Shown: positions 1-30,016, counted from the first letter of the stretch. The stretch is 30,016 nucleotides of DNA from a virus (IMGVR_UViG_3300041403_000547:1-30016), one strand, 5' to 3'. Program-made: numbers and translations. The notes: generated by a model not told the origin, from the letters alone.

Positions 1-513
1 CACCTCATAAAAACCAGCTTCGCTCCAGCAGTCGTCAAACATTGGGTTCTGGTTGAACTCCTCTGGCGTCGTCGGACGATCCCAGTCAGGCAGTTCAATC
101 CCCTGCTCGCCGTACCAATCGCGGACTAAGGTCCAGCAGTCGCTAACACCCCAAACCCATGAACGCCCGATCAGCGGCGCGACAAATCCTTCAGGGACAC
201 ACTGCCCCCATTGCTCGGTCTTGGGATTGACGATGTACCAAGGCAAGCCCGATTTTTCGCAGGCGACCTTGTCGGCTTCGCTTGGGATTGGCGGCGTGAC
301 TGGATGACTGTGGATGACCGCAGTGATCTCGCCTTTGTCCTCGGCTGCCGCGTAATCCACTGGGTCAAGGATGAAGAACTCGTTCCCTTCCGCCAGATTT
401 CGACACGGGAAATAATGCTCTCGCCCCTTGACCACCACCAGCAGACCACAGGCTTCACGCGGGTCTTCTGCTTGCGCGTGCTCCAGTGCCTTTGCCTTAG
501 CCGTCGCCTTCAT
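1..513 (-). CDS. Tail tip assembly protein, lambda gpK-like (partial, JAMM + NlpC/P60)
   Basis: The reading frame is open from an ATG at 513 to the left edge, so only the first 171 residues are present. Residues 15-85 look like a JAB/MPN (JAMM) metalloprotease, with Glu20, an HSHP motif at 68-71 and a Ser78-x2-Asp81 pair. A second domain begins near residue 118 and has the NlpC/P60 nucleophile region SDCWTLVRD with Cys126; its His is beyond the edge. This two-domain order is that of lambda gpK, which acts at the tail tip and is thought to process tail or cell-wall peptides. The ATG overlaps the upstream gpL-like stop (ATGA), consistent with the lambda M-L-K order. Confidence 0.88.
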
Positions 514-1253
514 CCGTTAAATGCGCCGATGCCAGGGAATCCTCCGAAAGGTAACTCAGCCGTCGAGCCGAAACGAGCCTGGCAACTGCTTAAACGTTTG
601 CCGCATTTGTCATCAGCAGAATCCGTGACAGCTTTGTCGTTCTCGTCAAAGAAACTGCTGCCGCTGTAGCCGCACTCTGAACCCTTGTAAATCCAGGGGC
701 AAAGATTGGCGCTGCACTGACGCTTAGGGGCGCGAACTCCCGCCAAGTCAAAACTCGCGCTTAGCTCAAAAGTGACCGCGTCTCTTGTCTCGCTGACCTT
801 TCGGGCAACGTAGTAAATCTCAGACGGCAGCGTTGCTGACGTGTCTGGCGTTCCGTAAGGATTTGTGCCGCCAGTGAAATTAACAGCGTCGATGTAGCGA
901 ACGAGCGTGCGAATCCGGGTCAGCTTGGCGCCGGTCAGATCGTTGCCTGCTGTCGTTTGATTCACATTAAGCAAGATTGCTGTGATGCTGCCGAGCAGAT
1001 TGGCGACCCTGATTGTTGGGCGGGGCAGGCTACCGCTTTCAGCGTTGTACTCAAATCCCTCGACCTCTATTGGCAGGGCGGAATAGGTGTTGCCGTCCCA
1101 AACGATGTTCCCGTTAGTGCTGAGCGCATTGGTGCCAGCGTGGAAGCGATAGGTGAAGGCGCTGCCATGGATGTTGGCGAACAGCTCCAGCTCAAACAGC
1201 TCGATGATGCTGCTTGGATTGATCTTTTGAAGCTCGGAGACTGGGATCGCCAT
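510..1253 (-). CDS. Minor tail protein, lambda gpL-like
   Basis: This 247-residue protein matches the phage minor tail protein L family, which forms part of the tail tip. The C-terminal part has a cysteine cluster (Cys180, Cys185, Cys194, Cys217, Cys224); lambda gpL uses such cysteines to bind an iron-sulfur cluster, and I infer the same here. It lies between the gpM-like and gpK-like genes, as in lambda. It shares one base with the upstream gene and four with the downstream one, so translation is probably coupled. Confidence 0.88.
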
Positions 1254-1600
1254 CAGGGCTCAAAGACTTGAATGAACCGTGCCGTGATCGTGGCGCGATT
1301 GTTGTAGGGGATTGACTTGCTCCATTCAGGGCAAATCCACTTATAGGAGGTTGTTTCGTCCAGAGGGGTCCAGTCAAAGCTGGCAGAATCCTCCGCCCTG
1401 GCATCCAAGAAAGTCTCGATGGTGTCGGCATCAGCCTCGGAGACATTCCAAGTCAGGTCCCACTGTTTTGGGTTCATGTGCGAAGGAATCCCATACAGCA
1501 AACGCTGCTGGTAGCCATCGCCGAACTGCACCGTTCGGGTGTTGGGGCGGCTGGTTTTCTGCGCGCCGTATGCCGGTGTGATTGAAGGGAAGGTAGCCAT
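1253..1600 (-). CDS. Minor tail protein, lambda gpM-like
   Basis: This 115-residue protein has the features of the gpM family of tail-tip proteins: an N-terminal FGDGYQQR motif, a central WDLTW segment and a beta-rich C-terminus. Its length is normal for the family (about 110 residues). It follows the tape measure gene directly (TAATG overlap at 1600) and precedes gpL, which is the lambda H-M-L order. It probably joins the tape measure to the tail tip. Confidence 0.85.
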   Translation of the reverse strand: MATFPSITPAYGAQKTSRPNTRTVQFGDGYQQRLLYGIPSHMNPKQWDLTWNVSEADADTIETFLDARAEDSASFDWTPLDETTSYKWICPEWSKSIPYNNRATITARFIQVFEP

Positions 1601-3546
1601 TACGCGAGCAAGCCTCCAGGGCGCTTCTGTTTGATTAGTTCTTGGCGGATAGCAATACCAATAGCTTCGCCAAGGCGCTTCGATTCATCGCCATTCCCTT
1701 CAACCCTACTGCCGGTTGCATCGACGCTTACGTTGATCGTGGCGCCGCCCATCGCGTTATTGGGGATGATGCTGCCGCTGCGTCCTGGCATGAACAGCTC
1801 AGGACCGCGCTCGCCAACGATTGCAGGTTTGCCGCCGGAGATGCTGCCGCCATCAGCAAAGCGAGGCAGACTCTTGAACAACGATGAGCCAGGGAACAGG
1901 CTGAACAGGGCAGTATTAACTGCGACCTGCAGGAGCTGGTTCGCCAGGTTGCGGAGCATGTTGGAGGCGACTTCTGCCAGCGACTTGGTCTGATCAACTG
2001 CTGCCATCAGCATGTCGCTGACGCCTGTTGCGATGGTCTGCCCAAGCTGCCCATAGATCTGCTCAAGGCGCTGGGCTTCTTTCTGCTGCTCTCTCAAAGC
2101 ATCAGCCTGCTTCTTGGCGTTTGCTTCGTTCAGATCCTTGATGCTGGCAGTTACGTTCTCGGTGCCATAAAGGACGTCGAGCTGTTCCTTGAGGACGTCC
2201 CTCGCTTCTTGAGATAGCAGCGGGAAGTTTCTGTCGATTTCTTCCTTTCTGACTGACAGCTCAAGACGTTTTTGCTCTTCGCTAGTCAATGCAGTAGCCA
2301 GCCTTGTTTGATCCTGAAGCTGCTGCAGCAACTTTTCCCCTGCTTCGGCTTGCTGCTGGAACGGAGTTTTCGTTGGTTTCTTGCCTTTGCCCTGAGTGCG
2401 CGCAGCTAGTAGCGCTGGCGGTGCTGACGCAGCAGCTACAGCAGGCGTGGTCGCTTCAGGGATGATCTGCCCCGTCTTGTAGCCGTATTGCTCGATCAGA
2501 TCCTTCTCTCGCTGGAGCTTGAGCTGATTGAACAGAGCTGGGTCAAGCTTGCCGCCGCCTCTGATCAAAGCGAGCTCTTTCGCCTCCTCCTCTGCTTGCC
2601 GGAGGATCTTGGTTCGCTGCTGCTGAGTCAGACCGAACTGCTCGGCGCGCCTTGCGGAGTTGATCAGTTGGTTAACAGAGTTGATCGCGCCAATCGCCTG
2701 ATCAAGGATTGCCTTAATTGCTGGGCTAAGAACCGTGCCAACGACCCGAGCAATGTTCTCGATGCCATCGACCAGGGTGCTGAACTTGCCTGACAGCGTG
2801 TCGGACTGAGCGATTGCACCCCCTGCATATTTGCCGCCTGTCTCCGTCAGCTTCTCAAGGGCGAAGTTGACAGCATCAGCGCCAATCCGACCAGACTCCA
2901 GTGCCTTGCGGAACTCATCAGCGCTCAGCTTGTACTCTTCGCGCAAGACGCCAGCGATGTCAACGCCGCGCTCCTGAAGCTGCAGTAGCTCTTCGCCCTG
3001 CAAGCGTCCTTTCGCTTGGATCTGACCAAAGGCAGTGGCAATGCCGCCCAGGTCAGCGCCAGTGGCACCAGCCACATCGGACAGACGCTTGGTGACATCG
3101 ACGATCTTTTCTGTCTCAAAGCCAAACGCCTTTAAGCGCTTTGCCGTCTCAATCAGCTCCGAGCTGGTGAAGGGAGTAACAGCGCCAAACGCCTGAAGCT
3201 CAGCGATGATGTTTTTGGCGTTATCAAGCGAGCCAGTCAGAACCTGCAGGCTTCTAGTTTGCGTCTCCAGTTCCGCAGTTTTGAAGATGACAAACCTTGC
3301 TGCCTGAATCGCGGTGAAGCCAGCCAGCAATCCGCGAATCGCCCTGCCAAGGTTGTTGACCCCAGTGCTTGCTGATTTGGCAGCGTTTCCGGTATCCCTG
3401 AGCTGACGATTGAACCCACGGATATTGTTTTGCGCCCCCCTGACAGCTTGCTCAAGCTGCTTGGTTTCGTTCTTGACTTTGCGCAGCGGGTTGAGAGCCT
3501 TTACGGCATCAACGATCAGTTCAACTCTGGACTGAGCGCTTGCCAC
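1600..3546 (-). CDS. Tail tape measure protein
   Basis: The gene starts with GTG and encodes 648 residues. The N-terminus is helical and charged. Residues about 85-280 match the tape-measure domain (TIGR02675 type) with its conserved FTSSELIETAKRLKAFG and QLQAKGRLQGEELLQL-like segments. A long Gln/Lys/Glu-rich coiled coil fills about 385-500. The C-terminus has a hydrophobic stretch and an IVGERGPELFMP motif typical of lambdoid tape measures. The protein sets tail length; at about 1.5 angstrom per residue of helix the tail would be near 100 nm, which is inference. It lies between the tail chaperones and gpM, as expected. Confidence 0.9.
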   Translation of the reverse strand: MASAQSRVELIVDAVKALNPLRKVKNETKQLEQAVRGAQNNIRGFNRQLRDTGNAAKSASTGVNNLGRAIRGLLAGFTAIQAARFVIFKTAELETQTRSLQVLTGSLDNAKNIIAELQAFGAVTPFTSSELIETAKRLKAFGFETEKIVDVTKRLSDVAGATGADLGGIATAFGQIQAKGRLQGEELLQLQERGVDIAGVLREEYKLSADEFRKALESGRIGADAVNFALEKLTETGGKYAGGAIAQSDTLSGKFSTLVDGIENIARVVGTVLSPAIKAILDQAIGAINSVNQLINSARRAEQFGLTQQQRTKILRQAEEEAKELALIRGGGKLDPALFNQLKLQREKDLIEQYGYKTGQIIPEATTPAVAAASAPPALLAARTQGKGKKPTKTPFQQQAEAGEKLLQQLQDQTRLATALTSEEQKRLELSVRKEEIDRNFPLLSQEARDVLKEQLDVLYGTENVTASIKDLNEANAKKQADALREQQKEAQRLEQIYGQLGQTIATGVSDMLMAAVDQTKSLAEVASNMLRNLANQLLQVAVNTALFSLFPGSSLFKSLPRFADGGSISGGKPAIVGERGPELFMPGRSGSIIPNNAMGGATINVSVDATGSRVEGNGDESKRLGEAIGIAIRQELIKQKRPGGLLA

Positions 3547-3574
3547 CGCTGCTATCGCTTACAGATGACCCAAT

Positions 3575-4107
3575 CTATCGCCGCTGATTCTTCGCGCGTT
3601 GCATCGCCTCCTGCTCGCGCTCGTTCTTCAGCTCATAGAACGCAGCGTAATAGGCAAGCTCCGCATCGGTCAGCTCGTTACGCATCCGGCTGACCGTCAT
3701 CCCCAACTCGCAGGACAAGAAGAACTCAAAGAAGAGCCAGTTGTCCTGCTTCAGTCGTTTTTTGCTTCCTCAAGCGTTTCATCGTCGCCCAGACCGAACA
3801 GGAACAGCTCCAGCTCGTTCAAGACTGACTCAGGCAACATGCGCTGCAGCTTGGCGGCATCAGCAGGCGCAAAAGCTTTGCTGCCATCCTGCAGCTCAGC
3901 CTTCTGGCACAGCATCTGGGTGCTGATGTCCAACGCCTCGTCCGTACCAGCCAGGGCTTGCGCCTTCTTGCGGTCAGCCCTGGTGATCGGCGGGAAATAA
4001 AGATCCACCAACGCATCACCGCTGGCGTTCTTCAATACAAACTTGCGGCGCTGGTTAAGGTCAAACGCCTCAACCAGCATGTCAACTGTCCGCTTTTGTA
4101 CTGGCAT
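3575..4107 (-). CDS. Tail assembly chaperone fusion (gpGT-like) made by -1 frameshift
   Basis: The 118-residue zero-frame gene at 3751-4107 ends just after the heptamer A AAA AAC (minus strand, 3763-3757). If ribosomes slip back one base there, translation continues for 60 residues to the TAG at 3577-3575, giving a 177-residue fusion. The extension carries NWLFFEFFL and GMTVSRMRNEL segments like those of gpT/DUF4035-type chaperones, and it has no start codon of its own near the join. In lambda both the short and fused products (gpG and gpGT) coat the tape measure protein before tail tube assembly. The spacing from the slip site to the zero-frame stop is only two codons. Confidence 0.85.
3751..4107 (-). 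CDS. Tail assembly chaperone, short form (gpG-like)
   Basis: This is the unshifted product of the chaperone gene, 118 residues starting at an ATG at 4107. It is mixed alpha/beta with a QRRKFVLKN beta segment near the start and a helical, acidic C-terminus ending near LEEAKND. Its place between the major tail protein and the tape measure gene fits a gpG-like chaperone. The last codons include the slippery heptamer used for the longer form. Confidence 0.82.
   Translation of the reverse strand: MPVQKRTVDMLVEAFDLNQRRKFVLKNASGDALVDLYFPPITRADRKKAQALAGTDEALDISTQMLCQKAELQDGSKAFAPADAAKLQRMLPESVLNELELFLFGLGDDETLEEAKND
3757..3763 (-). promoter_or_regulatory. Programmed -1 ribosomal frameshift site
   Basis: On the minus strand the bases read A AAA AAC in the zero frame of the chaperone gene (codons GCA AAA AAC). 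This is a canonical X-XXY-YYZ slippery heptamer. The zero frame stops two codons later and the -1 frame is open for 60 more codons. Confidence 0.88.
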
Positions 4108-4142
4108 CAGAGCTTATTTAATCGCCCTGATACTACACCTCA

Positions 4143-4565
4143 TCACTCAAGGTTGCCGGTGATGGTGCCACTGGTGATGAAGTTGCAGCTCACAACAACA
4201 AGCTCACCGACGGTGGAACTGATCTCCATGTCAGTGATGATGCCAGCAAAGCTGATCGAATCAGTGCCGCTGGTGGTGCCGGTAGTGAACAGCTCGAAGG
4301 TTGCGTCTGCGCCGTCAGCAGTGGTCAGCACGTCTTCCAGGAAGCCAGGTTGACCAGTTGCGTCGGGGTCATAAACCAGCTCGACGGTGCCGGAGCCGGA
4401 GATCAGGCTGCCAACAAAGGAACGAAAGGTGTCACCGTGATCGGTAACGTCCAGGGTTTCCTTAGTGGTGGTCAGGCTCCAGCTACGGGTGCCGACGATA
4501 GTTGCATTAGTGCTGCCAGCGGCGTCGAACTGGACTGCGCCCTGTTCGCCTCGAAGGATTGCCAT
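4143..4565 (-). CDS. Major tail (tube) protein
   Basis: This 140-residue protein is rich in Thr, Ser, Gly and Val and is mostly beta, as are siphovirus tail tube proteins. Recognisable segments are the N-terminal AILRGEQGAVQFD, a SWSLTTTKETLDVTDHGD strand pair and TDMEISSTVGELVVVSCNFITSG near the end. These match short tail tube proteins that build the non-contractile tail. The gene lies between the tail terminator and the chaperones, its normal place. A 35-base gap with no obvious hairpin separates it from the chaperone gene. Confidence 0.85.
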   Translation of the reverse strand: MAILRGEQGAVQFDAAGSTNATIVGTRSWSLTTTKETLDVTDHGDTFRSFVGSLISGSGTVELVYDPDATGQPGFLEDVLTTADGADATFELFTTGTTSGTDSISFAGIITDMEISSTVGELVVVSCNFITSGTITGNLE

Positions 4566-4568
4566 GGG

Positions 4569-4994
4569 TCAGAGTTCCTCGATGGATTCAAAGGTCACAC
4601 GGACCTGGGTTTGAAAGTAGCCCTCGGGAGCTGGTGAAGCCAGTGCCTCTGGACCTGTTGGAGCGTCGAAGAAAACCCCCGACACGTTCACCCTATTGTA
4701 AAGATCACGGATTCTCTTCCCGATTGTGTAGTTGGCGCCAGGTCCAACACCAGGGGCAGAAAAGATATTGATTGTCAGTAAGCCGAAGATGCGGTTTTGG
4801 CTGTTGCTGGTGCTGCCCTGGCTTAGGTATTCGTTAGCGCCAAAGGTGGTCAGGCATTGAACCCAGCTTGACGCTGGGGTCGGCTCAAACGCCATGTTGT
4901 GAAAGACGACCGGGATGGCGGGGTCTTCCGCTAGCTCAGTGGCGAGGCGTCCTTCGATGACAGAGCGGACGGTGTTGAGGTTGGTAGCTGCCAT
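4569..4994 (-). CDS. Tail terminator protein (gpU-like)
   Basis: The 141-residue product is alpha/beta with an N-terminal helix (NTVRSVIEGRLATEL), a central WVQC strand and a C-terminal FQTQVRVTFESIEEL strand. This pattern is that of gpU/DUF4128-type tail terminators, which cap the tail tube and join it to the head. It starts on the last base of the upstream gp10-like gene and ends three bases before the tail tube gene. The assignment rests on fold pattern and gene order. Confidence 0.7.
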   Translation of the reverse strand: MAATNLNTVRSVIEGRLATELAEDPAIPVVFHNMAFEPTPASSWVQCLTTFGANEYLSQGSTSNSQNRIFGLLTINIFSAPGVGPGANYTIGKRIRDLYNRVNVSGVFFDAPTGPEALASPAPEGYFQTQVRVTFESIEEL

Positions 4995-5368
4995 CAGTTG
5001 CCCCTAGCGATTGCTCTTATCAGTTTGGGCACATCTTTAGCCGCAATCTCCTTGCCCAGCAGGTCAGGGAATCCCTTGATCGCTCCCACCCTGGTTCGCC
5101 ATTGCCCCTTCCAAGATGGCGGCAGGTTCGTGCCATACATCACCGGCTCGGCGTATTGCAGGTTGTTGATGATGCGCCCGGTGTAAGGCTCGCTGACATT
5201 GACTTGCCAAGACTGGCGAAGCACTCCAGTGTCTACAGGCGTACCGAGGTTTGGTGGCTGCCGAGTCTGCAGCTCGAACTGCCACTTCAGCGTCGTGCGC
5301 TTGACCAGCGTTTGAATCTGGTCATCAAACAGGTCGCCAATCTGATCGAGCTTGATGTTCCGTGCCAT
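4994..5368 (-). CDS. HK97 gp10-like neck/tail completion protein
   Basis: The 124-residue protein has the hallmark segment GTPVDTGVLRQSW near residues 42-54, followed by a beta region with YAEPVMYGT, both typical of the HK97 gp10 family (also called minor tail protein Z-like). These proteins act at the head-tail joint. The gene sits between the head-closure candidate and the tail terminator. The C-terminal helix (KEIAAKDVPKLIRAIARGN) is also usual for the family. Confidence 0.8.
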   Translation of the reverse strand: MARNIKLDQIGDLFDDQIQTLVKRTTLKWQFELQTRQPPNLGTPVDTGVLRQSWQVNVSEPYTGRIINNLQYAEPVMYGTNLPPSWKGQWRTRVGAIKGFPDLLGKEIAAKDVPKLIRAIARGN

Positions 5369-5370
5369 CG

Positions 5371-5727
5371 CTACGCCCTCAAGATCAGCTCGTAGACGAT
5401 CGCCGTATTGTCCTGCTCTGTGATGTTGACCTGGATGATCTGGTGGGCAACGCCGCCGATCACCACGCGATCCTTCGTCTCCGGTGCAGTGGTCACAGCA
5501 GAGGCAGCAATCAGCAAGCGCTTGTCGCCTGCCTGCACCAGCTCGTTAACTTCCCGCAGAGCAACGTCGCTCAGGACGCCCTTGATCGTGCTATCCGACT
5601 CAGACTCGGTGACAGCACCAGTGGTCGTGTTGTAGCTCCCGCCCGTCACGATCCGTACCGTCACATCGCCGCCAAACTTGCTGACGACCTTGTTGGCAAC
5701 CTTGCGTAGCGAGCTGGAAAGTGCCAT
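5371..5727 (-). CDS. Probable head closure / head-tail joining protein
   Basis: I chose the ATG at 5727, which overlaps the previous stop (TGATG) and gives 118 residues; seven more in-frame codons upstream lie inside the previous gene. The protein is beta-rich, with TVRIVTGGSYNTTTGAV, IKGVLSD, DKRLLIAA and KDRVVIGGVAHQIIQV segments. This resembles phage head-closure (stopper) proteins that act between connector and tail. Position between head-adjacent genes and the gp10-like gene agrees. Confidence 0.65.
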   Translation of the reverse strand: MALSSSLRKVANKVVSKFGGDVTVRIVTGGSYNTTTGAVTESESDSTIKGVLSDVALREVNELVQAGDKRLLIAASAVTTAPETKDRVVIGGVAHQIIQVNITEQDNTAIVYELILRA

Positions 5728-5981
5728 CAGATCTTGTACGCAATGCACGCCCCATTCTGGAGCTTGATGCTGGTGAAGTATCCAGTCAGGTGAGCGCCCT
5801 GATCAACGGTGGCACCAGCAAAGCTGTTGTCGATCACGTTGGTGCTGACGATGGCGCTGATCGTGCTGCTCTCGTAAAAATCGATATGCATGAACTGCCC
5901 GGTATGCGTCGCCGTGTCGTTAATGATCTCAGCGCCTACCGCGTAGTCAACACCTGAAGTACCGCCGTGAGACTTAGCCAT
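5727..5981 (-). CDS. Small cyanophage-type protein, paralogue of the next gene upstream
   Basis: The 84-residue protein has unknown function. It is beta-rich with alternating hydrophobic residues and ends in GYFTSIKLQNGACIAYKI. The gene at 5983-6240 encodes a relative of similar length with the same ending (IAYKI), a shared TGxxxxI segment and the same 3' DNA TACAAGATCTGA. The pair therefore looks like a tandem duplication. Small beta-sandwich decoration or fibre-base proteins are possible, given the place beside virion genes, but nothing in the sequence proves this. Confidence 0.72.
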   Translation of the reverse strand: MAKSHGGTSGVDYAVGAEIINDTATHTGQFMHIDFYESSTISAIVSTNVIDNSFAGATVDQGAHLTGYFTSIKLQNGACIAYKI

Positions 5982-5982
5982 G

Positions 5983-6240
5983 TCAGATCTTGTAAGCGAT
6001 CACAGCGCCGGATGAGCTCAGGGTAAAAGCGGTAAAAACTCCTTGGATCTCGAATCCTGCAGGCAGTGACTCACCGACAAGACTGTTCCCTGTCCAGTTT
6101 TGCGCGGTAAGAGCGCTGAAACTGGTGTTGTTTTTTAGAATCGTGATTCGATTCCACCTGCCAGTTTGAGCATCGGTGCTGCTAACAAAGTCAGCGCCAA
6201 TGCTATAGGCAGGATCGATGCTAACTCTGTTGTCAGCCAT
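5983..6240 (-). CDS. Small cyanophage-type protein, tandem paralogue
   Basis: The start is the ATG at 6240, which overlaps the upstream stop (TGATG); a GTG one codon earlier is less likely. The 85-residue product has a SIGADFVSSTDAQTGRWNRI N-terminal half, an NWTGNSLVGESLPAG middle and the ending SSSGAVIAYKI. It shares length, spacing and ending with the following gene (5727-5981). The function is unknown; both are probably virion-associated by context. Confidence 0.74.
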   Translation of the reverse strand: MADNRVSIDPAYSIGADFVSSTDAQTGRWNRITILKNNTSFSALTAQNWTGNSLVGESLPAGFEIQGVFTAFTLSSSGAVIAYKI

Positions 6241-6548
6241 CACGCAAAGACCCGGTAAGGCTGCTCAGGGGTTACAGCGTACTGCTCCCAGCCAGCAGGC
6301 AACTCACCAACGTAGTTGACGTGCCAGCCATCGAGCACGGTGGGTTCGGTGATGACGTTGCCTTCTTCGTCCCACTCACCACCACGGGAAATGGTGCCGA
6401 TTACATCAAGGGCGTGATAGTGGCTAGCGGTGATGGGATTCTGGTCTTCATCAAGCAGACCAGCGTCATCAAGTGCAGCCATGCCGACAGCAGCATCTGC
6501 AAACCGGAAGAACGGACCGATGGGCGGTGTGAGGATTTCTTCTTCCAT
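6240..6548 (-). CDS. Small conserved phage protein of unknown function
   Basis: This 102-residue acidic protein begins at an ATG two bases after the previous stop. It contains PITASHYHALDVIG, a Gly/Glu-rich turn, DGWHVNYVGELPAGWE and ends PYRVFA. I recognise this as a type of small protein often found beside tail-fibre or adaptor genes in phages, without known function. It is probably co-translated with the paralogue pair downstream. Confidence 0.7.
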   Translation of the reverse strand: MEEEILTPPIGPFFRFADAAVGMAALDDAGLLDEDQNPITASHYHALDVIGTISRGGEWDEEGNVITEPTVLDGWHVNYVGELPAGWEQYAVTPEQPYRVFA

Positions 6549-6550
6549 GG

Positions 6551-8314
6551 TTAGGTAGTAATGGTTTGCAGGGTGTCGTTAGAAAGGCGGGTTGGCCAGT
6601 AGGTTAGGCGGTTGATGGTGCCACTAAAACCAAGTGCTCCGCCAACTCTTGATCTAAGTGTCATTTGGTTGAGTGATTGCGGCCCGGCAGTGTTCGCTTC
6701 GGCAGAAGTAATACCTCTAGTCGCTGCAACCGAAATGGAACTATCCCATGATTGCGCCATCGAAGCGATTTCACCAGAAAGAACAGCGGGCATTCCAGTC
6801 AAAAGTGTATTAACACCTGATCCTGCTGTGACAGTGCCTGCATACACTTGATTGGTGTTATTCCATAACCCGACATGTCTTTCGTTAGCAATTGTTCCAT
6901 CTGACAGGTCGTACAGCAGCTTGAAGCCAGAAAGAGGCATTTGGTGGGATATACTCCCAGCAAACACCGTCCCCTCATCCTGCCGATACCAAGAAGAGAA
7001 GTTCGTCCCCGTAATACTCGCCACGTCAGCAGCGCGGGTGACGGTAGAACCTTCGGTGGGGATGTAGCTGGTGGGGAAGGAACCGGCTTCTAACTGGGCT
7101 CCCCAGAGGTAAACACCGCCAGAGTCGGTAACTGTTCTGCTTCCATCTGTGTCAGCTAAATAAATAGAGACAAAAGTTGCTGTAGCGCTAGACGAAACAA
7201 TACAGCGATACCAGCCATCGCCAACGCTTACAATGCTTGCCGTGTGGTCTGATTGTTGTGTGCCTACAGTACCACTTGCAAGATCAAACCATGTTTCCCC
7301 ATTGCCACTTGTATTAGTCAGGATAGATATTTTTGACTTGGTACTAGCTTTGGCGTAGACAGAAACAGTCGGAGTTGCAGTGTTTGTAGAGACATTTACA
7401 TTGCCCGCGCTGGTCTGGCCAGATGCCTGCTGAATAAAGTCGGCGGTTAGTGTGCCGTTTGGCGCAGTAGTTGCATTAACGGTAGATCCGCTGCCGAAGG
7501 CTCGCAAACGAGCCGTATTCCACGTCGTCGAAAAATCTTCCGACTGCAGCAACAAATTCGTCCTACTTTCCTCCACCAACAACCCCAAGCTCTCACCCGT
7601 CTCTGGGTCGTGATCAAACCGTGGAGCACTGTTGATCGCGGTGGTGGTTTTGACGTATTGTCCGGCGGTGCTGGATTGCTCTAGTTGGGCGCCCCAAACA
7701 TATACTGTTGCGGAATTTCCAGTTCCTCCCACTACAGTGCGCACATCCAAACCTACTTGAGCTTGCGCTGGATTTGTAGTGTAATTAACTGAAACACTAA
7801 ACCTTTGCCAAGTGGTAGTGACGTTGCAGGTAGTAATTTCTGATTCCGTACCAGTGCTGTTTGAAATTCGTAACAAAACACTTTGAGCAGAATCAGCTCG
7901 CAACCAAATAGAGGCTGTGTGATTGCCTGTTGTTGAATATGAGATTCTTGTATAATAGTAACCAGTAGAAGTCAGTGCAACAGTATCTGCAGTTGTTGTA
8001 CCTATAGGGCTAGTCGCAGTGTCAGAAGTTATGGTTGCACCAGACTGAAGCGGACTTGTCCACTGACTTACGTCCTCCGACTGCAACAGTAAATTAGTAA
8101 CCGCCGTTCTAATCACCCCATCGCCGTCAACATACGTTGCGCTACTTTGGCGGGTGTGGTCAACAAGAGTCTTGCCCGTAACACTGTCAACAAGACTCCC
8201 ATTGCTTGAAAAATTAAGGTCAAGAGTGGGTCTAGCTCCACCAAGATCGTAGAGCTGGTCACCAAGACCGTTGTAGGAACTTGATGCGCTTGCCTTGGTG
8301 ACGCCCAGTTTCAT
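6551..8314 (-). CDS. Large virion protein with two carbohydrate-binding-like repeats and LamG-like C-terminus
   Basis: The 587-residue protein starts with a head-like segment containing PTLDLNFSSNGSLVDSVTGK and a YVDGDGVI motif. Two repeats of about 165 residues follow: each opens with TNLLLQSEDxS and closes with YVWGAQLE or YLWGAQLE (about 77-215 and 255-415). Such repeats are jelly-roll, carbohydrate-binding-like modules common in phage fibres. The last 160 residues (GTVFAGSISHQ to INRLTYWPTRLS) resemble a concanavalin/LamG-like domain. The likely role is host-surface binding as a fibre or head fibre. Its base composition looks more AT-rich than its neighbours, which may mean recent exchange. 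Confidence 0.78.
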   Translation of the reverse strand: MKLGVTKASASSSYNGLGDQLYDLGGARPTLDLNFSSNGSLVDSVTGKTLVDHTRQSSATYVDGDGVIRTAVTNLLLQSEDVSQWTSPLQSGATITSDTATSPIGTTTADTVALTSTGYYYTRISYSTTGNHTASIWLRADSAQSVLLRISNSTGTESEITTCNVTTTWQRFSVSVNYTTNPAQAQVGLDVRTVVGGTGNSATVYVWGAQLEQSSTAGQYVKTTTAINSAPRFDHDPETGESLGLLVEESRTNLLLQSEDFSTTWNTARLRAFGSGSTVNATTAPNGTLTADFIQQASGQTSAGNVNVSTNTATPTVSVYAKASTKSKISILTNTSGNGETWFDLASGTVGTQQSDHTASIVSVGDGWYRCIVSSSATATFVSIYLADTDGSRTVTDSGGVYLWGAQLEAGSFPTSYIPTEGSTVTRAADVASITGTNFSSWYRQDEGTVFAGSISHQMPLSGFKLLYDLSDGTIANERHVGLWNNTNQVYAGTVTAGSGVNTLLTGMPAVLSGEIASMAQSWDSSISVAATRGITSAEANTAGPQSLNQMTLRSRVGGALGFSGTINRLTYWPTRLSNDTLQTITT

Positions 8315-8661
8315 CAGAGAAGCTCCGTAAGCTCCAACGTACCGTCAGTCGTGCCGTTCCGTAATACGGCGATATTTGGCGAAGCAGGGACTGCCATGTC
8401 CAGCCTTTCCCCGTTAGCGATGAAATGAGTTGTCGCAGACGCAGTCTGAGCAGATCCGCCAATCGCATAGCGAATGTCAGCGCCTACAGCCCTCATGCTG
8501 ATGCGGCGACAAGTTGTCGTCAAAGCCGTATTAGCGCTAGTGCTGCCAGCAGCAAGCTGACGTGCAGTGCCAGGAACGCTTAACGGCTCTACAGACTCAA
8601 CATAAGTGCCATCTGGTCTACGGATGGCTGTAATGTCGTCTGCGTTAGGGCTAAAAGCCAT
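8314..8661 (-). CDS. Small virion-associated protein of unknown function
   Basis: The 115-residue product is Ala/Thr-rich and beta-like. It starts AFSPNADDITAIRRPDGTYVE, has a conserved-looking RRISMRAVGADIRYAIGG segment, and ends TLELTELL. Proteins of this type occur next to the fibre gene in many phages, but I know of no proven role. Its stop overlaps the start of the large fibre-like protein (TGATG), so the two are probably made together. Confidence 0.66.
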   Translation of the reverse strand: MAFSPNADDITAIRRPDGTYVESVEPLSVPGTARQLAAGSTSANTALTTTCRRISMRAVGADIRYAIGGSAQTASATTHFIANGERLDMAVPASPNIAVLRNGTTDGTLELTELL

Positions 8662-8664
8662 GGA

Positions 8665-9225
8665 TCAGCTCCGCTTGACGGCGATGTTGCCAGGTCCACT
8701 AATTCTAAGCCCGGTGAAATACCGCTCGACCATTGGCGGGATGCGATCAGCACCAGTCGCGCCGTAGGTATTAGGCGTGACGTCCAGGTTGCCGATCTTG
8801 ACGTTCTTGTAGTCCTCAAGCCCGCTAAGACCCAGCCCGTCCTTGTTGTTGTTCAGGTAGACCGCGAGTGTCGCCTGCGCCTTCTTGACTTGGTCCGGGA
8901 TCTCGGTGTCCGTGAAGTAATCAGTCGTGATACGAAACGGAAAACCCACCGCATAGGTGTTGATGTAGGTATCCGGTTTCCTGACTCCGGTGCGCGGCCA
9001 CTGGAGAGACTGCGTATCAGTCGCACGAGCACCTAAAAAGCGTTCACGGTCAATGCGCTGCGCGGCTGTATAAAGCGCGCGGTTTTTCTGGTCGTCAGTT
9101 GCCGAAGCCCAAGCGGTCACATCATCGTCTTGGACCAGACCGTCGATGATGTCGTTGGCGTCACTCAGCGTCAGGTAGCTGTTTGCGCTTGCGCCCCCGA
9201 CTGTTGCGTCGATTGTGATTGCCAT
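8665..9225 (-). CDS. Head-tail connector/adaptor protein (DnaT-like/gp6 family)
   Basis: The 186-residue protein begins AITIDATVGGASANSYLTLSDAN, then has helices with ALYTAAQRIDRERFLG and a QSLQWPRTGV motif, followed by an IPDQVKKAQATLAVYL helix. This is the pattern of phage proteins annotated as putative DnaT-like or head-tail adaptor proteins, which attach to the portal. Length is normal. It lies after the capsid and decoration genes and before the fibre and neck genes. A 56-codon gene overlaps its start in another frame. Confidence 0.8.
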   Translation of the reverse strand: MAITIDATVGGASANSYLTLSDANDIIDGLVQDDDVTAWASATDDQKNRALYTAAQRIDRERFLGARATDTQSLQWPRTGVRKPDTYINTYAVGFPFRITTDYFTDTEIPDQVKKAQATLAVYLNNNKDGLGLSGLEDYKNVKIGNLDVTPNTYGATGADRIPPMVERYFTGLRISGPGNIAVKRS

Positions 9226-9331
9226 CGGGCTTCTCGGAAGATTGCTTGGTGGCTTCTGTCACAGGGGTGGAGACTGCCGCCGTAGCGACAGCCTCACGCT
9301 CCCGTGCTCGCCTAAAAGCGAACAGACCCAT
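9161..9331 (-). CDS. Small overlapping phage gene of unknown function
   Basis: A 56-codon frame starts at an ATG two bases after the decoration gene stop and overlaps the adaptor gene by 65 bases in a different frame. The product begins GLFAFRRAREREAVATAA and has a basic, Asn/Arg-rich end. Similar short proteins starting GLFAFRR occur at this place in other phages as far as I recall. It fills the 109-base gap between its neighbours. No good ribosome binding site is visible, so translational coupling would be needed. Confidence 0.55.
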   Translation of the reverse strand: MGLFAFRRAREREAVATAAVSTPVTEATKQSSEKPDGNHNRRNSRGRKRKQLPDAE

Positions 9332-9333
9332 GA

Positions 9334-9699
9334 TCAGGAGGCAGAAGCCTTGATCACGGCGTAGTTGATCACCACTGCTTCGCCCAGGGAACCAGCGGAC
9401 ACATTGCCGAGGGTCAGGTCGAAGGAACCAGCGGCAACAGCACCACACCCGAGGGTGTAGGAGCCGGAGGTGCCGCCAGAGGCGATACAGGCGATAACCA
9501 CGTCAGTGGCTGCCACTTTGTCATTGGTCACGGTGAAGGTGACCTCGGCGCCAGCCGCGAGGGCTGCGTCGTGGGTGGTGATCTGACCAGCAGCCTGGTT
9601 CAGGGTCACACCCGTTGCCTTGCTGGTCCCTTGGGTCACGGCGCCACCAGTGGTGTAGCCGAGAGCCTTGCCAGCACTGATCTCAAAAGAAGATGCCAT
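9334..9699 (-). CDS. Probable head decoration protein
   Basis: The 121-residue protein is rich in Ala, Gly, Thr and Val, with GGAVTQGTSKATGVTLNQ, GAEVTFTVTND, and SLGEAVVINYAVIKA segments. It is a beta protein of the kind found immediately after major capsid genes and thought to decorate or stabilise the capsid. A strong GGGAGG ribosome binding site lies nine bases upstream, immediately after the capsid stop, which fits a protein needed in high copy. The family function is inferred. Confidence 0.72.
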   Translation of the reverse strand: MASSFEISAGKALGYTTGGAVTQGTSKATGVTLNQAAGQITTHDAALAAGAEVTFTVTNDKVAATDVVIACIASGGTSGSYTLGCGAVAAGSFDLTLGNVSAGSLGEAVVINYAVIKASAS

Positions 9700-9708
9700 C
9701 GTTAGTTA

Positions 9709-9714
9709 CCTCCC
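9709..9714 (-). promoter_or_regulatory. Strong ribosome binding site for the decoration gene
   Basis: GGGAGG on the minus strand lies directly after the capsid stop and nine bases before the ATG at 9699. Most other starts in this window have weak or no such site, so this one suggests high expression. Confidence 0.65.
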
Positions 9715-10737
9715 TCAATCCATGTTGGAAGTATTGGTGGCACGAACGATGCCGAGGTTCTTAAGCTCGTACACCTTCGACCAGTTGCTAACGGTCTCCA
9801 GTTGAGTCCGGGTGGGGTTGACCGTGGTCACAGCCCACTTGGCACCAACGGGGTGGTAGCAATAGTGCAGGTCGATCGACATGGCATCGCTCTTGGCGAG
9901 GATGTCACGGTCGGTTTCGGTCTGCATGGCGAGTTGCTCGCCCGAAGCCACTGCACCTTCGGTGAAGAAGTAGGTGGCGTATTCGGTGGAAGCACCGCTG
10001 CCTTCGGTTTGGACGTCATCCGAAACAATGACGCGAAGACCCATGAAGGTAGGAACTGCAACGGAGCCAAAGGCGTTTGCAGTCGAACCCTGGGCAGCGC
10101 TGGTGTCAGCGGCGCCAGTGTTGTCGTAGATGTAGTCGATTGCACGACGCTCCACCAGGTCGTAATAAACCTTGGAGTGGATGCACAGTGCAGTCAGCTT
10201 GTCGCCTTGATCGCCAAGCTTGGCGCGAGCCTCGGCAACGTGACGGGGGGAGAGCACGGTGGGGGTATCACCGGACTCACCGTCAATGGTGAGGTCAAAG
10301 AAGGCGGCGGAGCTGCTGGTGGTGCCCAGGGTGCCAAAGACGCCCTTGAGGCTGGACAGCAGGTCCTTCTGACGCTGGTTAGCAACGTAGTCAGCAACCT
10401 TGGCGCCAATGGCAGCCATGGGGTCGCTACCGGCTGCAAGAGCCGCGAGGTCACGCGCTTCAAACGCACGCCCACGGTGCAGGATCACGCCAACTTGCTT
10501 GTCAGCAGTGATTTTGCCGGGGGTCAGAGAAGAGCTGTCAGACAGCACTTCAAAGTCACCCGAAAGGTTTGCCTTCCAGAAAGGCACGTTGATGAAATCA
10601 CCGCCCTCGGTGGCATTCAGCTCAGCCATCGGACGCACAACACCGCTAGCCAGGAAGGCATCGCGCTGGGTGGTCTGTTCAATGACGTACGGCGTAAATA
10701 CCTCGGGAACGATGATGTCCGACCGGAGAGTCGCCAT
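9715..10737 (-). CDS. Major capsid protein (Gp13-like, HK97 fold)
   Basis: The 340-residue protein begins with IIVPEVFTPYVIEQTTQRDAF and ALNATEGGDFINVPFW-like segments, then LTPGKITADKQVGVILHRGRAFEARDLAAL, all typical of Gp13-like major capsid proteins with the HK97 fold. The middle has an ICIHSKVYYDLV-type helix and the end KWAVTTVNPTRTQLE is the usual C-terminal strand region. It is placed between the scaffold and decoration genes. A 77-base gap upstream of its start contains no gene. Confidence 0.9.
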   Translation of the reverse strand: MATLRSDIIVPEVFTPYVIEQTTQRDAFLASGVVRPMAELNATEGGDFINVPFWKANLSGDFEVLSDSSSLTPGKITADKQVGVILHRGRAFEARDLAALAAGSDPMAAIGAKVADYVANQRQKDLLSSLKGVFGTLGTTSSSAAFFDLTIDGESGDTPTVLSPRHVAEARAKLGDQGDKLTALCIHSKVYYDLVERRAIDYIYDNTGAADTSAAQGSTANAFGSVAVPTFMGLRVIVSDDVQTEGSGASTEYATYFFTEGAVASGEQLAMQTETDRDILAKSDAMSIDLHYCYHPVGAKWAVTTVNPTRTQLETVSNWSKVYELKNLGIVRATNTSNMD

Positions 10738-10805
10738 CGTTTAATTCCAAAAGTGTTTAACGGTGTTGGGCGTAACCCAGTTCGGCTCCGCGTAGCTTTG
10801 CCTTA

Positions 10806-10823
10806 GCCCGCATCTTAACGGGC
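10806..10823 (-). other. Small hairpin at the scaffold stop codon
   Basis: The arms GCCCG and CGGGC (10806-10810 and 10819-10823) can pair around the scaffold stop. There is no T-run after it, so it is not a clear terminator; it may protect or partly separate the scaffold and capsid messages. Confidence 0.35.
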
Positions 10824-11489
10824 AGCTTGTGCTTTCAACCTTTCATATAGGTCGCGGTCAGTTCTAAATAGCCGCGATTGTTCCGTCAGGTTGTAGCTTT
10901 CAGGCAAGAACGGGTTAGCAACACCGGCAGGGATTTCGCCGGAGCTGCGACCAATCGGTGCGCCGCTGCCTTGAGGTTTGGGCTGCTTTTGCATCCAAAC
11001 CGGCAGGGTCTTTGCCCATTCAGTGACCGGAGTGCGCTGGTAGCCATCGACAACGACGACGGTGCCATCCGGCTCGCGCTCGATCTGATCAGGCGACAGC
11101 TTGGTCTTCATGATCAGGTCCGGATCATGCACGATGTCAGCCAATGCGCTGACAGCAGGCGTTAGCAGCTCCAGCTCACGGACCCGCTGCTCTAGATCTG
11201 CGATGCGCTGGTCCTTCTGCGCCGTCGCCTCACGGAACTGCTGCTCCAGAGCTTGCCGCGCTTCGGAGTACTTGCCTTCGGCTTCGAGCTTGGTTTGCTC
11301 TGCCTGCTGCTTGAACTCCTTGAGCGCCTGGTAGTCATCCGGCACCTCGATCAGCTCTTTCTTCTGGAGCTTCCCGATCAGCTCGTAGTTCTTTTTCTCT
11401 AGCGATTCGACGCTGCTTTTCAGCCTTGCGATCTCATCGTTGTTGACGCCTTCAACAGGCGTAACCTGCTGATTTTGCTCGTCGGACAT
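10815..11489 (-). CDS. Capsid scaffolding protein
   Basis: The 224-residue protein has a long charged coiled coil (about residues 17-110, with NDEIARLKSSVESLEKKNYEL and EARQALEQQFREATAQKD segments), a middle acidic region and a basic C-terminal helix ending YERLKAQAAR. Scaffolding proteins have this build, with the C-terminal helix binding capsid subunits. It immediately precedes the major capsid gene. No protease motif is seen, so capsid maturation may not use a separate protease domain here. Confidence 0.78.
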   Translation of the reverse strand: MSDEQNQQVTPVEGVNNDEIARLKSSVESLEKKNYELIGKLQKKELIEVPDDYQALKEFKQQAEQTKLEAEGKYSEARQALEQQFREATAQKDQRIADLEQRVRELELLTPAVSALADIVHDPDLIMKTKLSPDQIEREPDGTVVVVDGYQRTPVTEWAKTLPVWMQKQPKPQGSGAPIGRSSGEIPAGVANPFLPESYNLTEQSRLFRTDRDLYERLKAQAAR

Positions 11490-11528
11490 GAATAACCCGT
11501 AAGGTTAATTGCGTCCGCAGGCTACCAG

Positions 11529-11804
11529 CTACCACTTAACTTTGTTCGCCCAGTAAGCGGCACTGGTCTTGCCTTTGGCAATGTTCTTGGCATGACGCGC
11601 CTTAAAGGATGCGCGTTTTGCCTTGTCAGCAGCGGATTCACCTTTGCGCGGCGGCTTGGTTTGGGCGCCCTGCTGTCCAAAGCGGATCAGCTTGGGCTTG
11701 CCATCAACCTTGACCACAACGGCGTGGGATTTGCCGCTGGGATGGTTAGGCGTCCGAATGGGCTTGTCGTAGCCCTCGAACTTGTGACCGCCGCGTTCGA
11801 TCAT
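11529..11804 (-). CDS. Small basic conserved protein (DUF6321-like)
   Basis: The 91-residue product is strongly basic and contains KSHAVVVKVDGKPKLIRFGQ followed by KRASFKARHAKNIAKGKTSA and a terminal AYWANKVKW. This pattern is known from phage and bacterial proteins of unknown function. The basic, helical C-terminal half suggests nucleic-acid or capsid-interior contact. It starts within the last codons of the upstream Tudor-like gene (ATGA-type overlap at 11801-11804) and lies upstream of the scaffold gene. Confidence 0.7.
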   Translation of the reverse strand: MIERGGHKFEGYDKPIRTPNHPSGKSHAVVVKVDGKPKLIRFGQQGAQTKPPRKGESAADKAKRASFKARHAKNIAKGKTSAAYWANKVKW

Positions 11805-12028
11805 TTCCGCTTAGGCGCTGAGCTGAGTTCCGACCGCTTCTTCAGGACAGGGTTGCCGGTGCTTTCAGATTTGATCGCAACGACCGGATCATCAGCAGTG
11901 CCGCGCCGGGTAACAGTGCCGCCGCTTGGTCCTTTGATCGAATGACTGCCCTCGCCAGGGGTGCTGGTCACAACGCCGTAAGTGCGGACGCCTTGGTACA
12001 GCCAGCCAACACGATCGCCGCGCTTCAC
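11801..12028 (-). CDS. Small Tudor/DUF2945-like protein
   Basis: The gene starts with GTG at 12028, which overlaps the stop of a 23-codon frame upstream (GTGA). The 75-residue product opens KRGDRVGWLYQGVRTYGVVTS, the pattern of the DUF2945 'hypervirulence-associated TUDOR' family, a small beta-barrel. The rest is polar with a basic tail ending APKRK. Function is unknown; such proteins are seen in phages and bacteria. Confidence 0.62.
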   Translation of the reverse strand: MKRGDRVGWLYQGVRTYGVVTSTPGEGSHSIKGPSGGTVTRRGTADDPVVAIKSESTGNPVLKKRSELSSAPKRK

Positions 12029-12096
12029 TTCTTCTTGCCTCCCTTTTTCTTGCCGCCCTTGGACATCGGCTTGGGCTTGCCAGTGTGGTAAGGCAT
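12025..12096 (-). CDS. Micro-gene for a Lys/Gly-rich peptide
   Basis: A 23-codon frame runs from an ATG at 12096 to a TGA at 12025, and its stop overlaps the GTG start of the next gene. The peptide opens PYHTGKPKPMSKGG and ends in Lys/Gly repeats. Similar short Lys-rich peptides are, from memory, common in cyanophages. The start-stop overlap supports translation, but the size makes it uncertain. Confidence 0.45.
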   Translation of the reverse strand: MPYHTGKPKPMSKGGKKKGGKKK

Positions 12097-12120
12097 CAGG
12101 CGTGATCAGCTAGCTCGATG

Positions 12121-12309
12121 CTACCGACGGCGCCTTCTGCGCTTGCGGGCTAACCCTGCTTCAGATAGAGCAATTGCTACCGCCTGCTTCCGGCTTTTTA
12201 CTGCTGGTCCCTTTCCGGGTCCTGGCTTGCCGCTTTTTAGTTTCCCCGCCTTGTACTCGCGGAGCACTTTCTCCACTTTCTTTTGCTGCTTTCGGCTTGC
12301 TTTTGCCAT
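12121..12309 (-). CDS. Small basic DUF6496-like protein
   Basis: Starting at the ATG at 12309, the product is 62 residues: KVEKVLREYKAGKLKSGKPG, then VKSRKQAVAIALSEAGLARK and a terminal run of Arg. This is the pattern of the DUF6496 family, short basic proteins of unknown role found in bacteria and phages. Five more upstream codons are in frame but are less likely. The gene overlaps the longer 93-residue frame at 12161-12442 in another frame; at least this one is supported by its family pattern. Confidence 0.68.
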   Translation of the reverse strand: MAKASRKQQKKVEKVLREYKAGKLKSGKPGPGKGPAVKSRKQAVAIALSEAGLARKRRRRRR

Positions 12310-12442
12310 CGACCGGCTGCGCACCTTCCAAGGCTAAGCCGAACTTGTTGCGCCACTGGATGCTGCCATCCTCCAGCGTGAACGGACGAGCGAGCATCAG
12401 CTCGTCATTGACCAGGACTGCTTGTAGTTCTTGGCTTGACAT
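12161..12442 (-). CDS. Small hypothetical protein overlapping the DUF6496-like gene
   Basis: A 93-residue frame starts at an ATG inside the last 38 bases of the Mu-F-like head gene. The first half (QELQAVLVNDELMLARPF, QWRNKFGLALEG) looks like a normal folded protein, while the second half is Lys/Ser-rich and overlaps the DUF6496-like gene by about 149 bases. The region 12310-12404 would otherwise be empty, which favours a real gene. Function is unknown. Confidence 0.5.
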   Translation of the reverse strand: MSSQELQAVLVNDELMLARPFTLEDGSIQWRNKFGLALEGAQPVDGKSKPKAAKESGESAPRVQGGETKKRQARTRKGTSSKKPEAGGSNCSI

Positions 12443-13559
12443 CGGGATACCTAGCCGTTAGCTGGTTCAAGGTTAGTTCTGATCCATCTTTGCTAACAAA
12501 ACGGCGCAGCGCATCCTTCGCCCCATACTTATTCGCCAGGTAGTCGAAGTAGGGCGATTTGCTGCCGAAGACCTTTTGCTTCTCCGCTGGGTTCTGCTGC
12601 AGCCAGCTCCCGTAATCCTCAAACTCCTCGATCTGCTCTTTCTCCAGCCCCTTGATCAACGGCGCACGCAGCGAGCGGCAGCCAAAGTGCAGCGGCGGCA
12701 CCGGACCCTCACCCCACTTGTAGACCTTGCCATCCAGCGAGCGGCAGATCGGCGTCGTGCGACTGTCCAGCACTGCGCGGTAGATGTAGCGGGTGGTGGC
12801 ATCAGGGTTCGATAGTGCCACCTGCTCGCGGGCAGCATCGGTGACCTGGGTGATGCTGCTGCGCACGATGGCGCGGATCTGGTTGTTCGCACGAGCGGTG
12901 ACCGCTCCGCCCTTTTGGATCTGCTGGGCAACGCTGGAGCGATCATCCTTGACCAGCCTGCCCTTAAGCCTGCGCACGATGCTCGGCATCGACTCGCCAG
13001 TCAGCAGCCCGTTCCGCACTGCCTGACTAAACAGCTCAGCTTGGCTTGTGCTCATACTCTGGAACGCTTTGCGGACGACCTCGCCATTCGGCAGCGTCAG
13101 CGTGGTGCCATCAGCCACGGTCATCACAAACTGGCGCCGCACTGCACCGGGCAGGTCATCGCTCAGCGAGACAATCCCCAACTGTGTGGGATCTGATGTG
13201 ACCACCGCCTGCGCGAACTGCGGGCTGATCTCAACCGATCGGATCGGCGTCGTGATGCTTGGCGGCACCATCCGCTCAAGCTGGTCCACCATGAAGTCAG
13301 CCTGCAGGATCGCCAAGCCCTGCAGCTCTTCTGCCATCATCAGGCTGCTGCTGCCCGCCCAGGTGTTTAGCGATTCCTTGAGCTGAGCAAGGATTGCTCG
13401 AAGCCTGGCAGCACTGATCGAGTCTGGATCAAGCAGCCGTAGCCGATCAGTGGCGTCGATGATCACATCGTTGTACGCCCTGACGATGCGCCGAGTCACG
13501 CTATTGCTGTAGCGATTCAGGTCGATCGCGTTGCGGTAAAACTCGGCGTGCTGCGTCAT
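12405..13559 (-). CDS. Head morphogenesis protein (Mu gpF / SPP1 gp7-like)
   Basis: The 384-residue protein is helical in its first 200 residues, then has a segment with AIVRSSITQVTDAAREQ and the family signature DSRTTPICRSLDGKVY followed by PPLHFGCRSL (about 265-300). These mark the phage minor-head Mu-F domain, which acts during head assembly and stays in the virion. It lies after the portal gene as usual, and its ATG overlaps the preceding stop by four bases. Confidence 0.88.
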   Translation of the reverse strand: MTQHAEFYRNAIDLNRYSNSVTRRIVRAYNDVIIDATDRLRLLDPDSISAARLRAILAQLKESLNTWAGSSSLMMAEELQGLAILQADFMVDQLERMVPPSITTPIRSVEISPQFAQAVVTSDPTQLGIVSLSDDLPGAVRRQFVMTVADGTTLTLPNGEVVRKAFQSMSTSQAELFSQAVRNGLLTGESMPSIVRRLKGRLVKDDRSSVAQQIQKGGAVTARANNQIRAIVRSSITQVTDAAREQVALSNPDATTRYIYRAVLDSRTTPICRSLDGKVYKWGEGPVPPLHFGCRSLRAPLIKGLEKEQIEEFEDYGSWLQQNPAEKQKVFGSKSPYFDYLANKYGAKDALRRFVSKDGSELTLNQLTARYPDVKPRTTSSPGQ

Positions 13560-13810
13560 TGATCTGCCGCAAACTGCGCTGCAGGCGCGGTCGTCATCAC
13601 GGTGACATCAGCACCAGCTTTAAGGGCGTTGGAGATCACGGCTTCGAGCACAGCCTCGACGTTGTCGATGCCATCTTCAAGCTGGATCTCGTCAACGTTG
13701 TATTCCCTGCCCTGCTTAAACCAGGACACGCGGACGACCGCATAGACAGGCTCAGCTAGCGCCTTCGTAAGGATGGTTAGCTGTTGCTTCCGTGGTCTGG
13801 CTGCGTCCAT
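13556..13810 (-). CDS. Small hypothetical protein between portal and Mu-F
   Basis: The 84-residue protein starts at an ATG at 13810, preceded six bases away by GGGAG, a good ribosome binding site; an ATG at 13828 is an alternative. It has RKQQLTILTKALAEPVYAVV, an acidic YNVDEIQLEDGIDNVEAV middle and an ALKAGADVTVMTTAP end. The function is unknown. It is coupled to the Mu-F-like gene by an ATGA overlap, so a role in head assembly is plausible. Confidence 0.68.
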   Translation of the reverse strand: MDAARPRKQQLTILTKALAEPVYAVVRVSWFKQGREYNVDEIQLEDGIDNVEAVLEAVISNALKAGADVTVMTTAPAAQFAADQ

Positions 13811-13835
13811 GGCTAGCTCCCCGGTCATCCCCGCA

Positions 13836-15248
13836 TCATGCAGGGATCTCGTCGGTTTGCATGGTTTCTGGCTCAGGAGGCGCCATTTCAATGAGCCCAC
13901 CAGCCTGAGTAGATTCCAATTCCTCTTCAACGTCGAACTCGTCACCGAGGACTTCGCCTTCATAGAGCTGGTCAAGAAGCGTTTTCTGGGTGATGGTGCC
14001 AGCCGTGTAGAGCTGGAGGAGGGATTGGATTTCCTGAGGATCAAGACGGCTACCCAGGAAATCACGATTAACAAAGCTACTGCCGATCTCCGGAATGTTG
14101 AGATAGTGGGCGTGGTGAGCAAGGCAGTTATCGATCAGGTCTTGCATGTTTTGGGCGATGACCATCATGGTGCTGTCGCCTTGGCTGCGGTCAATGCGCT
14201 TGGATTCAGCGGTCTCGGCGGACAGCTTTTGACCGAGGACAGCGGAGAGACCGAGTTCGTTGATCTGGCTGGCTAGCTGATCAAGGCGGCGGAACTGCGA
14301 GTCGAAGGCATCGCTGGGGGGAGCGATATATTCCGCCCGTCCTTCGGCTGGGAAGGAAATCGCCTCACCTGGTCCGGCGCTGACTTCTTCTGCGGATTGC
14401 GGGAACCCGTAGAACGCCAACATCGGAACTGCGGAAATATGCAGTTGGTTATCAAGATCGGACTGGACCTGGTACGCCTTGAGGTTGAGGGAGGCAATGT
14501 CTTCCAGGGGCGGGCGTGACTCCATCAGGTTCACGCGGTTGGCATAGGCAACGCCAAACGGAATGTGATCCATCGTCGTTGTGCCGCTATCCACAACCTG
14601 AAACTGACCGTTTTGGCTAAGCCTGTGGATTTCAAAGGCGCCAGGGGTCAGCACGCGGACCTGCTCGACTTCCTTCTCGCCATATTCACCATCAGGAAGG
14701 ATCACCTTCTCCAGCAAACGCAGTTGCACCAGCTTCTGCGCGCCATCGACCAGTTCATGCCTCCAGCCAAGGATTTCACGCGGCGTGTAAGTCACCCAGT
14801 AAGGACGCCCAAGCTCGCCAGCAGAAGGCGCATCGACCAGCACGCCGATGTGCCCGTAGCGGACCATCTTGCGGGTTGCTTCGTAGCACCAGACGTTCAG
14901 ATCGTTGCCTTGCAGGTCAACGTCGAATAACTGCTCTCGGACAATGTCCGAAACATCGTTCAGGCGGACTGGCTTGCGGGTCAACATGCCAGCCAGCATC
15001 CGCTCTAGGCGCTGGTAGTAAGGCGGGCAGACGGAACGGGCAAGTCGGTTGTCATAGCTCTCATCGAGCTCTCGCGGTTCCTGCGGCAGGTAGCGGCGGT
15101 GACGACGGCGCAGTTCGTACGTTCCGCCTACCAGATCCTCGATCAATACCCAGTGCGGCTCCTGGTTGCGCCAAGCAGCGTTCGGATCGTTGACCTTGGC
15201 GACGCGCGCGGTCAGTTGGCGGTCGTAATGGTTGAAGCCGCTATACAC
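13836..15248 (-). CDS. Portal protein (DUF4055 type)
   Basis: The gene starts with GTG and encodes 470 residues. The N-terminal part has YELRRRHRRYLPQEPRE and a YDNRLARSVCPPYYQRLERMLAG segment, and the middle has YWVTYTPREILGWR, the pattern of DUF4055 phage portal proteins. The C-terminal third contains a helix with KLSAETAESKRIDRSQGDST and DFLGSRLDPQEIQSLLQLY typical of portal wing/crown helices. The portal forms the DNA channel and binds terminase. It follows terminase large subunit after 42 bases. Confidence 0.88.
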   Translation of the reverse strand: MYSGFNHYDRQLTARVAKVNDPNAAWRNQEPHWVLIEDLVGGTYELRRRHRRYLPQEPRELDESYDNRLARSVCPPYYQRLERMLAGMLTRKPVRLNDVSDIVREQLFDVDLQGNDLNVWCYEATRKMVRYGHIGVLVDAPSAGELGRPYWVTYTPREILGWRHELVDGAQKLVQLRLLEKVILPDGEYGEKEVEQVRVLTPGAFEIHRLSQNGQFQVVDSGTTTMDHIPFGVAYANRVNLMESRPPLEDIASLNLKAYQVQSDLDNQLHISAVPMLAFYGFPQSAEEVSAGPGEAISFPAEGRAEYIAPPSDAFDSQFRRLDQLASQINELGLSAVLGQKLSAETAESKRIDRSQGDSTMMVIAQNMQDLIDNCLAHHAHYLNIPEIGSSFVNRDFLGSRLDPQEIQSLLQLYTAGTITQKTLLDQLYEGEVLGDEFDVEEELESTQAGGLIEMAPPEPETMQTDEIPA

Positions 15249-15290
15249 GTCACTAATGCCACAGGCTTAGCCGCATTGTACGAAGCAGTC

Positions 15291-16616
15291 TTAATAGATC
15301 CGAATGCCAGTAGGTTTGCCCGCCTGTTGATACAACGGGTTGAAAGCGCCGAGGACTAGGTAGCCGAGACCATCAGTCCAGTGCTCGATCCCGGCTGATT
15401 TGTCGATCACATAATCATCAGCGCCTTCTTTGAAGCAGACATTTTTGAGGGCTTTGATTGTGTGCTTGCAGCGCGGGTGAACGAACATCCGCAGTTGACC
15501 ATCAGCGGTGCGGATCATCCAGTTGGTCGCGTTGATCTTGTCTTTTACAGCCCAGGGTGCTTTGGGGCTGATGCATTGGAAGCCGTAGCGGCGGATGATG
15601 TCGTGGTCGGTGCGACCCGCCGAAGAAGTCTTGCGGGCGCTCCCTGTTGGATCTGGATAAGCAATAACTCGCCGGTTTGGGAAGCGTTCTTTGAGGAGTT
15701 GACAAACCTCATCGGTGTTCGACTGCTTGACAGCGAGTTCATCCCAGATGTGGATGGTATCGCCTACGCGGCTTGCGAGAACGCCCGCCATGATGCCGAC
15801 GTTGAAGTCAGTGCCCCAGTAGATCTCGCCTCCGGTGTCTTTGACGTCTTCGGAGATGTTGTCGTCGCTGAAGTCTGGGTAGACGCGACCGGCGAGGGTC
15901 TCGAAGCTGGCTAGGTATTCCTGCCGGAAGGTGCGCTCGTCGAGGGTGCGGCGTGCTGCTTCGACTTCTTCTTCAGGGACGTTGCCTCCCTGGATCGTGG
16001 TGTACGAGAAGGTCCGCCAGTCTTCTTGATCTTGAGCTTGTTCCCAAAGGTCGTGGAACCAGTTGAGCCCTGCAGGCGTTGTGATGAACCAAGCGGGACC
16101 ACCTTGGTCTGACAGTGCAGGGCGTAGCACCATTTCCCAAGCGTCCTGCTTGACGTACGCCGCCTCATCGACAATCAGGGTGGACAGGCTGACGCCACGC
16201 AAGGTGTCAGGGTTTTCTGCGCCCTTCAAGGCGATGATGCTGCCGTTGCTTAGCTCAACGCTCAGGTCTGACTCGTTCCGCTTGACGCAGATCTCAGGTG
16301 GCACCATCAGCTTGAGCTGTCGCCAGGCGATCTGCTTTGCCATGCGGTAGCTGGCGGTGACGTACCAGTTCAGGCTGTTGGGCTTGGCAGTTGCCCAGCT
16401 AATGAGCTGAGCGATTGAGAGGTATGTCTTGCCGAAGCGGCGACCTGAGCAGAGCATTTTGAAACGCTCTGGCGCAGCAAAGACTTCGCGCTGTGGTCCA
16501 GTCAGGCTGTCGTAGAGGGTGGTGCCAAGACTGGCGATTGCTCGCTGTGCTTCTTCTGTGGACTCAACTACAGGTGACAGCACAGAACCGCGCGGCAGGG
16601 TGCTGAGGAAGCCCAT
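15291..16616 (-). CDS. terL: Terminase large subunit
   Basis: The 441-residue protein has an ATPase domain with Walker A SGRRFGKT (57-64), Walker B TLIVDE (146-151) and coupling motif ITTPAG (178-183). The C-terminal nuclease begins near GTDFNVG, with Asp270 as a probable metal ligand, and continues through YPDPTGSARKTS and the acidic/His residues near IEHWTDGLGY. This enzyme pumps DNA into the prohead and cuts the concatemer. Its ATG overlaps the small subunit's stop (16616), so both subunits are coupled. Confidence 0.92.
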   Translation of the reverse strand: MGFLSTLPRGSVLSPVVESTEEAQRAIASLGTTLYDSLTGPQREVFAAPERFKMLCSGRRFGKTYLSIAQLISWATAKPNSLNWYVTASYRMAKQIAWRQLKLMVPPEICVKRNESDLSVELSNGSIIALKGAENPDTLRGVSLSTLIVDEAAYVKQDAWEMVLRPALSDQGGPAWFITTPAGLNWFHDLWEQAQDQEDWRTFSYTTIQGGNVPEEEVEAARRTLDERTFRQEYLASFETLAGRVYPDFSDDNISEDVKDTGGEIYWGTDFNVGIMAGVLASRVGDTIHIWDELAVKQSNTDEVCQLLKERFPNRRVIAYPDPTGSARKTSSAGRTDHDIIRRYGFQCISPKAPWAVKDKINATNWMIRTADGQLRMFVHPRCKHTIKALKNVCFKEGADDYVIDKSAGIEHWTDGLGYLVLGAFNPLYQQAGKPTGIRIY

Positions 16617-16942
16617 CAGTCGAAGAGCTTGGCGATTTTGGCGGCAGTGTTAATGCAGCCGAGGGTGACAGCCAGATTGCCACCTTCCATGGACTTTTTA
16701 TGGACGATATTGAGCTGCGATAAGAGAACTGCTGCGTAAGCCTGACGGTCGAGGTTCCAGTCTTCTTCCAGCTCCTTCATTGCGGCGGCACGGTAGTCGT
16801 CTACCGAGCGTGAGCTGAGCCCCCATTCTTGAGCACCGTATTGCAGGAGATCTGAGCGTGTTGCACCGTTGGCGATCATGCGAGCGAAGCGCATGGTGCG
16901 GAACTGCTTTTCAGCAGCGGTGCAGCGCGTTTTACCTGCCAT
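16616..16942 (-). CDS. Terminase small subunit (probable)
   Basis: The 108-residue helical protein has an N-terminal helix-turn-helix-like region (KQFRTMRFARMIANGATRSDLLQYGAQEWGLSSRSVDDYRA, about 12-52) and a helical oligomerisation region ending INTAAKIAKLFD. Small terminase subunits bind phage DNA at the packaging site with such a fold. It lies directly upstream of terL and is coupled to it. It begins 20 bases after the dioxygenase gene; a TATAAA sits in that gap. Confidence 0.8.
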   Translation of the reverse strand: MAGKTRCTAAEKQFRTMRFARMIANGATRSDLLQYGAQEWGLSSRSVDDYRAAAMKELEEDWNLDRQAYAAVLLSQLNIVHKKSMEGGNLAVTLGCINTAAKIAKLFD

Positions 16943-16962
16943 AAATGCAGTTTATAAGTGGC

Positions 16963-17760
16963 TTACAGGTTGGCGAAGGAGTCTAGTGCGTACCAGACGT
17001 GAGAGTTCCGGTAACCGCCTGGGTGTGTTGGGTTGATGGGTGTGACGCCGTGCATGTTGCGCCAAGCGGGGTAGACGAGCATGGAGCCGTCTATTTGATC
17101 AAAGGTGGCGTTGTAGTCGGGGACGTAAAGGTTGCCGCCAGTGCTGTTGCGGCGTTTGGTGATGATGATGTTGATAGCGCCTTTGACGTTGGCGTTGTCC
17201 TGGTGGATGGGCGCAGCGATGTTGCAGTTGGAGATGGTGGAGGAGAAGTTTTTAGCGAAGCGCCACTTGTCTGGTACGCGAGCTTGTACAGCTTTGGAGT
17301 GAACGGTACAGACTTGCGGGGCAAGGTCTTGGATTAGCTGGTAGGCGGTGATGCCTGCAGCGTGCATTGCCTTGACGAAGGTGTTGGCAGTTTTGTGGGA
17401 GTGAACGGATGAGCGAGAGCCGTAAGCACGGCGCATGTGGGGTTTTGGGGGGACGCTGCCGAGGATCGCTGAATATTGGGAAACGACCAGGTAACGGCGC
17501 TTGCCATCAGGACCAGGTGGGAGGGGGCGCTTGCGGTCCATGACCGTTTTGGGGACACGGTCTGAGTTGACTTCGTGATCTGCGATGTTGATCAGCTTTT
17601 GAAGCTGGTCGGGGAGTTCGCGGAGGAAGAGTCCTACGGCTGTGCCGTCGGGGTCAGCAAGGATGCAGGACTCAGTGATGTTTGGTTTCAGGTCAGGGCA
17701 GGTGTCGCCAATTTTGCGTTGATGGGCGACGGGTGTGAGGGTGACGGTTGGGAGTGTCAT
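16963..17760 (-). CDS. TET/JBP-type 2-oxoglutarate/Fe(II) dioxygenase (DNA base oxidation, predicted)
   Basis: The 265-residue protein has a double-stranded beta-helix C-terminal half. It shows the iron ligands HQD at 186-188 followed by an Asn, a GGNLYVPDY strand, a second histidine in WRNMHGVTP (His237) and an arginine in GYRNSH (Arg251) suited to bind 2-oxoglutarate. This order and spacing is that of phage TET/JBP proteins, which oxidise the methyl group of 5-methylpyrimidines in DNA. Gene context supports a DNA role: it is coupled by ATGA to a glycosyltransferase and precedes terminase. A protein hydroxylase of another 2OG family is the main alternative. Confidence 0.78.
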   Translation of the reverse strand: MTLPTVTLTPVAHQRKIGDTCPDLKPNITESCILADPDGTAVGLFLRELPDQLQKLINIADHEVNSDRVPKTVMDRKRPLPPGPDGKRRYLVVSQYSAILGSVPPKPHMRRAYGSRSSVHSHKTANTFVKAMHAAGITAYQLIQDLAPQVCTVHSKAVQARVPDKWRFAKNFSSTISNCNIAAPIHQDNANVKGAINIIITKRRNSTGGNLYVPDYNATFDQIDGSMLVYPAWRNMHGVTPINPTHPGGYRNSHVWYALDSFANL

Positions 17761-18509
17761 TTGACTTGGCGCCCGAGTGATTTTGCGAGACCTGCGATGT
17801 CGAGTTTGCAGTCAACGCGATCTTTTTTCTTTACCAGTTTTGTGAATGGTGCCCATTCAGCGGCAAGTTTGGCTGCAGCTTCATGGTCACGTTGCTGGCG
17901 GTAGAGGGTTTGAAGTCCGCCTGCATTGGTGCCTACGCCAGGGCAGTTAAACCAACTGAAAAGGTCAATGATGATGCCGTCAGAGTTTTGTACGGCTTGC
18001 ATACAGAAGTCACGGTCTTCTTTGAGGTTGAGCCGTGCTCTGTACTGCCAGGTGATTTTGGGGACGTAGAGCAGGGTGCAGACTTCTGCTGGGCGCTTGT
18101 TGACGGTGAAGCGCTTGGGCTTGGTTGAGTAGGACCAGGCGTACTGGCAATAGTTGATGCCGTTGACAGGGAAGCGATGTGGTGCGACGCGCTGGTGGAC
18201 CTGCTGAAGGACGGTGGCATCACCCTTGATGGTTTTGCCTGCCTTGGCAGTGCCAAAGCCTGAAACATCATCGTCCATCATCCAAATCCAGTCGTTGCTG
18301 GTTTGGCGCGCCCAATCAAGGATGTAGTTGCGGACGTAGGCGATGCCCTGGTCGTTGTCGGGCAGTACCTGAAGATTTGGGACGGCAGCGGCTTTGTAGG
18401 CAGCAGCATCTTGAGGTTCAACGAAAGTCGTGAACGGAATGCTGGCTGCCTGCAGAAGCTTGTAGGCAGAGGTTGTGGGTCTGCCTTTGCTTGGGATGCA
18501 GACGTGCAT
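17757..18509 (-). CDS. GT-A glycosyltransferase of the TET/JBP-associated type (predicted)
   Basis: The 250-residue protein opens HVCIPSKGRP, a nucleotide-sugar binding start, and has GIAYVRNYILDW (55-66) and a metal-binding MMDDDV (78-82, the DxD motif) as in GT-A enzymes. Later there is LKEDRDF (162-168), fit for the catalytic base region, and NCPGVGTNAGG (188-198). This combination resembles TET/JBP-associated glycosyltransferases (TAGT) that attach sugars to hydroxymethyl bases. It is coupled to ParB-like upstream (TGATG) and to the dioxygenase downstream (ATGA). The sugar and the acceptor base cannot be told from sequence. Confidence 0.75.
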   Translation of the reverse strand: MHVCIPSKGRPTTSAYKLLQAASIPFTTFVEPQDAAAYKAAAVPNLQVLPDNDQGIAYVRNYILDWARQTSNDWIWMMDDDVSGFGTAKAGKTIKGDATVLQQVHQRVAPHRFPVNGINYCQYAWSYSTKPKRFTVNKRPAEVCTLLYVPKITWQYRARLNLKEDRDFCMQAVQNSDGIIIDLFSWFNCPGVGTNAGGLQTLYRQQRDHEAAAKLAAEWAPFTKLVKKKDRVDCKLDIAGLAKSLGRQVK

Positions 18510-19111
18510 CAGGCGAGGGCTTCGATGAGCTTCATGCCGACATAGTCGCCACGTTTGCGGGCAGCATCGACGAGGGCTTTTGCTTCGTCGTAGTCCTCAG
18601 GGCGGAACTCAATTTGGATGGCTTTCATGACGCCATCAGCGAGTTCAGTGGTCGGGTCATCGTCATCGAAGTCATCGAGTGCGGAGAGGTCGATGTCTTC
18701 GCCAAAGGTGGGAAGGTTTTCACCCCAGCCAAGGAGGGTGAGGTCAAAGCCTGCATCGCCCAGTGCCTTGAGTTCAGCTTGCAGGAGGTCATCGTCCCAG
18801 CCGCTGTTGAGGGCTAGCTGGTTATCAGCAATGACGTAGGCGCGACGCTGCTCAGGTGTGAGATGCCCGAGGGTGATGGTGGGGACAGTTTTAAGCCCAG
18901 CGATGATTGCCGCCTGGAGGCGACCGTGACCGGCGATGACGTTGTTGTCTTCGTCGATCAGGATTGGGTTGGTGAAGCCAAACTCCTTGAGGGAGTTGAC
19001 CAGGCGCTCTAGCTGAATGGCTGAGTGAGTGCGAGGGTTGTTCTCGTAAGGAACGAGTTCATCGATTGGGGTTTGATCAATGAACTCTGGAGCAACAACC
19101 ATCGTCGTCAT
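18509..19111 (-). CDS. ParB-like (ParB/Srx superfamily) protein without a methylase domain
   Basis: Residues 14-105 of 200 form a ParB N-terminal domain: IDELVPYENNPRTHS, VNSLKEFGFTNPILID, and the phosphate-binding IAGHGR (59-64), then LTPEQRRAYVIADNQLA. In many phage and bacterial proteins this domain is followed by an acidic linker and an N4/N6 DNA methylase. Here the linker is present (DLSALDDFDDDDP) but the protein ends about 40 residues later with a FRPEDYDEAKALVDAARKRG helix and no methylase. Such proteins may bind or nick DNA, or act as nucleases. It heads the coupled trio with the glycosyltransferase and TET/JBP-like enzyme. Confidence 0.82.
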   Translation of the reverse strand: MTTMVVAPEFIDQTPIDELVPYENNPRTHSAIQLERLVNSLKEFGFTNPILIDEDNNVIAGHGRLQAAIIAGLKTVPTITLGHLTPEQRRAYVIADNQLALNSGWDDDLLQAELKALGDAGFDLTLLGWGENLPTFGEDIDLSALDDFDDDDPTTELADGVMKAIQIEFRPEDYDEAKALVDAARKRGDYVGMKLIEALA

Positions 19112-19210
19112 TTGTGATGGTGTTGTTTTAGCTGATTGATCTTCGGTTCGACAAGGTGATGTGAAGAAACGGTGCCGCAGTGATTGCCGATGCAGACGCG
19201 GACGCAGCCA

Positions 19211-19378
19211 TCAGGCAAGTTTTCCAAGGTCGGTTGGACGGATGAAGCGGCTGATTCGACCAAGTGGTTCAGGCGTTGGCGGGGGCTCTGGGTCATTGAT
19301 CTTGAAGTACAGAGCGGTGTGGTAGTCATCCCACAGCTTGAGGATGGCTGCAATCTCCTGATTTGTTGGGGATGTCAT
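19211..19378 (-). CDS. Small hypothetical protein
   Basis: A 55-codon frame starts at an ATG inside the preceding regulator gene and ends 99 bases before the ParB-like gene. The product reads like a folded small protein: EIAAILKLWDDYHTALYFK, a Pro-rich turn, then PLGRISRFIRPTDLGKLA. A rival frame at 19108-19353 covers the same DNA but has a less protein-like first half; its stop overlaps the ParB-like ATG, so a short Cys/His-rich frame near 19108-19225 remains possible. Function is unknown. Confidence 0.5.
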   Translation of the reverse strand: MTSPTNQEIAAILKLWDDYHTALYFKINDPEPPPTPEPLGRISRFIRPTDLGKLA

Positions 19379-19643
19379 GGATTGAGCAAAGGACGGCGGC
19401 GGCGATGGCTTCGACGGTGGTGCGGGAGCAAGAGCCCTGAGAAGCCTTCAGAGCGGCTGTAACGGCGTTCTGGTACTGCCTAAGGGTGAGAGGGGGCAGC
19501 TCGGGCTGAACGCCCGGTGTGGGGTCTCCTAGGGCGCGCAAGCGAACAAGCTCAGAGCGGGAGAGTCGGAGAGCTTTGGCTTGAGCGTCGAGGTGGTCGC
19601 GCTCTTCGGGCGTGAAGGAGACCTTGGCAACGATTCGGTTCAT
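19326..19643 (-). CDS. Ribbon-helix-helix/MobC-like DNA-binding protein
   Basis: I start at the ATG at 19643, one base after the previous stop, giving 105 residues; upstream codons lie in the previous gene. The N-terminus RIVAKVSFTPEERDHLDAQ followed by LRLSRSELVRLRAL is a ribbon-helix-helix pattern as in MobC-like mobilisation and repressor proteins: a beta strand then two helices. The rest (LTLRQYQNAVTAALKASQG) is helical. It may be a regulator of this operon; its target is unknown. Confidence 0.62.
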   Translation of the reverse strand: MNRIVAKVSFTPEERDHLDAQAKALRLSRSELVRLRALGDPTPGVQPELPPLTLRQYQNAVTAALKASQGSCSRTTVEAIAAAVLCSIHDIPNKSGDCSHPQAVG

Positions 19644-19644
19644 G

Positions 19645-19875
19645 TCAGAAAGGGAGTGGCTCTTCTGCTGGCTTGCTTTGCGGGAAGTCGCGCGGGCTGA
19701 CGACTTCGACCTTGGGCTCGGGGGCAATGTCGCGCAGCAGGTTGCGGTATGCCTGCGGGTTGATGTGTCCCGGCGGTGCCTTGTCCAGGTCTTCGAGGGT
19801 GCAGCGGTTGGCTTCGATTAGGCGCTGCAGGAGCTTGCGGGCGCCTTCAGGGGTTGAGATGCGGGTGAGTGCCAT
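19645..19875 (-). CDS. Small hypothetical protein
   Basis: The 76-residue protein starts at an ATG that overlaps the preceding stop. It has a helical N-terminal half (EGARKLLQRLIEANRCTLED), a PGHINPQAYRNLLRD segment and a Pro-rich tail ending EEPLPF. I do not recognise a family function. It is part of the coupled small-gene run between the replication protein and the DNA-modification trio. Confidence 0.62.
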   Translation of the reverse strand: MALTRISTPEGARKLLQRLIEANRCTLEDLDKAPPGHINPQAYRNLLRDIAPEPKVEVVSPRDFPQSKPAEEPLPF

Positions 19876-20189
19876 TAGTCGAAAGCTTCAAGGCGTTGAC
19901 GTTCTTCTTCTGCCCAGGGGTGGCGGACCCAGCGACCAAGACCGCGAGAGCCAGCGGCTCCAGCGATTGGCGGGCAGTAAGTGCAGTAATAGCCCTCCTT
20001 GTCGTACATGCCGATGGCATGGTCGGTGGCGACGGGGCTGTAGTGAAAGCGAGCCTCGCCTAGCTCGGTCTCGCCAAACATCGCAGAGGTAGCGATGCGG
20101 TAGACGGATTTGGGACTGATGCGTTCTTTGTTGTCGAAAACTTGGTGAACGCACCGCCCGCGATTTGCGTAGTCAAACAGGGGCAGCAT
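19875..20189 (-). CDS. Small hypothetical protein with CxxC
   Basis: The likely start is the ATG at 20189, overlapping the stop of the replication gene (TGATG), giving 104 residues. The protein has LFDYANRGRCVHQVF, KSVYRIATSAMFGET and a YYCTYCPP motif that could bind a metal together with other cysteines. Its end is charged (WAEEERQRLEAFD). Function is unknown; operon position suggests an early role alongside the replication protein. Confidence 0.6.
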   Translation of the reverse strand: MLPLFDYANRGRCVHQVFDNKERISPKSVYRIATSAMFGETELGEARFHYSPVATDHAIGMYDKEGYYCTYCPPIAGAAGSRGLGRWVRHPWAEEERQRLEAFD

Positions 20190-20965
20190 CAGAAGACGTA
20201 GTTGGCGTGATTGATTTGCTGTTGACCGACGGGTCTGTCGTTGACGGTGGCGTAACGCTCGTCGCGCAGCCAGCGGAAGCAATCGGGCAATGGGCTGACA
20301 AATTCGTCACCAGCAGCTTGCTGATGAGCGATTTCAGTTTCCAGGGCTTTTACGAGTTCCGCTTCCGGTTCGGTCCGGATTGTTTTTTGCCACTGCGAAA
20401 GCGCCTTTGGCTTGGACTGGCTAGCGGCGCGAACAGGGGCTGAGAGGTAGAGCTTCCAGAAGCTCTCGAAGGCTTCGCTGCCTTTTGCCCTGGGCTTTCG
20501 CTTGGGGGTCTCTGAAACGGCTGGAAACTCGCTTTCCAGCTTTAAAAGGGTTTTTGTTATGGGTTCTTGTTTATGGGTTTTTGTTTGTAGGTCGTTTTTG
20601 ACCTGGGTGGTTAGGTCGTTTTTGACCTGACCCCTAGGTCGTTTTTGACCTGGGTCGTTTTCGACCTTAGGTCGTTTTTGACCTGGGTGCTCCAGGGTGA
20701 CGTGATACACAGCGGTCATGCCTGGGCGCTGCTCAACCTGCACCCAGCCACCCGCAACCAAGCGCCCGATGCAACGTTGAACAACCTTGCGTGAGATACG
20801 CGAACGGTCGGAAATTGTCTGCAGTGATGCATAGCAGCCTTTGGCAGAGTTCCAGCCAAAGCGGTGCAACCACAGGTACACAAGAACAGCTTTTGGGTCG
20901 ATGTCTGCGTCCATTAGCTGATACGGAGCGACAGCAAATCCGCTGGCTTTGAAACGAGCCTTCAT
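20189..20965 (-). CDS. Winged-helix replication initiator-like protein carrying an internal origin array
   Basis: The 258-residue protein begins with a winged helix-turn-helix region (about 10-95): LVYLWLHRFGWNSAKGCYASLQTISDRSRISRKVVQRCIGRLV-type helices, then a WVQVEQRPG wing. A repetitive basic linker follows (about 95-130, with GQKRP and QVKNDL repeats) that is encoded by DNA iterons. The C-terminal part (from SEAFESFWKLYL) resembles the C-termini of phage replication proteins that recruit host factors. It sits first after a ribbon-helix-helix gene and heads the leftward early genes. It could instead be only a regulator, but an origin array inside the gene is the lambda O arrangement. Confidence 0.75.
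   Translation of the reverse strand: MKARFKASGFAVAPYQLMDADIDPKAVLVYLWLHRFGWNSAKGCYASLQTISDRSRISRKVVQRCIGRLVAGGWVQVEQRPGMTAVYHVTLEHPGQKRPKVENDPGQKRPRGQVKNDLTTQVKNDLQTKTHKQEPITKTLLKLESEFPAVSETPKRKPRAKGSEAFESFWKLYLSAPVRAASQSKPKALSQWQKTIRTEPEAELVKALETEIAHQQAAGDEFVSPLPDCFRWLRDERYATVNDRPVGQQQINHANYVF
20521..20539. repeat. Perfect inverted repeat beside the AT-rich tract
   Basis: CTGGAAA and TTTCCAG are separated by five bases. The repeat lies at the far side of the AT-rich tract from the iterons, as in lambda ori. Confidence 0.6.
20589..20684. repeat. Five palindromic iterons AGGTCGTTTTTGACCT
   Basis: Copies are at 20589-20604, 20613-20628, 20636-20651, 20652-20667 and 20669-20684. The first three and the last are identical; the fourth has GGGTC at one end and one changed inner base. 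Each is a near palindrome with 5-bp arms AGGTC and GACCT. Starts are 24, 23, 16 and 17 bases apart. They probably bind the product of the gene in which they lie. Confidence 0.88.
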
Positions 20966-21024
20966 GTAGGATCTTTGAGAGAAGCGTTATCGCCCTGCCG
21001 CCTTCTTGGCGTGTGGGGCGGTTT

Positions 21025-21183
21025 TCATTTTGCCGGGACTTGCTCGTGCTCGATGCGCTTGAGCCCCTGGTGGATGAGTTCGTTGATAAACGCCTTGCGA
21101 GTCAAGTGAGACGGCTGAACGGCGTCAACACGTTCCAGGATTTTGCTGTCGATGCCAATGTTGATTGCCTTGGCGACGGTCAT
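21025..21183 (-). CDS. Small ribbon-helix-helix regulator
   Basis: The ATG at 21183 gives 52 residues: VAKAINIGIDSKILERVDAV then HLTRKAFINELIHQGLKRIE. A short beta strand followed by two helices is the Arc/CopG ribbon-helix-helix pattern, so this is probably a small transcription regulator. It begins next to a divergent plus-strand gene, and could control both directions. A longer start at 21249 would overlap the divergent gene and is unlikely. Confidence 0.7.
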   Translation of the reverse strand: MTVAKAINIGIDSKILERVDAVQPSHLTRKAFINELIHQGLKRIEHEQVPAK

Positions 21184-21212
21184 GGTGTTGAATTGCCGTT
21201 GGAAACCACCCC

Positions 21213-21241
21213 ATTTTGCACACTGCTGGAATGAGTAGCAA
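21213..21241 (-). promoter_or_regulatory. Possible leftward promoter
   Basis: On the minus strand TTGCTA and CAAAAT are 17 bases apart upstream of the ribbon-helix-helix gene. The match is only moderate and overlaps the start of the divergent gene, so this is a weak call. Confidence 0.3.
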
Positions 21242-21851
21242 GCTGCCACCCATCGAAGGGCTTGAGTTCTTCGATGACCTGCACCGGTACCGGTACAACG
21301 GTCGGTGGCTGCCTTTCAGCGTTTCCAAAATCGCCAGCCCGTCTGATCCTGCAGCCGAAAGGCGCTTTGAGCAGACCCGCCACATCTGGGAGCCCAGGGG
21401 CAACGCTGTTCACCAGTACTGCGAGACGCTGCTGAAGGGCGGGATCCTTTGGAAGGACGAGTTCAAGGATTGGACTGACGAACTGGATGACTGCTGGCTG
21501 CTGACCGAAAGCGAAGCGGTGGCGGTTGAGTATCGGCTCTGCGATCCGCGCAAGGGGATTGGCGGCAGTTTTGATTTCTTGGTTCGCACCAGCAACGGCA
21601 AGCTCGCCCTGGGCGACCTGAAGACTGTCGGCAGTGACAAGGCGGTCAGCCAGCGCCAGCCCGCGAAGGCGCAGTTGGGCGGCTACCTGGCGATGCTGAT
21701 CGACCACCATCCGGAGCTGACGGTCGATAGCTGCTACACGCTGGTATCAGGACCTGGGCGGTATCGGCTAATCAAAAGCGAGCCAGACGAATGCCTGATC
21801 GAATGGCTTGGTGCCTGGGATGCCTTCAAGCTGATCAACGCGCCATTTTGA
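21231..21851 (+). CDS. PD-(D/E)XK (RecB/exonuclease-like) nuclease
   Basis: From the ATG at 21231 the protein has 206 residues. It shows the nuclease core: a Glu in AVAVEYRL (about 100), Asp115 in GGSFDFLV, and Asp129/Lys131 in LGDLKT, then QLGGYLAML (148-156), the QxxxY motif of RecB-family nucleases. Such enzymes resect DNA ends for phage recombination. It begins the rightward gene block, which later includes a single-strand annealing protein and SSB, the expected partners. A TTG five codons upstream is an alternative start. Confidence 0.82.
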   Translation: MSSKLPPIEGLEFFDDLHRYRYNGRWLPFSVSKIASPSDPAAERRFEQTRHIWEPRGNAVHQYCETLLKGGILWKDEFKDWTDELDDCWLLTESEAVAVEYRLCDPRKGIGGSFDFLVRTSNGKLALGDLKTVGSDKAVSQRQPAKAQLGGYLAMLIDHHPELTVDSCYTLVSGPGRYRLIKSEPDECLIEWLGAWDAFKLINAPF

Positions 21852-22039
21852 GCGAGCTGGACTGGACGGAGATCTTTGAGCGCTGCCCGCACTTGGCGCC
21901 GCCTGGGTACGAGGAGGCTGTACAGGCTGGACAGGAGCGCAGCAAAGAAAGATATGAGCGGCTGGGCAAGAAGCGCGCAGGCACGAGCAGCAAAAGCAAG
22001 ACAGGGCGCTTCCCTGGGTTGAAGCACAAATCCGACTGA
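21848..22039 (+). CDS. Small hypothetical protein (EIFxxCPxLxPPGY type)
   Basis: The frame is open before 21848, but the first useful start is a TTG overlapping the nuclease stop (TTGA). The product of 63 residues has SELDWTEIFERCPHLAPPGY, a motif I recognise from small cyanobacterial/cyanophage proteins, then a charged, Lys/Arg-rich tail. Function is unknown. It lies just before the first shared promoter. Confidence 0.6.
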   Translation: MSELDWTEIFERCPHLAPPGYEEAVQAGQERSKERYERLGKKRAGTSSKSKTGRFPGLKHKSD

Positions 22040-22075
22040 AAACCGGTTGCAAAGCCACTGGAAACATGCCATCAT
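22038..22075 (+). promoter_or_regulatory. Early promoter copy A (sigma-70-like with ACCGGT operator core)
   Basis: A -35 TTGCAA (22047-22052) and a -10 CATCAT (22070-22075) are exactly 17 bases apart, with TG one base before the -10 (extended -10). The 15 bases from 22038 and the 9 bases from 22067 are identical to copy B at 24081. The palindromic AACCGGTT overlaps the -35. Confidence 0.72.
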
Positions 22076-22078
22076 TAG

Positions 22079-22107
22079 GGCAAGCCACCCGGCTCTCACT
22101 TCTTGCC
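22079..22107 (+). other. Leader hairpin after promoter A
   Basis: GGCAAG (22079-22084) can pair with CTTGCC (22102-22107), and inside it AGCC pairs with GGCT (22083-22094). It lies in the predicted 5' leader, immediately before the ATG at 22112. Confidence 0.45.
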
Positions 22108-22111
22108 TCAA

Positions 22112-22291
22112 ATGGAAACCATCCTCCAGCAACTCGAAGAAGCCAAGCAGCGCCTCTCCGCTGCTCAAACCGAATACGCCCATTGCTTTGCTCGCGGTGA
22201 CTTCACCGAGTGCGGCAAAGCCAAGCGGAAAGTCGCCAAGCAAATGAAGGAAGTGCAGTTCCTGGTCGCGCAAAAACTTGCCCTGAGCTGA
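22112..22291 (+). CDS. Small helical protein
   Basis: The 59-residue product starts at the ATG at 22112, after promoter A. It is one long amphipathic helix pair: METILQQLEEAKQRLSAAQ, then KAKRKVAKQMKEVQFLVAQK. No family is recognised. As the first gene of an early transcript it might be an anti-host or regulatory protein, which is speculation. Confidence 0.6.
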   Translation: METILQQLEEAKQRLSAAQTEYAHCFARGDFTECGKAKRKVAKQMKEVQFLVAQKLALS

Positions 22292-22293
22292 TC

Positions 22294-22503
22294 ATGGACA
22301 CAACAGAAAACGGCATCCACACGCCCAGTTACTTCGCCACTGCCTTCACGCCAGTTGAACTTGACCTGCTCTATGAGCTGACAAGGCAAGCCAGGAACTC
22401 ACTGCCAGACCCTTATGACACCCCTGAGCCAGGGAGCTGGGCGGCGAGCATCATTGCCTTGGACAACAAACTGACCACAATTTTCCATAAACGCCGTCAG
22501 TAG
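22294..22503 (+). CDS. Small hypothetical protein
   Basis: The ATG at 22294 lies two bases after the preceding stop. The 69-residue product has YFATAFTPVELDLLYELTRQ and a PDPYDTPEPGSWAASIIALD segment ending in Lys/Arg. I do not recognise it. It belongs to a tightly packed run of small rightward genes. Confidence 0.6.
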   Translation: MDTTENGIHTPSYFATAFTPVELDLLYELTRQARNSLPDPYDTPEPGSWAASIIALDNKLTTIFHKRRQ

Positions 22504-22505
22504 CC

Positions 22506-22712
22506 ATGCGCAAGCCGCGCCGACTCCGCAACAACCCTGGCAAAGCAGTCCCTGAAGAACTGCTGTTCACCGCTTTCAAATGGGAAACCATGCGCGAGCG
22601 GTACTTCACCAACATCCACCGCCTAGACGACGCAACGGAAGCCCGCTACCTGCGGACGATCTACTCAAAGCGCCTCTGGGATGAGTGCGGCATCTCCATT
22701 GACCTCAAATGA
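22506..22712 (+). CDS. Small basic hypothetical protein
   Basis: This 68-residue protein is basic at its start (RKPRRLRNNPGK) and then helical (FKWETMRERYFTNIHRLDDATEARYL). It starts two bases after the preceding stop and overlaps the next gene by four bases. Function is unknown. Confidence 0.58.
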   Translation: MRKPRRLRNNPGKAVPEELLFTAFKWETMRERYFTNIHRLDDATEARYLRTIYSKRLWDECGISIDLK

Positions 22713-22954
22713 AATCACAAGCCATCCGCGACGCCGAATATGACGTCGACCGCCTGTTCACTTGGGCGGACAATGAAGAGCACCCCAGCACCTACCTGAT
22801 CTTCTTGGTGCTGACCGGGCACATCGAAGCTGACTCCATTCGCCCCCTGGGGCACTTGGAAGCCAGCCTGCTTGCCAAAGCCCTCAAGGCTTGGACGACT
22901 TACCCCGTCTACATCAACGACCTGATCCACAAGCATCAACGAGAAGTCGCATGA
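22709..22954 (+). CDS. Small hypothetical protein
   Basis: This 81-residue protein is helical and acidic to neutral, with YDVDRLFTWADNEEHPSTYL and LGHLEASLLAKALKAWTTYP. It overlaps both neighbours by four bases (ATGA), so it is probably translated as part of the run. No family is recognised. Confidence 0.58.
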   Translation: MKSQAIRDAEYDVDRLFTWADNEEHPSTYLIFLVLTGHIEADSIRPLGHLEASLLAKALKAWTTYPVYINDLIHKHQREVA

Positions 22955-23676
22955 CCACGTTCCCAAAGTCCATCGAAGCCCCGATTGAGCGCTTCTTTCA
23001 TACGCCTGTTTCCTGGGTTAAAGGCGTCAGAAACGGTGGCATGACCGCCGTGATCAAGCACCCTGATGCCAACTGGAATGACGTGCTGGTTTATCAGCCC
23101 GACAGCCCAGGGGAGAACTGGTGGGACCTTGTCCCGCGCAATGCTGTCATCCGTGCCTCCATCCGCGAGCCTGCCAAGAAGAACCCCAAGGATCTGATCG
23201 CGTTCGCTTTGCCGCTGAAGAATCAGCCATCTGCGACCCAGGAGCTGATCAAGTCACTTCAGAGCGAAGAAATCACCGAGGAGACCAAGCCAGGTTTGAC
23301 TGATGGTGACAAGCTCGAAGAGCAGATTCAGAGGGACATCAAGCGCAAGCAGGACCGCCAAATCCAGCTAGCCCAAGCGAAGCGCCTGCAGCGCTTGGCA
23401 TTGATGGGCGAGTGGCTTGAGAGCAACGAGAAGGCGCTGGTCATGGCGCAGGGCATGATCTGCAATGCCTTCTTTGAGTGGTGCGAAGACAGCTCGGAGG
23501 AAGCTGACACCAAATGCCTCCACGAGATGATGGATGCCATCCACTACATCATCGAAATTGGTGGCAAGTTGCGCAGCAACTGCTGGTGCCCAGATAAGGA
23601 ATACGACGGCGCCCTTTACTACCACGGGCACGACGGGCAACCTGTCAAGGTCATCGACTTGAACGAGCTGCCATGA
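22951..23676 (+). CDS. Hypothetical protein with central coiled coil
   Basis: The ATG at 22951 overlaps the previous stop and gives 241 residues. The N-terminal part is compact (RFFHTPVSWVKGVRNGGMTAVIKHP). The middle (about 95-165) is Lys/Glu/Gln-rich and helical, likely a coiled coil. The C-terminal part has several cysteines and histidines (NCWCPDKE, YYHGHDGQP) that may bind a metal. Function is unknown; a phage early protein is all the context says. Confidence 0.65.
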   Translation: MTTFPKSIEAPIERFFHTPVSWVKGVRNGGMTAVIKHPDANWNDVLVYQPDSPGENWWDLVPRNAVIRASIREPAKKNPKDLIAFALPLKNQPSATQELIKSLQSEEITEETKPGLTDGDKLEEQIQRDIKRKQDRQIQLAQAKRLQRLALMGEWLESNEKALVMAQGMICNAFFEWCEDSSEEADTKCLHEMMDAIHYIIEIGGKLRSNCWCPDKEYDGALYYHGHDGQPVKVIDLNELP

Positions 23677-23867
23677 CTGCCGGTGCTCGACTGATTTTTC
23701 AATACCTCCGCGCAATGGTGGCGGGGGAGCCAAGACTTCAGCCGATTTTGCGGATGCCATTGTCCGCCGAATCGCGGGAGTATTTATTGAACATGGAAGT
23801 CGAATGGCAGGTGGCGCTGCTTGAGCATTGCCTTGAGCTGCCGCCTGGCAAATACCGGCGCAACTAA
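23673..23867 (+). CDS. Small hypothetical protein
   Basis: The 64-residue protein overlaps the previous gene by four bases. It is helical, with ARLIFQYLRAMVAGEPRLQ and VEWQVALLEHCLELPPGKY. Nothing identifies a family. It is the last gene before the 295-base gap and promoter B. Confidence 0.55.
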   Translation: MTAGARLIFQYLRAMVAGEPRLQPILRMPLSAESREYLLNMEVEWQVALLEHCLELPPGKYRRN

Positions 23868-24080
23868 AGCTGGGGCATTGGGAGGAGTTGTACAAGGGCT
23901 CCGCGACTGCTGCCTGCGTAGGGGATGCCCACTGGTCGGGCTAACTGGTGGGATCGGCACTCCCAAGCGCAAGAAACCAAGGTTCCCGTCGAGGACGCGG
24001 TGTGGTTCCAGGGTTCCGGCTTGTTTCCCCATTTGGCACCGCGCAAGCGGTCACCCATGTAAGCCCCCAAGCTTTCCACC

Positions 24081-24118
24081 GAAAACCGGTTGCAATCCCA
24101 CCGGTTATGTGCCATCAT
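24081..24118 (+). promoter_or_regulatory. Early promoter copy B (sigma-70-like with two ACCGGT cores)
   Basis: TTGCAA (24090-24095) and CATCAT (24113-24118) are 17 bases apart with a TG before the -10, as in copy A at 22038. Here ACCGGTT occurs twice (from 24085 and from 24100), about 15 bases apart, like paired operator half sites. Confidence 0.72.
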
Positions 24119-24125
24119 AGGTTCA

Positions 24126-24141
24126 TGAGGCAAGCGCCTCA
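24126..24141 (+). other. Leader hairpin after promoter B
   Basis: TGAGGC and GCCTCA form a 6-bp stem around AAGC. It is followed by CGCCCATCGCGTCTTTCAC and then the ATG at 24163. Confidence 0.55.
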
Positions 24142-24162
24142 CGCCCATCGCGTCTTTCACTC

Positions 24163-24390
24163 ATGACCAACAACCTCACCGACAAAGAGCAAGCCCTGCT
24201 CAACGAAATCAAAATCGGCATGGATCAGCCCGGCTGCGGCTGGCTTCACGAGATCACCCCTTTCCAAAACGACCACGTCACCGCGGGCGTGCTGGGCTCC
24301 CTGATCGAGAAGGGCTTGGTTCACAGCGAAAAAGATGAGGAGTGCGTTCCTGGCTTTCCGCCGGCTTACTGGGTCACGCTGGCTAACTGA
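24163..24390 (+). CDS. Small winged-helix-like hypothetical protein
   Basis: The 75-residue protein has LTDKEQALLNEIKIGM, a helix pair, then HVTAGVLGSLIEKGLVHSEKD, which resembles the recognition helix and wing of a small winged-helix protein. This is a fold guess only. It is the first gene after promoter B and is separated from the next gene by a stable hairpin, so it may be expressed strongly. Confidence 0.6.
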   Translation: MTNNLTDKEQALLNEIKIGMDQPGCGWLHEITPFQNDHVTAGVLGSLIEKGLVHSEKDEECVPGFPPAYWVTLAN

Positions 24391-24396
24391 TTTACC

Positions 24397-24412
24397 AGCC
24401 CCTTCGGGGGCT
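24397..24412 (+). other. Intergenic hairpin with UUCG tetraloop
   Basis: AGCCCC-TTCG-GGGGCT forms a stable stem with a C(UUCG)G loop. No T-run follows, so it is not a clear terminator. It is followed by CCCATCGCGTCTTTCAC and the next ATG. Confidence 0.65.
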
Positions 24413-24434
24413 CCCTACCCATCGCGTCTTTCAC

Positions 24435-24674
24435 ATGCTTCCCCTTTCACCCGTCGAGCATCCCGAGCTCTCCACTGAGCAGGAACTCTCGATGACTCAG
24501 GACGTTGCTGATCAGTTCTTTGACTGGATCAACGACGACCTCTGCGAAATGCTTCACGACCACATCGCTGATGTCCTGAAGGCGAACAACATCGACCTCG
24601 ATAGCCGCGAGGCTGACGATCTGTTCCTCGACATCGCCAAGCGCATCAGTGTTGACGTCAACGTCAGCAAGTGA
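24435..24674 (+). CDS. Small acidic hypothetical protein
   Basis: The 79-residue protein is acidic and helical: VADQFFDWINDDLCEMLHDHIADVLKANNI, then SREADDLFLDIAKRI. It starts directly after the hairpin and CCCATCGCG leader. No family is recognised. Small acidic phage proteins sometimes mimic DNA or bind host enzymes, but nothing here shows that. Confidence 0.58.
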   Translation: MLPLSPVEHPELSTEQELSMTQDVADQFFDWINDDLCEMLHDHIADVLKANNIDLDSREADDLFLDIAKRISVDVNVSK

Positions 24675-24680
24675 TTCATC

Positions 24681-24696
24681 GCCCCCTTCGGGGGGC
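24681..24696 (+). other. Second intergenic hairpin with UUCG tetraloop
   Basis: GCCCCC-TTCG-GGGGGC is a perfect 6-bp stem with a C(UUCG)G loop, again followed by CCCACCCATCGCG and an ATG at 24719. Confidence 0.65.
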
Positions 24697-24718
24697 TCCC
24701 ACCCATCGCGTTATCACC

Positions 24719-24865
24719 ATGAAAGACAAACTCGGCAACATCGCCTGCTTCCTGATCGCCGCCGCAGGCTTCGCCTTCATTGGATTTGAAGCCACCGCCC
24801 ATCACGGCAGTACCCACAGCGGCACCCAGCCCTACGTCCGCGTCGCCCCGGAGTGCGACAAGTGA
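24719..24865 (+). CDS. Small membrane protein
   Basis: The ATG at 24719 follows the leader box and gives 48 residues. A hydrophobic segment (NIACFLIAAAGFAFIGF, about 6-22) follows two lysines and looks like a single membrane helix or signal anchor; the rest has several His residues and ends VAPECDK. Function is unknown. Confidence 0.55.
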   Translation: MKDKLGNIACFLIAAAGFAFIGFEATAHHGSTHSGTQPYVRVAPECDK

Positions 24866-25185
24866 CAACTGACATCACCACCGCGCAGGACCTGATCGAC
24901 GCTCTCCTTCAGCTCCGCGAAGAACGGGCTGACTTGGACGCCAAGGAAACCTTTCTCAAGGAACAGCTCGCAGGCGCCATCGCTATGGGCGAGCTCGATG
25001 CATTCCAAGCCGAAGACGGCATCTTCCAGTTCAGCAACGCCAAGTACACCCGCTGCGAGCGCAGCACCTACAAACTCAGCAAGGAAGCCAACAAGGCAAT
25101 ACAGAAGATCAAAGAACAAGACATCGACGCTGGACTCGCACAGCGCAACGTGACAACGTACTGGCGATTGGATAACGCAATTTGA
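24862..25185 (+). CDS. Hypothetical coiled-coil protein before RusA (Gp157-like position)
   Basis: The start is a GTG overlapping the preceding stop (GTGA), giving 107 residues. The N-terminal half is a helix rich in Leu, Arg and Glu (AQDLIDALLQLREERADLDAKE). The C-terminal half has FQFSNAKYTRCERSTYKLS and a KAIQKIKEQ helix. Genes in this place before recombination genes are often Gp157-like or nuclease-inhibitor proteins, but I cannot confirm either. It is coupled to RusA by TTGA overlap. Confidence 0.6.
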   Translation: MTTDITTAQDLIDALLQLREERADLDAKETFLKEQLAGAIAMGELDAFQAEDGIFQFSNAKYTRCERSTYKLSKEANKAIQKIKEQDIDAGLAQRNVTTYWRLDNAI

Positions 25186-25622
25186 GCGACAGCATCACCT
25201 TCACGGTTCACGGCATCGCCGCACCTCAAGGCTCCAAACGCCACATCGGTCGCGGAGTCATGATCGAATCCAGCAAGAAGGTGAAGCCATGGCGCCAAGA
25301 CGTTAAATACGCCGCCATCGAGAAAAAGCCTGCCGACTGGGATACGGCAGCACCCATGATCCTCTCGGTTGTTTTCCGCTTCCAACGACCGAAATCTCAT
25401 TTCAACAAAAGTGGCTTACGCTCGTCCGCCCCCCTGCATTGCACTTCAGCTTCAGCCGGAGATCTCGACAAGCTTCTCCGCAGCACAAACGACGCCCTGA
25501 CTGGCACACTGTTCGACGATGATCGACAGGTCATCTCCATTGACGCCTCCAAGCGTTACTGCGGAGATAACGAACCACCAGGCGCGATCATCACGCTCAC
25601 TGCGCTTTCATCCACCAAATGA
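25182..25622 (+). CDS. rusA: RusA-family Holliday junction resolvase
   Basis: The gene starts with TTG overlapping the preceding stop and encodes 146 residues. It has the RusA pattern: an N-terminal GIAAPQGSKRHIG, a central GDLDKLLRSTNDALTG with acidic residues 94 and 96 and Asp104, and FDDDRQVISIDASKRY with Asp112-114. These aspartates bind the metal that cuts four-way junctions. In phages RusA resolves branched DNA before packaging. It precedes the annealing protein gene with a four-base overlap. Confidence 0.85.
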   Translation: MSDSITFTVHGIAAPQGSKRHIGRGVMIESSKKVKPWRQDVKYAAIEKKPADWDTAAPMILSVVFRFQRPKSHFNKSGLRSSAPLHCTSASAGDLDKLLRSTNDALTGTLFDDDRQVISIDASKRYCGDNEPPGAIITLTALSSTK

Positions 25623-26314
25623 CCATTCCAAACCTTGCGGGAGTCATCAACAAAGATGACGTTTTCCGCAAAGGCTCTGGCTCCTATGCCGCTGATTACG
25701 TCAGTTGGGCACGGATCGCCAACCACCTCCATACAGCCGCTCCTGGCTGGGAGTTCCACCTGAAGCCTGCGCCTGATGGCGGGCACGTCTGGCAAGCACC
25801 AGACGGCTCCGCTTATCTGGTCAGCTACTTCACCGGACCCGAAGACCAGGCGACCCCGGACTTTGTCTACCCCTGCCAAGACAACCGGAACCAGCCGATC
25901 AAGTTCGACAAGGTGAGCTGCCGGACCCTCACCGACAGCCATCGTCGCGCCCTCTGCGCCAACGCCGCCTTCACGTTCTCACTGGGCTACGAGCTCTGGG
26001 CACGGGAAGAAATCGAAGAAGCAAAAGGCGAGCCTTTGCCGACTGTTGAGGCACCTGTCGAAGCCAAGCCAAAGCCCAAAGCCGCTGCTAAACCGAAGAG
26101 TCAACCCTCAGAGTTGACTGCTGAGGAGACGCCGTTGAGCGACGCTGACCTGAAGACCATCCGTGCCCTTCTCAAGGAAGAGCCGGTCGCCAACAGGAAC
26201 AAGATCATCAAGGCGTTCATGCAGGAATTCAAGGTGCCCGATGGCGAGCTGATCACTGCTCACATCACCCTGCCCAAGCACCAGCAGTTCATCACTGAGC
26301 GCCTCTCCCGATAG
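25619..26314 (+). CDS. Single-strand annealing protein (Rad52-like, DUF1071/Sak type)
   Basis: The 231-residue protein has an N-terminal domain of about 130 residues with VSWARIANHLHTAAPGWEF and CRTLTDSHRRALCANAAFTFSLGYELWAREEIE, the pattern of DUF1071/Rad52-like phage annealing proteins. A Pro/Lys/Ala-rich linker (about 140-165) leads to a helical C-terminal domain. Such proteins anneal complementary strands after resection, working with SSB and an exonuclease, both of which are present nearby. It is coupled to rusA. Confidence 0.75.
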   Translation: MTIPNLAGVINKDDVFRKGSGSYAADYVSWARIANHLHTAAPGWEFHLKPAPDGGHVWQAPDGSAYLVSYFTGPEDQATPDFVYPCQDNRNQPIKFDKVSCRTLTDSHRRALCANAAFTFSLGYELWAREEIEEAKGEPLPTVEAPVEAKPKPKAAAKPKSQPSELTAEETPLSDADLKTIRALLKEEPVANRNKIIKAFMQEFKVPDGELITAHITLPKHQQFITERLSR

Positions 26315-26318
26315 CGCC

Positions 26319-26567
26319 ATGAATGACGAGATGATGCACGCCCAGATGGCGGCTCTTTACGCTCAACAGCGCCGAGACCAGAAACCTTTGGATCATCTCG
26401 AAACCATCCTGCCTCCCCAGCTTTGTGAATCCGTGCGGCATTACGCCGAATCACGCGACTACACAGCGAAGCAGGCTTTGTCCCACATCGTTTCTAAATT
26501 CTTCGGTCCATGCTTCAAATCACCGCAGTCGGCAATCTCGCAGCCGACCCTGAAGTCCGCCAAGTAG
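26319..26567 (+). CDS. Small hypothetical protein overlapping SSB
   Basis: The 82-residue protein is helical, with HAQMAALYAQQRRDQKPLDH and CESVRHYAESRDYTAKQAL. It starts five bases after the annealing-protein stop and overlaps the SSB start by 58 bases in another frame. Its role is unknown; the place suggests a recombination helper. Confidence 0.55.
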   Translation: MNDEMMHAQMAALYAQQRRDQKPLDHLETILPPQLCESVRHYAESRDYTAKQALSHIVSKFFGPCFKSPQSAISQPTLKSAK

Positions 26568-26842
26568 GCGACAACGAAGTCGCCAACTTCACGATCATCT
26601 GCAACAAGAAGATCAAAGGCGAAGAGCACACGTCAGCGCTGCGCTGCGCAGTCTGGGGACCCCGCGCCAAGGTTGTCGCCGACTATCTCACCAAAGGCTC
26701 GCAAGTCACCGTCACTGGTCAGGCTTACATCGAGACCTACGAGACAAAGAAAGGCGAAAGCCGTTCCAGCCTCAACGTCGCAGTGAACGATTTCTCACTG
26801 CCTCCTAAACCTCGGGTTGAATCCGATTCAATGCCGTTCTAG
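26510..26842 (+). CDS. ssb: Single-stranded DNA-binding protein
   Basis: The 110-residue protein is an OB-fold SSB: LQITAVGNLAADPEVRQVGDNEVANFTI at the start, ALRCAVWGPRAKVVADYL in the middle and SQVTVTGQAYIETYETKKGESRSS near the end. It ends in the acidic DSMPF tail that bacterial SSBs use to bind partner proteins. It is shorter than bacterial SSB because the linker is short. It is followed at once by a strong terminator. Confidence 0.9.
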   Translation: MLQITAVGNLAADPEVRQVGDNEVANFTIICNKKIKGEEHTSALRCAVWGPRAKVVADYLTKGSQVTVTGQAYIETYETKKGESRSSLNVAVNDFSLPPKPRVESDSMPF

Positions 26843-26848
26843 TGTCCC

Positions 26849-26870
26849 GGGGGGCTTGCCCCCCTTTTTT
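26849..26870 (+). terminator. Intrinsic terminator after ssb
   Basis: GGGGGG-CTTG-CCCCCC (7 bp if the inner C-G pairs) is followed by six Ts, a textbook Rho-independent terminator. It ends only eight bases before the sigma factor ATG, so the sigma gene may depend on readthrough. Confidence 0.85.
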
Positions 26871-26878
26871 ATGATTTC

Positions 26879-27805
26879 ATGCCAGACCCGCTCCGCGATT
26901 ACCTAAATCAGATCGGCAGAATCCCGCTGCTAACCGCAGCGGAAGAAATCGAACTCGGCAATTCCATCCAGCGCATGATGCCGCTACTGGACAAGCCGAA
27001 CCTAACCAAAGAAGAGCAAAAGGTCATCCGCATCGGCAAGCGCGCCAAGAAGCGCATGGTGCAGGGCAACCTTCGCCTCGTGATCAGCGTTGCCAGCAAA
27101 TACAACAAGATGACCTGCCGCCTTTCGATGCAGGACCTGATCCAAGAAGGCAACATCGGTCTGATCCGTGCCGTCGAGATGTTCGACCCCAGCCGGGGGT
27201 ACAAGTTCTCGACATATGCCTACTGGTGGATTCGCCAGGGCATCATGCGCGCGACGCAGACACAAGATCGGATGATCAAGCTGCCGAGCGGTGCGCCAGA
27301 CGGCTTGCGCAAGGTCAGGTATTTCATGATCGACTACCAGCGAGAGCACGGCGTAATGCCAACGCTCAAGCAGTGCGCTGACCTGATCGGCGTGCAACCG
27401 GAGACGATGCGGAACTACCTTCAGGCATCAGAGGATGCAAGCAGCCTTGACGCCAAGGCGAAAAGCAGGACCGACGAAGGCAGCAGAATCCTCGATCTCA
27501 TCCCAAGCACCTACGGCGCAGCAGATGAAGACCTGGAAGCTGACACCGCCGCCCTCGCCGTTGATCGCGCCCTGAAGCAAATGACCGACCAGGAGCGCCG
27601 GATCATCACCATGCGTTACGGGCTAGATGGCGAAGAGCCATTGTCGAATCCAAGCATCGGCAAGAAAATCGGACTTCACAAAGAAGCCGCTCGCAAACTT
27701 GTCCACCAAACAGAGGAAAAGCTCCGCAACATTCTTATGGACCGACCGCCGGGAAAGTCGAAGCGACAGAAGAGCAGCTCCAGCTTGACCTGGGGCTGGA
27801 GTTAA
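26879..27805 (+). CDS. Phage-encoded sigma-70 family factor
   Basis: The 308-residue protein has a short region 1.2 (DPLRDYLNQIGRIPLLTAAEE), region 2 (QGNLRLVISVASKY, MQDLIQEGNIGLIRAVEMFDPSRGYKFSTYAYWWIRQGIMRA, about 60-125), region 3 (from 140) and region 4 (about 225-285). It looks like the cyanobacterial primary sigma family, but it lacks the acidic region 1.1, and its region 4.2 reads SIGKKIGLHKEAARKLVHQ where hosts have a conserved SRERVRQIE stretch. The change should alter -35 recognition. The factor would redirect host RNA polymerase to phage promoters. Confidence 0.9.
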   Translation: MPDPLRDYLNQIGRIPLLTAAEEIELGNSIQRMMPLLDKPNLTKEEQKVIRIGKRAKKRMVQGNLRLVISVASKYNKMTCRLSMQDLIQEGNIGLIRAVEMFDPSRGYKFSTYAYWWIRQGIMRATQTQDRMIKLPSGAPDGLRKVRYFMIDYQREHGVMPTLKQCADLIGVQPETMRNYLQASEDASSLDAKAKSRTDEGSRILDLIPSTYGAADEDLEADTAALAVDRALKQMTDQERRIITMRYGLDGEEPLSNPSIGKKIGLHKEAARKLVHQTEEKLRNILMDRPPGKSKRQKSSSSLTWGWS

Positions 27806-27808
27806 ACC

Positions 27809-28048
27809 ATGGGAATCAGTCAGAAGTGCCCTGAGTGCGGATCAGTCAGGACAAAGGTGGTAATGACAAAACCAGTCGAGAACGACGGGACACTGCGCCG
27901 CAGACATTGCACAACCTGTGACTACCGCTGGTACACCTACCAAGATCCTGAGATGATGGTGAAAGCTCACCAGGTCGTCTGGCGACACAGGCACTACGTT
28001 CGGGTTCTCCGCCTAGATGAAACGAGAAAGGCTTCACCTGCAGGGTGA
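27809..28048 (+). CDS. NrdR-like zinc ribbon protein
   Basis: The 79-residue protein has two CxxC pairs, Cys7/Cys10 (CPECGS) and Cys34/Cys37 (CTTC), around a GTLRRRHC segment and followed by YRWYTYQDPE. This closely resembles the zinc ribbon of NrdR, the repressor of ribonucleotide reductase genes, but the ATP-cone domain is missing. It could bind NrdR boxes as a decoy or regulate phage promoters together with the sigma factor just upstream. Ogr-like transcription activators are the alternative. Confidence 0.72.
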   Translation: MGISQKCPECGSVRTKVVMTKPVENDGTLRRRHCTTCDYRWYTYQDPEMMVKAHQVVWRHRHYVRVLRLDETRKASPAG

Positions 28049-28352
28049 CATCACCGTCGAGACCGGCAAAGACACCAACGGGCGGTTCTTTATCGCCTAC
28101 GCCAATGGCACCAGCGTTCTCCTGCGAAAGCAGGATGAAGTTTGCCAGTTCCTCAAGCTCGCGCCAAAGACTAGAAGCCGCGACGCCCTCGACTCATGGT
28201 TTGCCTCGCTATCGCTAGGAGACCGAGGGCATAACCCAGTGCCCACAGGAATGGAGCAAGGATTGTCAGAACGAGCGATCGCAACAGGCTTCGGTCCTGA
28301 GTGCCACTTGGACGAGAGCGATCCGAATTATCAAACCCGAACTGTGATCTGA
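28017..28352 (+). CDS. Small hypothetical protein overlapping an opposite-strand gene
   Basis: The frame starts 32 bases before the zinc ribbon stop and gives 111 residues. The first 65 residues look like a folded protein (LHLQGDITVETGKDTNGRFFIAYANG, EVCQFLKLAPKTRSRDALDSWFASL). The last 45 overlap the end of a minus-strand gene and look less protein-like, so the true functional part may be the first half. Function is unknown. Confidence 0.55.
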   Translation: MKRERLHLQGDITVETGKDTNGRFFIAYANGTSVLLRKQDEVCQFLKLAPKTRSRDALDSWFASLSLGDRGHNPVPTGMEQGLSERAIATGFGPECHLDESDPNYQTRTVI

Positions 28353-28581
28353 CGTAGGCGCAGGCGGCAGGGTCAACGGCTTCCATCGCGTCCAGCTCTG
28401 ACTTCAGCTCAAGCTCAGTGATATGACGGACAGCCTGCTTGATCAGTTTTTGCTGGAAGGCGTTTTGCTTGGATAGGGCGGCGCAAAGATCGCGGACCTG
28501 GTCTTCGTCGCTAGCCGCGAGTATTGACCTTGCTTGCTGTTCAATGCGCAGCTCTTCCTCCATGGTTAGGTTGACTACCAT
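28171..28581 (-). CDS. NblA-like N-terminal protein with C-terminal membrane segment
   Basis: The ATG at 28581 is preceded by GGGGAG at five bases, a strong ribosome binding site, so I prefer it to the ATG at 28599; it gives 136 residues. Residues 4-50 (NLTMEEELRIEQQARSIL, VRDLCAALSKQNAFQQKLI) follow the pattern of NblA, a small helical protein that triggers phycobilisome breakdown; several cyanophages carry nblA. The C-terminal part contains LVLTILAPFLWALGYALGLL, a probable membrane helix, which NblA does not have. That part overlaps an opposite-strand gene, so the end is less certain. Confidence 0.55.
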   Translation of the reverse strand: MVVNLTMEEELRIEQQARSILAASDEDQVRDLCAALSKQNAFQQKLIKQAVRHITELELKSELDAMEAVDPAACAYVRSQFGFDNSDRSRPSGTQDRSLLRSLVLTILAPFLWALGYALGLLAIARQTMSRGRRGF

Positions 28582-28586
28582 CCAGT

Positions 28587-28592
28587 CTCCCC
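28587..28592 (-). promoter_or_regulatory. Ribosome binding site deciding the start of the NblA-like gene
   Basis: GGGGAG on the minus strand lies five bases before the ATG at 28581, favouring that start over the ATG at 28599. Confidence 0.6.
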
Positions 28593-28633
28593 AAGTCATG
28601 TCGGAATGGCAGCATGATTTTCAAGATAGCTGC

Positions 28634-28807
28634 ATGAATCCGCCCAAAATTGAAGAAATTGAAACGGAAGACGGTAAGCGTTGGCGCGTGATCTACGCCG
28701 GGATGGTGAAAGATCACAGGCAAAAATGGCAAGCAGTGCGTCATTACAACGAAGCCTGCGAGGTTTATGGGCAGCAGCTAGGGCTGCGCCGTTGGCTCGA
28801 TAAGTAG
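28634..28807 (+). CDS. Small hypothetical protein
   Basis: From the ATG at 28634 the product has 57 residues; an ATG at 28598 would add 12 but overlaps the divergent gene. It has KIEEIETEDGKRWRVIYAGM, then KWQAVRHYNEACEVYGQQLG. No family is recognised. Its end overlaps the end of the convergent C39 peptidase gene by 30 bases. Confidence 0.55.
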   Translation: MNPPKIEEIETEDGKRWRVIYAGMVKDHRQKWQAVRHYNEACEVYGQQLGLRRWLDK

Positions 28808-29482
28808 CGGTTTGTAAGCGTCAACGATGATCGCCCAGCCGCTGCGTGGTCCTTCAGGCATCCAGCGGTGCAGGAAGTCTTTCCGGTCATAAAAGACGCC
28901 AGCGCCTTCGCCGTGCTTCAACAGCTTGCCTCTCTGGATGTCATGCTCACCGCGCGGGTCGTGCATGATGAAGAAGTTCTCGGTGTAGCCGATAATCACC
29001 GACCAGTGCCCAAAGCCTTCAGCAGGGCGCCCGGTGCTGATGTCACCCTTATGGAGCCAACCAACAGCGATCGGTCTGCCGCTGTCAATCTCGGCTTCGA
29101 TTAAATCTTCAGTGCCGTCCTGGACAAACTCGGCGTGCAGTTCCAGCTCGTCAAGCGCCTTGAGCTGGGCTGTCACGTCCGTGGTGTCGCCGTATTTGAT
29201 CCGGACCTGGTCGTACTGCTGATGCTCGGTGATCACGCCATAGTGCGCGGCAATCATTGCCATCGCTGACGTGAAGCACTTGCGGTAACCGTTCTTCAGC
29301 TCGTATTGGCTGAAGTAGGGCACCTTGAAGGGCAGCAGCTTTCCGCCACTTTTCCAGATCTCAAACCATTCGGCGTCGTGCCCCAGGAGCTCTGGCGGCA
29401 TGTCTTCCTGCAGCCTTTGGATCGCAGCCCGTTGGTGCGGGCTGTTATCGAAATACTGGAAGAACTGTTCGAGTCGGATCAT
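28778..29482 (-). CDS. C39-like papain-fold peptidase (probable endolysin)
   Basis: From the ATG at 29482 the protein has 234 residues; an ATG at 29509, four bases after the preceding stop, is also possible. It has the C39-type catalytic set: Cys69 in GYRKCFTSAMAM, His159 in GFGHWSVIIGY and Asp175 in IMHDPRG. The N-terminal helical region (about 1-45) may bind a partner. In cyanophages such proteins occur with holin-like genes, so a role in cell-wall cleavage at lysis is likely though unproven. Confidence 0.75.
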   Translation of the reverse strand: MIRLEQFFQYFDNSPHQRAAIQRLQEDMPPELLGHDAEWFEIWKSGGKLLPFKVPYFSQYELKNGYRKCFTSAMAMIAAHYGVITEHQQYDQVRIKYGDTTDVTAQLKALDELELHAEFVQDGTEDLIEAEIDSGRPIAVGWLHKGDISTGRPAEGFGHWSVIIGYTENFFIMHDPRGEHDIQRGKLLKHGEGAGVFYDRKDFLHRWMPEGPRSGWAIIVDAYKPLLIEPTAQP

Positions 29483-29513
29483 GGCTGAAGCAAGCCAGTC
29501 CAAATACATTCGC

Positions 29514-29672
29514 TTATTTGTCGAACAGAGCGCGTTCGAGCATGTCGCAAAGCTGGTCGTCGATCTTGTTGTCAGTCTTGGAAACCCAAGCGCGGCAAAG
29601 ATCAACCATCAGTTTTTTGACGCCTTCTGATTGCATGAAAGCAAACAGGATCGGGCGGACAAGAACGAGCAT
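29514..29672 (-). CDS. Small protein in the lysis gene block
   Basis: A 52-codon frame starts at an ATG 24 bases after the holin-like gene and ends shortly before the peptidase gene. The product begins LVLVRPILFAFMQSEGVKKL and continues with VDLCRAWVSKTDNKIDDQ and ends LERALFDK. The N-terminal half is hydrophobic enough for membrane contact. Small proteins of this type next to cyanophage holins are familiar, but the function is unknown. Confidence 0.6.
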   Translation of the reverse strand: MLVLVRPILFAFMQSEGVKKLMVDLCRAWVSKTDNKIDDQLCDMLERALFDK

Positions 29673-29696
29673 CGCCGTATGGCAGTTGCGCGAAGT

Positions 29697-29957
29697 CTAG
29701 GGTTGTTTTACTGACCCTTCAAGGCGAGCGATCTTCTGCTCCGCTGCGCTCAGCCTGGAAAAGATCTCAACCCGCTCTGACCGCAGATCGTTGTGCAGGT
29801 CTTCAAGGCGGCTATTGATGGCTTCTACGCTGGAGGTCAGTCGTACCAGCGAATCTCGGCGATCAGCACCTCTTCGGAGTTGCGTGTTCACACCCAAGAA
29901 CGCCGCCGAAATCGTTGCCCCCACGGCTGCCGCAGCAAGCTCGACCACGTTCCTCAA
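29697..29957 (-). CDS. Holin-like protein with membrane segment and coiled coil
   Basis: The start is a TTG at 29957 or a GTG at 29948; the product is about 83-86 residues. The N-terminal part (VELAAAAVGATISAAFLGVN) is a membrane helix. The rest is a charged coiled coil (VRLTSSVEAINSRLEDLHNDL, IFSRLSAAEQKIARLE). This build is seen in phage holin or spanin-like proteins, and the next genes downstream include a peptidase. A role in lysis is inferred. Confidence 0.65.
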   Translation of the reverse strand: MRNVVELAAAAVGATISAAFLGVNTQLRRGADRRDSLVRLTSSVEAINSRLEDLHNDLRSERVEIFSRLSAAEQKIARLEGSVKQP

Positions 29958-29972
29958 AAGCCTCTATCCATC

Positions 29973-30016
29973 ATGGCGACCCCTGAAGAGCAGAATCAGA
30001 ATCAAGAGAAGGACGG
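29973..30016 (+). CDS. Start of a further gene cut by the window edge
   Basis: An ATG at 29973 opens a frame that stays open to the edge. Only MATPEEQNQNQEKDG is visible. It is divergent from the holin-like gene with a 15-base gap. The function cannot be judged. Confidence 0.4.
   Translation, partial: MATPEEQNQNQEKD

Follow-up and report, generated by a model that had tools for sequence, protein, structure and literature searches.

A ParB, glycosyltransferase and TET/JBP dioxygenase operon with an exchangeable middle gene in a probable cyanophage, predicted to hypermodify pyrimidines in viral DNA

Results

The window, by which we mean the whole stretch of DNA analysed here, is the whole of a marine virus record, 30,016 bases long, in which profile searches identified head, tail and replication genes of siphovirus type. 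On its minus strand three genes follow one another, the first encoding a ParB-domain protein of 200 amino acids (18509-19111), the second a TET-associated glycosyltransferase of 250 amino acids (17757-18509; hereafter TAGT) and the third a TET/JBP-type 2OG-Fe(II) dioxygenase of 265 amino acids (16963-17760; hereafter TET). The overlap between the ParB and TAGT genes is 1 nt and that between the TAGT and TET genes 4 nt. The next gene on the same strand starts 20 nt past the TET stop codon. It was named as the terminase small subunit, TerS (16616-16942), by its position, which is syntenic with that in phage MED4-184 and in most related loci, and it matched phrog_34910, a family of unknown function. 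The large subunit, TerL (15291-16616, minus strand), comes next and was identified by PF03237 (1.2e-14) and phrog_2 (8.3e-44).

The original prediction had described three adjacent, overlapping genes lying directly upstream of the terminase in a probable cyanophage, and this description was upheld throughout. All three ORFs were recovered at the predicted positions, together with the motifs IAGHGR, GIAYVR, MMDDDV, H186-Q-D188, H237 and R251. The affinity to cyanophages was supported by the major capsid protein, which had an 85% identity to that of Synechococcus phage KBS-S-2A and an 81% identity to that of S-H1, as well as by the TET, which had a 65% identity to the TETs of Prochlorococcus phages MED4-184, P-HS2 and MED4-117. 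Among named phages, the window TerL was closest to its counterpart in cyanophage S-2L (52%), whose DNA has 2-aminoadenine in place of adenine. The window also encodes a sigma-70-type factor at 26879-27805, with regions 1.2, 2, 3 and 4 and only distant cellular matches; a sigma factor is likewise annotated in KBS-S-2A.

The sole Pfam match of the dioxygenase was Tet_JBP (PF12851; 27.1 bits, E=2.8e-6), at a score under the curated cut-off of 34.9 bits, and scores across the entire TET family ranged from 24 to 34 bits. The protein also matched phrog_6059 (E=2.5e-67). When its AlphaFold model (pLDDT 76, with active-site loops of low confidence) was compared with the PDB using Foldseek, ranks 1 to 19 were all occupied by NgTET1 (E=1.7e-7), CcTet, human TET2 or CMD1. 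Profile and fold both point to TET/JBP, in agreement with the family originally proposed, and a prolyl or other 2OG hydroxylase was rejected on the Foldseek ranking. The outcome set beforehand as refuting the prediction, a profile match to a different 2OG hydroxylase family with none to TET/JBP, did not occur. On the basis of motifs, H186, D188 and H237 were assigned to Fe binding and R251 and S253 to 2OG binding. These residues and N191 are invariant in the family; for the iron triad and R251 this was seen in 21 family members and also in nine distant phage TETs. The motifs align with HRDLHN and RIS of human TET2, and the HxD...H triad, the 2OG arginine and the HxDxxN pattern are all present. 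Profiles were also run against the PDB. One built from a broader set of phage TETs picked up TET2 and CMD1, and more weakly CcTet and NgTet1; one of the TET family alone returned only TAL-repeat artefacts. No relatives of the TET were found in a pattern scan of 84,980 prokaryote genomes. The label "queuine tRNA-ribosyltransferase", which PHROGs and RefSeq attach to proteins of this family, was rejected as a mislabelling, since profile and fold are those of TET/JBP. It is carried by TETs at L082:17129-17914 and L138:855-1787, by phrog_6059 and, in RefSeq, by the TETs of MED4-184 and MED4-117, and it hides the family from annotation searches.

The assignment of the middle gene to TAGT-like glycosyltransferases was borne out by a match to PF20691 of 55.2 bits (E=1.2e-14), well over the curated cut-off of 27.5, and the protein also matched phrog_842, annotated as "beta-glucosyl-HMC-alpha-glucosyltransferase" (8.6e-21). 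The acidic DDD of residues D79-D81, a DxD-type motif as in GT-A enzymes, is invariant in 18 members. The TAGT structure model was of low confidence (pLDDT 71), and its matches, to nucleotidyltransferases or nucleotide-sugar enzymes and to GT-A enzymes, were weak. The T2/T6 beta-glucosyl-HMC alpha-glucosyltransferase, which shares PF20691 with the window enzyme, acts sugar-on-sugar (PMC13216743); since such action is possible for TAGT too, the acceptor of the window enzyme is not certain.

The first protein of the operon matched ParB_N (PF02195; 31.4 bits against a cut-off of 26.3, E=2e-7), its GxxR motif reading GHGR, and it matched phrog_15396 (7e-50) and phrog_620 (7e-49). The N-terminal part of the phage DNA methyltransferase family phrog_498 also aligns to it (E=5e-46), indicating that ParB domains of this kind accompany DNA-base-modifying enzymes elsewhere. 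Its putative role is likely that of an NTP-dependent DNA-binding or targeting partner. In comparison with relative L002, the dN/dS ratio was 0.016 for ParB, 0.026 for TAGT and 0.031 for TET, and all three genes are under purifying selection. Together with the E-values, the Foldseek ranking and the invariant residues, these low ratios argue that the cassette is not the product of chance.

Relatives proved common, at least 595 being confirmed in a scan of IMG/VR, and the gene content between ParB and TET was surveyed in 87 distinct marine-virus loci, from which duplicates had been removed. ParB and TET were constant in all 87, and the slot between them was found to hold an FkbM-type methyltransferase in 43 (family C), a divergent TAGT in 21 (family B), a TAGT as in the window in 19 (family A) and no gene in four, but never two genes. 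No BLAST similarity was detectable among the three families. The divergent TAGT scored 29.5-37.7 bits against PF20691 and matched phrog_25200; the FkbM-type enzyme scored 41-44 bits against PF05050 and 56 bits against TIGR01444 (cut-off 37.7). In the loci with an empty slot (L054, L056, L067 and L127) the ParB stop codon overlaps the start of TET.

Exchange of the slot content between otherwise similar phages was seen in nucleotide alignments, in which homology to close relatives broke at the middle gene. Between the window and L006, blastn gave a 79-82% identity on either side of TAGT (positions 528-2983 and 3741-7631 of the segment compared) and skipped the gene itself, which lies at 2992-3744 of that segment. 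In comparisons with L041 and L050 the homology broke at the end of ParB and again 90-300 bases inside TET. The slot must have changed its content at least 14 times on a ParB tree and nine times on a TET tree, where three changes would be the minimum; these were quick trees with many weak branches. Matches to TAGT and to FkbM fell in disjoint records, five and nine respectively out of 20 whole records, in a scan that missed the divergent TAGT of two family B records. Locus L049 had appeared to carry both TAGT and FkbM, but was rejected as a double, the 31% match lying on the opposite strand and outside the slot. In the cultured Prochlorococcus phages MED4-184 and MED4-117 the gene order is that of the window (ParB, middle gene, TET, TerS, TerL), with FkbM instead of TAGT; as TAGT is absent, their FkbM enzyme cannot act on a sugar that TAGT has added. 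The cassette of ParB, glycosyltransferase and TET that had been predicted is thus real in the window but is not fixed, its glycosyltransferase being replaced elsewhere by a divergent TAGT, by FkbM or by nothing. Phage systems of TET and glycosyltransferase, the TAGT family, and ParB in the company of Tet-like genes (Tonitrus) are already known. The literature searched gave no earlier report that the slot is exchangeable, that FkbM can stand in for the glycosyltransferase, or that cyanophages have a large lineage of TETs unaccompanied by a methyltransferase, and we state this with caution.

The pairing of ParB with TET near the terminase was also met well outside this family, in unrelated phages. 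The order in mycobacteriophage LilMcDreamy is ParB, TET, ADDT (amino acid:DNA transferase, PF18724, a family of thymidine hypermodification), an Asp/Asn-hydroxylase-type protein, TerS and TerL, and that in Rhodococcus phage Tonitrus is ParB, TET, ADDT and Ploopntkinase3. Two marine lineages have a comparable arrangement, namely L242 (L242:5397-10743; ParB, TET at 87 bits, glutamine amidotransferase, GNAT, ADDT at 70 bits, P-loop kinase, terminase) and L254 (L254:5423-10375; ParB, TET, ADDT, Rossmann oxidoreductase, P-loop kinase, terminase), and both likely represent further unexplored hypermodification pathways of the thymidine type. ADDT was present in eight records outside the window family (Tonitrus, LilMcDreamy, Kozie and G023-G027); the window and 12 records of its family gave no match to it. 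For Tonitrus, the combination of ParB, a Tet-like protein, aGPT-Pplase2 and a 5-hmU DNA kinase was proposed by its authors to be a thymidine hypermodification system (PMC11955845), and in the DNA of phages ViI, M6 and phiW-14, 5hmdU is the substrate of a 5hmdU DNA kinase and of transferases (PMC6449724). The window shares its ParB-TET module with Tonitrus and LilMcDreamy, and with the thymidine-hypermodification systems it would share the modification of a 5-hydroxymethyl pyrimidine (PMC6449724, PMC11955845); it differs from the thymidine-hypermodifying phages in the absence of a detected ADDT, and from ViI and M6 in that these incorporate 5hmdU as a nucleotide. These phages speak for thymine as the base that ParB-linked TETs act on; having other tailoring enzymes, they bear on the TAGT and FkbM versions indirectly. 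In Arthrobacter phage Prairie, ParB and TET lie away from the terminase, with a sub-threshold TAGT and a PIG-L deacetylase. In this locus (L139:7722-9993) the TAGT-like glycosyltransferase follows TET, and the PIG-L protein after it belongs to the GlcNAc de-N-acetylase family, which suggests an amino sugar on the base.

Discussion

We consider it very probable that the operon is concerned with hypermodification of pyrimidines in DNA, whichever base is involved. For the fuller statement, that it is a post-replicative cassette which converts thymine to 5hmU and then caps it, the balance is moderately favourable. Thymine is always at hand in DNA, and a cytosine-directed TET requires 5mC. A profile for C5-cytosine methyltransferases (PF00145), which detected the enzyme in S-H1 and ten control genomes serving as positive controls, found none in the window, a record that may be incomplete, and among 44 TET-bearing records gave a match only in G017 and G029; most of the records searched are fragments, in which an absence is incomplete evidence. 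In G017 (locus L122, with FkbM in the slot) the gene lies outside the cassette at L122:5219-6124, about 3 kb upstream of ParB. Seven isolates, MED4-184, MED4-117, P12024L, Tonitrus, LilMcDreamy, Prairie and Kozie, were among the 42 records in which none was found, and in a search for methyltransferase-linked TETs seeded with the TET of P12024L, L211 alone had one. Hydroxymethyl-nucleotides usually originate from enzymes of the thymidylate-synthase family, and no member of this family (dUMP or dCMP hydroxymethylase) was detected in 21 TET-bearing records or in the TET-less relatives KBS-S-2A and S-H1. As the C5-methyltransferase is missing in nearly all records and a hydroxymethylase in all those tested, thymine is the more likely substrate. 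A TET/JBP enzyme and a glycosyltransferase, in a genome where no source of 5mC was found, form the combination taken here to indicate a base J-type pathway.

The strongest competing explanation, which we regard as possible but rather unlikely, is that TET oxidises 5mC, made by the host or by an unseen phage C5-methyltransferase, to 5hmC, which TAGT then glycosylates. It draws on the fact that the best-known phage TETs, as summarised in PMC12730594 from Burke 2021, are 5mC oxygenases tied to phage C5-methyltransferases, and on the kinship of TAGT with the T2/T6 glucosyl-5hmC transferase (PMC13216743) seen in the match to phrog_842; the two methyltransferase-bearing records point the same way. 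Against these stand the other 42 records and the hosts themselves: 5mC could come from a host methyltransferase, but Prochlorococcus genomes typically contain none or one restriction-modification system, and many contain none (PMC8262939), so that host 5mC is likely scarce. Eight residues past the 2OG-binding arginine, where TET2 has a histidine that contacts the base, the window protein has Leu259, and among other phage TETs the position is taken by Leu, Ile or Arg. The replacement allows no firm conclusion. Of the original prediction of glycosylated oxidised pyrimidines, with hypermodified cytosine as the precedent, modification of viral DNA stands as the best reading, but cytosine as the base presumes a source of 5mC, and thymine is at least as likely. 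Dinucleotide bias, considered as a possible trace of the modified base, did not differ consistently according to whether a phage carried TET. TpA is strongly under-represented in the window, at an observed/expected ratio of 0.49, and ranged from 0.38 to 0.87 among relatives with and without TET.

In the thymine pathway that we infer, as regards enzymatic activities, target base, role of the ParB-domain protein and protective function alike, TET would act on a pyrimidine that is part of the phage DNA and oxidise its 5-methyl group to 5-hydroxymethyl, this base being more probably thymine (T to 5hmU to glycosyl-5hmU, in a base-J-like manner) than 5-methylcytosine. TAGT would add a sugar onto the resulting hydroxyl, the acceptor probably being the bare hydroxymethyl group, and the ParB-domain protein would hold, load or target the enzymes on DNA, while terminase-adjacent expression may lead to modification just ahead of packaging. 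The middle gene would decide the final chemistry, giving a sugar with TAGT or divergent TAGT, probably an O-methyl group with FkbM and a bare hydroxymethyl group where the slot is empty, and the frequent exchange of the cap may reflect selective pressure from hosts able to recognise certain modified bases. Evasion of restriction or CRISPR is plausible as the putative function. A bolder proposal, which we offer tentatively and with more doubt than conviction, is that this is a prokaryotic base-J-like pathway which uses neither 5mC nor a hydroxymethyl-nucleotide route, and in which a single slot sets the cap (glycosyl-5hmU, a 5-(methoxymethyl)uracil-type base or 5hmU) and is swapped against modification-dependent host defences. 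We know of no description of a 5-(methoxymethyl)uracil-type base in DNA.

It is improbable that modification is instead confined to a few sites, for example a packaging site to which ParB directs the enzymes, and serves recognition during packaging rather than genome-wide protection. ParB and TET do adjoin the terminase in the window family, in LilMcDreamy and in the distant L242/L254 lineage, but adjacency by itself is no proof of function. No ParB site was identified, and a final group that is exchanged time and again is more in keeping with host-driven diversifying selection than with a conserved packaging signal. Weakest, and very improbable indeed, is a target other than DNA (a virion protein or cell-surface glycan) with TET as a divergent 2OG hydroxylase, for although TET falls under the Pfam cut-off and the usual methylation substrates of FkbM enzymes are small molecules or sugars, the leading Foldseek ranks hold nucleic-acid TET/JBP enzymes only, TAGT is a DNA-linked family and the ParB domain is shared with phage DNA methyltransferases.

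Returning to the in-place oxidation of thymine, several known systems offer comparison. The phage systems of TET and C5-methyltransferase (Burke 2021), to the extent that PMC12730594 describes them, resemble the window in combining TET/JBP with a dedicated glycosyltransferase and in being predicted to act post-replicatively; compared with that description, the window and nearly all its relatives are without a C5-methyltransferase, ParB is constant, and the middle enzyme is interchangeable with FkbM. Base J of kinetoplastids, made by JBP and a glucosyltransferase, would share the conversion of thymine to 5hmU by TET/JBP and the glycosylation that follows, whereas the window is that of a phage with TAGT in place of the kinetoplastid transferase, and its thymine target is a prediction. 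In T-even phages 5hmC is made before replication by a dCMP hydroxymethylase, an enzyme not found in the TET-bearing records searched.

If the thymine reading is correct, common marine cyanophages would oxidise thymine within their DNA and vary the final cap through exchange of one gene, providing a bacterial-virus counterpart to kinetoplastid base J and one or two DNA bases that may not have been described before. It would also define a ParB-linked, methyltransferase-free guild of TETs that can be told apart from the phage TETs known to be linked to 5mC. Similar phages that differ in the cap would form a natural series with which to probe how host defences read DNA modifications. The cultured phages MED4-184, P-HS2 and MED4-117, which carry the FkbM version, and the TET-less KBS-S-2A and S-H1 make this reading directly testable.

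A different arrangement was observed in two T4-like contigs (L183:6404-10100 and L184:6491-10190), where a TET, a glycosyltransferase-like protein and an ADDT-family protein are encoded consecutively and end in near-identical tails (TTLEDFF, TTLEDFF and SLDKFF). The common tail is possibly a sliding-clamp-binding peptide that links modification to the replisome.
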